Assembly (NCBI GenBank): GCA_013821455.1 | Contig: JACDGS010000002.1 | Location: 32,311-96,310, forward strand | DNA length: 64,000 nt | Origin: Chthoniobacterales bacterium | GTDB taxonomy: Bacteria; Verrucomicrobiota; Verrucomicrobiia; Chthoniobacterales; UBA10450 | Reading direction: 5' to 3' | Shown here: positions 1 to 64,000 of the stretch, one piece after another | Position numbering within the stretch: position 1 is the stretch's first letter | How the letters are laid out: every line of letters starts with the position of its first letter | Position numbers and translations under genes: made by a program | The notes under the pieces: generated by a model | The model's input: only the letters and a program-made list of their open reading frames with translations | Told to the model about the DNA's origin: nothing | The model's database searches: none

Positions 1-2
1 GC

Positions 3-95
3 GGGACTGCGCTCAAGATTGTCGTTGGCAAGGACACGCGCCTTCCCGGTTACAATTCCTACGAGGACAACGGGATCAAATTTTTCCGGCACGAC
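3..95 (+). pseudogene. glmM (phosphoglucosamine mutase) relic with internal deletion
   Basis: Frame 3 reads a stretch matching GlmM twice. Residues KIVVGKDTRLPGY match KIVLGKDTRLSGY of the intact gene at 8226, and a few residues later YEDNGIKFFRHD matches the segment after the active-site serine loop. In the intact gene these blocks are about 50 codons apart, so the fragment carries an in-frame deletion that removed the catalytic serine loop. Similarity stops after position 95, and the 5' end lies outside the window. It is non-functional as seen. The deletion could lie in an older duplicate or in an acquired copy. Confidence 0.7.
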
Positions 96-263
96 GTTCG
101 CGTTGGAATGGGCACCTTGCTCGGGTTGGAAAACGAGTGCGTCTTTTTCAGCGACACGATCGGCAACGGATCACGACCGAACCGGGACCATGAGCGCAGC
201 CCAGAACGATTCAGCAAATCAAAGGAGCCGGTAAGCTTCCACCAGACCGACACCGGTCGCACC

Positions 264-320
264 GTTCTTTGGATCGCCGCGCAGCGAGTCGCATTCAGGA
301 TACAGTTTCAAGTGGCCGTC
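264..320 (-). pseudogene. Relic of a TPR-kinase C-terminus
   Basis: On the minus strand this reads HLKLYPECDSLRGDPK. That matches the conserved last residues of the two intact kinases in the window, which end their TPR region with LKL-P-CDPLR-DPRFEK (kinase 2) and LRLSPLWDPLRGDPRFEK (kinase 1). The match is short and the open frame ends soon after. I infer a remnant of a further ECF-kinase module. The remaining bases between 96 and 403 show nothing else I recognise. Confidence 0.45.
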
Positions 321-403
321 TTGCCGAGGTAGCGCTTCCCCCATCAACGGGATCAAGCGCTACGCTCGGCGACGGTTTGGCAGAGGCCTGCCAACGCTCA
401 CCG

Positions 404-907
404 TTATCTTACGACGATGGTGCCTCTGATTGTACCACTGGTCTCGCCGGTATCGAGGTTCGAGCATTGGTCCGTGGTGAAGTGGCCTTGAGCACCAGCG
501 TACCGGCCCGTTCCGCCGATAATGGTCCAGGGGTCCACATGGCGAGCATCGCCATTGTCGCATAACCCACTGTTAACTCCCAGGAAGAACGCTAAAATGC
601 TGTCACCGTTGGCGGGGTCTCCCACGATCAAACGGCTTCCACCAGGGTTCCCGGGCGGCGTAAACGCGAAAGTGAAGACCGCTGGGAGCGAATAATACAG
701 TGTGAATGGACCAAGCGCCGTGTCGGTAGACATGACGCTCCCATTGACAAAAACCCCTTCCGCTGGATTGGGGAAAGGCGCGCCACTTTCGCTCCCGGCG
801 ATAGTACCATTAAATCGTATTCCTCCCGCTTCCACCGCGGAGCTGACGAGCCCCACGGTCAGGAAGATTGCTGTCATTAGGCTGATTCTTTTAATCTCTT
901 TTTTCAT
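404..907 (-). CDS. Secreted protein with Gly-Gly-Thr-Gly-Arg-Tyr motif, unknown function
   Basis: The protein is 167 residues. Residues 1-27 form a signal peptide: KKEIKR, a hydrophobic stretch, then SAVEAGG, with likely cleavage after VEA. The mature part is rich in Gly, Thr and Asn and ends with IGGTGRYAGAQGHF followed by a Thr/Gly-rich strand pattern. That resembles the repeated motif of small extracellular beta-barrels of the dirigent or allene-oxide-cyclase-like type, but I cannot assign a family with confidence. Two cysteines (CDNGDA and DQCSN) could form a disulfide in the periplasm. It stands alone between relics, and nothing in the context gives it a role. Confidence 0.6.
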   Translation of the reverse strand: MKKEIKRISLMTAIFLTVGLVSSAVEAGGIRFNGTIAGSESGAPFPNPAEGVFVNGSVMSTDTALGPFTLYYSLPAVFTFAFTPPGNPGGSRLIVGDPANGDSILAFFLGVNSGLCDNGDARHVDPWTIIGGTGRYAGAQGHFTTDQCSNLDTGETSGTIRGTIVVR

Positions 908-966
908 AAACTAAGTTTCCTTTTCTTTTTTGGCCTTCTTTGATTCCTCGTTATTGAGGAATCATT

Positions 967-1172
967 TTTGGCCGTTCACCGATGTACTTCGCGAAATTTG
1001 GCCGGGCGTTACGCGGAAAGTTCAGAAACTTGAGAACCACGGATCCGCCTGCGCCGAGGCTAAGGCGTGACAGGTGACGCGGATAGCACGGATAGAGGCG
1101 CAGGCCGCCGCGCAGCGAGCCCCACATCGGATTCAGTCGCCAGTCGCCATAGCTTGGACAGCCCGGCGGGTT
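967..1172 (-). pseudogene. Relics of an ECF sigma/kinase module downstream of the TonB receptor
   Basis: Two fragments lie in this otherwise gene-free stretch (908-1200). At 1104-1172 the minus strand reads PPGCPSYGDWRLNPMWGSLR, which lines up with the end of kinase 1 (TPGLHTYGNLRLSPLWDPLR). At 979-1008 the plus-strand text GTACTTCGCGAAATTTGG followed by GTTACG resembles 7288-7316, the spacer between sigma factor 1 and kinase 1, at about two thirds identity. The order (kinase tail, then sigma/kinase spacer) does not match an intact module, so this is rearranged debris. Confidence 0.45.
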
Positions 1173-1200
1173 GCACAAAGGCCAGCTCGCAACAGGGCGA

Positions 1201-4200
1201 CTAAAATTTCTTCGTTAGCTGGAGGTAGCAGAAGCGGCCTTTGACATTGGCAAGGGATGGGTCGTAGCCATTGCCGAAGCCGCCGGCGAGGAATGGCGGG
1301 TCGGAATCGAACACGTTCTGCATCCCGAGCGTGATCGTCGTGCCATTCAACCAGGCGCGCCATCCACGCGCACCGTAGTCGGCAGTGGAGATGGCCATGG
1401 CGTTTTTCTCCTTGCCATCGGGCATCTTCACGTTCTTTCCGCCATCCTTGGCGTAACCAGCGACTTCCTGCTGAGCCAGCGGCGCCCGTAAGTTAAACGT
1501 ATAAGACGCGATCAGGTCGAGCGTGGTCCACTCCCGTACTTTGCGGATGCCCGGACCCCCTGCCGATGTCGCGAGGAACACATTGTTATCTTGATACTGG
1601 CCGGTGTAGTGCACGGTCGCTCCAAGATCGAAGCCGGCGAGCCAGGTGTGAGCCGGGCCGTCCCAGAACGCGCTGGCAAAAGCTCGAGTGTGCGGCAGCG
1701 AGCCGGCTAAGGGCGGTAGAAGCGCAGACGAACCCGAGAGCCCAAATCGGTGACTGTCGGGAGTTACCTGAAGCTCGAAGCGAGACAGGTAGGTCCCGTT
1801 GAGAGTAATGGTAAACCTGCCGAAATCGCCACGACCAAAGATCGCTGAATCCAGGATATAGATCGCTTCGTAATCGAGACCTTCCACCACGACGCGGGCG
1901 AGGTTCAAGTTAGGGTTGATGAGGTCCGTGATTGCGCCAGTTGTTGGATCACGAATGACATACCCCGGAAATAGATCCTCATGATCGACGATGAAATTCC
2001 CATCGGATAACGCGGCAAGTGATCGAAGGTCAATATGCCAGAAATCAGCGCTCAGGCTAAGACCTCTAATCCATTTCGGACTGTAAACCGCTCCGTAAGA
2101 CCATTCGTAGGCAACCTCCGGCTTTAGGAGGGGGTTTCCGGTCAAGAGTACCCGTACTGCGGTGCCCTCGGGTGTCTGCCCCGTTGGATCGGGAATGCCG
2201 AGGGGACCGCCGGCGGGGATGAAAATCTCCGTTCCGGCCGGCGTAAGATCGGGTAATGTCGGCGGATGAAACGCTTCGCTGTAAGAAGCACGGAAAGTGA
2301 GAGTGCCAATCCTCACGGGCTCAAGCGGCTCCCAGCGAACGGAAAATTTCGGCTTCTGCGCGTGATACTGGGAGTGTTCTTCAGGCAAAACGATAGGAGC
2401 AGTAGTCGCAGATGTATTCTGGCGATACCATTCTTCGCGCTCGGCGATGTCGAACTCGAGACTGTATGCTCCTGGCAACTTCCAGGGCTGGTCACTGGAA
2501 TACGCACCTCTTGGTAGATTCCCCAGACGTCCCGGTTTACCCTCGCGGTTTGGGAATTAAAGGTACCGATCGCGTCAAAACTGGTGTTTTTCGGGTCAGG
2601 ATCGTTTCTCCAGCTCTCTCTGCGATACTCGAGCCCGGCGGCGAAGGAGACCGGCCCGGCGGGAAGATTGAACAGATCGCCATCGAGATGGAAATAGGAC
2701 GATGCTAACTCAAACTGGCCGGTGGCATGCAGAGTAACGTAGACCCGGCTGATTGCCGCCGCGGTGTTTCTACCTTGGTATCCAAGGAACGGGTTAAACG
2801 CGGTGGCCGGGTCCGTATCCAAGAGCGCTTCGCGTAAGCCCTTCGCGCTGACCACGCCACCAGTGAGGGTTTCCTCCTCGTTCCGGGAATAGCGGAAACC
2901 CGATTCCCAATTCCAATTCTTGAAGTAATCGCCAAACTCTCCCATCCGACCGCGAAGTCCGGCATCGAGTAGCCAGTCGTGGAACGTGGTCTTGGATGTA
3001 GCGCCGCCTGTGTCTTTAATGCCGCGGAAATGAACTCCGGTGGTGACAGGCGTGCCATCAGGCAAAATCGCATCCGCGAGCGTGAAGGGATTAAACGGAT
3101 TTGCGATTGGCACACTTATGCCGTCAAGATTAAAGGCAGCACCGTTCGCTTTCTTGAATGGATCCGGGAAAAAGCCACTAGCCGCCCCAGCTCCATCAAA
3201 AAAGGAGCGGGTATATTTGAAGTCGGCAAACACCGTGAAGGACTTGTCATAAATATCGCGCGTAAAAGAGCCATAGAAACTTTGGCGATCCGCCGCTGGA
3301 ATCGATGCGGTCGCAGGCGCGTAGTTATAAAGGGTGAAGTTCCCATCGGGATAAGGAACCTTGTTGGTATAGTAAAGTGATTGGGAGACATTCGGGGCGG
3401 AATGGGGCGGCGGAGAGTTCCCACTAAAAAACAGCTTCGGGATCAATCGAAAGCCTAATGGAGCCTCGGGGTTGCTGAAGAACGGGCCGATATAGCCGGG
3501 GAAATCCGTGCTGCGCAAATCAAACCCGCCAAACGCAGCTTGGTTGGCGTTACTGGTAATGTTGCGGTCGCGACCGTATATGGCGGCTCGATCGTAGGCG
3601 TCGGCAATGATCACGATATCGGTCTTGTCATCTCTCATCCCGGTAATCATCCACGTCTCGAGCTCGCGTGCGTCATTCGAGGAACCCAGATTTGTGTTGC
3701 CAATACTGCTTCCAATCTCCGAACCACGAAATTTGTGTTTCAAAAAGATATTGAAGACACCGGCCACCGCATCACTGCCGTAAATGGCCGAGGCGCCATC
3801 CTTCAGGATGTCGATGTGATCAATCATCGGGAAGGGAATGAGATTGATGTCCACCCCCGCGACGCCGGGCGAGGCACCTGCGGCAACCCCGCCGCCGCTC
3901 CCAATTATCGCAGCGCGCTTTCCATCGATGAGAACCAGAGTCTCTTTGGGCAGCAAACCGCGCAGATTGGGGATTACGCTGCCATTCCCGCCATCAATGC
4001 CATTGGCGTTCTGGTTAATGGTCGAGCCCAGCGACTGCGGCAGCTTGGTCAGCAGGTCGGTGGCGTTGCGCACGCCTAATTTCTCGATGTCTTCTGGACG
4101 ATAGGTATCCACAGGGATTGACCCTACTTCCTCGCCGGTTGGAATATTTGAGCCGGTAACGACAATCCGTTCGGCTTCGTTCTCCGTGGGAATGCCAGGT

Positions 4201-4334
4201 GTCGGAGAGGGATTCTGTGCGGAAACCGAGCAGGCAAGTAAAGCAAACAATCCGCCAACAGAAGCAGAGATGAACTGCGCTGGTTCGAGTCGGCGGATCG
4301 GATTTCTGGGCATCAGCTGATTGCCGTTGGCCAA
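1201..4334 (-). pseudogene. TonB-dependent outer-membrane receptor, one frameshift
   Basis: Two overlapping reading frames (4334-2313 and 2478-1201) together give one receptor of about 1040 residues. The N-terminus has a signal peptide ending in ACSVSAQ. The plug domain follows, with ERIVVTGSNIPT, the LRGL.P.ETLVLIDGKR block and the IDHIDILKDGASAIYGSDAVAGVFNI block. A long barrel follows, ending in an aromatic residue (LTKKF), as usual for outer-membrane insertion. The frame breaks near 2482-2488: the coding strand has AGCCCTGG, where one extra C would restore SPWKLPGAYS. It could be a true null mutation or a homopolymer sequencing error. It lies 102 bp after kinase 1 on the same strand, so it was probably the third gene of that operon. 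The substrate is unknown. Confidence 0.85.
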
Positions 4335-4435
4335 CGATGCCGCCGCTTGGAGATCGGGAGCAAGCTAATTTTGCTTTGGTGCGAGAGAGGCGACACGCCT
4401 GTGCGCAGGTTGCGGCGTGGTTAGCAGACGACGGA

Positions 4436-7252
4436 CTATTTTGGAGCAAGCGAATTTACGATTTTCTCGAAGCGCGGATCGCCGCGCAACGGGTCCCACA
4501 GCGGACTCAAGCGCAAGTTGCCATAAGTGTGCAAGCCCGGCGTTTTGACGAGGGCTTCAAGTTGCCCAAGCGCCAATTCACGTTCGCCTGTCCAGATACA
4601 GATGATGGCAAAGCAAGTCTTTACGTATGGCTCAGTGTCTGAGTCCTTGACGCTGGCTGCGAGTTCCATCGCGCGCCGGCCTTCGCTTAGTGCCTCTTCT
4701 TTTCTTCCCAGGCCTGCATCGATCAGCCCGAGCTCAGAAAGTAGGCCTACATCTTCAGCGTGACCGCTGATCTCGTGCTCTTGTTGTGCGCGTGCGCTCA
4801 TAAAGGCAGCGCGCGCAGAACTTTCGTCTCCTTTCAAACGAGCGACTACACCCACCCCAAATTCGCGGCCAAGGCGAGGAAAGCTCCACTCGAACGAAGG
4901 TCCCTGGGAAAGCAAGGGCGCAGCACGCTCGGCGGTGTCCCAGTCACGATCGTAGAGCGCAAGAGTGTAGCGCTGGGCCGCCACAAATGGATCTTTGTCT
5001 GATCCAGGTTCATTGGTCAGGATCTTTTCAATTGCAGCGCGCCAAGGCCCTGTGTCGGCTCGCCGGTATACTTCGACCGAAGCGCGAAAAAGCCGCCCCG
5101 GCCTGAGGTCTGGATTGTATGCAACGATACGATCCATAATTCTGGTGAACTGGTCATAGTCGTGCAACCAAACGTAGGTCGATCCGAGGGTAATCAGGTA
5201 AGGGAGATTTCGAGGATCGAGTTCAGATGCGCGCTCGAGATTCTGTGTGGCGTCAGTCCAGCGACTCTGTTTGTAGTCCATCAATCCCGCTAACTCATAA
5301 ACCTGCGGGTTATTGGGTAAGGTTTCTCGAGCAAGAGCAAGTTCCGCGCGGGCGCGGTGATAATCCGAATAACCCCAAAAAAGATGCCATGCCAGCGCCA
5401 GGTGGGCTTCCCCCGAATCCGGTCTCAACCGAAATGCAGAATCTATGGCCGACTTTGCCAGAGCCAATCGCGCGGGCGTTTTGTCAATCAACTCGTGCGC
5501 AAAGGCTAGCTGGCAATAAGCGGTGAAGAAATTTGGATCACGAGCAAGTGCCTTATTAAGCAGGTCCACAGCCTCGGAAAGATTCACGGAAGGCCCCAAG
5601 GAGATCTGCGCGTTGTAAATTATGGAGACGGCGCGGACGTAAAAATCATAGGCAACCAGGTCCTGAGTTGGTGTTTCTTCAACAGACGCCTTCTCACTAG
5701 CTGAGAGCTTGGCGTGAAGGTGCTGGGCAACTTTTTTCGCGATCTCGCTTTGGATGGCGAACAAATCATTCAAATCGCGGTCGTATTCCTCGGCCCAAAT
5801 GTGGGTGTCCGTGCGCGTGTCAATCAGCTGTGCATTCAGATGAAGATGCGTGCCGGCCCTCCGGACACTCCCCTCCAGAACATGCGATACCCGCAGATCA
5901 TTTCCAATCTGACGGAGATTTCGTTTGCCGCGATATTCCATCACGCTTGTCCGGCTGATGACTTTCAGGTCACCGATCTTGGCCAGCTTGGTCAAAATGT
6001 CGTCTTGTAAGCCATCGACAAAGGCCGCGTTCTCTTTCTGTTCGCCCATATTTTCAAACGGTAGAACGGCGATGCCAGTTGTTAGCTGACGTTGGATTAG
6101 TTCGCTCTGCCACACGTTCCATCCAACCGCTGCAATCAGCGCAATCATAGATGCCGCAAGCAGCGCGATGGTTGGATTGCGCCGCATCCATTTCCCGGCG
6201 CGGGTGAGCGGGCCCGTGCGCCGGGCCGCAATTGGTTCATGCTTTAGCCAGCGGTCCAAGTCCTCAGCCAGCGCGAGGGCAGACGAATATCGGCGCTTCG
6301 GATCTTTCTCGAGACACTTCAGGCAAATCGTGGAAAGATCGCGATCGACTTTCGGATTTAAGACACGCGGTTGCCGCGGCTCCGTATCGAGCACCAGCTT
6401 GATCGTCTCGTAGGTTGCTCCACCAGCAAAGGGCGGATGACCGGTCAGCAATTGGTAAAGCACTGCGCCAAGTCCATAGATATCTGTGACGCTGCTGACT
6501 GCCGCATTGTTCCCCATTGCCTGCTCTGGCGCCATGTAACTAGGTGTCCCCAAAACGTCCAGCGTGCGCGTCATCGTGCTCTCCGTTTCCACCAGCCGCG
6601 CCAGTCCGAAGTCAGTCAGGTGCGGTTCGCCTTTGGCATCGAGCAGAATGTTCCCCGGTTTGATGTCACGATGGAGAATTCCATGTTCATGCGCGTAATG
6701 AACCGTGCGCGCGACCGTCGTGATTAATTCTACCGCGCGCCGAATCGGCATCGGCTCCCGTCTGGCCACTTCATCAAGTTGGCCGCCTTCGATAAACTTC
6801 ATGCTGAAGTAGCACGAGCCGTCACGTTCGCCGACCTCGTGGATCGGAACGATACCGGGATGCTCCAAACGCGCCGCGGCTTCGGCTTCAAGCCGAAAAC
6901 GCTTCAGGTGCGCTTTGCTCGCCCACGGACCAAGGCTAATGACTTTTAATGCGACTGTGCGATTGAGGCTCTTTTGCCGCGCTCGAAATACCACGCCCTG
7001 ACCGCCGCGACCGACCTCTTCCAACAATTCGTAATCGCCCAACTCTCCCAGCAGCCCGACTGCGCGCTTTGAAATTTCCACATGCGACGCACAAGTCGCG
7101 TCATTCGCCTCCGCTGAACCTATGGCGGACGAGTCGTCAGCGGCTACAAAAGCGAGCGCGGTTTTGAGCACGCACCCGGTGCAAAGCCCTTCCGGCGCAT
7201 CGGAAAAGATTTTCGCGCCGCATTTGCGGCAGATTCGCATTATTCTAACCAT
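4436..7252 (-). CDS. Zinc-ribbon Ser/Thr protein kinase with TolB-like domain and TPRs (module 1)
   Basis: The protein is 938 residues. Domains in order: CxxC...CxxC zinc ribbon (Cys 8, 11, 24, 27); protein kinase from about 74 to 330 with GRGGQGVVF loop, VALKVI lysine, catalytic HRDIKPGN, DFG and a GTPSYMAPEQ activation segment; one transmembrane helix near 360-382; a TolB/FlgO-like domain starting GIAVLPFENMGEQKENAAF near 394; then TPR-like helical repeats to the end. All catalytic residues are present. The topology suggests a cytoplasmic kinase and an outside sensor or scaffold part. A start at the second Met (position 7240) is equally possible. It follows the sigma factor by 57 bp, so co-expression is likely, and it may phosphorylate that sigma factor (inference). 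Confidence 0.9.
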   Translation of the reverse strand: MVRIMRICRKCGAKIFSDAPEGLCTGCVLKTALAFVAADDSSAIGSAEANDATCASHVEISKRAVGLLGELGDYELLEEVGRGGQGVVFRARQKSLNRTVALKVISLGPWASKAHLKRFRLEAEAAARLEHPGIVPIHEVGERDGSCYFSMKFIEGGQLDEVARREPMPIRRAVELITTVARTVHYAHEHGILHRDIKPGNILLDAKGEPHLTDFGLARLVETESTMTRTLDVLGTPSYMAPEQAMGNNAAVSSVTDIYGLGAVLYQLLTGHPPFAGGATYETIKLVLDTEPRQPRVLNPKVDRDLSTICLKCLEKDPKRRYSSALALAEDLDRWLKHEPIAARRTGPLTRAGKWMRRNPTIALLAASMIALIAAVGWNVWQSELIQRQLTTGIAVLPFENMGEQKENAAFVDGLQDDILTKLAKIGDLKVISRTSVMEYRGKRNLRQIGNDLRVSHVLEGSVRRAGTHLHLNAQLIDTRTDTHIWAEEYDRDLNDLFAIQSEIAKKVAQHLHAKLSASEKASVEETPTQDLVAYDFYVRAVSIIYNAQISLGPSVNLSEAVDLLNKALARDPNFFTAYCQLAFAHELIDKTPARLALAKSAIDSAFRLRPDSGEAHLALAWHLFWGYSDYHRARAELALARETLPNNPQVYELAGLMDYKQSRWTDATQNLERASELDPRNLPYLITLGSTYVWLHDYDQFTRIMDRIVAYNPDLRPGRLFRASVEVYRRADTGPWRAAIEKILTNEPGSDKDPFVAAQRYTLALYDRDWDTAERAAPLLSQGPSFEWSFPRLGREFGVGVVARLKGDESSARAAFMSARAQQEHEISGHAEDVGLLSELGLIDAGLGRKEEALSEGRRAMELAASVKDSDTEPYVKTCFAIICIWTGERELALGQLEALVKTPGLHTYGNLRLSPLWDPLRGDPRFEKIVNSLAPK

Positions 7253-7309
7253 TGCCGGAAGGTCTCCCGCACCTTCTCCCTGTTGTACTTCGTAAATTTT
7301 TGCCCCCCG

Positions 7310-8089
7310 TTACGCTTCGACCACCGCAATGAGGTGGCGCAGCTCGTCTTCGATATCGCCGGGCGTGGCAACGGTGTGGGCAATCTCCTCTCGCAATAAT
7401 GATTGGTAACGCTGCCGAAATCGGTAAAACGCCTGCCGGATCGCATTTTCGGTCATTCCCAACTGCGCGGCTATCTCCGCCTGTGACGGCGCCCCCGGTT
7501 CATCCGGGAGCAACTGCTTGAGCAAATCAAACAACCTGGCGTTGCCCGCCGTCCGATATTCATCCTTTAATCGGCTGAGCACGTGTTCCAACAACGTCGA
7601 AGCCCATCGGCGTTCGTAGATCATTTCGGCAGTCACCGGATCTGCTGGTTCCATCTCGGTCCGTCCCTCAGTATGCAGTTCTTCCAACGGGATGAGTCCC
7701 TGTCCTTTCCCGCGCTTGATCGCCATCGCGCGGCGCTGCTCGTCGGCCAGAAAATATTTCAGCGCCTTCAGCAGATAGGAACGGAGCCGCCCCTTCTCCT
7801 TCCGGACAGCGTTCAGACTTTCACGCTCGAATAGCGATACGAAAAAACCCTGGGTAAGATCCTGCGCTTCCTCGTGGCCGCAGCCCTGCCGCCTAACGAA
7901 TGCGTAAAGTGGCCGCCAGTAAATGCGGCAAAGTGTTTCGAGCGCCTCCTGGGCCGCCGGCGATTCACCTTGCGCCTCCAGCACCACGCTCCAATGCGTC
8001 GTGGCGAATGCCATCGCACCGTGCTGCGGATCTCCGCCAATGGCGCCCGAGGAAGTCACCTCATCATCAGCAGGCACGCTGTGAGCCAA
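7310..8089 (-). CDS. ECF-type RNA polymerase sigma factor (module 1)
   Basis: The protein is 259 residues. The region 2 core reads TLCRIYWRPLYAFVRRQG then EEAQDLTQGFF, and region 4 has a helix-turn-helix (AEIAAQLGMTENAIRQAFYRFRQRYQ). It is closely related to the sigma factors at 12695 and 26066, which share FATT-WSVVL, LCRIYWRPLY and AQDLTQGFF. No anti-sigma gene is adjacent. Instead a kinase follows on the same strand. In known ECF groups paired with kinases (for example Vibrio EcfP/PknT) the sigma factor is activated by phosphorylation, and by analogy that is the likely control here. One copy of the 9-mer lies at 7891, in the FVRR codons. Confidence 0.9.
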   Translation of the reverse strand: MAHSVPADDEVTSSGAIGGDPQHGAMAFATTHWSVVLEAQGESPAAQEALETLCRIYWRPLYAFVRRQGCGHEEAQDLTQGFFVSLFERESLNAVRKEKGRLRSYLLKALKYFLADEQRRAMAIKRGKGQGLIPLEELHTEGRTEMEPADPVTAEMIYERRWASTLLEHVLSRLKDEYRTAGNARLFDLLKQLLPDEPGAPSQAEIAAQLGMTENAIRQAFYRFRQRYQSLLREEIAHTVATPGDIEDELRHLIAVVEA

Positions 8090-8225
8090 GTAAAAAAGCC
8101 CGCGAAAAGCAAGGCTTCATCTTACCGAAACACTGGCAGCTTGTTCGTCACACCATGACTTTTCTTCGCCTCGCCAGCGAATTTTCCCCTTTGCTAACGA
8201 CTATGCGAGCGTTTCAATTAGGGCC
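8090..8225. promoter_or_regulatory. Divergent intergenic region between sigma factor 1 and glmM
   Basis: These 136 bp separate two divergently transcribed genes and must hold both promoters if each starts here. It is more AT-rich than the flanks (for example AAGTAAAAAAGCCCGCG near the sigma start and TTTCAATTAGGGCC near glmM). I do not see clear -35/-10 pairs. Confidence 0.35.
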
Positions 8226-9659
8226 TTGGCCGAGCATAAGAAAATCTTCGGAACCGATGGCGTGCGCGGCGTCGCCAACGTCGAGCCGGTCACGGCCGAG
8301 ACCGCGCTAAAGCTGGGGCGCGCTGCGGCGCACATTTTCACTCAGCTGAACCCGCGCGAACACCCGGAGGGTTTGCGCCCAAAGATCGTGCTCGGGAAAG
8401 ACACTAGGCTCTCGGGTTACATGCTCGAGAATGCACTCGTCGCGGGGATCACGTCGTTAGGCGTGGATGTGCTCCTGATTGGCCCGCTGCCCACGCCCGG
8501 CGTGGCCTACATCACGCGTTCATTGCGCGCGGACGCGGGCATCGTCCTCTCCGCCTCACACAACCCGTACGAAGACAACGGCATCAAATTTTTCCGGCAC
8601 GATGGCTATAAACTGGATGATAAAGTCGAGCGCCAAATCGAACAGCTCGTCTTCACCGGTGAGATCGATTCCGTTAGGCCGACTGCGGGAAAAATCGGCC
8701 GCGCCACACGCATCGACGACGCGCTCGGGCGTTACGTGGAGTTTGCCAAAAGGAGTTTTCCACGCGGCATGACCCTCGAGAAAATGCGGCTCGTGGTCGA
8801 TGCCGCGAACGGCGCCGCCTACAAATCGACGCCCTGTATTTTGCGCGAGCTCGGGGCCGATCTCACCGTCGCGCACCACCAGCCCGACGGCACCAACATC
8901 AACGCCGCCTGCGGGAGCACGCATCCGGAGGAGATCCAGCGACTCGTTAGGCAATGCGGCGCCCAGGCTGGCCTCGCGCACGATGGCGACGCGGATCGCG
9001 TCCTGCTCTGCGACGAAAACTGCGAGCTGGTCGATGGCGACGAGATCCTCGCCATCGCGGCGGTGGACTCGTTAGGCAAAGGCCAGCTCGCGCAGGAGAC
9101 GCTCGTCGCCACGGTCATGAGCAATTACGGCCTCGAGGAAGCGCTCGCGCCACACGGCGGCAAAGTCGTGCGCACACAGGTGGGCGACCGTTATGTGATC
9201 GAAGAAATGGTGCGACGCGACCTCAACCTCGGCGGGGAACAAAGCGGCCACATGATCTTCCGCGATTTCACCACCACGGGCGACGGCATCATCAGCGCGC
9301 TACAAATTTTGCGGATCATGCAGGAAACAGGGAAGCCGTTGAGCGAGCTCAAAAAATGCCTAACGAAATACCCGCAGGCGCAGCGCAATCTGCGGGTAAG
9401 GGAAAAGCCGCCGTTGGAGTCGTTAGGCAATGTGATGAAGCTGGTCGCTGAAACGGAGAAACAACTGCAAGGCAAAGGCCGCGTTCTACTGCGTTACTCC
9501 GGCACGGAGCCAAAGGTTCGCCTCCTCATCGAAGGCCGCGAGCGCGTCGAAATCGATCGCCAGGCCGACGAAATTGCCCGAGCGATCACGGCCGCGATCG
9601 GCGTCATCCCGAGCGAAGTGGAGCGGAGCGAAACGCAGCCGAGGGATCCCGTGGGGTGA
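8226..9659 (+). CDS. glmM: Phosphoglucosamine mutase GlmM
   Basis: Converts glucosamine-6-phosphate to glucosamine-1-phosphate for UDP-GlcNAc and peptidoglycan synthesis in the cytoplasm. The 477 residues start at a TTG codon with the family N-terminus KKIFGTDGVRG. The active-site serine loop GIVLSASHNPYEDNGIKFF, the metal-binding loop GLAHDGDADR, the sugar-binding loop GEQSGHMIF and the C-terminal phosphate loop RYSGTEPKVR are all present. The last 18 or so residues (PSEVERSETQ...) are encoded by a dispersed inverted repeat (9603-9752) rather than by family sequence, so the repeat has replaced the original stop. The gene holds five exact copies of the 9-mer. Confidence 0.95.
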   Translation: MAEHKKIFGTDGVRGVANVEPVTAETALKLGRAAAHIFTQLNPREHPEGLRPKIVLGKDTRLSGYMLENALVAGITSLGVDVLLIGPLPTPGVAYITRSLRADAGIVLSASHNPYEDNGIKFFRHDGYKLDDKVERQIEQLVFTGEIDSVRPTAGKIGRATRIDDALGRYVEFAKRSFPRGMTLEKMRLVVDAANGAAYKSTPCILRELGADLTVAHHQPDGTNINAACGSTHPEEIQRLVRQCGAQAGLAHDGDADRVLLCDENCELVDGDEILAIAAVDSLGKGQLAQETLVATVMSNYGLEEALAPHGGKVVRTQVGDRYVIEEMVRRDLNLGGEQSGHMIFRDFTTTGDGIISALQILRIMQETGKPLSELKKCLTKYPQAQRNLRVREKPPLESLGNVMKLVAETEKQLQGKGRVLLRYSGTEPKVRLLIEGRERVEIDRQADEIARAITAAIGVIPSEVERSETQPRDPVG

Positions 9660-9752
9660 TCGTGAAACTTTCGCTGCGGGCTCTTGCCACCACGCTGCCC
9701 GGAAACCCCACGGGATCCCTCGACTCCGCCTCCGGCTCCGCTCGGGATGACA
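9603..9752. repeat. Inverted repeat element, GTCATCC(C/T)GAGC...GCTCGGGATGAC family, copy 1
   Basis: The left arm (9603-9657, GTCATCCCGAGCGAAG then GAGGGATCCCGTGGGG) and right arm (9705-9752, CCCCACGGGATCCCTCGAC then GCTCGGGATGACA) are near-complementary, so the element can fold into one long hairpin. The left arm overlaps the end of glmM and codes its C-terminal tail. The stretch after it up to 9820 contains a pyrimidine run (CTTTCCTGCTTTCCTGATTC) related to the block at 45962-46160. Other copies: 11213, 20755, 37682, 53970. Confidence 0.85.
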
Positions 9753-9820
9753 GGTGTTTGATCGAGGCCTTGCACAGCCGTTTTCTTTTTCCTGCTTTCC
9801 TGCTTTCCTGATTCGTCATC

Positions 9821-10477
9821 ATGCATCTCTCACAAGTCGTGGAAGCGCTCCTCTTCAGCGCGCAAAAACCGCTCACGCCGCGCGAGATCACGGCCGCGCT
9901 CAAAGGCGCGGGCGACGGCGACGAATCGTTGCCTAACGAATTCGCAAAAATCAAAGAAGCCGAGGTCGCCGCCGCTCTTGAGCAACTAAAGATCGGCTAT
10001 CTCGAGCAGCAGCGCGCTTTTCAGCTCATCGAAAAAGCGGATGGCTGGCAACTGGCGAGCGATCCGCAGTTCGCTCCGTGGGTGCGGCAGCTTTTCCCCG
10101 CAGTGAAGCCAGCGCGGCTAACCCCGCCGGCGCTCGAAACGCTCGCCATCATCGCATATCGCCAGCCTATCACGCGCGCCGACGTCGAGGCGGTGCGCGG
10201 AGTCGCGATCGAAAGCGTTCTGCAAACTTTGATGGAACGCGGCCTCGTGAAAATCGCAGGACGTTCGGAAGTGCCAGGCCGTCCGTTACTCTACGAAACG
10301 ACACAATTTTTCCTCGAGCATTTCGGCCTCCGCGATCTCGACGAATTGCCGAACTCCGATGAGCTGAAGCGGCGTGAGTTGCCGAAGGCCGCGCCGATCG
10401 TTGCCCCGCCGAACGCGGAGGAAACTTCGCCTAACCAACCCGAACCGGCCGCGCCAGTGGATGCCGGTCCCGCTTGA
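9821..10477 (+). CDS. scpB: Segregation and condensation protein ScpB
   Basis: Winged-helix subunit of the SMC-ScpA-ScpB condensin that organises and segregates the chromosome. The 218 residues have the family opening LSQVVEALLFSAQKPLT and the conserved block LTPPALETLAIIAYRQPITRAD, followed by the VRGV...LMERGLVKIAGR segment and the GRPLLYETTQFFLEHFGL block. The last 40 residues are a Pro/Ala-rich tail of low complexity. No scpA is adjacent. One 9-mer copy falls in the sequence LPNEF, in a linker between helices. Confidence 0.93.
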   Translation: MHLSQVVEALLFSAQKPLTPREITAALKGAGDGDESLPNEFAKIKEAEVAAALEQLKIGYLEQQRAFQLIEKADGWQLASDPQFAPWVRQLFPAVKPARLTPPALETLAIIAYRQPITRADVEAVRGVAIESVLQTLMERGLVKIAGRSEVPGRPLLYETTQFFLEHFGLRDLDELPNSDELKRRELPKAAPIVAPPNAEETSPNQPEPAAPVDAGPA

Positions 10478-10552
10478 GGCCGCAAGCTCAAGGCCAATTT
10501 TAGGGTGACATTCCCCCCGGAAGGACATAGTTAGGCGCGGAAACAAAATCCC

Positions 10553-11197
10553 ATGAAAAAATTCGCCCTTCGCTTCGCCGGTGTTGTTGTCGCTCTTACT
10601 TTCCTTTTCGGACTTTCGGGCTGCGGCAGTTACAACAGTCTCGTTACCCTGGAACAGAACGTGAACAAAAAATGGGCGGACGTGCAGTCGGTTTATCAGC
10701 GCCGCGCCGACTTGATTCCTAATCTGGTGCAGACCGTGCAAGGCGCGGCCAATTTCGAGAAATCCACCCTGACCGAAGTGACGAACGCGCGCGCCAGCGT
10801 CGGCCAGGTAAAGCTCGACCCAACTAAGGCGCCGACCGACGCCGCGCAGTTGGAGCAGTTCCAGCAGGCGCAAGGACAACTGAGCAGCGCGCTCTCGCGC
10901 CTGCTCGTGGTTTCTGAAAATTATCCGCAACTGCGTGCGACCGAAGGCTTCCAGACTTTGCAGGCGCAGATCGAAGGCACGGAGAACCGGATCTCGGTCG
11001 AGCGAAATAATTTCAACGCCGCAGTCCAGGAGTACAACACCGCGCTCTCGCGTTTCCCGACGAACATGTTGAACAAGATGTTTGGGTTTAAAGAGCGTCC
11101 CTTTTTCAACGCGCAGCCGGGGTCGGAAAAAGCGCCAGCGGTGAAGTTCGATTTCAATAATGGCGCCGCGAGCCCGGCACCCACGGCGAAGCCCTAA
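10553..11197 (+). CDS. lemA: LemA family protein
   Basis: The protein is 214 residues. A lipoprotein-like signal with hydrophobic stretch and GLSGCGSYN lipobox (Cys near residue 23) suggests membrane anchoring, as in most LemA proteins. The family core follows: LVTLEQNVNKKWADVQSVYQRRADLIPNLV, then the VTNARASVG helix and SRLLVVSENYPQLRA. A flexible C-terminal tail ends the protein. It is followed by two TPM-domain genes, the usual LemA-TPM arrangement, with a repeat element in between. The biochemical role of LemA is unsettled. A link to envelope maintenance is inferred from context. Confidence 0.93.
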   Translation: MKKFALRFAGVVVALTFLFGLSGCGSYNSLVTLEQNVNKKWADVQSVYQRRADLIPNLVQTVQGAANFEKSTLTEVTNARASVGQVKLDPTKAPTDAAQLEQFQQAQGQLSSALSRLLVVSENYPQLRATEGFQTLQAQIEGTENRISVERNNFNAAVQEYNTALSRFPTNMLNKMFGFKERPFFNAQPGSEKAPAVKFDFNNGAASPAPTAKP

Positions 11198-11212
11198 CGA
11201 GTCGTCATTTCT

Positions 11213-11356
11213 GTCATCCTGAGCGGAGTGAAGCGCAGCGAAACGCAGTCGAAGGATCCGGTGGAGCTTCTGCAAAGCGCCATCTGCAGAGAAGCCGACA
11301 CTTCACGGAAACCCCGCGGGATCCCTCGACTGCGCTGCGCTGCGCTCGGGATGACG
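11213..11356. repeat. Inverted repeat element of the GTCATCCTGAGC family, copy 2
   Basis: The left arm is GTCATCCTGAGCGGAG with GAAGGATCCGGTGG, and the right arm is CGCGGGATCCCTCGAC with GCTCGGGATGACGG. The right end supplies the ATG used as start of the next gene (GGGATGACGG, ATG at 11351). The element therefore sits between lemA and the TPM gene and may influence translation of the latter. Confidence 0.85.
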
Positions 11357-12118
11357 GCTCGTCTGGTCCTGGCCTTGGCACTCTTCTTTTCGTTAGGCGC
11401 GCTCGTGCCGCTCGCGGCGGAGACGCTGCCGTCGAAGCCGGTCCTTTACTTCAACGACTACGCGAAGGTCGTCTCGCCTAACGACGCCTCGCAGTTCAAC
11501 CAAGAGCTCGAGCAATTCGAGCGCGAGACTTCAAACCAAATCGTAGTTGCCGTCTATCAGACGATGGAGAGCGAATCGTCGGTGGACGATTACACGCAGC
11601 GGATCGCTCAGACCTGGGGCGTTGGACAGAAGAACCACAGCAACGGCGCAGTTCTTTTCGTCTTCGTGGCGAACCACCAGATGTTTATCCAAACCGGCTA
11701 CGGACTGGAGGGGGCGCTGCCCGATGCGACTTCCTTCGACATCACGCACAATGTCATCGCGCCTTACTTCAAGAAGAATGATTACACCGGCGGCCTGCGC
11801 GCCGGAATCGATGCGATGCTCCAAGCCGCGCGCGGCGAATACAAAGGGACCGGCCGCACGCATGCAGAAGGGAACAACGGAGCGGCAAGCCACGTTCCGA
11901 TCGGTCTGATCATTTTCTTTTTTGTTCTATTTTGCATCTTTATCACCAAAGCTAGGCGCGGCCGGCGCGGTTATGGATTCAGCGGTTTCGGCGGTCCATT
12001 CATCGGAGGATTTGGCGGCGGCGGCGGAGGAGGTTGGTCAGGGGGAGGTGGTGGCGGTGGTGGATTCAGCGGCGGCGGTGGAAGCTTCGGCGGCGGCGGC
12101 GCGGGCTCGAGTTGGTAA
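11351..12118 (+). CDS. TPM-domain membrane protein with Gly-rich tail (YgcG-like)
   Basis: The protein is 255 residues. The start is the ATG inside the preceding repeat. It leads directly into a signal peptide (ARLVLALALFFSLGALVPLAAE), and upstream in-frame codons are repeat-derived. The TPM domain (about 30-165) has YFNDYAKVVSPND, the ETSNQIVVAVYQTMES strand, IAQTWGVGQKNHSNGAVLF and IQTGYGLEGALPDA. One transmembrane helix (IGLIIFFFVLFCIFI) follows, then a long Gly/Ser/Phe-rich tail (GGGGGGGG runs), typical of this family. TPM domains act in membrane-protein turnover in other systems. The exact role here is unknown. It is co-oriented with lemA and the next TPM gene. Confidence 0.88.
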   Translation: MTARLVLALALFFSLGALVPLAAETLPSKPVLYFNDYAKVVSPNDASQFNQELEQFERETSNQIVVAVYQTMESESSVDDYTQRIAQTWGVGQKNHSNGAVLFVFVANHQMFIQTGYGLEGALPDATSFDITHNVIAPYFKKNDYTGGLRAGIDAMLQAARGEYKGTGRTHAEGNNGAASHVPIGLIIFFFVLFCIFITKARRGRRGYGFSGFGGPFIGGFGGGGGGGWSGGGGGGGGFSGGGGSFGGGGAGSSW

Positions 12119-12120
12119 AC

Positions 12121-12555
12121 ATGCGCACGAAAGAATTTCTCAGCCGACTCGACAACGACCGCATTGTTAGGGCGATCGGCGCCGCTGAAGCGCTGACCTC
12201 AGGTGAAATCCGCGTTTATCTCAAGCGCGGCGAGATCGACGACACCCTAAAGGCGGCGCGCGAACAGTTTGAAAAACTCGGCATGACTGCGACCCGGGAG
12301 CGCAACGGCGTCCTCATCTTTGTCGCGCCGCGCTCGCAGAAATTCGCCGTGATCGGCGACGAAGGGATTCATCAGCGCTGCGGCGAGAGCTTCTGGCAGC
12401 AGCTGGTGGAGGGGATGCAGAACTTTTTCAAGGCGGAAAATTTCACCGACGCCGTGGTGCACGCGATCCAGCGCACGGGCGAGCTGCTCGCGCAGGAATT
12501 TCCCCGGCAGCCTGACGACCGCGACGAGTTGCCGAACGCCGTCGAAACCGGGTAG
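12121..12555 (+). CDS. Second TPM-domain protein, cytoplasmic-type
   Basis: The protein is 144 residues. The ATG lies 2 bp after the previous stop, so the genes are translationally linked. It contains a TPM domain: ALTSGEIRVYLKRGEIDD, RERNGVLIFVAPRSQKFAVIGDEGIHQRCGE and a C-terminal amphipathic helix. There is no signal peptide, so it probably works on the inner face of the membrane with the preceding protein. A TPM pair behind lemA is a familiar arrangement. Confidence 0.87.
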   Translation: MRTKEFLSRLDNDRIVRAIGAAEALTSGEIRVYLKRGEIDDTLKAAREQFEKLGMTATRERNGVLIFVAPRSQKFAVIGDEGIHQRCGESFWQQLVEGMQNFFKAENFTDAVVHAIQRTGELLAQEFPRQPDDRDELPNAVETG

Positions 12556-12694
12556 ACACATCAGCACTGGTTGATCTTCGCAGCGGTCCTACGTTAAAGC
12601 GTTTCCAAGAGACGGCACGTTGGTGTCGATTGAGCGAAAGCTTGCCTTCGGGGGCGCTTTTGCCTTGAATTGGAGCGCGCCTCAGGAGGGATGG

Positions 12695-13438
12695 ATGATG
12701 ATGAAGGATGGCGGAAGCGCCGAAGACGAGCCCGTTGCATTTGCCACCACTCGCTGGAGTGTGGTCTTGAGTGCGCAAGGCAAATCGGGCGCCGCGGAAG
12801 AAGCGCTCGAGAGACTTTGCCGCATTTACTGGTGGCCAGTCTACGGATTCGTTAGGCGTGAGGGCTACAAACCCGAGGAAGCCCAGGATCTCACCCAGGG
12901 TTTTTTCGCGATGCTCCTCGAGAGAAAGGACCTTGAGACCGTTCGCCGGGAAAAGGGGCGTTTGCGCTCCTACCTTCTCACCTCGCTCAAGAATTTTATG
13001 CGCAAGGCGCAGCGGAGCGCTATGAGTTTGAAACGCGGTCAAGGCCGTCCCCTCGTCCCACTGGATGAGTTATATGCACGGGAGCATGCCGATCGCGAGC
13101 CCGCAGACATGCTCAGTCCTGATCGAATCTATGAGCGTCGGTGGGCTCTGGCTTTGCTGGATGAAGTGTTGGGGCGGCTGGGAGAAGAATATCTCGCCGC
13201 CGGTAGGGGCGACCTTTTCGAGGAGTTAAAACAAATGCTAACCGAGGATCCGGGACGGCCTTCGCAGTTGGAGACCGGGCAGAGACTGGGAATGAGCGAA
13301 AACGCCGTGAAACAGGCATTCTTCCGGTTGCGTCAGCGCTATCGACTCTTAATCCGGGAGGAAATCGCTCACACAGTCGCGGCGCCAGAAGACGTCGACG
13401 ATGAGCTACGGCGCTTCGTTGCGATCATGCAGGTGTGA
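12695..13438 (+). CDS. ECF-type RNA polymerase sigma factor (module 2)
   Basis: The protein is 247 residues. The start is set by the strong AGGAGGG at 12684-12690 before a run of three ATG codons. The region 2 block reads LCRIYWWPVYGFVRREGYKPEEAQDLTQGFF, and the region 4 helix-turn-helix is GQRLGMSENAVKQAFFRLRQRYR. It is a paralogue of sigma factors 1 and 3. The 9-mer at 12849 sits in the same FVRR codons as in sigma 1, although the genes lie on opposite strands. The kinase follows after 27 bp. The 139 bp upstream (12556-12694) is the only place for a module promoter. I see no clear consensus there. Confidence 0.9.
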   Translation: MMMKDGGSAEDEPVAFATTRWSVVLSAQGKSGAAEEALERLCRIYWWPVYGFVRREGYKPEEAQDLTQGFFAMLLERKDLETVRREKGRLRSYLLTSLKNFMRKAQRSAMSLKRGQGRPLVPLDELYAREHADREPADMLSPDRIYERRWALALLDEVLGRLGEEYLAAGRGDLFEELKQMLTEDPGRPSQLETGQRLGMSENAVKQAFFRLRQRYRLLIREEIAHTVAAPEDVDDELRRFVAIMQV

Positions 13439-13465
13439 CTCCTTGGCGAAGAAGGGAAGCTGGCC

Positions 13466-16246
13466 ATGCCGAACAAAGTCCATATCTGCAGGACGTGCGG
13501 CAGCAAACTCTTCGCGGACGCACCGCAGGGACTTTGTGGCGCTTGTCTCTTCAGGAGCGGTCTTAGCCTGCCTGGGAAAGGTGAGGAAAGCAGTTCGTCC
13601 AAACCAACGCCGGCGCCGAAAGATTTCCAGGACTATGAACTGCTCGAGGAGATTGGCCGCGGCGGACAAGGCGTAGTTTACCGCGCCTGGCAAAAGAGTC
13701 TTAACCGAACAGTTGCACTAAAAGTGATTGGTCTCGGTGGTGCGGCGACCCAGAGTCATCTTAGGCGCTTCCGATTCGAAGCGGAAGCGGCGGCCGGGCT
13801 GAATCATCCATCGATCGTTCCGATCCATGAAATCGGAGAACTCGAGGGCTGTTGCTACTTCAGCATGAACCTGATCGAAGGCGGCCGGCTTGATCATTTC
13901 ATGAAGGGCCAACCGATGCCGATTCGCCGCGCCGCCGAGCTTGGCGCGAGGCTGGCCCGCACCGTGCACTACGCGCACGAGCGGGGCATTCTGCATCGGG
14001 ATATCAAGCCGGGAAACATCCTCTTGGATTGCGAAGGTGCGCCCTATCTGACCGACTTCGGCCTGGCACGGCTGATAGAAACCGATAACGACCTGACCCG
14101 TCCGACAGAGATGCTTGGCACTCCGAGTTACGCCGCTCCGGAGCAAGCCAGGGGTAACAATGTTCTTGCAACCAGGGCGACCGACATTTATGGCCTTGGC
14201 GCGGTCTTATACCACTTACTAACGGGCCGGCCCCCTTTCAGTGCGCCTACCGCTTACGAAACCATCCGCATGGTCTTGGAAGAGAATCCGCCATGGCCAA
14301 GACTGTTAAACCCGCAGGCAGATCACGACCTTGCCACTATTTGCCTGAAGTGCCTCGAGAAGGAGCCATCGCTCCGCTACGCCTCCGCGCTTGAGTTAGC
14401 CGAAGATCTTGAGCGCTGGCTGCGGCACGAGCCTATCCACGCGCGACGCATTCCCTTTTTCGTCCGTGGAAAAAAATGGCTGCAACGCAATCCGACCAGC
14501 GCCGTAGCCGCCGCGTCGCTCACTGGCTTGGTCATCGCGCTCGGTATAATTCTTTGGAAGATCGACTGGTTCCATCCTCCTCCCTCAGCCAGCATTGCCG
14601 TACTGCCTTTTGCAAATCTCAGTGGAAATGAGGAATCTGCCTTTTTCGCCGATGGCGTGCAGGACGATATCCTAACCAAGCTGGCGAAGATTGCGGATCT
14701 CAAGGTCATCAGTAGCGGCAGCGTGCTGCAATATCGCAGCGCGCGGCGAAACCTGCACGAGATAGGTAAAGAGCTCCACGTTTCCAAGCTTCTGGAGGGG
14801 AGCGTGCGGCAGAGCGCGGGCCGGGTGCATATCAACGCGCAACTCGTTGATGCGGGCACGGACCGGCATGTCTGGGCAGAGGAATACGATCGCGATTTAA
14901 AGGACCTGTTCGCGTTGCAGACCGAAATCGCGCTAGAAGTGGCCACACAGCTCCACGCCAGAATCTCAGCCGCGGAGAAGAGAGCGATTGAACGCGCTCC
15001 CACGGCGGATCTGGGCGCTTTCGATCTCGCTAACCGCGCGCGGGATATTTTTCTGGCGGCAACTAATAGCAATAGCGGCAAGGAAAACCTGTTCGCGGCC
15101 GCGGACCTTCTGAACCAGGCACTGGCGCGCGACCCTTCTTACTTTGAAGCCTACTGTCAACTGGCGGCGATTCATGATTTGCTCTACGTGCTCGGCCACG
15201 ACCACCGCCCGTATCGCCTGAGTCTGGCGCAGGCAGCAGTTGATAAGGCGCTTTTACTTCGTCCTCAGGCCGGGGAGGCGCACGTCGCACGCGCGACCCA
15301 TCTTTACAGTGGTTACTTGGATTATACCTCGGCTCTCGCGGAACTTGATCTGGCGCGGCGAAGTTTGCCTAATGATTCCAGCATCTTTGAGCTTCGGGGT
15401 TTGATCCTAAAACGCCAAGGGGAGTTCGAAGAAGCCATCCCTCAACTGCAACACGCCATGGAGCTGGACCCGCGCAATGTGTATCGGCTGGAACAAATCG
15501 CGTCCTCCTACTATTATTTGCGCCGTTACGCGGAAGCGGAAGCGGTTTACGACCGCGCGCGGGTTATCGAGCCCCTCAATGTCCAGCTCATGGCCGCCTC
15601 CGCTAGTCTTGATCTGACCTGGAAAGCCGATACGCGCGCCCTCCATAGGCTCATCGATTCATTGCGCGAAAATAATCCACGCGCCCTGCATGAGATCGCC
15701 GATAGCTGGATGGCGTGCGCGCTGGCCGACCGGGACGTCTCAGCGATCAAGGCTGCCCTGATCGTTGCCGGAGAAAACACCCCGCTAAATGACAACGCAA
15801 TCCATTTTAACCGTTCGTTCATCGAGGGCTGGGTCGCGCGCCTCTCCCACAATGAGAGCGATGCGCAGGCCGCCTTCGCGATTGCGCGGGCCGAACAAGA
15901 GAAAATTGTGCAGGCAGAACCGGAGTATGCACCTTCGCTCTGCGTTCTTGGGGTGATTGACGCCGCTCTGGGCCGAAAAGAGGAGGCCTTGAGCGAATGT
16001 CGCCGTGCCGTCGAGCTTCTCCCGATAAAAAAAGACGCACTCAATGGTCCGCTCATGATTCAGTGGTACGCCATCAGTGCGGCTTGGGTGGGTGAAAAAG
16101 AACTTGCGCTGCAAGAGCTTGCAGGGGCCGCCCAAGGTCCCGGCACCCTAAGCTACGGTTGGCTGAAGCTGGTGCCATTCTGCGACCCTTTGCGGGACGA
16201 CCCGCGCTTCGAAAAGATCATCGACGCCCTCGCGCCAAGGGAGTAG
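13466..16246 (+). CDS. Zinc-ribbon Ser/Thr protein kinase with TolB-like domain and TPRs (module 2)
   Basis: The protein is 926 residues. The zinc ribbon ICRTCGSKLFADAPQGLCGAC is at 8-28. The kinase domain runs from about 57 to 320, with GRGGQGVVYRAW, VALKVIG, HERGILHRDIKPGNILLD, DFGLARL and a GTPSYAAPEQ activation segment. Then come a transmembrane helix (about 348-368), a TolB-like domain from SIAVLPFANLSGNEESAFF, and tandem TPRs. All catalytic motifs are intact. It keeps the standard family end LKLVPFCDPLRDDPRFEKII, which serves as the reference for recognising the chimeric end of kinase 3 and the relics at 264 and 1104. No exact 9-mer is present. The site matching 28673 in kinase 3 is GCCTAATGA here. 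Confidence 0.92.
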   Translation: MPNKVHICRTCGSKLFADAPQGLCGACLFRSGLSLPGKGEESSSSKPTPAPKDFQDYELLEEIGRGGQGVVYRAWQKSLNRTVALKVIGLGGAATQSHLRRFRFEAEAAAGLNHPSIVPIHEIGELEGCCYFSMNLIEGGRLDHFMKGQPMPIRRAAELGARLARTVHYAHERGILHRDIKPGNILLDCEGAPYLTDFGLARLIETDNDLTRPTEMLGTPSYAAPEQARGNNVLATRATDIYGLGAVLYHLLTGRPPFSAPTAYETIRMVLEENPPWPRLLNPQADHDLATICLKCLEKEPSLRYASALELAEDLERWLRHEPIHARRIPFFVRGKKWLQRNPTSAVAAASLTGLVIALGIILWKIDWFHPPPSASIAVLPFANLSGNEESAFFADGVQDDILTKLAKIADLKVISSGSVLQYRSARRNLHEIGKELHVSKLLEGSVRQSAGRVHINAQLVDAGTDRHVWAEEYDRDLKDLFALQTEIALEVATQLHARISAAEKRAIERAPTADLGAFDLANRARDIFLAATNSNSGKENLFAAADLLNQALARDPSYFEAYCQLAAIHDLLYVLGHDHRPYRLSLAQAAVDKALLLRPQAGEAHVARATHLYSGYLDYTSALAELDLARRSLPNDSSIFELRGLILKRQGEFEEAIPQLQHAMELDPRNVYRLEQIASSYYYLRRYAEAEAVYDRARVIEPLNVQLMAASASLDLTWKADTRALHRLIDSLRENNPRALHEIADSWMACALADRDVSAIKAALIVAGENTPLNDNAIHFNRSFIEGWVARLSHNESDAQAAFAIARAEQEKIVQAEPEYAPSLCVLGVIDAALGRKEEALSECRRAVELLPIKKDALNGPLMIQWYAISAAWVGEKELALQELAGAAQGPGTLSYGWLKLVPFCDPLRDDPRFEKIIDALAPRE

Positions 16247-16373
16247 AGCGCTTCTTCCGTGGCGCTGCGGGAAATTGACTTCGAGAAGGCGAGAGTTCGC
16301 TTCATTGGTCAAAACCGCATGATCTACGCGCTGGCCAAAGTTTTGCGTAACCCCGCGCCGACTTCGGGACAGT

Positions 16374-17966
16374 ATGGTGTGTATGACTTCACCACACAGA
16401 CCAAGGTTGCGTTCAAGTTTGGGCATCTTTTGGGGGTTATTTCTCCTGGTTGCCAGCCCGGGAATCTCATGGGCACAGTTAACCGATCGCACCCTGGCCC
16501 CAAATAACGCGCAGGCCGGTATCGCCAAGTCGCTCGGGCAGGAAACCGGCGTCGGACGCGGCGATCCGGATACTTTGGACTCGTCCCTCTTTATCATTGA
16601 ACGCGACCCGTTTCGTTCGATTCGCCGGGGGCGCCAGCTTTTTCAGCGAAAATTCAGACGTGTGGAGGGGCAGGGCCCGGGGGTAGGCGACGGCGCGGGC
16701 GATCTTAATACCGACGGTGCCATTGGGGCTGGTCTAGCCGACAGTTGTGCGGCGTGCCACAGTCGTCCGCGGGGGTCGGCAGGCCTTGGAGGCAACGTGG
16801 CCACAAGGCCGGATAGCCGCGATGCCCCGCACCTCTTCGGACTGGGACTGAAAGAGATGCTGGCCGATGAAATCACTGCCGAGCTGCGCAACACTCGCCA
16901 GCGAGCCATTGACCGGGCGGTGCAGACGGGCCGTGCGGTGACTGTGCCATTGCGCGGCAAGGGCGTTCACTATGGCGCGATTACGGCTATGCCTTCCGGC
17001 GAGGTGGACACTTCGAAGGTCGAAGGGATCGACTCCGATCTCAGAGTGAAACCCTTCTTCGCCGAGGGCAGCGTAATCTCAATTCGGGAATTTATCGTCG
17101 GCGCACTGCACAAGGAGATGGGTCTCGAATGCAATGACGAGGACCTGGCCCAGGCTCATGCAGGACAGACTGTCGTCACGCCCTCTGGCATGGTGCTGGA
17201 TGGGGCGCAGGATGAGATCAATGGGCCCCCGCCGCCCGATGTCATAAGCGGCCAGTATGAGATCGACCCTGCCATTGTGGATCATCTTGAGTTTTATCTG
17301 CTGAACTATTTCAAGCCGGGATTAGGCCGGCGGGATGCGGTTACAGAGCACGGGCGTCGCGTCTTCAACAACCTTGGCTGCATTTCCTGCCACGTGGCCA
17401 ATCTCCAGATTAACCACGATCGCCGAGTAGCCGATGTGACCACTCTTTACGATCCGGCGCAGGGGATTTTTAATAAGCTGTTTGCCACGGCCAACACGCT
17501 CATCAGCGTGATCGACGACGGCAAAGGGCTTCCGCCTCTCAAACAGCCATTGGGTGGTAAATTTCCGGTGGAAAATATATTCACCGACTTCAAGCGTCAT
17601 GATCTGGGTCCTCACTTTTACGAACGGAACTATGACGGTACCCTACAAAAAATGTTCCTGACTCGCGCGCTATGGGGCGCGGGCTCAAAGAGCATTTTCG
17701 GACACGATGGGCGCAGCATCTCGCTCGATGATGTCATTTTGCGGCACGGCGGCGAGGCGCAGGCTTCCCGCGATGCGTATGCTCTATTGCCAGATGGGGA
17801 GCAGGGTGCGCTCGAGAACTTCCTCAGATCGCTCGTGCTCTTTCCGCCGGATGATACCGCCTCCAACCTCGATCCCGGAGATCGCAATTCGCCCGATTTC
17901 CCCCAGTTTGGGCACGGCAGCATCAAGCTGACAGTGCTGTTCAACGATCCCACAGACCCAGAGTGA
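16374..17966 (+). CDS. Di-heme oxidoreductase (putative peroxidase), secreted c-type cytochrome
   Basis: The protein is 530 residues. The signal peptide reads FWGLFLLVASPGISWAQ. Two c-type heme sites are present: CAACH near residue 125 and CISCH near residue 334. The rest matches the di-heme oxidoreductase family (COG3488 type), with RGRQLFQRKF, FFAEGSVISIREF, YFKPGLGRRD, and the C-terminal GHDGRSISLDDVILRHGGEA block that provides heme ligands. It acts in the periplasm on an unknown oxidant or donor. It is 127 bp after kinase 2 on the same strand, so it is the likely output gene of module 2. Bases 16247-16373 hold no gene. A start at the second Met (16383) is possible. Confidence 0.9.
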   Translation: MVCMTSPHRPRLRSSLGIFWGLFLLVASPGISWAQLTDRTLAPNNAQAGIAKSLGQETGVGRGDPDTLDSSLFIIERDPFRSIRRGRQLFQRKFRRVEGQGPGVGDGAGDLNTDGAIGAGLADSCAACHSRPRGSAGLGGNVATRPDSRDAPHLFGLGLKEMLADEITAELRNTRQRAIDRAVQTGRAVTVPLRGKGVHYGAITAMPSGEVDTSKVEGIDSDLRVKPFFAEGSVISIREFIVGALHKEMGLECNDEDLAQAHAGQTVVTPSGMVLDGAQDEINGPPPPDVISGQYEIDPAIVDHLEFYLLNYFKPGLGRRDAVTEHGRRVFNNLGCISCHVANLQINHDRRVADVTTLYDPAQGIFNKLFATANTLISVIDDGKGLPPLKQPLGGKFPVENIFTDFKRHDLGPHFYERNYDGTLQKMFLTRALWGAGSKSIFGHDGRSISLDDVILRHGGEAQASRDAYALLPDGEQGALENFLRSLVLFPPDDTASNLDPGDRNSPDFPQFGHGSIKLTVLFNDPTDPE

Positions 17967-18145
17967 CGAGCGGCCGACCGCGACGCTTGCAAAACCCGCG
18001 CCATCGTGTTTAGTCCACGTCCCGCTGCGAGTTTTTAAATCGTTGCGCCGTTGGTCCCTGGGTTTTCCGTCGCTTGACGCGGAACCGCACTCGCCAGGGG
18101 AAACCCGGCGCTTTAGGAGTGAGCGCTCTGCGCTCAGTGAGTCAC

Positions 18146-19174
18146 ATGCCAATTCGTTACGGTCGTTTTGAAATGCCCAAGATCCTGACCAAGGATGATG
18201 GGTCAGCCACTGAAACCTACGCCAAGTTTGTCGCCGAGCCTTTCGAGGCCGGCTACGGACACACGGTCGGAAATTCCCTGCGCCGCGTTCTGCTTTCTTC
18301 ACTCGAAGGCGCCGCCATCACCGCGGTGAAAATCACCGGGGCGCAGCATGAGTTCGGCACCCTCCCCGGCGTGGTTGAGGACGTCACCGACATCGTGCTC
18401 AATTTGAAGCGGATCAAATTTAAGTCCGCCGATCACGAGGCGCGCCAGCTCTCGATCAATGTGAACAAGGAAGGCGAAGTCACCGCCGGCGACATCTCGT
18501 TAGTCCAGGGCTACGAAGTTCTGAACCCGAAGCAGGTCATCTGTACGCTGGACAAAAAGCACAAATTTGAAGCCGAGCTCGACGTCCGTGTCGGTCGCGG
18601 ATTCGCCACCGGCGACGAAAACAAACGGCCCGACCAGGCGATCGGCCTCATCCCGATCGACTCGATTTTTTCGCCGGTCACGAGGGTGAAATACGCGGTC
18701 GAAAATACGCGCGTTGGTCAGCGGACCGATTACGACAAACTTGTTCTCGAAGTTTGGACCGACGGCCGCCTCACGCCCGACGACGCGCTCTTGCAGTCGT
18801 CGGCAATTCTGCGCCATCACCTCGATGTCTTCGTGAACTTCAACGAAGACGTGATCGAATTCGACGAAACGCCGGCCGGTGTTTCCGAGGAAAACGTGAA
18901 GCTGAAGAAGCTCCTCAACATGAGCGTGAACGAAATCGAGCTGAGCGTGCGCGCGGCGAATTGCCTGAACAACGCCAACATCACGACCGTCGGCCAGCTC
19001 GCGCAGAAGAGCGAAGCGGAGATGCTGAAGTATCGCAACTTCGGCAAGAAATCGCTCAACGAAATCAAAGACAAACTGCTCCAACTCGGACTCGGACTCG
19101 GCCAGAAATTCGATCCCGGCTTGGTCGAGCTCGCTGCTACGCCCGATGGCGCGAACGGAACCGAAGAGGCGTAG
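18146..19174 (+). CDS. rpoA: RNA polymerase alpha subunit
   Basis: The protein is about 342 residues. The start at MPIRYGRFEMPK or the ATG at 18173 is preferred over longer readings, whose extra residues do not match the family. The N-terminal dimerisation domain has EPFEAGYGHTVGNSLRRVLLSS and GVVEDVTDIVLNLK. The C-terminal DNA-binding domain has MSVNEIELSVRAANCLNNANITTVGQLAQKSEAEMLKYRNFGKKSLNEIKDKL. It is followed by rplQ, as usual. The expected upstream ribosomal genes (rpsM, rpsK, rpsD) are absent and the di-heme oxidoreductase takes their place, so the alpha operon is split here. The 179 bp before the start probably hold its promoter. Confidence 0.97.
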   Translation: MPIRYGRFEMPKILTKDDGSATETYAKFVAEPFEAGYGHTVGNSLRRVLLSSLEGAAITAVKITGAQHEFGTLPGVVEDVTDIVLNLKRIKFKSADHEARQLSINVNKEGEVTAGDISLVQGYEVLNPKQVICTLDKKHKFEAELDVRVGRGFATGDENKRPDQAIGLIPIDSIFSPVTRVKYAVENTRVGQRTDYDKLVLEVWTDGRLTPDDALLQSSAILRHHLDVFVNFNEDVIEFDETPAGVSEENVKLKKLLNMSVNEIELSVRAANCLNNANITTVGQLAQKSEAEMLKYRNFGKKSLNEIKDKLLQLGLGLGQKFDPGLVELAATPDGANGTEEA

Positions 19175-19217
19175 TCGTTAGGCATTCGTTAGGCAATATT
19201 TCGCTGGAGACGCAGTT

Positions 19218-19739
19218 ATGAGGCACCAAAAAAAGACCGTTAAACTGGGAGTAACCGCCGCGCACCGGAAGTCGCTGCTCGCCAATCAAGTTTGCAGCCT
19301 GATCGAACATCAGCGGATCAAAACCACGCTCGCGAAAGCGAAGGCGGTCCGCCCGCTCGCGGAGAGAATGGTGACGTTAGGCAAAAAAGGCTCGCTCCAC
19401 GCGCGCCGCACTGCGCTCGCCGTGCTCCGGCAAAAAGATGCGGTGAAGAAACTGTTCGACGACATCGCTCCACGCAGCGCCACCCGCAACGGCGGCTACA
19501 CGCGCATCATCAAGCTCGGCCAACGCAAAAGTGACTCCGCCGCGGTCGCATTTCTCGAATGGGTGGACGCGCCCAAAGTCGTCGAGGAAGAGCCGCAGCC
19601 CGAGGAAAAAGGGAAGAAGCGCGCGAACAAATCACCTAACGCCGACGCGAATGTCGAGACCGGCTCGAAAGCGGTGAAGAAAGCGAAGAAGTCGCCGCCT
19701 AACGAAAAGGCGAAAGAAGCCAAGGGCGCCGATAAGTAG
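19218..19739 (+). CDS. rplQ: 50S ribosomal protein L17 with long basic tail
   Basis: The L17 core is residues 1-118: MRHQKKTVKLGVTAAHRKSLLANQV, the basic helix KAKAVRPLAERMVTL, and the C-terminal GYTRIIKLGQRKSDSAAVAFLEWV. The total is 173 residues. The last 50 or so are Lys/Ala/Glu-rich low-complexity sequence with repeated KKAKKSPPNEK-type units, beyond the usual bacterial length of about 120-130. The spacer to rpoA carries two direct copies of the 9-mer 11 bp apart. Confidence 0.95.
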   Translation: MRHQKKTVKLGVTAAHRKSLLANQVCSLIEHQRIKTTLAKAKAVRPLAERMVTLGKKGSLHARRTALAVLRQKDAVKKLFDDIAPRSATRNGGYTRIIKLGQRKSDSAAVAFLEWVDAPKVVEEEPQPEEKGKKRANKSPNADANVETGSKAVKKAKKSPPNEKAKEAKGADK

Positions 19740-19766
19740 CGGCGCTCGTTAGGCAGTTTTTCTTAG

Positions 19767-20280
19767 CTAATATCCGTCCGGCACCAGGTCCGGGCCGACC
19801 ACTTCGCTGCCGCTGAGGATATTTACCTTCACGCCCTCGGCCGGCGACGCGATGCCGTCCGCCTGGTTATCCGGCAAGTGCAGGAACTCAGCGTGATACC
19901 AGACGACCACATCCTGCCTAACGAGTGATTCGCCGGTCAGGAATTGATCGAGATCGGCCTGAGTTGGAGCGAAAAAGTCGTGGCCGTCATCGATCTCGGC
20001 TTGTAACGGAGTCGAACCGTCGTGCCAGTGTAAAAACCACATATCGCCCTGACCGTACGAGTCTGCGGTGCCGTCTCGTTGAGCGGCAGCTCGTAAATCG
20101 AATTGGTCGGGCCATCGACGTCGGCGTCGAAGTCGAAACGAAAATAAACGTGATGCGTGTTCGGGAAACAGGTGCAGCTATTGGTCGTCGCCCCGAAACC
20201 AAATCGTGGATGAATGGTGCCGTTCAGATCAAAACGCCATTCGTGGATGTAACGCGCAAAACTTCGCTTCCTGCTCGCAC
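19767..20280 (-). pseudogene. Copper amine oxidase C-terminal remnant
   Basis: On the minus strand two frames join. The upstream frame reads YIHEWRFDLNGTIHPRFGFGA, a His/Tyr-rich strand HHVYFRFDFDADVDGP. The downstream frame reads DSYGQGDMWFLHWHDG, DVVVWYHAEFLHLP and VVGPDLVP. The order matches the end of copper-containing amine oxidases (HHVYWRLDFD, WY..HF, VGP.L.P). The first two thirds of the gene, including the topaquinone tyrosine, are missing, and the frame shifts near 20070. The fragment is flanked by a 9-mer copy at 20288. It is probably dead. Confidence 0.6.
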
Positions 20281-20289
20281 TTCTTTCGC

Positions 20290-20751
20290 CTAACGAAGAC
20301 GCGTCAGAGTCCACGCGAGGTTTCCATCGGCTGCGATCTCGAGCGTCGCCATGCTCGGTGGCGCGCCGCGATTCGGTCGCGTTACGCAACCGGGATTAAG
20401 GAAGAGCACGCCGTCTTTGCGCTCGTTGCGCGGGACGTGCGTGTGACCGTGCAGAAGCACATCTATCCCCTCCGGCGCGCGCGACGGCGGGATATGGACG
20501 AGGCGAAAGCGGACGCCGTTCCGTTTCAAATCAACCACCAGCGGCCACTCGAAATTTGAGTCGCAATTTCCCCTAACGATGGTCACGGGCAGACCGATGC
20601 TCTCGATCTGCAAGCGCAGCGGGGGCGCGCAGACATCGCCGAGATGCCAGATTTCATCCGCGCCTTGCGCAAGGGTTTCGAGGTTTGGTGGGAGGCGGTT
20701 GTGCGTGTCCGCGAGGACGAAGATTCGCAACGATTGCGAGGTCGTGGGCAC
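20290..20751 (-). CDS. YfcE/MJ0936-family metallophosphodiesterase
   Basis: The protein is 153 residues. Metal-binding motifs are in order: LADTHNRLPP (D-x-H), WHLGDV (GD), VRGNCDSN (GNCD), and LLHGHTHVPR (GHTH), followed by NPGCVTRPN. This is the small calcineurin-like phosphoesterase fold, which needs two divalent metals and hydrolyses phosphodiesters. The natural substrate is not known from sequence. It is divergent from the DEAD-box helicase, with a repeat element between the two. Confidence 0.92.
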   Translation of the reverse strand: MPTTSQSLRIFVLADTHNRLPPNLETLAQGADEIWHLGDVCAPPLRLQIESIGLPVTIVRGNCDSNFEWPLVVDLKRNGVRFRLVHIPPSRAPEGIDVLLHGHTHVPRNERKDGVLFLNPGCVTRPNRGAPPSMATLEIAADGNLAWTLTRLR

Positions 20752-20754
20752 ACT

Positions 20755-20889
20755 GTCATCCTGAGCGAAGCGAAGGATCTCGCAAGAAATTACGTGTGCT
20801 CAGTTGGGAGAACCGCAACGTGCTTTTGGAAAAGCGAGCGCCAGCAAGGCTTGGGATGCCTCGCCGTCCTCCGGCAGCTCGGGATGACA
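20755..20889. repeat. Inverted repeat element of the GTCATCCTGAGC family, copy 3
   Basis: The left end is GTCATCCTGAGCGAAGCGAAG, shortened here to its first bases, and the right end is GGCAGCTCGGGATGACA. It lies upstream of the helicase and generates a long false N-terminal extension of that frame. Two 9-mer copies (20900, 20927) follow at once. Confidence 0.8.
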
Positions 20890-20987
20890 GCGCGCTCTTG
20901 CCTAACGAAATCCGTCGTGTCGTTTTGCCTAACGAAATCTCGAGGGCGGCGTTGCTTCCGCGCCTAACCGATCTACTGTGGCGGCCT

Positions 20988-22205
20988 GTGTCTTTCAACA
21001 ACTTCGGGCTTTCCCAGGAAGTCGTGCGGGGAACACAGGCGATGGGGTTTTCCGACCCGACGCCGATCCAGCTCCGCGCTTTTCCCATCGTTCTCTCCGG
21101 CAAGGATCTCATCGGCACCGCGCAAACCGGCACCGGTAAAACGGCGGCGTTCGCGCTGCCGATCCTGACTCTGCTGGCCAAACATGGCGCCTTCCGCTGT
21201 TTGATTCTGGAGCCAACGCGCGAACTTGCAGCGCAGGTGGAGACAGCGTTTCGCGATTATGGGCGCTACACGGATTTGCGCGTTTCCGTCGTGCACGGCG
21301 GCGTCGGCTATGGGAAGCAGAAAGAAGAAGCCGCCGCCGGGACCGACATCGTCTGCGCGACCCCCGGGCGCTTGCTCGATTTGCTCGAACAAGGCGCGAT
21401 GAATTTTCGCAACGTCAACATTCTCGTCCTCGATGAAGTCGATCGCATGCTCGACATGGGGTTTCTCCCCGACGTCAGGCGTATCGTCGAACAGATCTCG
21501 ACCGACCGGCAGACACTGCTTTTTTCCGCGACCCTGCCGCCAGAGATCGAGCGGCTCGCTGCGTGGGTTTTGCGCGAGCCGGAAGTGGTTGAGATCGGCG
21601 CCCAGCGTTCGCCCGCGGAGACGGTCACGCATGCGGTTTATCCTGTGGCGGCGGAGCAGAAATTCGATCTGCTCATGGCGCTCCTCGAACGCACTAACTA
21701 CGACAGCGCGCTCATTTTCTCCCGGACCAAACACGGCGCCGATCGCATCGCCTCGCAGCTCAAACAAGGCCGGCATTCAGTCGCGGTCCTGCATTCGAAT
21801 CGCACCCAGCGCGAGCGGGTGGAAGCGCTGGAAGGTTTTAAATCCGGTAAATATGAAGTGATGGTCGCGACCGATATCGCGGCGCGCGGAATCGACATCG
21901 CGGGCGTGACGCACGTGATCAATTACGATGTGCCGGAGCATCCGGAGGATTACGTCCACCGCATCGGGCGCACCGGTCGCGCGCAGAAAGTAGGCGATGC
22001 TTTCACTCTCGTGAACGGCGGAGAGCTGCCGGACTTGCAAGCGATCGAGCGTTTCATCGGACAAAAGATTCCGCGGCTCAAGCTCGATAATTTCCCCTAC
22101 ATCTACACCGTGCTCTTCGAGCCGGAATCGGCCAGCAGCGGCAAGCGTGCCATCGGTGGCGGGCGGACGCATCGCGGTTATTCCTTCGGCCGGCGGCGCA
22201 GATGA
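20988..22205 (+). CDS. DEAD-box ATP-dependent RNA helicase
   Basis: The protein is about 405 residues, starting at a GTG that begins [13 protein letters not shown], the usual family opening. In-frame codons further upstream are repeat and 9-mer sequence. All helicase motifs are present: the Q motif (GFSDPTPIQ), [14 protein letters not shown], the DEVD variant of DEAD, SAT, ARGID and HRIGRTGR. It ends with a short basic Gly/Arg tail ([15 protein letters not shown]). It is a RhlE-like enzyme that remodels RNA or ribosomes in the cytoplasm. It overlaps the next gene by 4 bp. Confidence 0.94.
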
Positions 22206-22705
22206 GCGCGCCTCCGCTCGCGCTCCAAGTCGAGCGCCGCATCTATTTGATTCGTGATGCGAAGGTGATGCTCGATTTTGATTTGGCCGTGCTCTACGGC
22301 GTCGAAACTCGAGCGCTCAAACAAGCTGTGCGACGGAATATCAATCGCTTCCCAGCGGACTTCATGTTTGAGCTCACGAAAATTGAGATCGACCTGCTGG
22401 TATCACAGTTTGTGATACCGACCCGCGGCAAGTTCGGCGGAGCGACTCCGATGGCGTTCACCGAACAAGGCGTCTCTATGCTGTCGAGCGTCCTCCGCAG
22501 CAAGCGCGCCGTGCAAGTCAACATTGCCATCATGCGCACCTTCGTCCGTCTGCGCGAGCTGCTTCTTTCCAACAGCGATCTGGCCCGCAAACTCGACGCC
22601 TTCGAGAAAAAATACGACGCGCAATTCCGCATTGTTTTTGACGCTATTCGCGAGTTGATGGCGCCCCCTGATCCGCCACCCAAACGCCGGATTGGTTTTC
22701 GTTAG
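22202..22705 (+). CDS. ORF6N-domain protein
   Basis: The protein is 167 residues. The ATGA overlap with the helicase implies coupled translation. Residues 8-95 match the ORF6N DNA-binding domain: [47 protein letters not shown] and [16 protein letters not shown] helical C-terminus ([23 protein letters not shown]) follows. ORF6N domains come from phage and are often found as single chromosomal genes, and the role of this one is not known. The stop codon TAG lies inside a 9-mer-type sequence. Confidence 0.9.
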
Positions 22706-22715
22706 GGCCTAACGA
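22699..22715. terminator. Inverted pair of 9-mer cores between convergent genes
   Basis: The sequence TCGTTAGGGCCTAACGA is a perfect palindrome of two 8-base arms around one G. It lies at the junction of the convergent ORF6N and S9 peptidase genes. In Neisseria and Haemophilus, inverted pairs of uptake sequences often lie at gene ends and act as terminators. The position here is the same, but the loop is too tight for a classical hairpin and there is no T-run, so terminator function is inferred. Confidence 0.4.
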
Positions 22716-22729
22716 GTAAGTGTTCGAGC

Positions 22730-24811
22730 CTACTTCACCGCCGTCCAGCGATCGACCCAGTCGTTCACGGTTTTATACCAGAGCTGCCCGTTCTGCGGTT
22801 TCAGCACCCAGTGGCCTTCATCTGGGAAATAGAGCATCTCCGACGGCACCCCGAGCCGCTGTAGTGTCGTGAAAAGATCGAAGCCTTGTGAAACATCGAG
22901 CCGGTAATCGAGTTGGCCGTGCACGACGAGCGTCGGCGTTTTGAATTTCTCCGCCGAAAGCGCGGGCGACCACTTGCGATACATCTCCCGGTTTTTCCAG
23001 GGCGGGCCGCCGAATTCCTTCTCCGGAAACCAAAGCTCCTCGGTGGTGCCGTAGGCTGACTCCGTGTTGAAAACGCCGTCGTGCGTCACGAGGCATTTGA
23101 AGCGATCGGTCTGGCCAAGGATCCAGTCGATCATGTAACCGCCGTAGCTCGCGCCGAGCGCGGCCTCGCGATTTTTGTCGATAAACGGAAAAGTCTTCTC
23201 GGCGTATTCGAGCCCTTGCATGAGGTCGTGAAACGGCGTGCCACCCCATTGATTGATTACGCCTTCGGTGAACTTCTGCCCGTAGCCGGTGGAACCGCGT
23301 GGATTCACCATCACAACGACATAGCCGTTCGCGGCGAAAAGTTCCGGGTTCCAGCGGAAAGACCAATCATCGCCCCAGGCGCCTTCCGGCCCTCCGTGGA
23401 TAAGAAATTTTACCGGATACTTCTTGCTCGCGTCGAAGTCCGGCGGCTTCACGACGAATCCTTGAATCTCCACGCCGTCGGACGCTTTGAATTGAAACGG
23501 CTCCAGCGGCTGCATCGTCACTCCGGCAAGGATCGCGTCGTTGATGTGCGTCACAGTGATCGGTTCGCTTTTTTGCGAGACATCGAGTCGCCAGATTTCG
23601 TTAGGCGATTGGATTGAGTTGCGACTGAAGTAGAGAAACTTCCCATCCGAATTCAGCGTGAGATCGTCCGCGTGCAGGCGCGCAAGTTCGTTAGGCCGCG
23701 TCGCGTCGAGGGCGAGCTGATAGATCGGCGCTTCGCCGTGATCTTCTGCGCTGAAATAGATCGACTGCGAATCATTCGCCCAGGTGAAACTTCCGACCCA
23801 GCGATCGAAAGCCTGCGAAGCGATGCGAATCTTCCCGGCGTCACGCTCGTAAACCGCAAGGGTGAAGCGATCGCTCTCATAGCCGCCGTGCGCCTGCGAC
23901 AGCCACGCGATCGATTTCCCATCCGGCGAATAACGCGGAGTCGAGTCGCTGCCGGGACTGGTTGAGATTTTCTTTGGTTCGCCGCCGGCCATCGCGACGA
24001 GAAAAATTTCGTTGTTCGTGCTCGCCGCGCCCACTTCATCGATGTTGCTCGTGTAGGCGAGCTCCTGGCCATCGGGCGAGACCGCAAACATATCCGAGCC
24101 GCCTAACGAGAAGGGCGGAACGTCGTGGTCACCGGGAGTCAGATCGCGCGTCGCGCCAGCGCCCTCGGGACTAACGACAAATAGATGACTGCGTTTGAAG
24201 TCGGTGTAAGCCGTCCAATGACGGAAGAGCAGATGCTTGAAAACCTTCGCTTTTACTTTGCTCTTCTTCAGCTCTTCCTCGCGCTGCGCATTGCAGGCGT
24301 CGTCGGAGCAATCCGGATAAACGGAGGAAACGAAAACGATGCTCTTTCCGTCCGGCGACCAGATCGCGCCGTCCCCGCCGGTTGAAATCGTAGTAACCTG
24401 CCGCGCCGCGCCCGCGAGTTTCCCGGCGCTCGAATCGAAATCGCAAATCCAGATTTGTGCAGGGTCGGTGGCTTTGGAAGTAAAGATGACGCGCTTCCCG
24501 TCTGGGGAAAAGCGCGGCCGCTCCTCTTCGTTAGGCGAATCGTTCAGACGCCGCGCCTCGCCACCTTCCGCGGGCACGATCCAGAGATGAGATTTCTTCG
24601 TGTTCCCTTCGAGGTTCACGTCGGTGGAGGCGAAGACGACCCATTTGCCATCAGGCGAGGGCACCGGTTCGCCCAGCCGTTTCAGCTCCATCATTTTCTC
24701 GAAAGTAAATGGCTGTTTCCCGCCGGACTCGTTAGGCGAGGCGACGCCCAAATCCGGAGCGGCCAGGGCAACGAACGCAATGAGAATCAGAAAATATTTC
24801 ATGATCTCCAT
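22730..24811 (-). CDS. Secreted S9-family prolyl oligopeptidase-like peptidase
   Basis: The protein is 693 residues. The signal peptide reads KYFLILIAFVALAAPDLGVAS. Residues 30-420 form a WD40-like beta-propeller with repeated S.DGK blocks (PSPDGKWVVF, FSPDGKRVIF, WSPDGKSIVF). The C-terminal alpha/beta-hydrolase domain has the nucleophile in GASYGGYM, HGGPEG near the oxyanion site, and a final DEGHW histidine. It probably acts on peptides in the periplasm, like dipeptidyl or acylaminoacyl peptidases. It carries five exact 9-mer copies. It is divergent from the tryptophan dioxygenase. Confidence 0.93.
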   Translation of the reverse strand: MEIMKYFLILIAFVALAAPDLGVASPNESGGKQPFTFEKMMELKRLGEPVPSPDGKWVVFASTDVNLEGNTKKSHLWIVPAEGGEARRLNDSPNEEERPRFSPDGKRVIFTSKATDPAQIWICDFDSSAGKLAGAARQVTTISTGGDGAIWSPDGKSIVFVSSVYPDCSDDACNAQREEELKKSKVKAKVFKHLLFRHWTAYTDFKRSHLFVVSPEGAGATRDLTPGDHDVPPFSLGGSDMFAVSPDGQELAYTSNIDEVGAASTNNEIFLVAMAGGEPKKISTSPGSDSTPRYSPDGKSIAWLSQAHGGYESDRFTLAVYERDAGKIRIASQAFDRWVGSFTWANDSQSIYFSAEDHGEAPIYQLALDATRPNELARLHADDLTLNSDGKFLYFSRNSIQSPNEIWRLDVSQKSEPITVTHINDAILAGVTMQPLEPFQFKASDGVEIQGFVVKPPDFDASKKYPVKFLIHGGPEGAWGDDWSFRWNPELFAANGYVVVMVNPRGSTGYGQKFTEGVINQWGGTPFHDLMQGLEYAEKTFPFIDKNREAALGASYGGYMIDWILGQTDRFKCLVTHDGVFNTESAYGTTEELWFPEKEFGGPPWKNREMYRKWSPALSAEKFKTPTLVVHGQLDYRLDVSQGFDLFTTLQRLGVPSEMLYFPDEGHWVLKPQNGQLWYKTVNDWVDRWTAVK

Positions 24812-24916
24812 TCATCGCCGAAGAGCGCTATGGCGTCGATGGCGAGTTCGACGCGCTACGTTCGCGACGAGACCTGCATTGACTCGCGCCGTCGCGCTGC
24901 ACGACACTCCCGCGCC

Positions 24917-26005
24917 ATGGAATGCCCGATGAATCACGAGCGCGCGCCCCAGTACTACGGCGACTACCTCGGGATCGAGCGGCTGCTCGAGCTGCAAAAA
25001 CCGCTCAGCCTGCGCGAGGGAAAATTGATCGCGCACGATGAAATGCTTTTCATCATCATCCACCAGGCCTACGAGCTTTGGTTCAAGCAAATCCTGCACG
25101 AGATCGCGGCCTGCGCCGAAGTCCTGAGCAAGCCTGAAGCCGACGACGACGGCCCGGACATGAATGTCGTGGTGCATCGCTTCAAACGCGTCGTGGAAAT
25201 CTGGAAACTGCTCAATCAACAGGTCGATGTCCTGGAAACGATGACGCCGCTCGACTTCCTCGAATTTCGCGAGCTTCTGCACGGCGCTTCCGGCTTTCAG
25301 AGCAAACAATTCCGCGAAATCGAAGCGTCGTTAGGCTTGCGCATGGAAAGCCGCTTCCGGCCGGATTATTACAAGCACACTGAGTTAGGCGGATTCAACG
25401 CGAAGGACTTCGCCGAGATCACCGAGTTCGAGCAAAAACCGAGCATCCTGCAACTGACCGAACGCTGGCTCGCACGGATGCCGTTCTTCGAGGAAGGCTT
25501 CTGGCATGGCTGGGAAGAAGCGCCTAACGAGTATAAGACTGGCGAACGCCCGGCCTTCTGGCTGCGCTATCGCCAGCTCTACGAGCAGAGCCTTTCCGAC
25601 CGCGATGACAAACCAGACTTGTTAGGCAAATTCGACGACATCTTTTTTCATTCTGGCTGGGGTTCGTTTTCTCCCGCTTCCTTACGTGCGGCGCTTTTCA
25701 TCATGCTTTACCGCGACGAGCCGCTCTTCCGTTTGCCCTTCGGTCTCCTGAACTCACTCATCGAAATCGACGAACAACTCTCCAACTTCCGCTATCGCCA
25801 CCTGCAAATGGTTAGGCGCATGATCGGCACTCGCGTCGGCACCGGCGGGAGCAGCGGCGAGCAATACCTGCAAGGAGCCGTTAATCGTAACTATATTTTC
25901 AAAGAACTCGCCGGCGTCATCACCTTCCTGATCGAACGCCGTAACCTTCCGACTCTTCCTTCGAGACTGCATCGCGCCTTGCGGTTTAATTACAGCGATC
26001 GTTAG
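24917..26005 (+). CDS. kynA: Tryptophan 2,3-dioxygenase
   Basis: Heme enzyme that opens the indole ring of L-tryptophan to N-formylkynurenine, the first step of the kynurenine pathway. The start is at MECPMNHERA or 12 bp later, and earlier in-frame residues do not match the family. Signature blocks are YYGDYLGIERLLELQKPLS, DEMLFIIIHQAYELWFKQILHE, LDFLEFRELLHGASGFQS and YRHLQMVRRMIGTRVGTGGSSG. The length of about 362 is longer than the common 280-residue bacterial form, because of an inserted segment around AEITEFEQKP. No other kynurenine genes are nearby. The stop codon TAG lies in a 9-mer. Confidence 0.93.
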   Translation: MECPMNHERAPQYYGDYLGIERLLELQKPLSLREGKLIAHDEMLFIIIHQAYELWFKQILHEIAACAEVLSKPEADDDGPDMNVVVHRFKRVVEIWKLLNQQVDVLETMTPLDFLEFRELLHGASGFQSKQFREIEASLGLRMESRFRPDYYKHTELGGFNAKDFAEITEFEQKPSILQLTERWLARMPFFEEGFWHGWEEAPNEYKTGERPAFWLRYRQLYEQSLSDRDDKPDLLGKFDDIFFHSGWGSFSPASLRAALFIMLYRDEPLFRLPFGLLNSLIEIDEQLSNFRYRHLQMVRRMIGTRVGTGGSSGEQYLQGAVNRNYIFKELAGVITFLIERRNLPTLPSRLHRALRFNYSDR

Positions 26006-26065
26006 GCAGTCGTCCGGCCCGAGATGGTTCTTGCCCTTTCTTATTGGGCTGACTAGAAGCACGGC

Positions 26066-26824
26066 ATGGTCCAGGCACCCAAAGCCACCACTGTGGACGA
26101 CGGGCAGTTTGCCGCCACACGCTGGACTATCGTGCGCGCGGCGGGTGATTCCCAAATCGCCTCCAACCATGCCGGCGCGGCACTCTCGGAATTATGTCAC
26201 ATCTATTGGCGCCCCCTCTATCTCTACCTCCGCCGCGAAGGATTTGGCTTGGAGGATGCGCAAGACCTGACCCAGGGATTTTTTGCGGAACTGATCCGCG
26301 ACCGCAGTTACCGCAGAGCCGATCGTCAAAAAGGACGGTTCCGTTCTTTTCTCCTTGGCGCGCTCAAACATTTCGTGGCCAATTCTCGAGAAAGCGCGCA
26401 ACGCCAAAAGCGCGGCGGCGGATTGATCCGCGAGCTTTTTGACGATCGCATCGTTTCCGAGCTGGAAGCGCAAGTGCAGAGCACGCAGCAGTGGAGCGCG
26501 AGCACGCTTTTCGACCGCGAGTGGGCGGCCGCGCTCCTGCACCAAACGCTCGATCGCCTCGCGCAGGAATGCGCTCTCGCCGGCAAGTCGCCGCTTTTCG
26601 AGGAGCTTCGGGCGCATCTCGCCGGGACGAACGACGAAGGTGTGGCCTACGATGAAATTTCGCGCCGGCTCCAGCGCAGCGCCGTCACTCTGCGCAGCGA
26701 TATGGGACGGTTGCGCACGCGCTATCGCGCGCTCCTGCGCGAGGAAGTGCGCGGCACCGTGACGGAGCTCGCGGAAGTGGATGACGAATTGCGTTACCTC
26801 TGTCAGGTTATCGCGCAAAGCTGA
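26066..26824 (+). CDS. ECF-type RNA polymerase sigma factor (module 3)
   Basis: The protein is 252 residues and the most divergent of the three paralogues. It keeps FAATRWTIVRAAGDS, LCHIYWRPLYLYLRREGFGLEDAQDLTQGFFAELI and the RFRSFLLGALKHFVA block. Region 4 is EISRRLQRSAVTLRSDMGRLRTRYR. In place of the FVRR codons that carry the 9-mer in paralogues 1 and 2 it has LYLRRE, without the motif. The gene is intact although its partner kinase is broken. The kinase start is 3 bp after this stop. The start at 26066 gives MVQAPKATTVDDGQFAATRW. Confidence 0.88.
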   Translation: MVQAPKATTVDDGQFAATRWTIVRAAGDSQIASNHAGAALSELCHIYWRPLYLYLRREGFGLEDAQDLTQGFFAELIRDRSYRRADRQKGRFRSFLLGALKHFVANSRESAQRQKRGGGLIRELFDDRIVSELEAQVQSTQQWSASTLFDREWAAALLHQTLDRLAQECALAGKSPLFEELRAHLAGTNDEGVAYDEISRRLQRSAVTLRSDMGRLRTRYRALLREEVRGTVTELAEVDDELRYLCQVIAQS

Positions 26825-26827
26825 CTC

Positions 26828-29588
26828 ATGTCTTTCAGTCCTCCCAGCGGCGTTGTTTGTGCCAAGTGCAGTGCGCGCGTTGAGACCACGGCTTCAGCCG
26901 ATTTTGGATGCCTCGCCTGCTGGCTGCAGGCTGGCCTGGAAGAGTCGTCGCAGGTCGCCGCCGAAGAGCACGAGCAAGTCCCGAAGTCGTTAGGCAGTTA
27001 TTTCATCCTGAAGCAACCAGATGGTTCGCCCTGGGCGCTGGGGCGTGGCGCGATGGGTGTGACTTACCGAGCTGAAGACGTGTCGCTGCGCCGGCCGGTC
27101 GCGTTGAAGTTGATCAACGCCGACTTCGCGCAGCACGGCGCCGGGGCGCGCGAACGCTTCGTCCGCGAGGCGCGCGCGGCGGCTTCTTTGCGCCATCCAA
27201 ATGTCGCCACGGTCTATCAATTCGGCATCGACGAAGAAACCGGCCAGTGCTTTTGCGCGATGGAGTTGATCGAGGGAGAAACTCTCGACGAACGCGTCCC
27301 ATCGCGCGGCAAATCGCGGCCGCGCTTTTGGTCGCGGAGAAGCAGGGCCTCGTCCATCGCGACTTGAAGCCCGGAATATCATGATCCTGACGAGCGACGA
27401 GCCGGATCAAATCACAGTAAAGATCATCGACTTCGGGCTGGCTAAAGCGTTCACCGAAACCGCCGACGGACGCGCCCTGACCGAAGGCGGTTTTCTCGGC
27501 ACCCCGGCCTTTGCCAGCCCGGAGCAACTCCGGCGCGCGCCGGTCGATGCGCGCTCAGACATATACTCGTTAGGCGCGACGCTTTGGTATTTGCTCACAG
27601 CTCAGCTTCCGTTTGGCGATCGCGCGCCGCAGCGGCCGCCGCTCGAGCAGCTCAAGAAGGCACACGTGCCCGCGGACCTTACTTCGCTGCTTGTAGCGAT
27701 GGTTGCGACCGCACCCGCCGCGCGCCCGGGGGCGAAAGAACTTACGGCCAGGCTGGCAACTTTGCCGCGGCGGCGGCGGCGAAAAATGCTCCTAACGGGA
27801 ACTGGATCCCTTCTCGCGTTAGTCGCGGCCGGTCTTTATTTCCAGTCGTCCCGCCCGCAAGCGCCGCCGAAGGTGGCGGGCGCGACGGAAAAAAGCATCG
27901 CGGTTCTTCCCTTTGAAAACCTGAGTCAGGATAAGGCGAACGCGAGCTTCGCCGATGGCGTGCAGGATGAGTTGCTGACGGACCTCGCACACATCGCGGA
28001 TCTAAAAGTAGTTAGTCGCACCAGCGTAATGCAGTACCGTGGGGGCCAGCCGCGGAAGCTGCGCGAAATCGGTGAGCAGCTTGGCGTGGCCTACATTGTC
28101 GAGGGCGCGGTGCAGAGAGCCGGGAACAAAGTCCGCGTCACCGCGCAGCTCATCGATGCGCGCTCCGACCTGCACCAGTGGGCGCAGACTTACGACCGTC
28201 CCGTGGACGACGTCTTTGCCATCCAAAGCGAAATCGCCCAAACCATCGCCGAGCAGCTCGACGCCAAAATCGCGCCGCACGAAAAAGCCGCGATCGAGTC
28301 GGCGCCGACGCACGACCTCGCGGCTTACGATCTTTACACTCGCGCGAACGCGCTGCTCACGAGCACGTCCTTTAATCCGCGCAGTAAAGCCAACCTGCTC
28401 CAGGCCGCGCAACTTCTGGCCGAAGCGGTCGCGCTCGATCCGAGTTTTCTCCTCGCCTGGTGCCAGCTCGCCACTGCGCACGATTCCCTCTACTTCCTTG
28501 GCTTGGATCATATTCCTCTCCGGTTGTCGTTAGGCGAAGCCGCGGTCGATGCGGCTTTGAAGTTGCGGCCCGAAGCCGGCGAGGCCCACCTCGCGCGGGC
28601 GCGTCATCTTTATCAATGCTATCTCGCCTACGAGCCGGCGCTGGCCGAACTGGAAATCGCCCGCCGCACTTTGCCTAACGACCCCGGCGTTTTCACTCTC
28701 ACTGGCTACATCTATCGGCGGCAGGGGAAATGGGACGAATCCGCGCGCGAATTTGAAAACGCCCTCTCGCTCGACCCGCGCAATGTCTACCTCCTGCAAC
28801 AAACCTCCATCTCTTATGCGCTCCTCCGTCGTTATGCCGACGCGGCTAACATTCTCGACCACGCTCTTCTCATCGCGCCGGAGAACGTCGATCTGCGCGT
28901 CGCACGGGCCGAAGTCGATTTGAATTGGCACGCCGATACGCGCCCGCTCCACGCCATCGTTGCGGCCATTCTCGCGCGGGCCCCCGCGGCCGCGCCCGAT
29001 CTCGCGGGAGCTTCGCTTTTCCTCGGCTTTTGCGAACGCGACCGCGCGGCGACGCAAAGTGCGCTGACCGCGCTCGGCGACGGCAGCTTCGGGCCGGACG
29101 CGATGCAATTCCGGCGCATTTTTTGGGAAGGCCTGGCCGCAAAAGTAAACGGCGATACTGCGGGAGCAGTGCAGGCCTTCGGCCAAGCGCGCGATGAACA
29201 GGCCCGCAAAGTGGCGGCCTCACCCGACTTCGCGCCCGCGCTTTGCATCCTCGGCTTGATCGACGCGGGCCTGGGTCATAAGGAGGAAGCGATTCGCGAA
29301 GGTCGCCGCGCGATCGAGATGCTGCCGGTCAGCCGCGATCCGATTAATGGCGCGCACATGATCGAGTTTCTGGCCATCTCCTACGCATGGTTAGGCGAAC
29401 CGGAGTTAGCCTGCGAGCACCTCGAAATGGCGGTGAAAATTCCCGGAACTCTGAGCTACGGACAACTACGACTCTGGTTCGAGCTCAGGAAGGGCGATAC
29501 CTTGGATTTCCAGGTCGGTTACGGTGAGAACAAGACCTACTTCTACGATTCCACCGGCCTCGTCGCGATCATTGAGAAGATCAAATGA
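26828..29588 (+). pseudogene. Broken and chimeric TPR-kinase (module 3)
   Basis: Three frames are needed to read it. 26828-27295 gives the zinc ribbon (CAKC...CLAC) and kinase N-lobe (GRGAMGVTYRAED, VALKLI, MELIEGETLDERV). 27300-27372 gives IARQIAAALLVAEKQGLVHRDLKP in another frame, with about 10-15 residues missing before it. 27381-29588 gives IIDFGLAKAF, GTPAFASPEQ, a TM helix, the TolB-like domain SIAVLPFENLSQDKANASF and TPRs (735 residues). A base is missing just after HRDLKP (near 27372). The last 34 residues (LRKGDTLDFQVGYGENKTYF...EKIK) match not kinases but the end of the secreted protein in the next gene, so the 3' end is a fusion. The stop overlaps the next start. A truncated sensor protein could still be made from 27381. 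Confidence 0.88.
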
Positions 29589-30253
29589 AAGCCCTTCATC
29601 GCGCGGCCAGTCTGGCCTTGTTGATCCTACTGCCAGCCGTACCCGGCCTTGCTGCCATTCCTGTTTCCTGCTGGGACGCCACCTCGGAGTTTAACGACAG
29701 CGCAAATCCGGACGCGGCCAATCCTTCCGGAGTCTGGAGCTACGGCTGGAAAAAGACGCTGACCGACAAATTTTTTCTCGCGCAAACACCCTACAGCAAC
29801 CCGCCTTCCATATTTGGCTGGTGTAATGCGAGCGGATTTCCACACATCATTCACAGCTCTCGAACCGCGCCGTTTACTGGGAGCGGAGTTAATGCCGCCA
29901 CTCTCCCGCCGCGTGCTCTGCTCCTCCATCCCGGGTTGAATGGAGAATATGCGATCTTGCGCTTTACCGCGCCGGCCGACGGAACCTACAAGATAGCTGG
30001 TCAGTTTTATGCCCTCGATGATCATGGCAAGGGCACGACCACCGATGTGTGGGTTCTGCCTAACGAGACTAAGACCGGAGCTTATTCCGCGGAGGTGGAT
30101 TACTACGGCGGTGCCGGGTCTGTCAGCTTCACGGGCAAAGTCTTTCAGCTCAAGAAGGGAAATACTCTCGATTTCGAAGTCGGCTGCGGCCCGAATAAGA
30201 ATTACGAGTACGACTCCACCGGTCTGGCCGCGCTGATCGAGAAGGTGAAGTAG
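29585..30253 (+). CDS. Secreted jelly-roll-like protein A
   Basis: The protein is 222 residues. The signal peptide reads ASLALLILLPAVPGLAAIPVS. The mature part has the pattern WDATSEFNDSANPD...GVWSYGW, then LLLHPGLNGEYAILRFTAPADGTYKIAGQFYALD, TTTDVWVLPNE, GNTLDFEVGCGPNKNYEYDSTGLAALIEKV. Such domains occur widely in exported Verrucomicrobia and Planctomycetes proteins, often with PEP-CTERM-like tails. This one has no sorting tail. Function is unknown, possibly carbohydrate binding (inference from the beta-sandwich look). Its paralogue is at 36249. The start overlaps the kinase stop (ATGA). It is the output gene directly behind module 3. Confidence 0.8.
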   Translation: MKALHRAASLALLILLPAVPGLAAIPVSCWDATSEFNDSANPDAANPSGVWSYGWKKTLTDKFFLAQTPYSNPPSIFGWCNASGFPHIIHSSRTAPFTGSGVNAATLPPRALLLHPGLNGEYAILRFTAPADGTYKIAGQFYALDDHGKGTTTDVWVLPNETKTGAYSAEVDYYGGAGSVSFTGKVFQLKKGNTLDFEVGCGPNKNYEYDSTGLAALIEKVK

Positions 30254-30264
30254 GAGCCGCGGTC

Positions 30265-30383
30265 GGAGCACAGGCGTCCCCGCTTGTGCGGACTGCGGGC
30301 GTCTCGCCTGCTGCAACGCACCGCAAAGTTCCGCTAAACAGGTGGGACGCCTATTCCCCACAGGTGGGACGCCTGTGCTCCGC
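30265..30383. repeat. Inverted repeat with GGAGCACAGGCGTCC / GGGACGCCTGTGCTCC ends
   Basis: The ends are reverse complements. The inside holds further short repeats (GTGGGACGCCT occurs twice, and GGGCGTCTCGCCTGC once). This is a second hairpin-forming family, different from the GTCATCC family. It lies in the 260 bp gap between secreted protein A and the propeller gene. Confidence 0.75.
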
Positions 30384-30454
30384 CGCGCACTACTGTGGTT
30401 CCGCTGCCATGCAGACGGTCTTCCCGAAAATCTCCGCTGCGTTTGCGTTTGTTT

Positions 30455-30496
30455 GCAACGCGGCGGCAAAAATACTGAAGGAATAGGGTAACAACT
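30455..30496 (+). promoter_or_regulatory. Shared leader element, copy 1
   Basis: The block GCAACGCGG(C/G)GGC then AAAAATACTGAAGGAATAGG and ACAACT is repeated almost unchanged at 34398-34437 (one substitution, one 2-base indel). This copy ends 17 bp before the propeller gene start, so GAAGGAAT is close to a ribosome-binding position. The second copy is 105 bp from its gene, so a ribosome-binding site alone cannot explain the conservation. A common promoter, operator or RNA leader is more likely. Confidence 0.5.
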
Positions 30497-30513
30497 AAAT
30501 CGCAAATACGTAT

Positions 30514-33500
30514 ATGAACATAAAGCAAACTACACATAAGAGGGAACGGCTAATCTCTGTCTGCAGAAAAGCCGCTCTCAAGGTCACGTTATTAAGTCTG
30601 TTACTGCTTGGAACTGAGCGTGCGTCTGGGACGCTTCTTTACGCTACCTCAAGTACAGACCAAAAAATTTACCAGGTTGATACTCTTACGAACGTCGTGA
30701 ATTCCTATTTTATGGCGCTACAATCTCCCGACAGCCTGATGTTCGATGCGATGGGAAATGTGGTTTATACAGCGATCAACGCCGGAACGGTCCACTCCTA
30801 CAATCCCAACACACTGGTCGACTCAGTGATATCGAGTGGCTTGAGCAGCCCGGCCGACGTCGCGTTGGAACCGGGCGGAAATACGATGCTCGTGAGCGAG
30901 TTCAATGGCGGAAAAATTGATCGAATTGACTTAACGACTCACGTCCGCACAACACTTTATTCAGCACCGGGGACTAATCCCGAAGGAACAGCCTTCGATG
31001 GTGCGGGCAACTTGTTCGCAAATCTGGGCGTCCGGGGATCGCCCGGAAGCAGTGGAAAGTATGTGGCTAAAATCAACCCGCTTACGGGCGCCATTTTGGG
31101 CCAAACGATAAACCTCCCCGGTCTCGACGGGCTGACCTACGACTCGTATTCTCATATGCTCTTCGCCGCTTCGCTATATAATGTGACAGGCACAACCGGC
31201 ACCGTTTACCAGATCGATCCGAATAATCTTAACAACGTGGTAGATCTGGGGCAAACGCATGGGTGGAACATTCCACGCGCGGATGGAATCACCTCGGATG
31301 GCTCGGGACACATCTTCGTCGCATCTGCGCCGGGCCTGCCCGGCGATGGTCACGTCTATGATATCAACCTGATGAATGGCACGCTCACGAAAGGGGCGTT
31401 CGTTTCTCCGTATCTGGACGATCTCGCTCCAGCCTCTGGCTTGGGCGCGCCGAAAGGCGAGCCGTTCCCCGCGCAGCAATGTTGCGGCGCGAAACCGCAT
31501 TTCGAAGATCCGGCCTATGCGAATGTATTCACTGGCCAGGTGGCGGGCCGCGACATGTTACTCGGCCATTGGAACGGACGCAGTGCTAGTCGTGGAGGAT
31601 CTTAAGAACCAGGCGACTGCTCCGCTGAATACCAATTATGCGCCTCCAGCTTATCACGGCCCCGCCTCGTCTTGGAGCCGAGATAATCTGGGCGATATTT
31701 TTGGGGTTACGCTCGACGACTCCGGAAACATCTACGTCACCGCCACCACGGCGTACACTACCGACGTTTATCCTACTACAACTAACAGTGCGATGAACAT
31801 TTACAAGGTTGCTAGCGGGTCCGGGGCCATCACACTTTTCAAGACTTTGCCCCAATCTCCCGCCACCGCCCCTGGAGCGGGGTTGGGGAATATCACCTAC
31901 GACTGCGCTCATAAGAACTTCTATGTGAGCAATATTGACGATGGCCTCATTTATCGGCTGGATCTCAGCAGCAACACTTTGAGTACGTGGGATCACGGCG
32001 TCAATCTCTCGACTGCGCAGCCACCCTCGGCGGCCATTCCCGATGTCCCCACGACACCCTTTACGCCTCTCGGTCGTCGAGTTTGGGGGTTGCAAGCGCA
32101 TAACGGGCGACTCTACTACGCCGTGTGGTGGGAGGATGCCGGACGACCCAACCCGGCGCATGCAAACGAAGTCTGGTCTATCGCCTTGAGTAGCAGTGGC
32201 AGCTTCGTTCCCGGGACCGATCAATTGGAAATCAGTATGCCGGTAGACGTCTTTCTGGATGGCACCGTCTCGAACTATTCCAACCCTGTTTCGGACATTA
32301 GCTTCGGCCCGACGGGCACGATGTTACTTGCGGAAAGAACCATGGCTGATGATACCACCCCCAATGCGCATGAGGCGCGTGCCTTGGAATACATGCTGAG
32401 CGGTAGTAGTTGGGTTCCTACAACCAATATGTTCTCCATCGGAGTCCCCGGCGTTTCTTTGGGATTTCCGCCCCTTAACGTAGGGGCGAGTTCTGCGGGT
32501 GGAACAGACTACGACTTCGGGGCGGGAGGGCGTGCCTGGGTCACCGGCGACGCATTGCAACTTTCTCCCAACAGCATTTACGGCCTTCAGGGACTGCCGG
32601 CGAGCGGAGGTAGTATCGTGAACAGCATTTTGATCGATCTAAATGGCGACATCGTCAATCAGAACAAAACGCAAATCGGCGACGTCGAAATTCCCTGCCC
32701 CAGCTGTCAAATAAACGGCACCGTCGTCACACCCGCTAACGCCGGTGCTCCCTATACCTACCAATTCACGGTCACCAACAACTCGAACCTGGCAGCCAGT
32801 AACATCATAATACTTCCGGTTAGTGGTGTGACCTCGATCACTCCGCAAACACTCCTCCTTTCGCCGCCGCTCCAGCCGGGACAAACCAGCCAAACATTCA
32901 CTCTGACGCTGAACGGTGCCCAGCCCGGAGTGCAAGCGTGCTTCAATATCGCTTTGGTCAGTGCGGATGGCACGACATGTTGTTCGCAACAGTTGTGCGT
33001 GCCGATACCAAGCTGTTTCGAAGTGCTGTCGCAGGTGGTCACATGCCTGCCGAACGGCCAGGTGCAACTGACGGTCACGCTCAAAAACCTGGAGGCTTAC
33101 ACGCTCTACTACTCAGCGGTTGTCCCTTCGGCTCCCAGCAAAACGGCGACACCGTCCTTTTTCACCCTGAATCCTACGGTGCCGCCTTTTGGCACCACCA
33201 CGATAACGACCGTCATTTCCCCGGTCGTGACGGCGAAACTGTCTTTTATACTCTCACGATCCACTCGGCCAATCTGGAGATCTGTTGTTCCAGGAACCTA
33301 TCTTTCACCGCGATTTGCAAGCGCATAATAAGAGATGGGAGCTCGCGTCTGACCCACGGAGGGGCCGGTTCCTTCGACATCGAAATGCCGCTCACAGGCA
33401 CTTCCGGCGTGGAAGACCGCGATGGCTCGGGCAGCTACCTGGCTGTCTTCACCTTCGACGATCCCGTCACTTCCGGTGACGCCGCGATCGTCAGCGGCAC

Positions 33501-33819
33501 GGCCACGGCGGGCGTCCCGACCTTCAGTGGCAACGAAATGCGCGTCCCCCTCGCTGAGGTGGCTGATCAACAGAACGTGACCATCGAGGTTTCAAACGTG
33601 GATGGCGATGGCGGGTCCGACGATGTGGTCTTCGGCTTCCTTAAAGGGGACGTAAACGGCGATCGCACGGTCAAGAATACCGACGTCACCCAGGTCAAGG
33701 CTGCGAATGGTCAACTGGTTACAGGCTCCAACTTCCGCGACGATATCAATCTGAGCGGTAAGGTCGACAAGGCGGACAGTCAGGCGGTCACTGCCAACAA
33801 GGGTCACCGCCTCCCGTAA
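30514..33819 (+). pseudogene. Secreted beta-propeller protein with dockerin-like end, two frameshifts
   Basis: Three frames join into about 1100 residues. First part (30514-31575): an N-terminal signal and NHL/SMP-like propeller blades (TLLYATSSTDQKIYQVD, GNTMLVSEFNGGKIDRID, DGLTYDSYSHMLFAAS). Second part (31576-33228): more blades, then CPSCQINGTVVTP and Cys-pair modules (DGTTCCSQQLCVP). Third part (33229-33819): GETVFYTLTIHSANLEICCSRN, a domain with GGAGSFDIEMPLTGTSGVEDR, and an ending GDVNGDRTVKNTDVTQVK...DINLSGKVDKADSQAV, which is a dockerin type I-like pair of calcium loops. Frames break near 31575 and 33228. A cell-surface or matrix role is inferred. No 9-mer occurs in it. Confidence 0.75.
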
Positions 33820-33896
33820 CCGGGTGGAGTAACTATCGCCTCCGGGAGTCGTCCCATCCGACTCCCGGAAGGCCTGAAGAAAAAGGTAAGGGTCAG

Positions 33897-34019
33897 GTGA
33901 GTGAACCTTGCAAAGTCGAGCAAGAGGACGCGACGATTGCACAATTGAAGGCGGAGGCCGCGGAGCAGCAAAAGGAAATCAAAACGCTGATTGCCAGCGT
34001 GAAAGTGCGGGCGGGGTAA
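33897..34019 (+). pseudogene. Coiled-coil tail remnant of an S74-type surface protein
   Basis: A 40-codon frame reads KVEQEDATIAQLKAEAAEQQ then KEIKTLIASVKVRAG. This resembles the C-terminal coiled coil of the protein at 34543 (KVEEQATTIAVLKSTAALQQ). The rest of the gene is gone. A duplicated S74 protein probably stood here and was deleted. Bases 33820-33896 show nothing else. Confidence 0.5.
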
Positions 34020-34115
34020 ATCCAAAGGGTAAGCGCTCAGCTCGCTGCGGATAGGCCGGCGACGCGTCTTGTCTCCGTCAATCGGTACACCGCCCCAGCA
34101 CAGCCCCACTCGCAC

Positions 34116-34147
34116 AGCCGCCGCGCCTCAAAGCGCGGCGGCTTTTG
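34116..34147 (+). terminator. Rho-independent terminator
   Basis: Perfect 11-bp stem AGCCGCCGCGC / GCGCGGCGGCT with a 6-base loop (CTCAAA), followed by TTTT after the stem. It closes the stretch after the propeller gene and the S74 remnant. Confidence 0.7.
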
Positions 34148-34257
34148 CTGCGAACTCTGGAAAGGGATTGGAGATTCCCAAGTGGCCAAGAGGGCGGGAC
34201 TGCCGCGCATGCGGTCTCGCACATGGCGATGTAGGGCCGGTCGGCAAGTAGACTGTG

Positions 34258-34292
34258 GCGGGCGGGGCGAAGGCTCCGCCCGCTTTTTTTTT
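34258..34292 (+). terminator. Rho-independent terminator with 9-T tail
   Basis: Stem GCGGGCGG / CCGCCCGC around GGCGAAGGCT, then nine T. It is the second terminator within 150 bp. The sequence between the two (34150-34257) has no gene but contains a tRNA-5'-half-like segment from 34170. From 34293 to 34397 nothing is recognised. Confidence 0.75.
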
Positions 34293-34397
34293 GGCGACGC
34301 CGGGGTGGGGGGAGGACTCGTGCCGGTATGCGTGTAGACAGGTGCGAAAGAAGGACAAGCCCCAGCGAACATTATTGCATCCTTAGGCACTTTCTCT

Positions 34398-34437
34398 GCA
34401 ACGCGGCCGCAAAAATACTGAAGGAATAGGAACAACT
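34398..34437 (+). promoter_or_regulatory. Shared leader element, copy 2
   Basis: Near-identical copy of 30455-30496, placed 105 bp upstream of the S74 surface protein gene. Its conservation at a different distance from the start favours a role in transcription or RNA structure rather than translation. The remaining leader (34438-34542) is AT-rich and ends in CCAATATGAATAAATC. Confidence 0.5.
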
Positions 34438-34542
34438 CAACACGAGAGATCTCCTCTTCCCTATTTTCATCCCAAACCACATGCGGATAATCGATGCCAA
34501 AAACGCAAAACAAAACCATCAGGTCAAAAGAAATAATCCAAT

Positions 34543-36225
34543 ATGAATAAATCAAATCAGTTTATAAAAAACAATCAGTCGATTCGGGATCCGCTACACC
34601 ATCTGTCTTTATGGCGTGGGTTTCCTATCATGCTGCTTGTCCTCGCTTGCATCTTGCTCTCACCGGGAGCTCGCGCGCAGCTAACTCCGCCTCCTGACGG
34701 AGGGTATAACAACGCCAATACGGCAGAAGGAACTGATGCGCTCTACAACGGCGCAGGTAGCTTCGATAACACAGCCGTCGGTTTTGACGCCCTCTACAGT
34801 ACCACCTTTGGGGGCGCCAACACTGCTACAGGGAGCCGAGCGCTTCTTTCCAACACATCCGGCGGATCTAACACTGCCACCGGGACGAACTCGCTCTTCA
34901 CCAATACAACCGGCAGCTTCAACACAGCCGACGGCACCAGTGCGCTTGCTAACAACATTACTGGTAACAACAACACTGCTACTGGAAATAATACGCTGAT
35001 AAATAACAATGCCGATAACAACACCGCTAACGGCTATCAGGCTCTCTATAAGAATGTCATCGGCAATGGTAACACCGCGAGCGGAACAAATGCCTTATTT
35101 AGCAATTTGGCGGATGGAAACACTGCGATGGGCTTTGACGCGCTTTATTCCAACACGACCGGCACGGGCAATAACGCCGATGGTTACCAGGCTCTCTACA
35201 CAAATAACATTGGCATCAACAACACGGCGGAGGGATACCAGTCGCTTTACTTTAACGACGTCGGCACGAATAACACGGCCGAAGGTTGGCGGGCAATGTA
35301 CCGCACCACCACCGGCGGCTATAACGCCGCCTTTGGCGAACAGGCGATGGCGTTTAATGTCGGGGGAAGCGACAATGCCGCTTTCGGCACGACGGCGCTT
35401 TTTCATAACGCCAGCGGCAACTCCAACGGCGCCTTCGGCTTTAGTGCCTTGGTGAGCAACACTACGGGCGGAGCTAACACCGGCTGTGGCACGAATGCCG
35501 GCTATTCGACCACGACGGGGAATAACAACGTTTCTGTGGGCACGAACTCGCTCCTCAACAACATCGTGGGAAGCGGCAACATTGCGGTTGGCTATCAAGC
35601 CGGGCACGACGTGGTTAACAGTAACAACATCGAGATCGGGCACTTGGGAACAGCGACCGACTCAGGCGTAGTTCGCATCGGCACGCCAGTGACTCACACC
35701 AAGACCTACATCGCCGGGATCGCGCAAACGATGCTCATGGGCGCCACGGTTCCCGTCAGAATTACTGCGCAAGGCCAGCTTGGGATGATGACCTCATCGG
35801 CCCGATTCAAGGAAGCCATCAAACCGATGGGCAAGGCGAGTGATGCTATCCTAGCCTTGAAGCCGGTTTCCTTCCGTTACAAGCCGGACTTGGACCCAGA
35901 GAAGGTCCCGCAGTTCGGCCTCATTGCGGAAGAAGTAGAAAAGGTCGATCCGGACTTGGTGGTGCGCGATGACAAGGGCAAACCCTTCACCGTGCGCTAC
36001 GATGCGGTGGACGCAATGTTACTGAATGAGTTTCTCAAGGAGCATCGCAAGGTAGAAGAGCAGGCTACAACTATTGCTGTGTTAAAGTCGACGGCCGCGT
36101 TGCAGCAAGAGGCAATAGAGACTCTAACGACAAGTGTACAAAAGCAGGCCGCGCAGATTGAGAAAGTGAACGCGCAGCTCGTCGTGGATCGCAACGCAGG
36201 ACGCCTTGTTTCCCTCAACAGGTAA
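34543..36225 (+). CDS. Surface fibre-like protein with repeats and S74 intramolecular chaperone domain
   Basis: The protein is 560 residues. A signal segment (FPIMLLVLACILLSPGARAQ) is followed by about 18 repeats of 18-22 residues with the core NTA.G..AL..NT.G (residues 55-375). These resemble the head repeats of trimeric YadA-like adhesins, often shown as left-handed beta-rolls. Residues 405-500 match the peptidase S74 / endosialidase chaperone domain: SSARFKEAIKPMG, AILALKPVSFRYKPD, PQFGLIAEEVEKVDPDLV. The last 60 residues form a coiled coil (VEEQATTIAVLKST, then heptads). In known cases the domain helps trimer assembly and cuts itself off at a Ser. The usual SDxRxK is SSARFK here. There are no phage genes nearby, so it is a bacterial surface protein. 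Confidence 0.88.
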   Translation: MNKSNQFIKNNQSIRDPLHHLSLWRGFPIMLLVLACILLSPGARAQLTPPPDGGYNNANTAEGTDALYNGAGSFDNTAVGFDALYSTTFGGANTATGSRALLSNTSGGSNTATGTNSLFTNTTGSFNTADGTSALANNITGNNNTATGNNTLINNNADNNTANGYQALYKNVIGNGNTASGTNALFSNLADGNTAMGFDALYSNTTGTGNNADGYQALYTNNIGINNTAEGYQSLYFNDVGTNNTAEGWRAMYRTTTGGYNAAFGEQAMAFNVGGSDNAAFGTTALFHNASGNSNGAFGFSALVSNTTGGANTGCGTNAGYSTTTGNNNVSVGTNSLLNNIVGSGNIAVGYQAGHDVVNSNNIEIGHLGTATDSGVVRIGTPVTHTKTYIAGIAQTMLMGATVPVRITAQGQLGMMTSSARFKEAIKPMGKASDAILALKPVSFRYKPDLDPEKVPQFGLIAEEVEKVDPDLVVRDDKGKPFTVRYDAVDAMLLNEFLKEHRKVEEQATTIAVLKSTAALQQEAIETLTTSVQKQAAQIEKVNAQLVVDRNAGRLVSLNR

Positions 36226-36248
36226 TGTAAGTGTGACAGTCGCTGGGA

Positions 36249-36983
36249 ATGGCAATTCGCAGGAGTCATCTTACTTCCGGCGTAACAGCATTTTTAAGGG
36301 ATAAGGATAAGCTTCATCGCCCCCGAGCGCTCGTCCTGGTCCGCTTCGTTTCAGCGCTGCTCGCGCTAACTCCGGTGGCTTGCCTTGCCATCACCGCTAG
36401 CTCCTGGGATGCGGTCGCGGAGTTTAACGACAGCGCGAATCCAGACGCGAAGAATCCTTCCGGCGTCTGGAGCTACGGCTGGAAAAAGATTTTGGCCGGC
36501 AGGTTCTTTCTCGCGCTCACCCACTGTAACGACCTTCCTCCTACGTCCGGCTGGTCCAGCGCGAGCGGGAACCCGGAGATTGGTCATAACTCTCACTCCT
36601 TCCCAGTCACGTTGGCGCCGGATGCACTCACTTTGCCGCCGCACGCCCTATTCATGCGCCCCGGCCTGAATGGAGAGTATGCCGTTCTGCGTTTTACCGC
36701 GCCGGCCGATGGCACGTATAAAGCGAGTGGACAATTCTATGCTCTAGGTGATAACGGAATCGGCGCTACGACCGACGTCTGGATTCTACCTAACGAGAAT
36801 AAGACCGCAGCCTTCTCCGCCCTGCTCGCCTACTCCAGCGGTGCGAGAGCGGCCAGCTTTACCAGCAAAGTCTATCCGCTCAGGAAAGGGAATACGCTCG
36901 ATTTCGAAGTTGGCTACGGCGCGAACAAGAACTACGACAACGACATCACCGGTCTAATCGCCTTGATCGAGGTAGTTAGGTAG
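36249..36983 (+). CDS. Secreted jelly-roll-like protein B, paralogue of A
   Basis: The protein is 244 residues. From residue 50 it matches protein A (29585) along its length: WDAVAEFNDSANPDAKNPSG, LFMRPGLNGEYAVLRFTAPADGTYKASGQFYAL, TTTDVWILPNEN, GNTLDFEVGYGANKNYD. The signal peptide is LVRFVSALLALTPVACLAIT. The first 25 residues look unlike a normal start, so the true initiation codon may be a rare one further in. At the codons matching the exact 9-mer of protein A (30058) it has ACCTAACGA (one mismatch). It may share function with A. Confidence 0.78.
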   Translation: MAIRRSHLTSGVTAFLRDKDKLHRPRALVLVRFVSALLALTPVACLAITASSWDAVAEFNDSANPDAKNPSGVWSYGWKKILAGRFFLALTHCNDLPPTSGWSSASGNPEIGHNSHSFPVTLAPDALTLPPHALFMRPGLNGEYAVLRFTAPADGTYKASGQFYALGDNGIGATTDVWILPNENKTAAFSALLAYSSGARAASFTSKVYPLRKGNTLDFEVGYGANKNYDNDITGLIALIEVVR

Positions 36984-37100
36984 GTCCTTGCTGCTCTCTC
37001 GTAAGTCACTCCGCTTCGCGTCCCAAAAATCGTCGCCCGCACTGGCCGGCGACAAATTGCTGTGCGACGCCGGTGAAAAAAAAAGAAGGAACAAGTATCT

Positions 37101-37658
37101 ATGAAACCCAGTGTCATTACCAACGCGGACACAAATACTTTCGACGTGACTCTCTTTCCCTGCGTGACAGTGACGCGGAGTTTCTTTGTCGGCTTTATTA
37201 TTACGCAAAGCAGTAACCAGTTTCCGGCGGCTTTCGATACCACCAGCCCGCTTTCCAATCGCAGTTTTGTCGCGGGCAACGCTGCCGGCGCGGGCGACAT
37301 TGTCACTCTTTCTAACAATACTTTGCTGCCACTGAACACGGTCGAAAGCTACGGACCCTTGGGTAACTTCATGATCCGCGCGGATGCTTGTGTCCCCGAC
37401 CTTTCTACCATGACTCTCGCTACGCTCGGCGGTTTGGCGGGACTTATCGGTGGCCGGCGCAAACTCAGGAACCTATTCGCCGCACGCTCTTATCCTGGTC
37501 ATGCGCGCGGCTCGGCCGGAGTTATCATTGTCGGCGGTCATCGGAATGCGTCGCGCTCGCAGTCCGGTACACGAGCGGCAATCACGCTTCCCCGCTCGCT
37601 CACTCGTGGCGGCGCATTGCGCCCAGCTTTGCTTCGTATGGGCCGCGCACACATCTGA
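37101..37658 (+). CDS. Fragment of exported protein with VPD-type C-terminal sorting tail
   Basis: The frame opens without a signal peptide, so the 5' part is probably lost. Residues 1-95 are Thr/Asn/Ser-rich with TRSFFVGFIITQSSNQFPAA and GPLGNFMIRADA. Then comes VPDLSTMTLATLGGLAGLI and GGRRKLRN: a VPD motif, a hydrophobic helix and a basic end, which resembles VPDSG-CTERM or PEP-CTERM sorting signals recognised by exosortase. In a normal protein the stop would follow the basic cluster. Here the frame runs on for about 60 residues of unrelated sequence, so the stop is lost. A poly-A run and AGAAGGAACAAG precede the start. I rate it as decayed. Confidence 0.45.
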   Translation: MKPSVITNADTNTFDVTLFPCVTVTRSFFVGFIITQSSNQFPAAFDTTSPLSNRSFVAGNAAGAGDIVTLSNNTLLPLNTVESYGPLGNFMIRADACVPDLSTMTLATLGGLAGLIGGRRKLRNLFAARSYPGHARGSAGVIIVGGHRNASRSQSGTRAAITLPRSLTRGGALRPALLRMGRAHI

Positions 37659-37681
37659 AGCATTCGGCCTAGAACCAGCTT

Positions 37682-37794
37682 GTCATCCTGAGCGTAGCGA
37701 AGGACCCCGCAAGCGTCCCTCGGCGTCGTTAGGCAAAATTATGCGCAGCAACGCATGCGGGGTCCTTCGCCGCGCTGCGCCGGCTCAGGATGAC
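37682..37794. repeat. Inverted repeat element of the GTCATCCTGAGC family, copy 4
   Basis: Ends GTCATCCTGAGCGTAGCGAAG and GGGGTCCTTCGC...CTCAGGATGAC are complementary. The loop region contains a 9-mer copy at 37726. It separates the accessory island from the glycosyltransferase gene. Confidence 0.85.
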
Positions 37795-37816
37795 AAACAC
37801 GAGCCCGCGATTTCCT

Positions 37817-38917
37817 TCAAAGCTGCATGAGCCATTCCGCGATCTCGAGCGCTGCGCGCGGCCGACTCAGCCGCGTGATGTTAGTAGACCACTCCCGCCA
37901 CACCCGAGCATCGTCGGCGAACGCTTTTTCCACTGCCGCCGCGATCGTCTCCGCTGTAGTAGCGATCGTTCCCGAGCCGCTCGCGCGGATCAACTGCGCA
38001 TTTCCCGCCTCCTGTCCCGGCACGATTTGATTCACGATCATCGGACAACACGCCGCGATTGTTTCCTGCACCGTGGCGCCGCCCGCTTTGCTGATGAGCA
38101 GATGACTCTCCAGCATCAATCGCGGCAACTGATCGCTCCAGCCGATGATCTCAAACATCCGCCCTGTGTTGTTGCGCACCGCTTCGACCGCGCGTTGCAG
38201 CTTTTGAGCGCGGCCGACGGTGACCGTTAAGCGCATGTCACTCATCTGCGAAAGTCGCCGAATAGTCTCCGGTGCGATCAGGTGACCCGCGTTGATCATG
38301 TAAAGAATGCGCCGTCCGTATTCCGCGGAGGGCGGCTGCCGCAATGGACCGAGCTGCGAGAACTTCGGCGTCACCGGAAAACCGGTCGCGCGTATGCGAT
38401 CGTTAGGCACGCCAACCGCAGTGAGGACGGAGGCGGTGGCGTCGTTAGGCACGAGGAAGTAATCGCAGGTGCAGCGATACCAGATGGCGTTGATCGTGAT
38501 CGAATCGGTGACGCAAACCACGCGCCGAAAAGGCGGCCTCGTTCCCGCTGCGATCTCGTCGAGCAGATGCGGGTAACCCGGAAAAACCGACACCACCACA
38601 TCCGGACGAAAACGCGCGAGCAGATCGCGCAACCGATTTCTCGCCTGAAAAAAAACGCGCAATCTCGCTCGCGCGTCCTTCTGCCGGTCGATCCAATCGT
38701 AAACCTGCGCCCACGCCGCCGGCGCGCGATTGATCAACGCGAGATATCCGCGCCTAACGACGTCGTTAGTCCGCCCGTAGGTCTCCGCGAAAATATCATG
38801 CAGCTCTACTTCCGCCGTCTCGGGCGCAACCAGGGCCAGTCCGTCGCGCAGGCCGCGCGCGGCAGCGTTGTGCCCTTCGCCGAAGCCCGCGGTCAGGATC
38901 AGGATGCGTTTCGGCAT
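37817..38917 (-). CDS. Glycolipid glycosyltransferase, MGDG synthase / UgtP-like (GT28)
   Basis: The protein is 366 residues. The N-terminal domain has ILILTAGFGEGHNAAARGLRDGL (the glycine-rich loop of MGDG synthase-like enzymes), a long helix region, and FRPDVVVSVFPGYPHLLDEI. The C-terminal nucleotide-sugar domain has LISKAGGATVQETIAACCPMIVNQIVPGQEAGNA, typical of GT28. Such enzymes transfer sugar from a UDP-sugar to diacylglycerol at the inner face of the membrane. Exact sugar and lipid cannot be told. Its start is 27 bp from the start of the divergent YihY-type gene. It carries four exact 9-mer copies. Confidence 0.88.
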   Translation of the reverse strand: MPKRILILTAGFGEGHNAAARGLRDGLALVAPETAEVELHDIFAETYGRTNDVVRRGYLALINRAPAAWAQVYDWIDRQKDARARLRVFFQARNRLRDLLARFRPDVVVSVFPGYPHLLDEIAAGTRPPFRRVVCVTDSITINAIWYRCTCDYFLVPNDATASVLTAVGVPNDRIRATGFPVTPKFSQLGPLRQPPSAEYGRRILYMINAGHLIAPETIRRLSQMSDMRLTVTVGRAQKLQRAVEAVRNNTGRMFEIIGWSDQLPRLMLESHLLISKAGGATVQETIAACCPMIVNQIVPGQEAGNAQLIRASGSGTIATTAETIAAAVEKAFADDARVWREWSTNITRLSRPRAALEIAEWLMQL

Positions 38918-38944
38918 TCGTTAGGCAGAACGAGCGAGACTTTA

Positions 38945-39874
38945 ATGGCAATCCCTTGCCGGCAAAGTAAACTTCCGGTGACGATGAAACGGCTGCATTT
39001 GCTTTGGCGCGTGGTGCGGCGGCTCGTCTGGGAAACGGCCACGGATGAGACTCTCGGCCTCTCCGCGCAGATGGCTTACCAGATGCTTTTCACCCTCGCG
39101 CCGGGGCTGTTGTTTCTCTGGCATCTGCTCGGTCTCTTTGGCACTGATCCCGGGAAATTGCACACCATGCTCGGTGTCGTTAGGGCGTTTCTTCCGCCGG
39201 ATCCGAAGGTGCAGGAAATTCTCGATACCATTGTGGCCAACGTTATCGTCACCGGGAGCAACGGTTGGCTGGTGTTCGCCGGTATTTCTTTGGGCATTTA
39301 TCTTGGGACGATGTTTATCTCCACCATCTCGCGCGCGCTTAGCCTCACCCACGGCGTGACCGAAGATCGCAATTGGTGGTCCAAGTACATCATCTCCTTT
39401 CTCCTCCTCTTCTGGTTTGCCCTAACGATCCTCGTCGCCTTTAACGTCACCGTTTTCGGCGAGGCGCTTGCCGGCATCGCCGAGGTGAATTTCCAACTGC
39501 GCATCCCGCTCCAGGAATGGGTCGGCGCGCTCAATCTTCCGCTCACCCTCATCGCCCTCGTCGTCCTCGCCCTCGCGCTTTATCTTCTCACGCCGGAAAA
39601 CTACCTAACGATTCGGCAGGCCCTGCCCGGCGCGATCTTCTTCTCCGTTGGCTGGATGACGGTGACGAAACTTTTCCAGGTTTATGTCGCGCGTTACGAT
39701 CGCTACAACCCGACCTATCTCGCGCTCGCCTCCATCATCATGCTTCTCACCTGGATGTATCTTACCTGTCTGCTCCTGCTTCTTGGGGGAAAATTGAACG
39801 CCTGCCTGCGGCGCGAAAGCGAGCGGGCCGCGCACCGCGCCGCCGCCGCGGCGGGCGAGCCGCAATCGGCCTAA
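38945..39874 (+). CDS. YihY/BrkB-family inner-membrane protein
   Basis: The protein is about 309 residues from ATG 38945 (or 297 from ATG 38984). Upstream in-frame codons are the complement of the neighbouring gene. Six hydrophobic segments are visible, for example MAYQMLFTLAPGLLFLWHLL, WLVFAGISLGIYLG, FLLLFWFALTILVAF and SIIMLLTWMYLTCLLLLLGG, which is the YihY fold. The function of this family is not settled. Proposed roles include lipid transport. The stop TAA lies in a 9-mer (GCCTAACGA). Confidence 0.88.
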   Translation: MAIPCRQSKLPVTMKRLHLLWRVVRRLVWETATDETLGLSAQMAYQMLFTLAPGLLFLWHLLGLFGTDPGKLHTMLGVVRAFLPPDPKVQEILDTIVANVIVTGSNGWLVFAGISLGIYLGTMFISTISRALSLTHGVTEDRNWWSKYIISFLLLFWFALTILVAFNVTVFGEALAGIAEVNFQLRIPLQEWVGALNLPLTLIALVVLALALYLLTPENYLTIRQALPGAIFFSVGWMTVTKLFQVYVARYDRYNPTYLALASIIMLLTWMYLTCLLLLLGGKLNACLRRESERAAHRAAAAAGEPQSA

Positions 39875-39891
39875 CGACAGCTCGCCGCACT

Positions 39892-40896
39892 TTGATTCGT
39901 TCACCGCGCCCGCCTTTTTTCTGGCCGCTGATCCTGGCGCTTCTGCTTGCGCTCGGCGCGCTCGCAAGCACCGCGCTCCGCGCGCAACTGACCGACGAAC
40001 AAAAAAAAGATCTCTTCCTCAAGGCGCGCGAGCAGATGCGCACCGTCCCCTCTCCGTCGCCGGAGAAATCCTCCAGCCCGCGGCACAAGCCTAAACCCGC
40101 GAAACATCCGCCTGGTAAACACACAAGAACGCCGACGCCCGAACCCGAGGAAACTCCCGAGGCTACACCTGCGAAGCGGACGCCCGAACCGGAGGAAACT
40201 GCCACCCCGCGTTCGAAGCCTAACGAGTCCACGCCCGCGCGCCCCGCCAAGGAAAAGCCCACCGCCTCACCGACCGCGACCGAGTCGCCCGCGGGGTCGG
40301 CGAGCGCCGGGCCGGCGCAGGTTGTAGTTGAAAAATCTGGGTACCAAAAGCCACGCGGGTTTTCCTTGCTGCCTTTCCACCTTTTCGCGACCCACTATAA
40401 CTATCTCACTCGTTCGGTCCGCAATCAGATCGATCGTGCGCCGGTTTTGCGCGAGCGCTGGCGCTTTATCATCGTGCACAACAGCGGCACGCGGCAGGGC
40501 AACGCGCGCATCTTCGATTACTACCATCGGCACGTGCGTCGGATGCAAAATGGGCTCGCCTACCATTTCGTCATCGGCAATGGCACCTCCTCCGGCGACG
40601 GCGAGATCGAAGTCGGCGACCGCTGGACGCGACAGATCAACGGCGGCCACGTGCATAGCGATTATCTCAACAACATCTCGTTGGGAATTTGTCTTGTGGG
40701 CGATTTTAATCGCGACCAGCCAACTCGCGCGCAGCTCGCCTCCGCGGAAGAGTTGATTCGTTACCTGCGCGCGCGTTGCGGGAAGGTGGACCGCAAAGAA
40801 ATCCCGGTGCGACCACACCGCGAAATGAACCCACCGCGCTGGGCCACCGATTGTCCCGGCGATGCCTTTCCCTATCGCTGGTTCAGGCAATTTTAA
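39892..40896 (+). CDS. Exported PGRP-type N-acetylmuramoyl-L-alanine amidase
   Basis: The protein is about 334 residues from TTG 39892, which gives a signal peptide (FFWPLILALLLALGALASTALRAQ). Earlier codons overlap the previous gene and do not fit. Residues 50-135 are a Pro/Thr/Lys/Glu-rich linker. The catalytic domain (about 160-330) has WRFIIVHNSGTRQGNARIFDYYH, NGLAYHFVIGNG and ISLGICLVGDF, then HREM and TDCPGDAFP. The zinc ligands are the His of IVHNS, the second His (VRPHRE) and Cys of TDCPG, as in amidase_2/PGRP enzymes. It cleaves the amide between MurNAc and the peptide stem in the periplasm. Confidence 0.85.
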   Translation: MIRSPRPPFFWPLILALLLALGALASTALRAQLTDEQKKDLFLKAREQMRTVPSPSPEKSSSPRHKPKPAKHPPGKHTRTPTPEPEETPEATPAKRTPEPEETATPRSKPNESTPARPAKEKPTASPTATESPAGSASAGPAQVVVEKSGYQKPRGFSLLPFHLFATHYNYLTRSVRNQIDRAPVLRERWRFIIVHNSGTRQGNARIFDYYHRHVRRMQNGLAYHFVIGNGTSSGDGEIEVGDRWTRQINGGHVHSDYLNNISLGICLVGDFNRDQPTRAQLASAEELIRYLRARCGKVDRKEIPVRPHREMNPPRWATDCPGDAFPYRWFRQF

Positions 40897-40930
40897 CCCT
40901 AACGAGTCTGAAAGCGTGGTCGGCCGATCC

Positions 40931-41086
40931 GGGGAGGACGGGGTGCTACCCCGTCGCGCTTGGTCGAGCCTCGACCAAGGCCTTCTGGTCTGCAGAGAAA
41001 GGGTCACGTCATCTTCCCTTTCGTCGCGCCTTGTGCTGTTCGGCGGAGACTCCGCCGAACGACGGGGTAACACCCCGTCCTCCCCA
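40931..41086. repeat. Inverted repeat with GGGGAGGACGGGGTG / CACCCCGTCCTCCCC ends, copy 1
   Basis: Long complementary ends frame an inner pair (GGTCGAGCCTCGACC and CGGCGGAGACTCCGCCG) that can each form hairpins, giving a cruciform-like multi-hairpin. It is the convergent spacer between the amidase and gatB. Copy 2 is at 44569-44758. Confidence 0.85.
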
Positions 41087-41102
41087 GAACTTGCCGACGG
41101 CT

Positions 41103-42554
41103 CTAGTTTAATTTCCGCTCAAGGATTTTACCGACCAGGGCTGGATTCGCGCGGCCTTGCGACAACTTCATCACCTGTCCTTTGAGGAAGTTCAGCGAAG
41201 CCTTGTTACCCGCGCGAAAGTCCGCCGCCGGCTTCGGGTTTTCCGCGATCACGCGTTCGCAAAGCTCTTCGATCGTGCTCTCGTCGCTCAACTGCTCCAG
41301 CCCCTCTTCTTTCACGATCGCGCCAGCCGTTCGCCCGCTCGCGAACATCTCTGCAAAAACCTTCTTGCCTTGCTTCCCACTGATCTTTCCACCCTCAATT
41401 AACTCAACCAGTTCCTCGAACGCCCCCGGCGGAATAGGAGAATTTGCAATTAGTAGTCCTTTACTCGTTAGGGCGCTTTGCAGATCGTTCAGAATCCAGT
41501 TCGCTACTGCCTTGGGGTGCGGCGCGTTCCGAACCGCTTCTTCGAAATAGCGCGCCAGTGCAAGATCCGAAGCTAACACTCCCGCATCGTAGCTTGTAAC
41601 TCCGTAGTCCTTTTTAAATCGAACCTGCCGAGCTTGCGGTAACTCCGGGACGCCGGCGCGCGCTTCCTCCAAGATTTGCTTCGTCTCCACCGGCAGCAAA
41701 TCAGGCTCCGGGAAGTAGCGATAGTCATGCGCCATTTCCTTGCGACGCATGAGATAAGTCTGGCCTGACTCATCGTCCCAGCGCCGCGTTTCCTGGACTA
41801 ACTCTTCCCCGCGGGAGAGCGCCGCGGTTTGGCGCGCGACCTCATAAGCCAAAGCCCGTCGCACACCGCTGATCGAGTTCATGTTTTTGATCTCAATCTT
41901 AGCGCCTAGCTCTTCCTGAGTCTCAGGGCGCACGGAGACGTTGCAGTCACAACGTAACTGTCCTTTCTCCATGTCCGCGTCACTCACACCGCCATAGATC
42001 AGGATTTGTTTTAGCGCCGTGAGGAAAGCGAAAGCTTCTTCGGGCGAGTTAATCTCCGGCTGAGTCACTATCTCCATCAACGGAGTGCCGGCGCGATTGA
42101 AGTCGATGCCGGTACTCGACTCGAAATGAAAACTCTTCGCGACGTCTTCTTCGAGGTGAATCCGGACAAGGCTGACTATCTTTTCGAGAGTGGCGACTGA
42201 GTCACGAGAATCCCTGGGATAAGCCGAGCGATGTAACGGTACTCGACCGCCGGCACAAACTGGCTGGTCGTATTGCGAGATCTGATAATTCTTGGGCATA
42301 TCCGGATAGAAATAATTCTTCCGATCAAACTTGCAGACAGGCGCTATTTCGCATTCCAACATGAGGCCAGTTAGCGCCGTCAGGCGAAGAGCCTCGTGGT
42401 TTATCACCGGCAACGCTCCGGGCAGCCCGAGACAAGTCGGGCAGGTTAACGAGTTGGGCGGCGCTCCAAACTCTACCGCGCAGCCGCAAAACATCTTCGA
42501 GCGGGTTTTGAGTTGGACATGGACTTCCAGTCCTATACTCGTTAGGTATTTCAT
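41103..42554 (-). CDS. gatB: Asp-tRNA(Asn)/Glu-tRNA(Gln) amidotransferase subunit B
   Basis: The protein is 483 residues, the normal GatB size. It holds the kinase-like core IGLEVHVQL, KTRSKMFCGC, NRAGTPLMEIVTQPEI, MEKGQLRCDCNVSVRP and EIKNMNS blocks, and a C-terminal YqeY-like tail (FLKGQVMKLSQGRANPALV). With GatA and GatC (not in the window) it converts misacylated Glu-tRNA(Gln) or Asp-tRNA(Asn). It overlaps cvpA by 4 bp and is the last gene of the aroC-cvpA-gatB operon. It has no exact 9-mer, but close variants at 41467 and 42540. Confidence 0.96.
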   Translation of the reverse strand: MKYLTSIGLEVHVQLKTRSKMFCGCAVEFGAPPNSLTCPTCLGLPGALPVINHEALRLTALTGLMLECEIAPVCKFDRKNYFYPDMPKNYQISQYDQPVCAGGRVPLHRSAYPRDSRDSVATLEKIVSLVRIHLEEDVAKSFHFESSTGIDFNRAGTPLMEIVTQPEINSPEEAFAFLTALKQILIYGGVSDADMEKGQLRCDCNVSVRPETQEELGAKIEIKNMNSISGVRRALAYEVARQTAALSRGEELVQETRRWDDESGQTYLMRRKEMAHDYRYFPEPDLLPVETKQILEEARAGVPELPQARQVRFKKDYGVTSYDAGVLASDLALARYFEEAVRNAPHPKAVANWILNDLQSALTSKGLLIANSPIPPGAFEELVELIEGGKISGKQGKKVFAEMFASGRTAGAIVKEEGLEQLSDESTIEELCERVIAENPKPAADFRAGNKASLNFLKGQVMKLSQGRANPALVGKILERKLN

Positions 42555-43435
42555 TTCCCAAGCGCGTAGTCCAAAGCCTTTTGGAACTCGAAGCTTTGCA
42601 CCTCGCTCGCCAAGGCGGGATCGTTCATCGCTTCGATGAGCTTTTTATTCTGCAGCAGCTCCAGGTAGTGCTGATGCCGAATGAGGTCGATGATCTCGGG
42701 ATCGTCCCGCAAGGCAACGATCTTCGGATTACGGGTGAGTGACTGCGCGCCGGGATAATCGAGGAAACGCTGGGCGCTCCGCGGATCGGAAACGACGGCG
42801 CCGAGTTTGCCTAACGCCTGGTAAGTGGTCGCGGGAACGACATCGACGCCCTTTACCACTTCGCCTAACGAGCCTAACTCCAGCGAATTCTTCATCTTGG
42901 CCAACGATGTTACGAGCGGCGGCGGTGGCACCGGAGTCGGGACCGGTAAACGATGGACAACCACAGATGCGTGGGCCGAGGTGGGAATCGGCGCCGCTTG
43001 ATGCACTTCGGCATTGGCGAGCGAGCCAACCGCGCGAATACCTATGACGATTAGCCAGACGCTGAAGAGACCGAAAAGAATTCCGAGGCCGGCGCCGCTG
43101 ATTCCGTAGAGGAGGCGGATAGCTCCTGCATTTTGTTGTCCAGTGTTCTTAAAAAGAATTGCCCCGATCCCGCAGATGGCGGCATAAACGACAAGGGCAA
43201 GAATGGAGCCGCCGACAACCGAGAGAACAAGATCCGGTATGTGCACAAACGGCCGCAGGATAGGAACAGCAATAGGACCGCCGTAGTAACCGACGGCGTA
43301 GGCGGCCAGCACCGCGCAAACGCGCACGAGTTGCCTAACGAGTCCAAGTCTCCAGCCGCGCACAATTTCAAAGGCGACGAGAACGAGCGCGAAAGAGACG
43401 AAGATCGTCTGCCAAAGAGAAGAACCGGCCACCAT
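42551..43435 (-). CDS. cvpA: CvpA-family membrane protein
   Basis: The protein is 294 residues from the Met in NEMVAGSS, 5 bp after the aroC stop. Earlier codons overlap aroC. Four transmembrane helices occupy residues 1-155 (FVSFALVLVAFEIVRGWRLG, VCAVLAAYAVGYYGG, VVGGSILALVVYAAICGIGA, GAGLGILFGLFSVWLIVIGI), which is the CvpA pattern. The C-terminal 140 residues form a soluble domain with Pro-rich start and DPEIIDLIRHQHYLELLQNKKLIEAMNDP. It is of uncertain function, linked in other bacteria to envelope stability and colicin V export. Confidence 0.85.
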   Translation of the reverse strand: MVAGSSLWQTIFVSFALVLVAFEIVRGWRLGLVRQLVRVCAVLAAYAVGYYGGPIAVPILRPFVHIPDLVLSVVGGSILALVVYAAICGIGAILFKNTGQQNAGAIRLLYGISGAGLGILFGLFSVWLIVIGIRAVGSLANAEVHQAAPIPTSAHASVVVHRLPVPTPVPPPPLVTSLAKMKNSLELGSLGEVVKGVDVVPATTYQALGKLGAVVSDPRSAQRFLDYPGAQSLTRNPKIVALRDDPEIIDLIRHQHYLELLQNKKLIEAMNDPALASEVQSFEFQKALDYALGK

Positions 43436-43439
43436 CTCG

Positions 43440-44528
43440 TTAGTCTGGTTGCGCGAGCGCGCGCTGGCGCAGCGCGTGATCGCATAGGACCAGCGCCGCC
43501 ATCGCTTCCACCATCGGCACGGCACGCGGGAGCACACACGGATCATGCCGGCCGCGGGCCGCGAGTGTCGTTTCGGTTTTGTCCGTTGTTACTGTTTGCT
43601 GGGCACGCGCGATGGTGGCGGTGGGTTTGAAGGCAACGCGGAAGACTATGTCTTCGCCGTTACTTATTCCGCCCTGGATACCGCCGGAACGATTAGTCGC
43701 GGTGCGCACTTCTTTGTCCCGTATTTCGAAAGCATCATTATGCTCGGAACCTCTTAGCCTTGTCGCGGCGAAGCCCGCGCCGATTTCGAAACCTTTGGTT
43801 GCGGGAAGACTTAGCATGGCTTTGGCCAGGTCTGCTTCTAACTTATCGAAGACCGGTTCTCCCAGGCCGGCGGAGAAGTTGCGCGCGACGCATTCTACAA
43901 TGCCGCCTAACGAATCGCCTTCGGCCCTCGCTTGCTCGATCGCGCGCATCATCGCGCGCGCGGCCTCTTTGTCGGGACAGCGCACGGCATTCGCTTCTAC
44001 CTGCGCGCGCGTCACCACAGAAGAATCAACCGCCGCCGATAAGTCATATACGTCAGTGACGTATGCGATGATTTCGCTCTCGGGATGAAGGAAGGCGAGG
44101 ACTTTGCGGGCGACGGCGCCAGCGGCGACGCGCCCGATGGTTTCGCGGGCCGAGGCGCGACCGCCGCCTTGCCAGTTGCGGATACCGTACTTCGCCTGGT
44201 AGGTGAAGTCGGCGTGAGAAGGGCGGTAGGTGTCCTTCATTTCGCGATAGGCTTCGGGACGGGCATCTTCGTTGCGCACGAGGATGGCAATAGGTGTGCC
44301 TAACGTTTGACCTTCGAAGACTCCGGAAAGGATTTCACAGCGGTCGGATTCCTGGCGTTGAGTAACTATGGCGCTCTGGCCGGGGCGGCGGCGATCTAGT
44401 TCTTGTTGGATGTCGTTAGGCGAAAGCGCAATGCGCGAAGGGCAGCCATCGAGGACGACACCGACACCACCGCCGTGCGATTCGCCGAAGGTGGTGATAC
44501 GGAAAAGTTGACCAAAGCTGCTGCCCAT
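43440..44528 (-). CDS. aroC: Chorismate synthase
   Basis: Last step of the shikimate pathway (EPSP to chorismate, reduced FMN needed). The 362 residues carry the family signatures [79 protein letters not shown] and [18 protein letters not shown]. It is the first gene of the aroC-cvpA-gatB operon, with close spacing. It has 9-mer copies at 43905 and 44414. Confidence 0.97.
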
Positions 44529-44568
44529 AGCGGGAGCAGATTAGTCCGAGTCGCGCGCGAACGAAAGC

Positions 44569-44758
44569 CGGGGAGGACGGGCTGCCAGCCCGTCGAGGGG
44601 AGGTGTCACCTCCACCCCCGAGCGTAGTTGTGGGTGGAGAGATCCCATCGCTCAGGGCGCAGAGTACGAGCGACGTGAGAATGAATCCCAACCCTCCTCG
44701 TGCGCGCGGTTGGAGGCAGACTGCCTCCAACGACGGGCTGGCACCCCGTCCTCCCCGG
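44569..44758. repeat. Inverted repeat with CCGGGGAGGACGGG ends, copy 2
   Basis: Outer ends CCGGGGAGGACGGGCTG and CACCCCGTCCTCCCCGG, with an inner pair GAGGTGTCACCTC and GGTTGGAGGCAG / CTGCCTCCAACG. Same family as 40931-41086. It forms the spacer upstream of aroC. Confidence 0.85.
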
Positions 44759-44791
44759 CGTTTGCCTTCGTGCTCGCATGGTTAGGCAGAG

Positions 44792-45955
44792 CTAGATCGC
44801 CGCGAGCGCGCTGCGCAGGTCGTCGCGCAGGTCTTCCACGTCTTCCACACCGACCGATAGCCTAACGAGTGACTCGGTGATGCCTAACGAAATCCGCGTT
44901 TCCTCCGGGATCGCTCCGTGGGTCATGATCGGTGGATAATTCACCAGGCTTTCTACGCCACCCAGGCTTTCGGCAAGAGCGAAGAGATGGGTGTTTTCCA
45001 AGAAGCGGCGCGTCCCGGCGAGGTCGGTCTCGAGGATGACTGTGACCATGCCACCGTAGTTGCCGTGCATCTGTCGCCGCGCCAGTTCGTACTGGGGATG
45101 ACTCGTTAGGCCGGGATAACTCACGCGCCGCACCTGGGATTTTTCTTCCAGCCAGCCGGCCAGGATGAGCGCGTTTTCGCAGTGCCGCTCCATGCGGAGG
45201 GCGAGCGTTTTTAACCCGCGCATGGCGAGAAAGCTATCGAACGGTCCCGCGATCGCGCCGACCGAATTTTGCAGGAATTGCATCTGGTCGCCCAGTTCCT
45301 TGTTCTCTCCTACGACGGCGACGCCACCGACCATGTCGGAGTGGCCGTTGAGATACTTAGTGGCGGAATGGATAACCATGTCGAAACCAAGCTCGAGCGG
45401 CCGTTGAATCCAGGGACTGGCAAAGGTGTTATCGGAAACAGAGATGACATTGTGTTTGCGCGCGACCTTCGCCACGGCTTCGAGATCGATGAGTTTGAGC
45501 AACGGATTGCTCGGCGTTTCCACCCAGATCATGCGTGTGTTCGGCTTGATCGCTCCTTCGATTTTCGAGGGGTCGGTCATGTCGAGGAAGGTGAAATCGA
45601 GGTTGGCCGAGCGGCGGCGCACTCGCTCGAAAAGACGGAAGGTTCCGCCGTAAAGATCGTCGCTTACGATGACGTGTGAGCCGCTGTCGATTGTCTCAAG
45701 CGCGGTGGACATGGCGGCGAGTCCCGAGGCAAATGCCCAGGCGCGCGTGCCGCTTTCGAGATCGGCCATGCAACGTTCGTAGGCGAGGCGGGTAGGATTG
45801 ATCGAGCGCGCGTAGTCATAGCCTTTGTGACGGCCGGGACTTTCCTGCACGTAGGTGGATGTCTGGTAGATAGGAGTCATGACTGCGCCGGTGGAAGGGT
45901 CAGGGGTTTGACCGGCGTGGATCACGCGCGTGGCGAGATGGTGTTTCTTATTCAT
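44792..45955 (-). CDS. Cystathionine gamma-lyase/gamma-synthase (PLP, Cys/Met metabolism)
   Basis: The protein is 387 residues. Blocks typical of the family: RVIHAGQTPDPSTGAVMTPIYQTSTY, YDYARSINPTR, FASGLAAMSTALE, SDDLYGGTFRLFERV, WVETPSNPLLKLIDL, and the PLP lysine in HSATKYLNGHSDMVGG. Synthase and lyase activity cannot be told apart from this sequence alone. Its neighbour is a two-domain cystathionine beta-synthase, which favours the lyase: homocysteine to cystathionine to cysteine (reverse transsulfuration). It is 214 bp downstream of that gene on the same strand. Confidence 0.92.
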   Translation of the reverse strand: MNKKHHLATRVIHAGQTPDPSTGAVMTPIYQTSTYVQESPGRHKGYDYARSINPTRLAYERCMADLESGTRAWAFASGLAAMSTALETIDSGSHVIVSDDLYGGTFRLFERVRRRSANLDFTFLDMTDPSKIEGAIKPNTRMIWVETPSNPLLKLIDLEAVAKVARKHNVISVSDNTFASPWIQRPLELGFDMVIHSATKYLNGHSDMVGGVAVVGENKELGDQMQFLQNSVGAIAGPFDSFLAMRGLKTLALRMERHCENALILAGWLEEKSQVRRVSYPGLTSHPQYELARRQMHGNYGGMVTVILETDLAGTRRFLENTHLFALAESLGGVESLVNYPPIMTHGAIPEETRISLGITESLVRLSVGVEDVEDLRDDLRSALAAI

Positions 45956-45961
45956 AGGAAA

Positions 45962-46160
45962 TTTGGAAGCCAGGAAACCAGGAAAAAGACAGGCAAGAGT
46001 GATGAATCAGGAAAGCAGGGAAAGGTAAGATGGTCTTACACTCGTTAGGCGAACAGTCGTTTCTTTCTTTTTCCTGACTCCTGATTCGTAATTCCTTTCC
46101 TGGCTTCCTGGTTTCCAAATTAATATCTCTTTTCTCCTGCTTTCCTATTTTCCTGATTGA
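45962..46160. repeat. Purine/pyrimidine inverted repeat block (AGGAAAnCAGGAAA type)
   Basis: The left half reads GGAAGCCAGGAAACCAGGAAA, a purine run, and GAATCAGGAAAGCAGGGAAA. The right half contains CTTTTTCCTGACTCCTGATTC and CTTTCCTGGCTTCCTGGTTTCC, complementary to the left. The centre holds a 9-mer (46042). A related pyrimidine stretch occurs at 9783-9812. It fills the gap between the two transsulfuration genes. Confidence 0.75.
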
Positions 46161-46169
46161 TCACTCTTC

Positions 46170-47570
46170 TTACTTGGACATCTGCAAGCGCAAGTAGGAG
46201 AGAAGATCGGTGCGGGTTATGAGTCCGAGGAACTTGTCGCCGTCTTTGAGGATGGCGACGCGGCCGCGATCGAAGACGCCTAACAAGTCGGCGATGCTGG
46301 CCGAAGGCGACAGAGTTTCCAGCCGATCAGTCATGGCTGCGCTGACAAGGTCTTTAAATTTTGCCGGGTCACGATGCACTTTGAGGAGCAGGTCGGATTC
46401 ATCGACGATCCCGACGGCGCGGCCTTCCGGACTTAGCACAGGTAGCTGTGAAACATCGGCTGTGCGCATCCGCTTAAAGGCTGTGAGTAGCGTATCGTTT
46501 GGCCCGACGGAGATGACTTCGCCCTTCTCCGCGCGATGGGAGATGAGGTCATTCAAGTCTCCTTGCGCTGGTCGCGCGACGAAGCCCTGCTCCGCCATCC
46601 AGAAATCGTTAAACATCTTGGAGAGATACTTATTCCCCGTGTCGCAAACAAAGGTAACGACCCGCTTCTTTTTCGTCTGCTGTCGGCAATAGCGCAGTGC
46701 TCCGCCGAGGAGCGTGCCGGTAGATGAGCCGCCGAGCACTCCTTCTTTTTGTAACAGCTCCCGCGCAACGGCGAAACTCTCCACGTCATCGATCTCGAAG
46801 GCGTCCCTAACGAGTGACATGTCTGCGTTATCGGGAATGAAATCTTCGCCGATGCCTTCGACCGCCCAGCTTCCGGCTTCGGTCATCTTTTTGGTTTTGA
46901 CCCATTCGTAGAGGATTGAGCCTTTAGGATCGGAGAGAATCATTTCCAAGTTAGGCTGGGTCTTTTTGAAGAACCGGCCGAGTCCGCTGAGCGTGCCGCC
47001 GGAGCCGACACCGACTACTACTGCATCGATGTCGTGATTCATTTGCTCCCAAATTTCCGGACCGGTGGTGGTCTCGTGGGCGAGGGGATTAGCTGGGTTG
47101 CCGAATTGGTTGACGTAAAACCCGCCGGGAATTTCCGCCGCCAGTTTCGCAGCCATGTCCTGGTAATATTCTGGATGGCCACGCATCACGTCGCTTCTCG
47201 TTAGGCGAACTTCCGCCCCGAGCGCGCGGACGTGGGCGATCTTTTCCTGCGACATCTTGTCCGGGATGATAAGGATGATGCGGTAACCTTTCGCGCCCGC
47301 GATAAGGGCGAGACCGAGGCCGGTGTTGCCCGCCGTCGCTTCGATGACGGTGCCGCCGGGTTTCAAGGAGCCATCGCGTTCCGCGGCTTCGATCATGGCG
47401 AGGGCAACGCGATCCTTGATCGAGCCGGTCGGATTTTGATTTTCCAGTTTCAGGAAAAGCTGGCACGGGCCGGTGTCCATGCGCGTGACTTCGAGCAGCG
47501 GCGTCTTGCCGATGAGTGAGAGGATCGCGGGCGGATCGTTAGGCGAAACGGACGTTGCAGTGTTAGACAT
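46170..47570 (-). CDS. Cystathionine beta-synthase (PLP fold plus two CBS domains)
   Basis: The protein is about 466 residues, starting at MSNTATSVSP, since codons further upstream are not family-like. Residues 12-320 are the PLP enzyme: LIGKTPLLEVTRM, LKLENQNPTGSIKDRVA (PLP lysine in SIKDR), EATAGNTGLGLALIA, VGVGSGGTLSGLGR and GGSSTGTLLGGAL. Residues 335-466 are a pair of CBS domains (GEVISVGPNDTLLTAFKRM, VGIVDESDLLL, RVAILKDGDKFLGLITRTDLL). This layout is that of cystathionine beta-synthase rather than plain cysteine synthase. It probably makes cystathionine from homocysteine and serine, followed by the gamma-lyase gene. Confidence 0.9.
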   Translation of the reverse strand: MSNTATSVSPNDPPAILSLIGKTPLLEVTRMDTGPCQLFLKLENQNPTGSIKDRVALAMIEAAERDGSLKPGGTVIEATAGNTGLGLALIAGAKGYRIILIIPDKMSQEKIAHVRALGAEVRLTRSDVMRGHPEYYQDMAAKLAAEIPGGFYVNQFGNPANPLAHETTTGPEIWEQMNHDIDAVVVGVGSGGTLSGLGRFFKKTQPNLEMILSDPKGSILYEWVKTKKMTEAGSWAVEGIGEDFIPDNADMSLVRDAFEIDDVESFAVARELLQKEGVLGGSSTGTLLGGALRYCRQQTKKKRVVTFVCDTGNKYLSKMFNDFWMAEQGFVARPAQGDLNDLISHRAEKGEVISVGPNDTLLTAFKRMRTADVSQLPVLSPEGRAVGIVDESDLLLKVHRDPAKFKDLVSAAMTDRLETLSPSASIADLLGVFDRGRVAILKDGDKFLGLITRTDLLSYLRLQMSK

Positions 47571-47626
47571 GCGGGATGCAGCTGTGAAGAGCCGCATGGC
47601 TATGCGACCATTTGCGGCTGGCGGCG

Positions 47627-48209
47627 TCAAGCGGGCCGGCGCGTGAGGGCGCGACTTTGCAGGCGGGCGGCGGTCATGCGTTCGCGCAGTCCGCCATGCG
47701 CGAGGAAGTCTTTTTCCAGGCGGCGGATTTGCTGGTCGAGGAGATAGTTGGCCTGGTGAATGAGGCACAGGGCGATGTTGGCGATGATGCCGGGAGGGCG
47801 GGTCTCGATTAGGGAGCGATAGGTCTCATAGGACTGAGGGGACTTATGACCCAGGCGGCGGACGTAGAGGGCTTCGCGGGAGTTTTTCGGCCACTGGGGA
47901 TGGCGATGAGTGCGGAGGTAGTCTTCGTAATCGGCGAGGAGTTCTTCGAGGCTTGCGCGGGCCACGTTGGTGAGCTTGAGCTCGGTTTCGGTGGAGGTGC
48001 GGGAGGCTTTCGAGCCTTCGAGGATGTTTTGTTTTACCGGAGCGCGCGGCCTGCCGCATTTGGTCGATGGTGCGGTCGCCTTTGGCAAGAAAGCGCGCCG
48101 TGAAATCAAAGGTGAGATCGAAAATGATCTCGGCCTTTTGGTAGGAAAGAAGCTCGCGATAGTTGCCGTGGGGTGGGAGGAGCAAGGCGCTCTTGGGAAT
48201 AGGTCGCAT
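47627..48209 (-). pseudogene. Four-helix-bundle suffix protein (IVS/S23-like), one frameshift
   Basis: Two frames join. The first (48209 to about 48035) reads LLPPHGNYRELLSYQKAEIIFDLTFDFTARFLAKGDRTIDQMRQAARSGK. The second (to 47627) reads KQNILEGSKASRTSTETELKLTNVARASLEELLADYEDYLRTH, then ANIALCLIHQANYLLDQQIRRLEKDF. Together they give a complete protein of about 190 residues of the four-helix-bundle suffix group. An extra base in an A run on the coding strand (48027-48035) breaks the frame. It may be real or a homopolymer error. Its function is unknown. Bases 47571-47626 show nothing else. A short TTATAGGTC-type repeat lies at its start (48211-48240). Confidence 0.75.
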
Positions 48210-48300
48210 GGGTCTTATAGGACATATAAGACCTATAAGCGTCGAGCCAAAAAAGGGTGGGCCCTGCACCATTTGGACATCCCGCTTTCTTGCGCTAGGG

Positions 48301-49071
48301 ATGACGGCGTTGCCTCGTTTTCTGAGATTCTTTTTCCTGCCCCTTCTTCTTGCCGCGCAGACCCGGGCCTCCGATCCGCTGCATTGGCAGACCGAGCGAT
48401 TTTTTTCTCTGCCGCTCGATGGCTCAATCAACCTTGAGAATCTTGATGGCTCGATTCATATTTACGGCTGGTATCAGCCGCGCGTGCGGCTCGCGACGTT
48501 GCGCAATGCCTACACCGCACCACGTCTGCAGCAGATCCGCGTCGAGACTAAGTCGGCGGCTGCATCGCTCGACATCCGTACTCTTATTCCGCCGGAGCAC
48601 GGGGTCTTTGCCGACCGTTCGGGCACGGTTGATTACACGCTCAACGTGCCGGAGACAGCGCATCTGACACTAAAACTCGGCAGCGGAGAAGTAACCTTGC
48701 AGGGTTTGCGCGGAGGCCGGGCGGAGATTGCCCTAACGAACGGGCGCGTCTTCGCCATTAACTGCTATGCGCGAGTCGAGGCGCACGCGGTCACGGGCGC
48801 GATGGATGTCTTCTATGAGTGGTGGGAAAATGCTCCGGCGCTGTTTGCGCTTACGCTGCAACACGGACGAATCGGCGCGCGCATTCCGGCGGTCGCGCAA
48901 TTTCGCGTGGAAGCGCAAACCGGCTCGGGAAGTGTCGGCGATGATTTTCATCTGACCGCGCAACCTCACGAAGCCGGCGAATCGCTTCAGGGTGCGACGA
49001 AGCCGAACCCACCGCTCGAGTTTCATTTCCGCACCGGTAGCGGCAATATCAGTATCGACAGTTTTCGTTAG
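48301..49071 (+). CDS. Secreted beta-helix-type (DUF4097-like) protein
   Basis: The protein is 256 residues. The signal peptide MTALPRFLRFFFLPLLLAAQTRAS ends before DPLHWQTERFFSL. The mature part alternates short strands and Gly turns: INLENLDGSIHIYGW, LTLKLGSGEVTLQGLRGGRAEI, HGRIGARIP, VEAQTGSGSVGDDFHL and FRTGSGNISIDSF. This is the pattern of DUF4097/DUF4098-type adhesin-like proteins. Location is outside the inner membrane, and function is unknown. The last codon and stop are CGT TAG from a 9-mer. Confidence 0.7.
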   Translation: MTALPRFLRFFFLPLLLAAQTRASDPLHWQTERFFSLPLDGSINLENLDGSIHIYGWYQPRVRLATLRNAYTAPRLQQIRVETKSAAASLDIRTLIPPEHGVFADRSGTVDYTLNVPETAHLTLKLGSGEVTLQGLRGGRAEIALTNGRVFAINCYARVEAHAVTGAMDVFYEWWENAPALFALTLQHGRIGARIPAVAQFRVEAQTGSGSVGDDFHLTAQPHEAGESLQGATKPNPPLEFHFRTGSGNISIDSFR

Positions 49072-49089
49072 GCAGGGAAAAGTAAAGAC

Positions 49090-49575
49090 ATGCCTTCCTT
49101 CGATATCGTCTCCGAGATAGACAAACAAGAGATAGACAACGCGCTCAACCAGGCGCGCAAAGAACTCGCCACCCGCTTCGACTTCAAAGGCTCCGTCGCC
49201 GAGATCGAGCACGAGAAAGATAAGATCACGCTCACCGCGGAGGACGCCTCGCGTTTGCGCGGCTTGCGCGAGATTGTTATCGGCAAACTGTCAAAGCGCG
49301 GGGTCGATTTGCGCAACGTCGATCAACAGGAGCCAGCCATTTCCTCGATCGGACACGCGCGGCAGGAGTTGAAAATCCAGCAAGGCCTCGAAGGCGACAA
49401 AGCCAAGGAGATCATCCTGGCGATCAAAGGCGCTGGCTTTAAGGTGCAAAACCAACTGCAGGACCGGCAAATAAGAGTTACCGGAAAAAAGCGCGATGAT
49501 TTACAGGAGGTTATCGCCTTTGTGAAGAGTAAAGACTTTGGTGTTACCACTAACTTCCAAAACTTCCGCGACTAA
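49090..49575 (+). CDS. yajQ: YajQ-family nucleotide-binding protein
   Basis: The protein is 161 residues. Opening SFDIVSEIDKQEIDNALNQARKE, then RFDFKGSVAEIEHE, VIGKLSKRGVDLRNV, GLEGDKAKEI, and the end RVTGKKRDDLQEVIAFVKSKDFGV. The family is full length. YajQ proteins bind tRNA and GTP, and in Xanthomonas-type relatives cyclic di-GMP, and can then act on transcription factors. It starts 18 bp after the previous stop and is followed within 2 bp by the cupin gene. Confidence 0.94.
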   Translation: MPSFDIVSEIDKQEIDNALNQARKELATRFDFKGSVAEIEHEKDKITLTAEDASRLRGLREIVIGKLSKRGVDLRNVDQQEPAISSIGHARQELKIQQGLEGDKAKEIILAIKGAGFKVQNQLQDRQIRVTGKKRDDLQEVIAFVKSKDFGVTTNFQNFRD

Positions 49576-49577
49576 CT

Positions 49578-50063
49578 ATGAATAAAGTCAATCTAAGTGA
49601 AATCGAAGAGAACGAGCGGCTTTCGCCGAAGGGTAAGTATCAACGTTTCGTCAAGGACATCTCCGTCGCACTCGGACGTGAGCGTTATTCGCTCGACTTA
49701 ACCAAGCGTCATCCTTTTGACCTGGCCCTAACTAGAATTCCCAAAGGCAAAAGCCTGTGTCCTTATCACTCACATGGGGCCGAGACGGAACTCTATCTCG
49801 TGGTCTCCGGCCGGGGCGCTATTCGCGACCGCGATGGGACTACGGAAGTGACTGCGGGCGACGCCTTCCTTTTTGGCCCCGGCGAAGCGCACCAGCTAAC
49901 TAATGCCGGAGAGGATGACTTTGTTTACTATGTCATTGCGGATAACCCGCGTTGCGACTCTTGTTACTATCCGGATAGCGGCAAATTTGCGGTCGCGAAA
50001 GAAGGTCCTGAGTATGCCATCGTTAAAGCCGAAGAAGCCGATTACTTCCTAGACGAAGAGTAA
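49578..50063 (+). CDS. Cupin-domain protein
   Basis: The protein is 161 residues. The cupin core lies at residues 50-120: LCPYHSHGAETELYLVVSGRGAIRDRDGTTEV (motif 1 with H-x-H and Glu ligands), GDAFLFGPGEAHQLTNAGEDDFVYYV (motif 2, His). This gives a metal site of two His, a Glu and a His. A C-terminal CDSCYYPDSGKF segment may bind a further metal or be structural. Substrate unknown. The start follows the yajQ stop by 2 bp, so it is co-transcribed. Confidence 0.85.
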   Translation: MNKVNLSEIEENERLSPKGKYQRFVKDISVALGRERYSLDLTKRHPFDLALTRIPKGKSLCPYHSHGAETELYLVVSGRGAIRDRDGTTEVTAGDAFLFGPGEAHQLTNAGEDDFVYYVIADNPRCDSCYYPDSGKFAVAKEGPEYAIVKAEEADYFLDEE

Positions 50064-50094
50064 GTCGAAAGAAGGATTAAACCGCTTAGTCGCT

Positions 50095-50559
50095 ATGAGT
50101 GCTGGGTCGGATCTAGCGGATCCTTTTGACTTACAACGATTCCTCCTCGCGCAAGAGGAAGTGTTCGAGACCGCTTTGCGCGAGTTGGAGCGAGGCCGCA
50201 AAGAGAGTCATTGGATGTGGTTCATCTTTCCACAGATCGACGGGTTAGGAAGCAGCGTGACCGCGAAGCGTTACGCGATTAAGTCGAAGGAGGAAGCCTT
50301 AGCTTATTTGGAAGAGCCTTTGCTGCGGGATCGTTTGCATCGTAGCGCGCAGGCATTGCTACGAGTTGAGGGTAAGTCAGCTTTGCAAATCATGGGTTTG
50401 CCGGATGACTTAAAGCTACGATCCAGCATGACTCTGTTCGGTAGCGTTCTTGGTGGCGAGACGGTTTTCCGTGAAGTCATCCAGAAGTACTTCGGCGGCA
50501 TAATGGATGAGAAGACTCTCGCCATTCTCGGGAAGCAAAGAACCTGTCATCTCGAATGA
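50095..50559 (+). CDS. DUF1810-family protein
   Basis: The protein is 154 residues. It matches the DUF1810 family: DPFDLQRFLLAQEEVFETALRELERGRKESHWMWFIFPQI, GLGSSVTAKRYAIKSKEEALAYLE, LRDRLHRSAQALL and GLPDDLKLRSSMTLF. The family is widespread and soluble. Its biochemical role is not established to my knowledge. It is a short gene following the cupin by 31 bp. After the stop, GTCATCTCGAATGAAGCG...GGGATGACA is a short solo copy of the GTCATCC repeat family. Confidence 0.88.
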   Translation: MSAGSDLADPFDLQRFLLAQEEVFETALRELERGRKESHWMWFIFPQIDGLGSSVTAKRYAIKSKEEALAYLEEPLLRDRLHRSAQALLRVEGKSALQIMGLPDDLKLRSSMTLFGSVLGGETVFREVIQKYFGGIMDEKTLAILGKQRTCHLE

Positions 50560-50607
50560 AGCGTAGCGCAGTGAGGGATGACAACGCACACAGCTAATGA
50601 CCGGGAT

Positions 50608-51123
50608 ATGTCACACTTATCGATTCGTATAAAACGCCATGCGGATGGTTCCGCGGCTCTTACCTGCACGCGCCCCGATGGCTCAGTCACCTGGCAGCGC
50701 CAGCAAGGCAAGCTCGGGCTCGTTTTTCCTACTCATGACCTGACTCACTATGCGGTCGAGACAGTGATGGGTTATAAAAACGGTTTTTACGGATTAGTCG
50801 CGGCAGGTTGGGAGATGAAGGACTTCGCGGCGCCCTGGCCGCGTGGACCTATCCCGCGAGAAGCGCGTGAGGTGGAGTTACTCATTGGACTCTTCGACGT
50901 CGAGCGTCGCACCGGCGGTAACTGGTCCGCCGCCGACTTGCGCGCACAAGGCGAGATCTACGCGGCGAGCAATAGCTCCGGCCGGAAGGCAGTCGCGATG
51001 CCGTCACTAACGGACGAAGATGTGAGTAGGATTCGCGCTGTCCTGCGAGATGTCCTCAGCCGTTGGGCCGCGACGCCGCCGGGAGATGCGCTGGAGTTAG
51101 CTTTTCCTGTGGCCGGAAAGTAG
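50608..51123 (+). CDS. Hypothetical soluble protein
   Basis: The protein is 171 residues from ATG 50608. An earlier in-frame ATG (50578) lies in repeat sequence and is less likely. The N-terminal half looks like a small beta-domain: LSIRIKRHADGSAALTCTRPDGSVTWQRQ, then LTHYAVETVMGYKNGFYGLVAAGWEMKDFAAPWPRGPIP. The C-terminal part is helical (MPSLTDEDVSRIRAVLRDVLSRWAATPPG). I recognise no characterised family. No signal peptide and no membrane segment. The gene ends at a 9-mer (51123). Confidence 0.65.
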   Translation: MSHLSIRIKRHADGSAALTCTRPDGSVTWQRQQGKLGLVFPTHDLTHYAVETVMGYKNGFYGLVAAGWEMKDFAAPWPRGPIPREAREVELLIGLFDVERRTGGNWSAADLRAQGEIYAASNSSGRKAVAMPSLTDEDVSRIRAVLRDVLSRWAATPPGDALELAFPVAGK

Positions 51124-51179
51124 CCTAACGAACTCCGTTTCCGCGGACGAGCCGCAGTCGTTGCTCGTGGTAGCGGGTG

Positions 51180-53333
51180 ATGGTAATTCACAGGGTGAAT
51201 TCCTTGCGCCGCGTTGCGCCTGCACTTCTTTTTTTGGTGCTGGCCTTAACTCCGCATTCTCTGCGCGCGCAGAAGTTTGAAGGTCGTGAGCTGGTGCATG
51301 CGAGGCTGATCGCCGATACGACGGCTCTCGTAGCGGGCAAGCCGTTCTCCGTCGGGCTCCTCCTGAAGATGGAGCCGACCTGGCACACCTACTGGCAATA
51401 TCCGGGCGATGCTGGCATTCCGACGGAGATCAAGTGGCACCTGCCCGAAGGTTGGAAAGTGGGTGCGATGCAATGGCCCGTGCCGCTGAAGTTGAGCGAG
51501 CCGGGCGACATCCAGATATACGGTTATCACGACGAAGTGCTGCTGCTGACGCAGCTCACGCCGCCCGCGACGCTCCCGGGGCAATCGGTCCGTCTCGCGG
51601 GCGACGCGGACTGGCTGGTCTGCGCGAAGATTTGCATCCCGGGCAACGGCAAGGTGCAGCTTGATTTGCCGGTCGGTCCCACGGGCACGGCGGCGAATGC
51701 GCAACTTTTCGAGAAATATCGCGCGCAGTTACCGAAACCGTTGCCGTCCGCGGCGAGCGCGGCAATTAAATGGACGCGCGCAGCTAAAGCGTTTCGCCTA
51801 ACGATCGCGGATAAAAGCCTGTCTGGAAAAGGTGACGCGGATTTTTTTCCGTTGCCTGACCCGGCTACGGTCCTCGGTCATCCGCGGCGCGAGCAAACGA
51901 CTGACGGCTCGACGGTCTTCACCATTCCTTTTGAGGCCGCTGCGGCCAGCGTGCAGTCGCTCGCCGGCCTGCTCGTTTTCGATGGGCAGGCCTGGTCGTT
52001 AGGCACCTCGGTCGCGGGGCCGGCGGATGAAGCGGTGAGCGCGTCGGCGCCAGTGGCGGCGAACGCGCCCTTTTCGGGCGGACTGCTCAAGTTCCTTCTC
52101 TTCGGATTTATCGGCGGATTCATTTTGAACCTGATGCCGTGTGTGCTGCCGGTAATCTCGCTGAAGATTTTCGGTTTTATCCAGCACGCGGACGACAGTC
52201 GCGGAAAGATTTTCGGGAACGGTCTCGCGTTCACCGCCGGAATTTTTGCGTGGTTCATCGGCCTGGCGTTGCTCATGATTTCGCTCAAGGCCGCGGGGCA
52301 CCAAATCACCTGGGCGTTTCAATTCACCAACCCGATTTTCGTCGTGGTGATGAGCGCGGTGGTGCTCGTTTTCGCGCTCAATCTTTTCGGCGTTTTCGAG
52401 ATCACGCTCTCCTCGAGCGCGACGACTGGATTGCTCGGCTGGACGGCGCAGGAAGGTTATGCCGGCTCTTTTTTCCAAGGCGTTTTCGCGACAGTGCTCG
52501 CAACACCGTGCACCGCACCGTTTCTGGGAAGTGCGCTCGGTTTTGCTTTTGCGGCTTCGGCCGGCGTGATCCTGCTTATGTTTGCGGCGATCGCGCTGGG
52601 AATGAGCGCGCCTTATTTGCTCCTCACTGCGCAACCAGCGTGGCTGCGTTTTCTGCCGCGACCGGGCGCGTGGATGGTGGCGGTGAAGCAGTTCATGGGG
52701 TTTCTCCTCATCGCGACGTTGCTCTTTTTGCTTTGGGTTTTGGGCGCGGAACGCGGGCCGGAAGCGATCGTCTGGACCGGCGCGTTTCTTCTCGCACTGA
52801 GCATCGCCTGTTGGATGAAAGGAACGTTCTCCACCCCCACCGCCTCCTTTTTCCAGCGCGCATTCGTGTTTGTGCTCATGCTCCTGCTCGTGCTTGCGAG
52901 CGGCTATTATTTCATCGGCGAAAAATTCAATGCGACTAAAACCGCTGCGCTCAGCCTAACGAAAGGCGATTGGGTCGCCTTTAGCCCCGAGCGTTTGCAG
53001 ACCGAGCTGGCGCAGGGCCACAGCGTGTTCGTCGATTTCACGGCGGCCTGGTGCATCACCTGCAAATTTAACGAAGCCTCCGTCCTCGAGACCGAAGCGG
53101 TAAAGAGCGCCTTCACCCGCTACGGCATCGTGAAAATGAAGGCCGATTGGACCAACGCCGATCCCGTGATCACGAAAACTTTGCAACAATTCGGCCGCGT
53201 CGGTGTCCCATTCTATGTGCTCTATTCCGCGAACGATCCGGCGAAACCGATCGTGCTCCCGGAATTGCTCACCCAGACTTTGGTTCTGGATCACTTGCAA
53301 TCGACCGCGCCCAAAGTCGCAGCCGCTCCTTAA
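51180..53333 (+). CDS. dsbD: Thiol:disulfide interchange protein DsbD-like
   Basis: The protein is 717 residues from ATG 51180. N-terminal signal (VAPALLFLVLALTPHSLRAQ), then a DsbC/DsbD-like beta domain in the periplasm (residues 25-270, ending before GGLLKFLLFGF). Eight or so membrane helices follow, with CcdA-type signatures NLMPCVLPVISLKIFGF and ATPCTAPFLGSALGFAFA, each with the reactive Cys next to Pro/Thr. The C-terminal thioredoxin domain has FTAAWCITCKFNEA. It moves electrons from cytoplasmic thioredoxin across the inner membrane. The next gene encodes a redoxin, the likely partner. Confidence 0.92.
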   Translation: MVIHRVNSLRRVAPALLFLVLALTPHSLRAQKFEGRELVHARLIADTTALVAGKPFSVGLLLKMEPTWHTYWQYPGDAGIPTEIKWHLPEGWKVGAMQWPVPLKLSEPGDIQIYGYHDEVLLLTQLTPPATLPGQSVRLAGDADWLVCAKICIPGNGKVQLDLPVGPTGTAANAQLFEKYRAQLPKPLPSAASAAIKWTRAAKAFRLTIADKSLSGKGDADFFPLPDPATVLGHPRREQTTDGSTVFTIPFEAAAASVQSLAGLLVFDGQAWSLGTSVAGPADEAVSASAPVAANAPFSGGLLKFLLFGFIGGFILNLMPCVLPVISLKIFGFIQHADDSRGKIFGNGLAFTAGIFAWFIGLALLMISLKAAGHQITWAFQFTNPIFVVVMSAVVLVFALNLFGVFEITLSSSATTGLLGWTAQEGYAGSFFQGVFATVLATPCTAPFLGSALGFAFAASAGVILLMFAAIALGMSAPYLLLTAQPAWLRFLPRPGAWMVAVKQFMGFLLIATLLFLLWVLGAERGPEAIVWTGAFLLALSIACWMKGTFSTPTASFFQRAFVFVLMLLLVLASGYYFIGEKFNATKTAALSLTKGDWVAFSPERLQTELAQGHSVFVDFTAAWCITCKFNEASVLETEAVKSAFTRYGIVKMKADWTNADPVITKTLQQFGRVGVPFYVLYSANDPAKPIVLPELLTQTLVLDHLQSTAPKVAAAP

Positions 53334-53339
53334 TTACCT

Positions 53340-53951
53340 ATGAAAACAAAACTGCTCCTCATCGCCCTAACGACACTCTGCACCGGCGCGCTTTTCGCCG
53401 ATGAATCACCGGCGGTTGGTTCCGCCGCGCCCGATTTCAGCCTGCCGAGTGCGCACGGCAAAACCGAAACGCTCAGCAAATTCATAGGCAAATACGTCGT
53501 GCTCGAATGGTTCAACCCGGGTTGCCCCTTCGTGCAGAAACACTACAAGAGCGACAACATGCAGAACCTGCAGAAAGAGTTCACCGGCAAAGGTGTTGTC
53601 TGGCTAACGATCGACTCCTCCGCCACGGGCGAGGAGGGTAATCTGTCGCCCGCAGGGGCGATCAAACAGATGGAAGATTGGAAAATGCATTCCACCGCGC
53701 TCCTCCTCGATGCGGATGGCAAAGTCGGTCACGAATACGGCGCGACCAACACGCCGCACATGTTCGTCATCAATCCGAAAGGCGAAGTCATTTACAAAGG
53801 CGCGATCGACAGCGTACGATCGACGGAGATCAGCGATATCAAAGGCGCGACCAACTACGTGAAGGCGGCGCTGACCGAGGCGATGGCCGGCAAGCCAGTG
53901 GAGCCGGCGACGACCAAGGCCTACGGCTGCAGCGTCAAGTACGCGCCTTAG
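53340..53951 (+). CDS. Exported redoxin-domain (thioredoxin-like) protein
   Basis: The protein is 203 residues. Signal peptide KTKLLLIALTTLCTGALFADE. The thioredoxin-like domain has APDFSLPSAHGKTETLSKFIGKYVVLEWFNPGCPFVQKHY: one Cys in GCPFV, in the CxxC position but without the second Cys, as in many AhpC/TSA-type redoxins. It continues with GVVWLTIDSS and NTPHMFVINPKGEVIYKGAID. It starts 6 bp after dsbD and probably receives electrons from it in the periplasm. A peroxidase or resolving role is possible. Confidence 0.88.
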   Translation: MKTKLLLIALTTLCTGALFADESPAVGSAAPDFSLPSAHGKTETLSKFIGKYVVLEWFNPGCPFVQKHYKSDNMQNLQKEFTGKGVVWLTIDSSATGEEGNLSPAGAIKQMEDWKMHSTALLLDADGKVGHEYGATNTPHMFVINPKGEVIYKGAIDSVRSTEISDIKGATNYVKAALTEAMAGKPVEPATTKAYGCSVKYAP

Positions 53952-53969
53952 ACAGAGCATCGAAAGCCT

Positions 53970-54099
53970 GTCATCCCGAGCGGAGCGCAGCGCAGTCGAG
54001 GGATCCCGTGGAATTGCTGGGAAGCCTCCGATTGCAAAATTAGCTGTAAAGAAACTGCACGGGATTCCTCGACTGCGCTCCGCTCCGCTCGGAATGACA
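53970..54099. repeat. Inverted repeat element of the GTCATCCCGAGC family, copy 5
   Basis: Ends GTCATCCCGAGCGGAGCG and CGCTCCGCTCGGAATGAC, inner arms GAGGGATCCCGTGGAATT and GCACGGGATTCCTCGAC. It lies in the convergent gap between the redoxin and the SDR gene and is followed by two 9-mer copies (54142 and 54155) 13 bp apart. Confidence 0.85.
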
Positions 54100-54157
54100 G
54101 AGTTCTCCGTAGTCTCAAAGGCCAAGTCCGGTCGCCACGAATCGTTAGGCCAGATCG

Positions 54158-54955
54158 TTAGGCGGACTTCGCGTTGAACCGGCTGGCCAGACGCAGAACG
54201 GGCATCGGCGTTAGCCTAACGAGTGCCATGCCGATCTTCATCGCCAGACCGGGGATGACGATCGCCCGTCGCGCTTGCACCCCGCGGAGCGCAGCGGCGA
54301 CCACGTTTTCTACCGAGACATAAACCAAAGCCGGCCCGAGTTCGGCGTCGCTCTTATTGCGCTGCGCCACCTCGGTGAACCCAGTCCGCACCGGCCCCGG
54401 ACAGAGCGCCGTAACATCGACACCGTGAGCTCGCACTTCACTGCGCAGCGCTTCGGAGAAACTGGTGACGTAAGCCTTCGTCGCGGCGTAAACCGCAAAG
54501 TTCACCAGCGGCAAGAAACCGGCCGACGAACTGACATTCACAATCGCGCCGCGGTTTTGCGCAATCATAGCCGGAAGCAGCCCGCGGGTGAGTCTCGTTA
54601 GGCCAACGATGTTCACCAGCATCATGCGATCGAGCTTCTCCGGGTCGGCCGTCGCGAAAGCGCCGAGATCGCCAAGGCCGGCATTATTAATGAGAAAATC
54701 AGGCGCGAGGTTTTCGCTCTGCAACCACGCGAGCAAAGCCTCGATCTCATTGTCGTTCGTCAGGTCGGTCCGGCGAATTTCCAGGCGCAGTTGCGGATGC
54801 GCCCCGGCCAGCTCGGCGCGCAACTCTTCCAGTAGATCCAATCGCCGTGCCACCAACACGAGCAGTCCCGCGCGCGCCGCCAGTTGGCGCGCAAACTCAC
54901 GCCCGATGCCGGAGGAAGCTCCTGTGATCAGCGCGTGGCAACCGTTGAGGCGCAT
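54158..54955 (-). CDS. Short-chain dehydrogenase/reductase
   Basis: The protein is 265 residues from MRLNGCHALITG. The tesA stop and this start share one base (TAATG), and the longer upstream reading does not match the family. NAD(P) site: ALITGASSGIGREFARQLAARAG. Then NNAGLGDLGAF, the catalytic Ser of VSSSAGFL and Y-x-x-x-K in YAATKAYVTSFSEALRSE. It belongs to the classical SDR type often annotated DltE-like. The substrate is unknown. The stop is TAA within a 9-mer. It is likely cotranscribed with the upstream tesA-type gene. Confidence 0.9.
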   Translation of the reverse strand: MRLNGCHALITGASSGIGREFARQLAARAGLLVLVARRLDLLEELRAELAGAHPQLRLEIRRTDLTNDNEIEALLAWLQSENLAPDFLINNAGLGDLGAFATADPEKLDRMMLVNIVGLTRLTRGLLPAMIAQNRGAIVNVSSSAGFLPLVNFAVYAATKAYVTSFSEALRSEVRAHGVDVTALCPGPVRTGFTEVAQRNKSDAELGPALVYVSVENVVAAALRGVQARRAIVIPGLAMKIGMALVRLTPMPVLRLASRFNAKSA

Positions 54956-55587
54956 TAAGGTCCAGTTCTCGTTAGGAGCGGCTCGAGCACGCGCCAAACA
55001 TTGTCGGCCACAATTTTGTGGCCCGCCGGAGTGGGATGGATGTGATCGGGCTGATTCAAATCAAGATGGCCTCCGACTCCTTCCAGCAAGAACGGAACGA
55101 GCGCAGCGTGATTTTTCGCAGTCACGCGCGCGAAAGCCGCTTGAAAATTCGCGGTGTAATCGGCGCCCAGGTTTGGCGGAATGCGCATGCCGGCGAGCAC
55201 GATTTTCAACTGTGGATTTTTCGCTCTTACCTGATCGATGATCGCCTGCAAATTTGTCTCCATCGCGGCGACGGGCAATCCGCGCAGCCCGTCATTGGCG
55301 CCCAACTCGAGCACGACGATGTCGATCGGCCGTTGCAAAATCCAATCGAGCCGGCTCAGACCGCCGGCTGTCGTGTCGCCGCTGAGTCCGGCATTGATCA
55401 CTTCGAACGGAAGATTCTTCGCGTGAATCTTTTCCTGGATGAGCGCGGGAAATGCCTGCGTTTCCTCCACGCCGAGGCCGGCCGTGAGGCTGTCGCCGAG
55501 GAACAGAATCGTGCCGCCGAAAGCATGCGCCACACAGCAAAGCGCAAAAAACGCGAGCGCGAGGCTGCAGCGCGCCGATTTCCTCAT
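54955..55587 (-). CDS. tesA: GDSL lysophospholipase / arylesterase TesA-like
   Basis: The protein is 210 residues from MRKSARCSLALAFFALCCVAHAFGG, a signal peptide. SGNH-hydrolase motifs: ILFLGDSLTAGLG (nucleophile Ser), VINAGLSGDTTAGGLSRL (Gly), VLELGANDGLRG (Asn), and the catalytic Asp/His DHIHPTPAGHK. It acts in the periplasm on acyl esters or thioesters. It is divergent from ybbA, the same arrangement as in Escherichia coli (tesA | ybbA-ybbP). Confidence 0.93.
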   Translation of the reverse strand: MRKSARCSLALAFFALCCVAHAFGGTILFLGDSLTAGLGVEETQAFPALIQEKIHAKNLPFEVINAGLSGDTTAGGLSRLDWILQRPIDIVVLELGANDGLRGLPVAAMETNLQAIIDQVRAKNPQLKIVLAGMRIPPNLGADYTANFQAAFARVTAKNHAALVPFLLEGVGGHLDLNQPDHIHPTPAGHKIVADNVWRVLEPLLTRTGP

Positions 55588-55637
55588 GCGGGATCGAGGC
55601 TCATCGCGTAAGCAAGACGCGCCCCCGTGACCCGTCA

Positions 55638-56312
55638 ATGAACTCGTTCCCGATTCTCGATCTCCGCAGCCTAACGAAAAGCTATGCGACCGCCGCGGGC
55701 CGGCTCGCTGTTTTGCAGAATGTCTCCTTCACCCTCGAGCAGGGAGCCACCTGCGCCATCCTTGGTCCGTCCGGCAGCGGTAAGACGACGTTGCTCGGTC
55801 TCGCCGCTGGCCTCGATCAGCCGACCTCCGGTTCGGTTTTGCTAAACGGCGTTGCGCTCGGCGACATCAGCGAGGACGAGCGGGCGCGCGTGCGCAATCA
55901 GCACGTCGGTTTTGTTTTCCAAAACTTCCAGCTCATCCCGACTCTCACCGCTTTGGAGAACGTCACCGTGCCGATGGAATTGCGCGGCGATCGCAACGCT
56001 CGCCGCCTCGCGTTGGAGTTATTAGATCGCGTGGGCTTGAGCGAGCGCGCCGATCATTATCCGACGCAACTCTCCGGCGGCGAGCAGCAGCGCATCGCGC
56101 TGGCTCGCGCCTTCATCAATCGCCCGAAGATTCTCTTCGCCGACGAGCCGACGGGAAACCTCGATGCGGAAACAAGTCAGCGCGTCATCGACATCATGCT
56201 GGAATTGAATCGCAGCGCTGGCACCGCGCTTGTCCTGGTCACGCACGACCCCGACGTCGCCAGCCTAACGAGTCGCACCATTCGCCTGCGCAATGGGGAA
56301 ATGGTGAGCTGA
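55638..56312 (+). CDS. ybbA: ABC transporter ATP-binding protein YbbA-like
   Basis: The protein is 224 residues. Walker [16 protein letters not shown] loop ([12 protein letters not shown]), signature motif [15 protein letters not shown], Walker [16 protein letters not shown] and His loop VTHDPDVA. Typical MacB/LolD/YbbA-type ATPase. Its permease (58253) is now separated from it by a beta-strand repeat protein and a protease gene. The last 15 codons ([15 protein letters not shown]) recur in diverged form at 57780, see that entry. Confidence 0.93.
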
Positions 56313-56376
56313 TGTCAGCGCGAATCTGCAATAAGACAGTCTTGACATCTGCGTCGCGACATTGGTAACGAACGCT

Positions 56377-57756
56377 ATGAACCCCCTATCCAAACTCTCG
56401 CGCAGACTCCTTCTTCTTCTTACAGCGCTCGGCGCGGGCTTCCTTTGCGGCGGTCTGCACGCGGGCAGTGCGACCTGGTCGTTAACTCCTCAATCGGGCG
56501 ATTGGTACACCGCGGCGAATTGGGTTCCTGAAACCGTCCCGAACGGCCCAAATGACGTTGCGACTTTGAACGGTTGCTCGTCAATCCTCAACCTAACCTT
56601 CCCCGCTGGGTCAACTACCATCTTGGATTCCATGGTCATTCATGCCGCGCCCTATTACGGAGTCACGGTGGGAGATCAATCCAGCCTCACCTTCGTCGGA
56701 AGAGGCGCACTTTTGGTGGGCTCTTACGCCTCTGACCATCTCATTGCCGATACAGGGGGCACCATCACCTTTACGGGCCGTTCCTCATCTGAAGCGGGGG
56801 TATACTGTACGGGAATGGTTTCTTTTCAGGACAATTCTGCGTCGATTGGCAATGCCGACGTCTATTCCCCCGGCATCCTAATTTTTTCCGACCAAGCCAA
56901 CGCCACAGGTGTTGTTAATGTCGTGAACGGCGGCGCGGCTTACTTCAACGACGATGCGACCGCCGACAATGTGCTCCTTGGCGTTTATGGAGATGGATTC
57001 GCGGACATTAGCAGACACAGGGCACCCGGTCTCGCCACCAGAGCCCTCTATGCAGACGGGACCATTTTCCTTGGTGCCAATAATCTCATGGTCATCACGA
57101 GCCCTCTCCCCTACGACAATTCCTTCCCAGGCACGCTGACCGATGGCGGCACCAGCGGCGGCAGGGGAGGTTCTCTCACAAAGGCGGGTGCAGCCGACAC
57201 GTTCCTCATTCTTTCCGGCTCTAGCACTTACACCGGCGGCACCACGGTCGTCGGCGGGGCGCTTTTCATCGAAACCGATAGCCGCAGCACTCCCACCGGC
57301 ACCGGCGATGTTCACGTCAATAACGGGGGCTTCGGTGGTAGGGGCAATGTGCAAGGCAACGTCACTATCGGCAGCGGCACAAGCACGCCCGCCTCTCTCC
57401 TTCCGGGCAAGCGCGCTAACGGATTCGGACGGCTTTCGATCAGGGGCGCTCTCACTTTCGCCTCCGATGGGACCCTCGCTTCCCGCGTTAGCAGCGCCAA
57501 GGTTGGTAACGGCGAAGTTTCCGCGCGGGGCGTCACCATCATAAACGCGGCGCAGGTCGAGCTCACCGATCGGAATAATACGAAACTCCCGACTGGCACA
57601 GTGCTCACCCTCATCAACAACACAGCCGGCACACCCATCGTAGGGACGTTTGCCAATCTCCCTGATGGCGGCACACTCACCGCAAACTCCAACACCTATC
57701 AGGCAGACTATGAAGGCGGCGACGGCAACGACCTGACCCTCACGGTGATCAACTGA
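56377..57756 (+). CDS. Secreted autotransporter-associated beta-strand repeat protein
   Basis: The protein is 459 residues from ATG 56377. Signal peptide RRLLLLLTALGAGFLCGGLHAGS. Mature part: a beta-helix-like Gly/Asn/Thr-rich passenger, starting ATWSLTPQSGDWYTAANWVP, with the characteristic GGSLTKAGAADTFLILSGSSTYTGGTTVVGGAL motif of autotransporter-associated beta-strand repeats and a tail TYQADYEGGDGNDLTLTVIN. No outer-membrane barrel is present, so it is probably exported by other means. A TTGACA at 56343-56348 could be a -35. The gene sits between two copies of the ybbA 3' end and contains no 9-mer, in contrast to its neighbours. Confidence 0.85.
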   Translation: MNPLSKLSRRLLLLLTALGAGFLCGGLHAGSATWSLTPQSGDWYTAANWVPETVPNGPNDVATLNGCSSILNLTFPAGSTTILDSMVIHAAPYYGVTVGDQSSLTFVGRGALLVGSYASDHLIADTGGTITFTGRSSSEAGVYCTGMVSFQDNSASIGNADVYSPGILIFSDQANATGVVNVVNGGAAYFNDDATADNVLLGVYGDGFADISRHRAPGLATRALYADGTIFLGANNLMVITSPLPYDNSFPGTLTDGGTSGGRGGSLTKAGAADTFLILSGSSTYTGGTTVVGGALFIETDSRSTPTGTGDVHVNNGGFGGRGNVQGNVTIGSGTSTPASLLPGKRANGFGRLSIRGALTFASDGTLASRVSSAKVGNGEVSARGVTIINAAQVELTDRNNTKLPTGTVLTLINNTAGTPIVGTFANLPDGGTLTANSNTYQADYEGGDGNDLTLTVIN

Positions 57757-57777
57757 GGCGGATCGCGGCTGCTGCCT

Positions 57778-57827
57778 GCCTAACGAGGTTGCGCATTCGC
57801 CTGCGCGATGGCGAGATGGTAGCATGA
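57778..57827 (+). repeat. Diverged second copy of the ybbA 3' end
   Basis: Starts at the 9-mer and reads LTRLRIRLRDGEMVA then stop, 15 codons, parallel to [15 protein letters not shown] of ybbA (56265-56312). The frame length and the leading 9-mer are the same, with about a fifth of bases changed. The stop overlaps the start of the protease gene (ATGA). It marks the place where the beta-strand repeat gene was inserted into an older ybbA-protease junction. Confidence 0.75.
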
Positions 57828-58246
57828 GTTCTGTGGGCGAAGTGCGAACGAAGGTGAAACTGTCAAATCCCTATGATGAGTTGCGCGCTCGTCACGGTGA
57901 AATTCCCGCCGCTCAAGTTCGGACGTACGAAGCCGATGCAATGATCGACTCTGGCGCAGTGCGAACAATTATTCCGGTCGCAGTGTTTGACCGTCTTGGA
58001 CTGGAAACGCAGCGAACGGCAGTCGCGGAGTATGCCGATGGGCGGAAAGATGCGGTTCGTTTAACTGATGGTTTGCGCATTGAAATTTTGGGACGCGATA
58101 CCTTCGACGAAGCGTTGGTCCTAGGTGACGAGGTGTTGATTGGACAGACGGTTTTGGAAAAATTGGATCTGTGGATCGACTGTCATAACCGGCGCTTGAT
58201 TCCAAACCCAGCGCACCCCGATCAACCCGTTTCGAAGGTTAAGTAG
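57824..58246 (+). CDS. Clan AA (retropepsin-like) aspartic protease
   Basis: The protein is 140 residues. Catalytic motif DSGA in ADAMIDSGAVRTIIPVAVFDRLGL, followed by EYADGRKDAVRLTDGLRIEILG, then the second family block VLIGQTVLEKLDLWIDCHNRRLIPNP. This matches single-domain clan AA bacterial proteases, which work as dimers, with each monomer giving one Asp. No signal peptide. It lies between ybbA and its permease and overlaps the ybbA 3'-end copy by 4 bp. The substrate is unknown. A link to the transporter is guesswork. Confidence 0.82.
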   Translation: MSSVGEVRTKVKLSNPYDELRARHGEIPAAQVRTYEADAMIDSGAVRTIIPVAVFDRLGLETQRTAVAEYADGRKDAVRLTDGLRIEILGRDTFDEALVLGDEVLIGQTVLEKLDLWIDCHNRRLIPNPAHPDQPVSKVK

Positions 58247-58252
58247 ATTCAC

Positions 58253-60799
58253 GTGCTCGGTGGCTGGAGCTTCATTCCGCGCATGGCGTGGCGCGACAGC
58301 CGATCGAGCCGGCGGCGGCTGTTGCTTTTCTCGATCTCAATCTCGTTAGGCGTAGCCGCGTTGATCGCGATTGGACTCTTCCGCGCGAGCCTGGCGGAGG
58401 CGATCGACGACCAGGCGCGATCATTGTTAGGCGCGGATCTGGTGGTGGAAAGTTCGCAGCCGTTTACGCCGGAACAGGAGCAGATGCTGCGTTCGTTAGG
58501 CGAGACGCAGGCGCGCGAAGTGCGCTTTCGCACGATGGCGCTCTTTCCCAAAACCGGCGGGACGCGGCTCGTGCATGTGCGCGCGCTCGGTGGGAATTTC
58601 CCATTCTACGGCAGGATGGAAACGGCTCCGGCTGGCGCTGCGCAGTCTTTTCGCAACGGCGCCAAAGCAGTCCCGGAAGAAAGCCTGCTCCTGCAATTCC
58701 GCGCGCACGCGGGCGATCCGATCAAGATCGGCGACGCCACTTTCACTATCGCGGGCGCGCTCACGAAAATGCCGGGCGAAGCGTCGCCCGCGGCGAGCTT
58801 CGCGCCGCGCGTTTACATTCCGCTGCAAAATCTCGCGCAGACCAATTTGCTCAAGCCCGGGAGCATCGCGCGCTACCTGAACTTCGTGAAGTTCGCGCCT
58901 AACGTGGATGTCGCGGCCGAGGTGCAGAAGCTCGCGCCGCAAATCGAGCGGGCTGGTCTGGAATACGACACGGTCGCGAAGCGCAAAAAGGATCTCGGTG
59001 AAGCGCTCGATAATCTTTATCGCTTTCTCAATTTGGTCGGTTTCATCGCGCTCCTGCTCGGCGCGGTTGGGGTGGCGAGCGCGATCCAGGCGCACTTACA
59101 GCAAAAGGTGCGGACGGCCGCGGTCCTGCGTTGCCTCGGCGCGGCGGGGCGCACAACGGTCGCGGTTTATCTTTTGCAGGCGATCGCGCTCGGTCTCATC
59201 GGCGCGGTCGCGGGAGCGGCGCTTGGCCTAACGATGCATCAATTTCTCCCGGGCGCCCTGCAGAAGTATATTCCGTTCACGCTCCCGTCCGCGATCGCCT
59301 GGACGCCGGTGCTGCGCGGCATGTTGGTCGGCCTTGCGGTATGCATCCTCTTCGCGCTCCCGCCGCTTCTGCGCTTCCGGCGCGTTTCACCGCTGCTGAC
59401 CCTGCGTGCGGCGGTGGATGAAATCGCGGAATCGGGATCGCGCGATTTCGTGATCTGGTTCGTTTACGCGGCGATCGGCCTCGCGCTGACGACGGTCGCG
59501 ATCTTGCAGGCGGAAACGTGGAGCGATGGGCTCTTCGTCGCCGGTGGGCTGGGCGTGGCGGTCCTGATTCTTATCGCGGTGGCAAAGCTGCTCGTTTTTC
59601 TTGTGCGCAAGCTGGTGCCGCAGCGCTGGAGTTTTGTTCTGCGGCAGGGATTGGCCAATCTCCATCGGCCTAACAATCGCACTTTGCTGCTCATCCTGTC
59701 GTTAGGCTTGGGCACTTTTTTGCTCCTGACGATTTATCTCACGCGCGATGTTTTGCTCGCGCAGTTCCGCTCGATCGACGCGCACAGTCAGCCGAATATT
59801 TTCCTCTTCGACATTCAGCCCGCACAGACTTCCGCGGTCGCGGCGCTCGTTAGGCAGATGCATCTCCCCGTCATTCAGGAAGCTCCGATCGTGACCATGC
59901 GCCTGACCGAAGTGAAGGGTCGCAAGTCGTCCGAGATCCTGAAAGATCCGCGCCGGAAGGCGCCGGACTGGGAACTGGAGCGGGAATATCGCTCGACCTA
60001 TCGCGCGACGATGAGCGAAACCGAGAAGCTCACTGCCGGCCGTTGGGTTGGTCATGTCGACTATCACCTGGGGGAGAAGGTGCCGATTTCGATGGAGCAG
60101 GATATCGCGAAAGATCTCGGCCTAACGATCGGCGACGATTTGGTTTTCGATGTCCAGGGCGTGCCGATCAAGTGCACCGTGGCGAGTTTGCGGCTGGTCG
60201 ATTGGAAGCGTTTTCAAACGAATTTCTTCGTCGTCTTTCCGACCGGCGTTTTGGAAAAGGCGCCGACCTTCAACGTCCTCGTGAGCCGCGTGCCGACGCC
60301 GGCGGCTTCCGCGAGTTTGCAAAATGCCGTGGTGAAACAGTTCCCGAATGTTTCCGCGATGGATCTCACCTCCGTGATCCAAACGGTCGATTCGATCCTG
60401 AGCAAGGTCGCGCTCGTCATTCGCATCATGTCGCTCTTCATCGTCGGCACGGGCTTGATCGTGCTCGGGAGCACGATCTGGAGCGGACGTTATCAGCGGA
60501 TGAAAGAGAGCGTGCTTCTGCGAACGTTAGGCGCGTCGCGCCGGCAGATTTGGGAAATTCTTTGTGCCGAATATTTATTTCTTGGATTGCTCGCGAGCGC
60601 GACGGGCGTGCTCCTGGCGCTGCTTGCGAGTTGGGCGCTGGCGGTTTTCACTTTCAAGCTCGATTACACGCCATCGCTCTGGCCGATTTTCGTTGCGGCA
60701 GCAAGCGTGAGCGCGCTCACGGTCGCCGTTGGCTTGCTGACCAGCTACGGAATCGGGAGCACGCCGCCTTTGGCGATTTTGCGCGAGGAACTCGATTGA
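58253..60799 (+). CDS. ybbP: FtsX-type ABC transporter permease YbbP-like
   Basis: The protein is 848 residues from GTG 58253. N-terminal helix (LLLFSISISLGVAALIAIGLF), a large periplasmic domain, then FtsX cores: LNLVGFIALLLGAVGVASAIQAHLQQKVRTAAVLRCLGA (about 255-293) and, at the end, IMSLFIVGTGLIVLGSTIWSGRYQRMKESVLLRTLGASRRQIWEI. Ten or so membrane segments in all. It is the partner of the ATPase at 55638. The pair probably handles a lipid or hydrophobic substrate, as suggested for YbbAP with the TesA-type esterase. It has six exact 9-mer copies. Its end overlaps the convergent pseudouridine synthase by 55 bp. Confidence 0.92.
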   Translation: MLGGWSFIPRMAWRDSRSSRRRLLLFSISISLGVAALIAIGLFRASLAEAIDDQARSLLGADLVVESSQPFTPEQEQMLRSLGETQAREVRFRTMALFPKTGGTRLVHVRALGGNFPFYGRMETAPAGAAQSFRNGAKAVPEESLLLQFRAHAGDPIKIGDATFTIAGALTKMPGEASPAASFAPRVYIPLQNLAQTNLLKPGSIARYLNFVKFAPNVDVAAEVQKLAPQIERAGLEYDTVAKRKKDLGEALDNLYRFLNLVGFIALLLGAVGVASAIQAHLQQKVRTAAVLRCLGAAGRTTVAVYLLQAIALGLIGAVAGAALGLTMHQFLPGALQKYIPFTLPSAIAWTPVLRGMLVGLAVCILFALPPLLRFRRVSPLLTLRAAVDEIAESGSRDFVIWFVYAAIGLALTTVAILQAETWSDGLFVAGGLGVAVLILIAVAKLLVFLVRKLVPQRWSFVLRQGLANLHRPNNRTLLLILSLGLGTFLLLTIYLTRDVLLAQFRSIDAHSQPNIFLFDIQPAQTSAVAALVRQMHLPVIQEAPIVTMRLTEVKGRKSSEILKDPRRKAPDWELEREYRSTYRATMSETEKLTAGRWVGHVDYHLGEKVPISMEQDIAKDLGLTIGDDLVFDVQGVPIKCTVASLRLVDWKRFQTNFFVVFPTGVLEKAPTFNVLVSRVPTPAASASLQNAVVKQFPNVSAMDLTSVIQTVDSILSKVALVIRIMSLFIVGTGLIVLGSTIWSGRYQRMKESVLLRTLGASRRQIWEILCAEYLFLGLLASATGVLLALLASWALAVFTFKLDYTPSLWPIFVAAASVSALTVAVGLLTSYGIGSTPPLAILREELD

Positions 60800-61482
60800 A
60801 CGCGCAGGCCGGCGAGTTCGCTTTTCGTTAGGGGACGCCACGCGCCGCGCGGCATTTCGCCGAGGCGAAGTTGACCGAGGCGCACGCGGACCAACCGCAC
60901 CACTTCGTAGCCGATCGTGTAGAACATGCGGCGGATTTGCCGATTCATTCCCTGCTGCAGGATGACGCGGAGCCGCGTCGGGCCGATTTGCTGCACGCGC
61001 GCGAGCTTGGCCCGCTTGCCGTCGAGAAAAATACCGGCGTGCAATTTCTCCGCGAGCTTCGGTTCCCAAAGGTGATCGACGGTGACCTCGTATTCCTTTT
61101 CCACTTTGTAGCGCGGATGGGTGAGGTGTTGCGCGAGATCGCCGTCGCTCGTGAGCAGGAGCAGCCCTTCGGTTTGGGCGTCGAGCCGGCCAACGTTGAA
61201 GAGACGGGAAAATTTTGCGGGCAACAGATCGTAGATCGTGTCGGTCGCGTTCGGATCGCTCCGCGTGGAAACAAAGCCGGCCGGTTTGTGCAGCGCGATG
61301 GTCAGCGTTTCGGCTGGCCTAACGATTCGGTTACCGACCTTGACATGATCGGTCGGTTCGACCTGCGTGCTAAAATTGGTGCACGGTTGGCCGTTCACCG
61401 TGACCCGCCCCTGCGCGATCAGCTCGTCGCAATGCCGGCGCGAGCCGAGCCCGGACGCCGCGAGGAAGCGATTGAGGCGCAA
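60745..61482 (-). CDS. rluB: rRNA pseudouridine synthase RluB/RsuA type
   Basis: The protein is about 245 residues. Start placed at TTG 61482, directly before the S4 domain (LRLNRFLAASGLGSRRHCDELIAQGRVTVNG) and 6 bp after the small basic protein gene. An ATG at 61542 lies inside that gene. The catalytic domain has VGRLDAQTEGLLLLTSDGDL with the active-site Asp, YEVTV, and GMNRQIRRMFYTIGYEVVRLVRVRLG. It converts a uridine of 23S (RluB) or 16S (RsuA) rRNA to pseudouridine. Which one is not clear. The C-terminal tail is overlapped by the permease gene. Confidence 0.9.
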   Translation of the reverse strand: MRLNRFLAASGLGSRRHCDELIAQGRVTVNGQPCTNFSTQVEPTDHVKVGNRIVRPAETLTIALHKPAGFVSTRSDPNATDTIYDLLPAKFSRLFNVGRLDAQTEGLLLLTSDGDLAQHLTHPRYKVEKEYEVTVDHLWEPKLAEKLHAGIFLDGKRAKLARVQQIGPTRLRVILQQGMNRQIRRMFYTIGYEVVRLVRVRLGQLRLGEMPRGAWRPLTKSELAGLRVQSSSSRKIAKGGVLPIP

Positions 61483-61487
61483 GCGGA

Positions 61488-61643
61488 CTAGAGATCGGGC
61501 TTGGTCTTCGGCAGGCCGATGACCTTGCTCGTGTCTTTCCACTGGCCGCGCTTTTTCAGGAGCTCCACCCGCTCGAAGCGCTTCAAGACGTTGCGTTTGG
61601 CGGCGATGGTGCTGGCGCCTTTGAGGCTGCGATGCTGCGACAT
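61488..61643 (-). CDS. Small basic protein, Verrucomicrobia/Chlamydia type
   Basis: The protein is 51 residues: MSQHRSLKGASTIAAKRN, VLKRFERVELLKKRG, QWKDTSKVIGLPKTKPDL. It matches in full the short family known as verrucomicrobial/chlamydial small basic protein (TIGR04137 type), rich in Lys and Arg. Role unknown. Size, charge and phylum-wide presence suggest RNA or ribosome binding (inference). It precedes the rRNA pseudouridine synthase by 6 bp, so the two are probably translated from one transcript, which fits an rRNA-related role. It is easily missed because of its length. It also supports the phylum assignment. Confidence 0.88.
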   Translation of the reverse strand: MSQHRSLKGASTIAAKRNVLKRFERVELLKKRGQWKDTSKVIGLPKTKPDL

Positions 61644-61707
61644 AGATTGCTTCGGGTTAGACTGCGAAAACGAGCGCCCAAGCTAACGGGCTTCGGGGGT
61701 TTTTCAA

Positions 61708-62280
61708 ATGGATTACGTGATGCCAGGACGACGCAATAATTGGAACGCGCGCACGCGTCTCGCGCTCGGTGTGATCGCTCTGCTCGCGCTCGCCGGCCTG
61801 ATGGTTTCGTGCCGACCGGTCGATTGGTTTTTTCTGAAGCGCTCGCTCCGCGCCAAGTTTAGCGACGTGCATTGGATCACGACGGAGCAACTGGCCGATT
61901 GGCTCGCGGATAAAAAGCGGCCCGCGCCTGTGCTTCTCGATGTGCGATCGCCGGCGGAATGGAAGGTGAGTCATCTTGCTGGCGCGCGGCGCGTGGATCC
62001 GAAAGCTTCGGCGCCGGAAGCGGCGGGCAGCCTCGCGAAGGACACGCCGATTGTGACTTATTGTTCGGTGGGCTATCGCTCGGGCGAGATGGCGGAGAAG
62101 CTGCGCGCGGCTGGATTTACGCAGGTGCAGGATTTGGAGGGCTCGATTTTCGAGTGGGCCAATGAAGGGCGGCCTCTGGTACGCGACGAGGGGAAAAAGG
62201 CGACGCAAGTGCATCCCTACAATGCGACTTGGGGGCGGTTGTTGCGCGATGATGTGCGGGCGCCGTTGCCAGCGCCGTGA
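61708..62280 (+). CDS. Membrane-anchored rhodanese-domain protein
   Basis: The protein is 190 residues. One N-terminal helix (LALGVIALLALAGLMVSC, possible lipid-attachment Cys) holds it to the membrane. The rhodanese domain (about 45-155) has VLLDVRSPAEWKVSHLAGARRVDP and an active loop CSVGYRSGEMAEKLRAAGF with catalytic Cys. It transfers sulfur to thiol acceptors or senses phosphate-like groups. The actual partner is unknown. The C-terminus extends 35 residues past the domain. It is divergent from the small basic protein gene. Confidence 0.88.
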   Translation: MDYVMPGRRNNWNARTRLALGVIALLALAGLMVSCRPVDWFFLKRSLRAKFSDVHWITTEQLADWLADKKRPAPVLLDVRSPAEWKVSHLAGARRVDPKASAPEAAGSLAKDTPIVTYCSVGYRSGEMAEKLRAAGFTQVQDLEGSIFEWANEGRPLVRDEGKKATQVHPYNATWGRLLRDDVRAPLPAP

Positions 62281-62282
62281 CA

Positions 62283-62452
62283 GGCATCGGGTAGCGCATG
62301 CGTCTCGCGTGCTGGTCGACGCGTCTCGCGGCGACGAACTTTTTCTTTGGCGCTGGATTTTGCCTAACGAGTGGGCGCACCTGAGGAAGTTCGCGACGGT
62401 GGAACACCGTCGCCAGCACGCGAGACGCATGCGCTACCCCGACGAGACAATC
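62283..62452. repeat. Inverted repeat with GGTAGCGCATGCGTCTCGCGTG ends
   Basis: The left arm near 62289 (GGGTAGCGCATGCGTCTCGC) and right arm near 62418 (GCGAGACGCATGCGCTACCC) are complementary over about 20 bases. Inside are GTCGCCAGC and GACGCGTCTCGC and a 9-mer (62362). Fourth hairpin family in the window, again in a convergent gap. Confidence 0.85.
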
Positions 62453-62457
62453 AGCGC

Positions 62458-64000
62458 CTAACGACGATTGCTGAGTAGGACCGTGGTGCCACAGGTCAGC
62501 AACTCCGCGAAAGTGTCGCCTTTTTTTTGCAGCTCGGTTTGCCAGTGCGGCAGGCGGCTCTCTTCGATTAACAGATAGAGCCGGTCCGCTCCGCTCCACG
62601 CGCGCACGACGGTCGGCTCGTCGAGATAAACATCCGAGTTCGTGGCGAAGATCATGCCCGGTTCGGATGGGGCATCCTGGTTCACGAGGTAGAACTTTCG
62701 CCTCAGATAAAAGAGCAGACTGCTCCCGGTGTGCAGCGAACCTTCGTAGATAATTTTGTCGTTAGGCGCGATGCGCGCATTGATGTAGTCGGCCGCTTCC
62801 GCGAGGGAAAAATAGGGCGCGACCCGAGCCACGCCGTCGATCATGGCGAAGCCGATCGGCGCCATCGCCGCCGCGATCGCGATGAGCGCGAACTGCTCGC
62901 GATTTTTCCGGATGAACCAGAGCGCGAGCCCGGGGAAATAAATGAGCGCGAGACCGGTGAGGCCGAGCATCGGACGAAAGCCAAACCAGGTTGAAGTCGG
63001 GATTTGTTTCACCGTTAGCCACGCCGTGGAGCGCGAGGCTGTCGTGCCCCACTGCCCGTCCGCGACGTTCCACAAATGCGGGAAACGCCAGGCGACGAAG
63101 AGAGCGAGAAGACCTATCGCAAGCAGCGCGAAGATGCCCGTGGCTTTTGACCAACGCGGCATGCGCTCCCACGCCGTCGCTGCGAAAATCGCGCCGCCGC
63201 CCCACATGCTCATGGAGTAGTAATCCTGGCGTTGTCCGATGATGAGCATCGGCACGAGGACGACTGCGATCCAGCAAAGCGGGAGCGCGTCTGCGAACTC
63301 AATTTCGCGCGGACGAAAAACGCGGCGCCAGGCCAGGAGAACTCCCGGCAAAATCAAGACGGTCCACGGAAACCACCACGCCAGGTGCGTGAAGAAAAAC
63401 GTCGTGCGCGTGACGTTATCGTAGGTGTGACCGCGATCCGGCACGCCGAAAAGATGGATTAACCACTCGTGTCCGGTGATGACTTGGAGAAAACCTGGAT
63501 GCCGCCATTCCGACCAGATGTGCCACGGTGTGGCGATGAGAAGGAAGGTGAGAATTCCTTCGAGACTCAGGATTTGCGTGAAACGAATCCGCGCCTCGCG
63601 ATAAAAACAGCCGAGCAAAAACAGAATCGCGGCCGGATAGAGCAGTCCGTGCAAACTCTTCGTCATGCAGGCGAGCGCGGCGCAAATCCAGAAGCCGGTG
63701 AACCAGGTGCGGCGATTAGCGCGGCGTTCGTAGCCGCGAATCGCGCAGTAAATCGCGCCGGCGATGAAGGCGCTGAAGACGGCTTCCGGCATGACAATGC
63801 GACTGAGGAGAAAAGTGCCGCAGCAGCAAAGGTGAATGAGGCCCGCGAGAAATCCCCGCCACGGTCCGCCGAGCCGATCGCCGATGAGAAAAGTGAGCGC
63901 GACGGCGGCGCAGGTCGCGAGCGCGATCGGTAGGCGGGCCGCCGCAGTCGTTAGGCCAAACGCTTTCATGGAGACCATGAGTCCCCAGTAAACCAGAGGC
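62458..64000 (-). CDS. GT39 / ArnT-like membrane glycosyltransferase, 5' end beyond window
   Basis: Polytopic integral-membrane protein. At least 514 residues lie in the window and the frame stays open to the window end (it already reads [15 protein letters not shown] there), so the N-terminus with the first helices and the DE metal motif is missing. Visible: [72 protein letters not shown], and [15 protein letters not shown]. These match glycosyltransferases of the ArnT/PMT type, which use a polyprenyl-phosphate sugar donor and work on the periplasmic side. The acceptor is unknown. The stop TAG lies within a 9-mer (62456). Confidence 0.85.

Follow-up and report, generated by a model that had tools for sequence, protein, structure and literature searches.

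An in-frame join between a frame-broken Ser/Thr kinase gene and the tail of a secreted-protein gene, probably a deletion scar, in a Chthoniobacterales genome

Kinase 3, a kinase gene in the window (the whole 64,000-nt stretch of DNA analysed here), ends in a 36-residue tail of other origin, and two further losses of sequence interrupt its kinase domain. One explanation covering the whole of this, namely that the tail is a deletion scar without function in a decaying kinase gene, is considered probable. The most likely form of it is a recent pseudogene scar that by chance left both the frame and the stop/start overlap to the neighbouring gene A in place. Rather than a protein of a new kind, the locus appears to hold an ordinary, though well documented, deletion scar in a gene that was damaged recently. 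The features concerned are listed below.

26057..26824, + strand: gene of a sigma-70/ECF-like sigma factor preceding kinase 3, frame intact, weak family match
26828..27367, + strand: N-terminal ORF of kinase 3, comprising the N-lobe and about 22 residues read out of frame before a TGA
27299..27375, + strand: two lesions with 37 nt and 1 nt missing, the HRD loop lying between them in a third frame
27381..29588, + strand: 735-aa ORF with C-lobe remnant, transmembrane segment, TolB/FlgO-like and TPR region, and fused tail
29474..29477, + strand: putative deletion breakpoint interval, between the end of kinase similarity and the start of similarity to the tail of a secreted copy
29477..29588, + strand: 36-codon tail, presumably left over from an upstream secreted-gene copy that was lost; its TGA overlaps the next ATG
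29585..30253, + strand: protein A, secreted, beta-sandwich-like, starting inside the ATGA overlap
36249..36983, + strand: protein B, paralogue of A, 65% identical to it

The tail, its junction and the arrangement in a sister species

The ORF at 27381-29588 matches the kinase family up to LSYGQLRL and then passes into the tail, so that its C-terminal sequence reads ...TLSYGQLRLWFELRKGDTLDFQVGYGENKTYFYDSTGLVAIIEKIK; translation of window positions 29475-29588 gives (W)FELRKGDTLDFQVGYGENKTYFYDSTGLVAIIEKIK followed by the stop. The first-pass annotation had described this switch and the resemblance of the tail to the C-termini of proteins A and B, and both descriptions hold. The tail is identical to residues 187-222 of protein A at 25 of 36 positions (69%; pairwise BLASTP E 2e-17), with an alignment score of 137 against a maximum of 53 among 5000 shuffles of the tail, and it retains the LDFxVG..YDSTGL..IEK pattern. 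A, B and the tail itself are the only three places found in a whole-genome search, in which the tail gave an E value of 4.5e-10.

The junction is sharp. Similarity to the orthologous kinase of a sister species, Spartobacteria bacterium palsa_1392 (PNAA01000017.1, hereafter G004), stops at 29473-29475, and similarity to the secreted copies starts at 29477, so that the breakpoint at 29474-29477 joins two parts of separate origin, in frame. At its other end the TGA of the tail overlaps the ATG of protein A, forming ATGA at 29585-29588.

G004 carries the orthologous sigma factor and kinase, and window positions 26104-29473 align with this pair at the DNA level. The G004 kinase is a single open frame of 930 codons from stop to stop with the normal end LSTMWDNLRGNPRFEKIVASLAPGSNR, and the 735-aa ORF of the window is 73% identical to it over the C-terminal 537 aa. 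A TAATG overlap links the stop of the G004 kinase with the start of a first secreted copy, behind which two more copies follow in tandem, each starting inside an ATGA overlap. Protein A shares 64-67% protein identity with the first two of these copies. Window positions 29477-30253 form one aligned block with the tail of copy 2, the ATGA and copy 3 of G004 (71% over 780 nt, 371 bits); the tail aligns also with the junction of copies 1 and 2. Nucleotide identities of the tail to copies 1, 2 and 3 (71, 73 and 70%) do not decide which of the G004-type copies would have been its source. The third copy of G004 (L019 reverse complement 5953-6617, G004:C13) shows two 1-nt losses, both in homopolymers; either this tandem array is also decaying or it carries sequence errors.

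Tandem duplication of the secreted gene followed by deletion had been proposed as the history of the fused gene, and this proposal is well supported by G004, where the undeleted kinase stands before its tandem copies. The unfused kinase with an extra secreted gene, for which the first-pass annotation had suggested looking in strains, was thus found in this one sister species. A homologue in a second genome (G003:C147, 67%) was considered as another example of the precursor and rejected: it has the normal end, but no secreted copies lie behind it and its N-terminus is different.

According to the proposed history, the ancestor would have possessed the sigma factor, a full kinase and at least two tandem secreted genes, each tied to the preceding gene by a stop/start overlap. 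A deletion, presumably a single event, would then have removed ~27 codons from the 3' end of the kinase, together with the whole upstream secreted copy except its final 36 codons, leaving the in-frame join. Relative to G004, the loss would amount to ~665 nt (0.67 kb) and one copy if copy 1 gave the tail, and to ~1.46 kb and two copies if copy 2 did. Two other deletions, of 37 nt and 1 nt, would have broken the kinase domain.

In deletion-derived gene fusions (scars or chimeric pseudogenes), a gene that has lost its 3' end is joined in frame to a following gene that has lost its 5' part, and the undeleted arrangement may survive in a relative. Kinase 3 shares these features, with a sharp breakpoint, complete unfused genes in G004 and the fused state in 0 of 28 other homologues. 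It differs in that the acceptor is a tandem copy of the intact downstream gene, the ATGA overlap is kept, and the kinase is frame-broken elsewhere too. A literature search for fusion by deletion in bacteria gave no direct precedent. The locus illustrates cleanly how secreted genes arranged in tandem behind a sensor kinase turn over, and how the kinase can lose its 3' end along with them; a sister species preserves the state before the deletion, and the stop/start overlap has survived across the scar. It is also a warning that such exchanged ends should not be read as new domain architectures.

In a study of ATGA overlaps, translation was strictly coupled for 13 of the 14 gene pairs examined (PMC6728339). 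The junction of the tail with A and the copy junctions of G004 share this type of stop/start overlap, and by analogy the tail and A may be coupled. Since the in-frame join preserves the overlap, A can still receive ribosomes from the upstream ORF, and the decaying 3' ORF of the kinase, which still reads into the ATGA, would possibly deliver them.

Damage to the kinase gene

Pairs of ECF sigma factors and Ser/Thr protein kinases that regulate them have been reviewed (PMC8103513). Three pairs with the sigma gene directly upstream of the kinase gene, as in the reviewed systems, are found in the window. Kinase 3 differs from those systems by its TolB/FlgO-like and TPR C-terminal part, and regulation of the sigma factor by the kinase is here putative. 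The sigma factor at 26057..26824 matches NCBIfam Sig-70_gvs1 and sigma70-ECF and Pfam Sigma70, all below cut-off.

Kinase 3 is not one open frame in the assembled sequence. Nucleotide alignment with the G004 orthologue places a loss of 37 nt directly after ETLDERV (27299/27300) and a loss of 1 nt at about 27374, within HRDLKPG/NIMI at the position of the stroke, so that the kinase domain extends over three frames, with the N-lobe and the C-lobe in different frames and the HRD loop in the third. Correspondingly, the Pfam Pkinase profile is matched at positions 7-91 in the ORF at 26828-27367 and at positions 136-258 in the ORF at 27381-29588, where Pfam TPR matches stand beside the C-lobe, and the HRD region is contained in neither. 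The earlier reading of the gene as a working membrane kinase with a fragment of its output protein is therefore not upheld. The ORF carrying the tail begins at 27381, the earliest common start codon, and encodes no kinase, because the N-lobe and the HRD catalytic loop lie outside it; N-lobe, HRD loop and DFG in one continuous frame, as expected of a functional Hanks-type kinase, are not present in kinase 3. Protein A is the putative output of the kinase, judging by operon neighbourhood.

Compared with the intact orthologue, the two losses and the missing 3' end are disabling breaks of the kind expected in a pseudogene. Amino-acid change is not accelerated in the window lineage: a relative-rate count with two outgroups gave 34-44 changes there against 61 in G004. 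When the tail is compared with the other copies, pN/pS is 0.21-0.33, similar to the 0.18-0.37 found between intact copies; the copy-3 rows, which are out of register, were left out of this comparison. As there are no excess amino-acid changes and the tail evolves like the intact copies, the damage would be recent, or some of the lesions would be sequence errors. If the loss is recent no acceleration is expected, and the count neither supports nor excludes a pseudogene. A sequence error could account for the 1-nt lesion; a loss of 37 nt is not typical of such errors.

The secreted module and a possible role of the fused frame

No match to protein A was found in Pfam, NCBIfam or PDB sequences. 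Its structural model is of low confidence, worst in the N-terminal half, and the C-terminal half is predicted as seven strands, of which the tail would correspond to the last two and the end of a third. Modelling of the fused ORF gave high confidence for the TPR part and low confidence for the tail, where residues 702-726 score below 50. Relatives of A are embedded in proteins of Planctomycetota and Verrucomicrobiota that are GH36-like and LamG-like by our reading of their sequences (L031, L032 and others), with which A shares NPxGVWSYGW ... VxRFTAP..GTY..G ... LDFxVG...YDSTGL. A and B differ from these glycosidase-like and LamG-like proteins in being short and consisting of a single module. 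In Planctomycetota the module is apparently inserted in alpha-galactosidase-like (GH36-like) proteins (L031:5317-8145, L032:5603-8341), and this insertion suggests a carbohydrate-binding role. The tail comprises no more than the final strands of a beta sandwich, which is an incomplete fold, and is probably a leftover without a role.

The fused frame could alternatively encode a functional membrane TPR protein without a kinase, translated when ribosomes reinitiate at 27381 behind the N-lobe ORF. At the periplasmic end of this protein, strands of the secreted protein would bind the latter or its partners. The 735-aa ORF is long, open and not fast-evolving, the join is in frame, the LDFxVG..YDSTGL..IEK pattern is retained in the tail, and a related protein of the second genome, G003, is likewise without a recognisable kinase domain. 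With an unaccelerated C-terminal ORF of this length, a residual membrane TPR protein could still be expressed. Against this, the ORF starts in the middle of the kinase domain, past the catalytic loop, which is not a domain border; the tail occurs in no homologue and is an incomplete fold modelled with low confidence; and the absence of acceleration is expected from a recent event as well. A functional fusion is thus regarded as unlikely. Its more specific form, in which the tail of a periplasm-facing protein completes or caps the A or B beta sandwich, is very improbable; were it true, the secreted protein would have gained a binding partner from a lost signalling kinase.

Assembly of the region and the endings of kinase homologues

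A slightly less likely alternative than a functional fusion is that the join is an artefact of assembly or binning, the real genome possessing the kinase, a full secreted copy and A, and the contig skipping the middle. The genome is a fragmented draft of 117 contigs, tandem repeats are a known assembly hazard, and other accessory genes in the window also appear frame-broken. Judged from G004, however, the joined sequences have only a few bases in common where they meet, not enough to give an assembler an overlap; the repeats are too diverged to collapse at ~70% identity, and the tail is unique in the genome. Given these few shared bases and the ~30% divergence of the tail from every other copy in either genome, there was little overlap by which an assembler could be misled, which is an argument from the sequence and not proof. 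An origin of the tail as an assembly copy of A or B was ruled out by its nucleotide identity to them of only 65-71%.

Two accessory genes of the window show breaks of this kind. The secreted NHL/SMP-30-like gene directly 3' of A (30514-33819) lies in three frames, with breaks near 31564 and at 33239-33373 that reflect either local decay or sequence errors, and an accessory gene on the minus strand (1206-4187) changes frame near 2460-2546 on the same strand.

The ending of kinase 3 was compared with those of 28 homologues, which are the fetched loci with a readable C-terminus obtained by searching five genomes from the genus. All 28 possess the canonical WDPLRxDPRF-type ending, 26 as strict matches and the remaining two as WTPLRSDPRF and WSPLREEPGF; kinase 3 alone is without it, in agreement with the first-pass annotation. 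Orthologues with the same ending as kinase 3, which that annotation had named as the sign of an ancestral domain, were not among them, the A-like tail occurring in 0 of the 28. Given the canonical ending of these homologues, the tail is not ancestral, and an ancestral C-terminal domain of the kinase subfamily lost elsewhere, for which nothing was found beyond the in-frame join, is scarcely credible when the closest orthologue (70-73% identical) also has the canonical end. The TolB/TPR C-terminal part gives many matches per genome of the genus (40 in the genome of the window and 47 in G004), some with a kinase domain and one (L065) apparently with a nucleotide-cyclase-like N-terminus.
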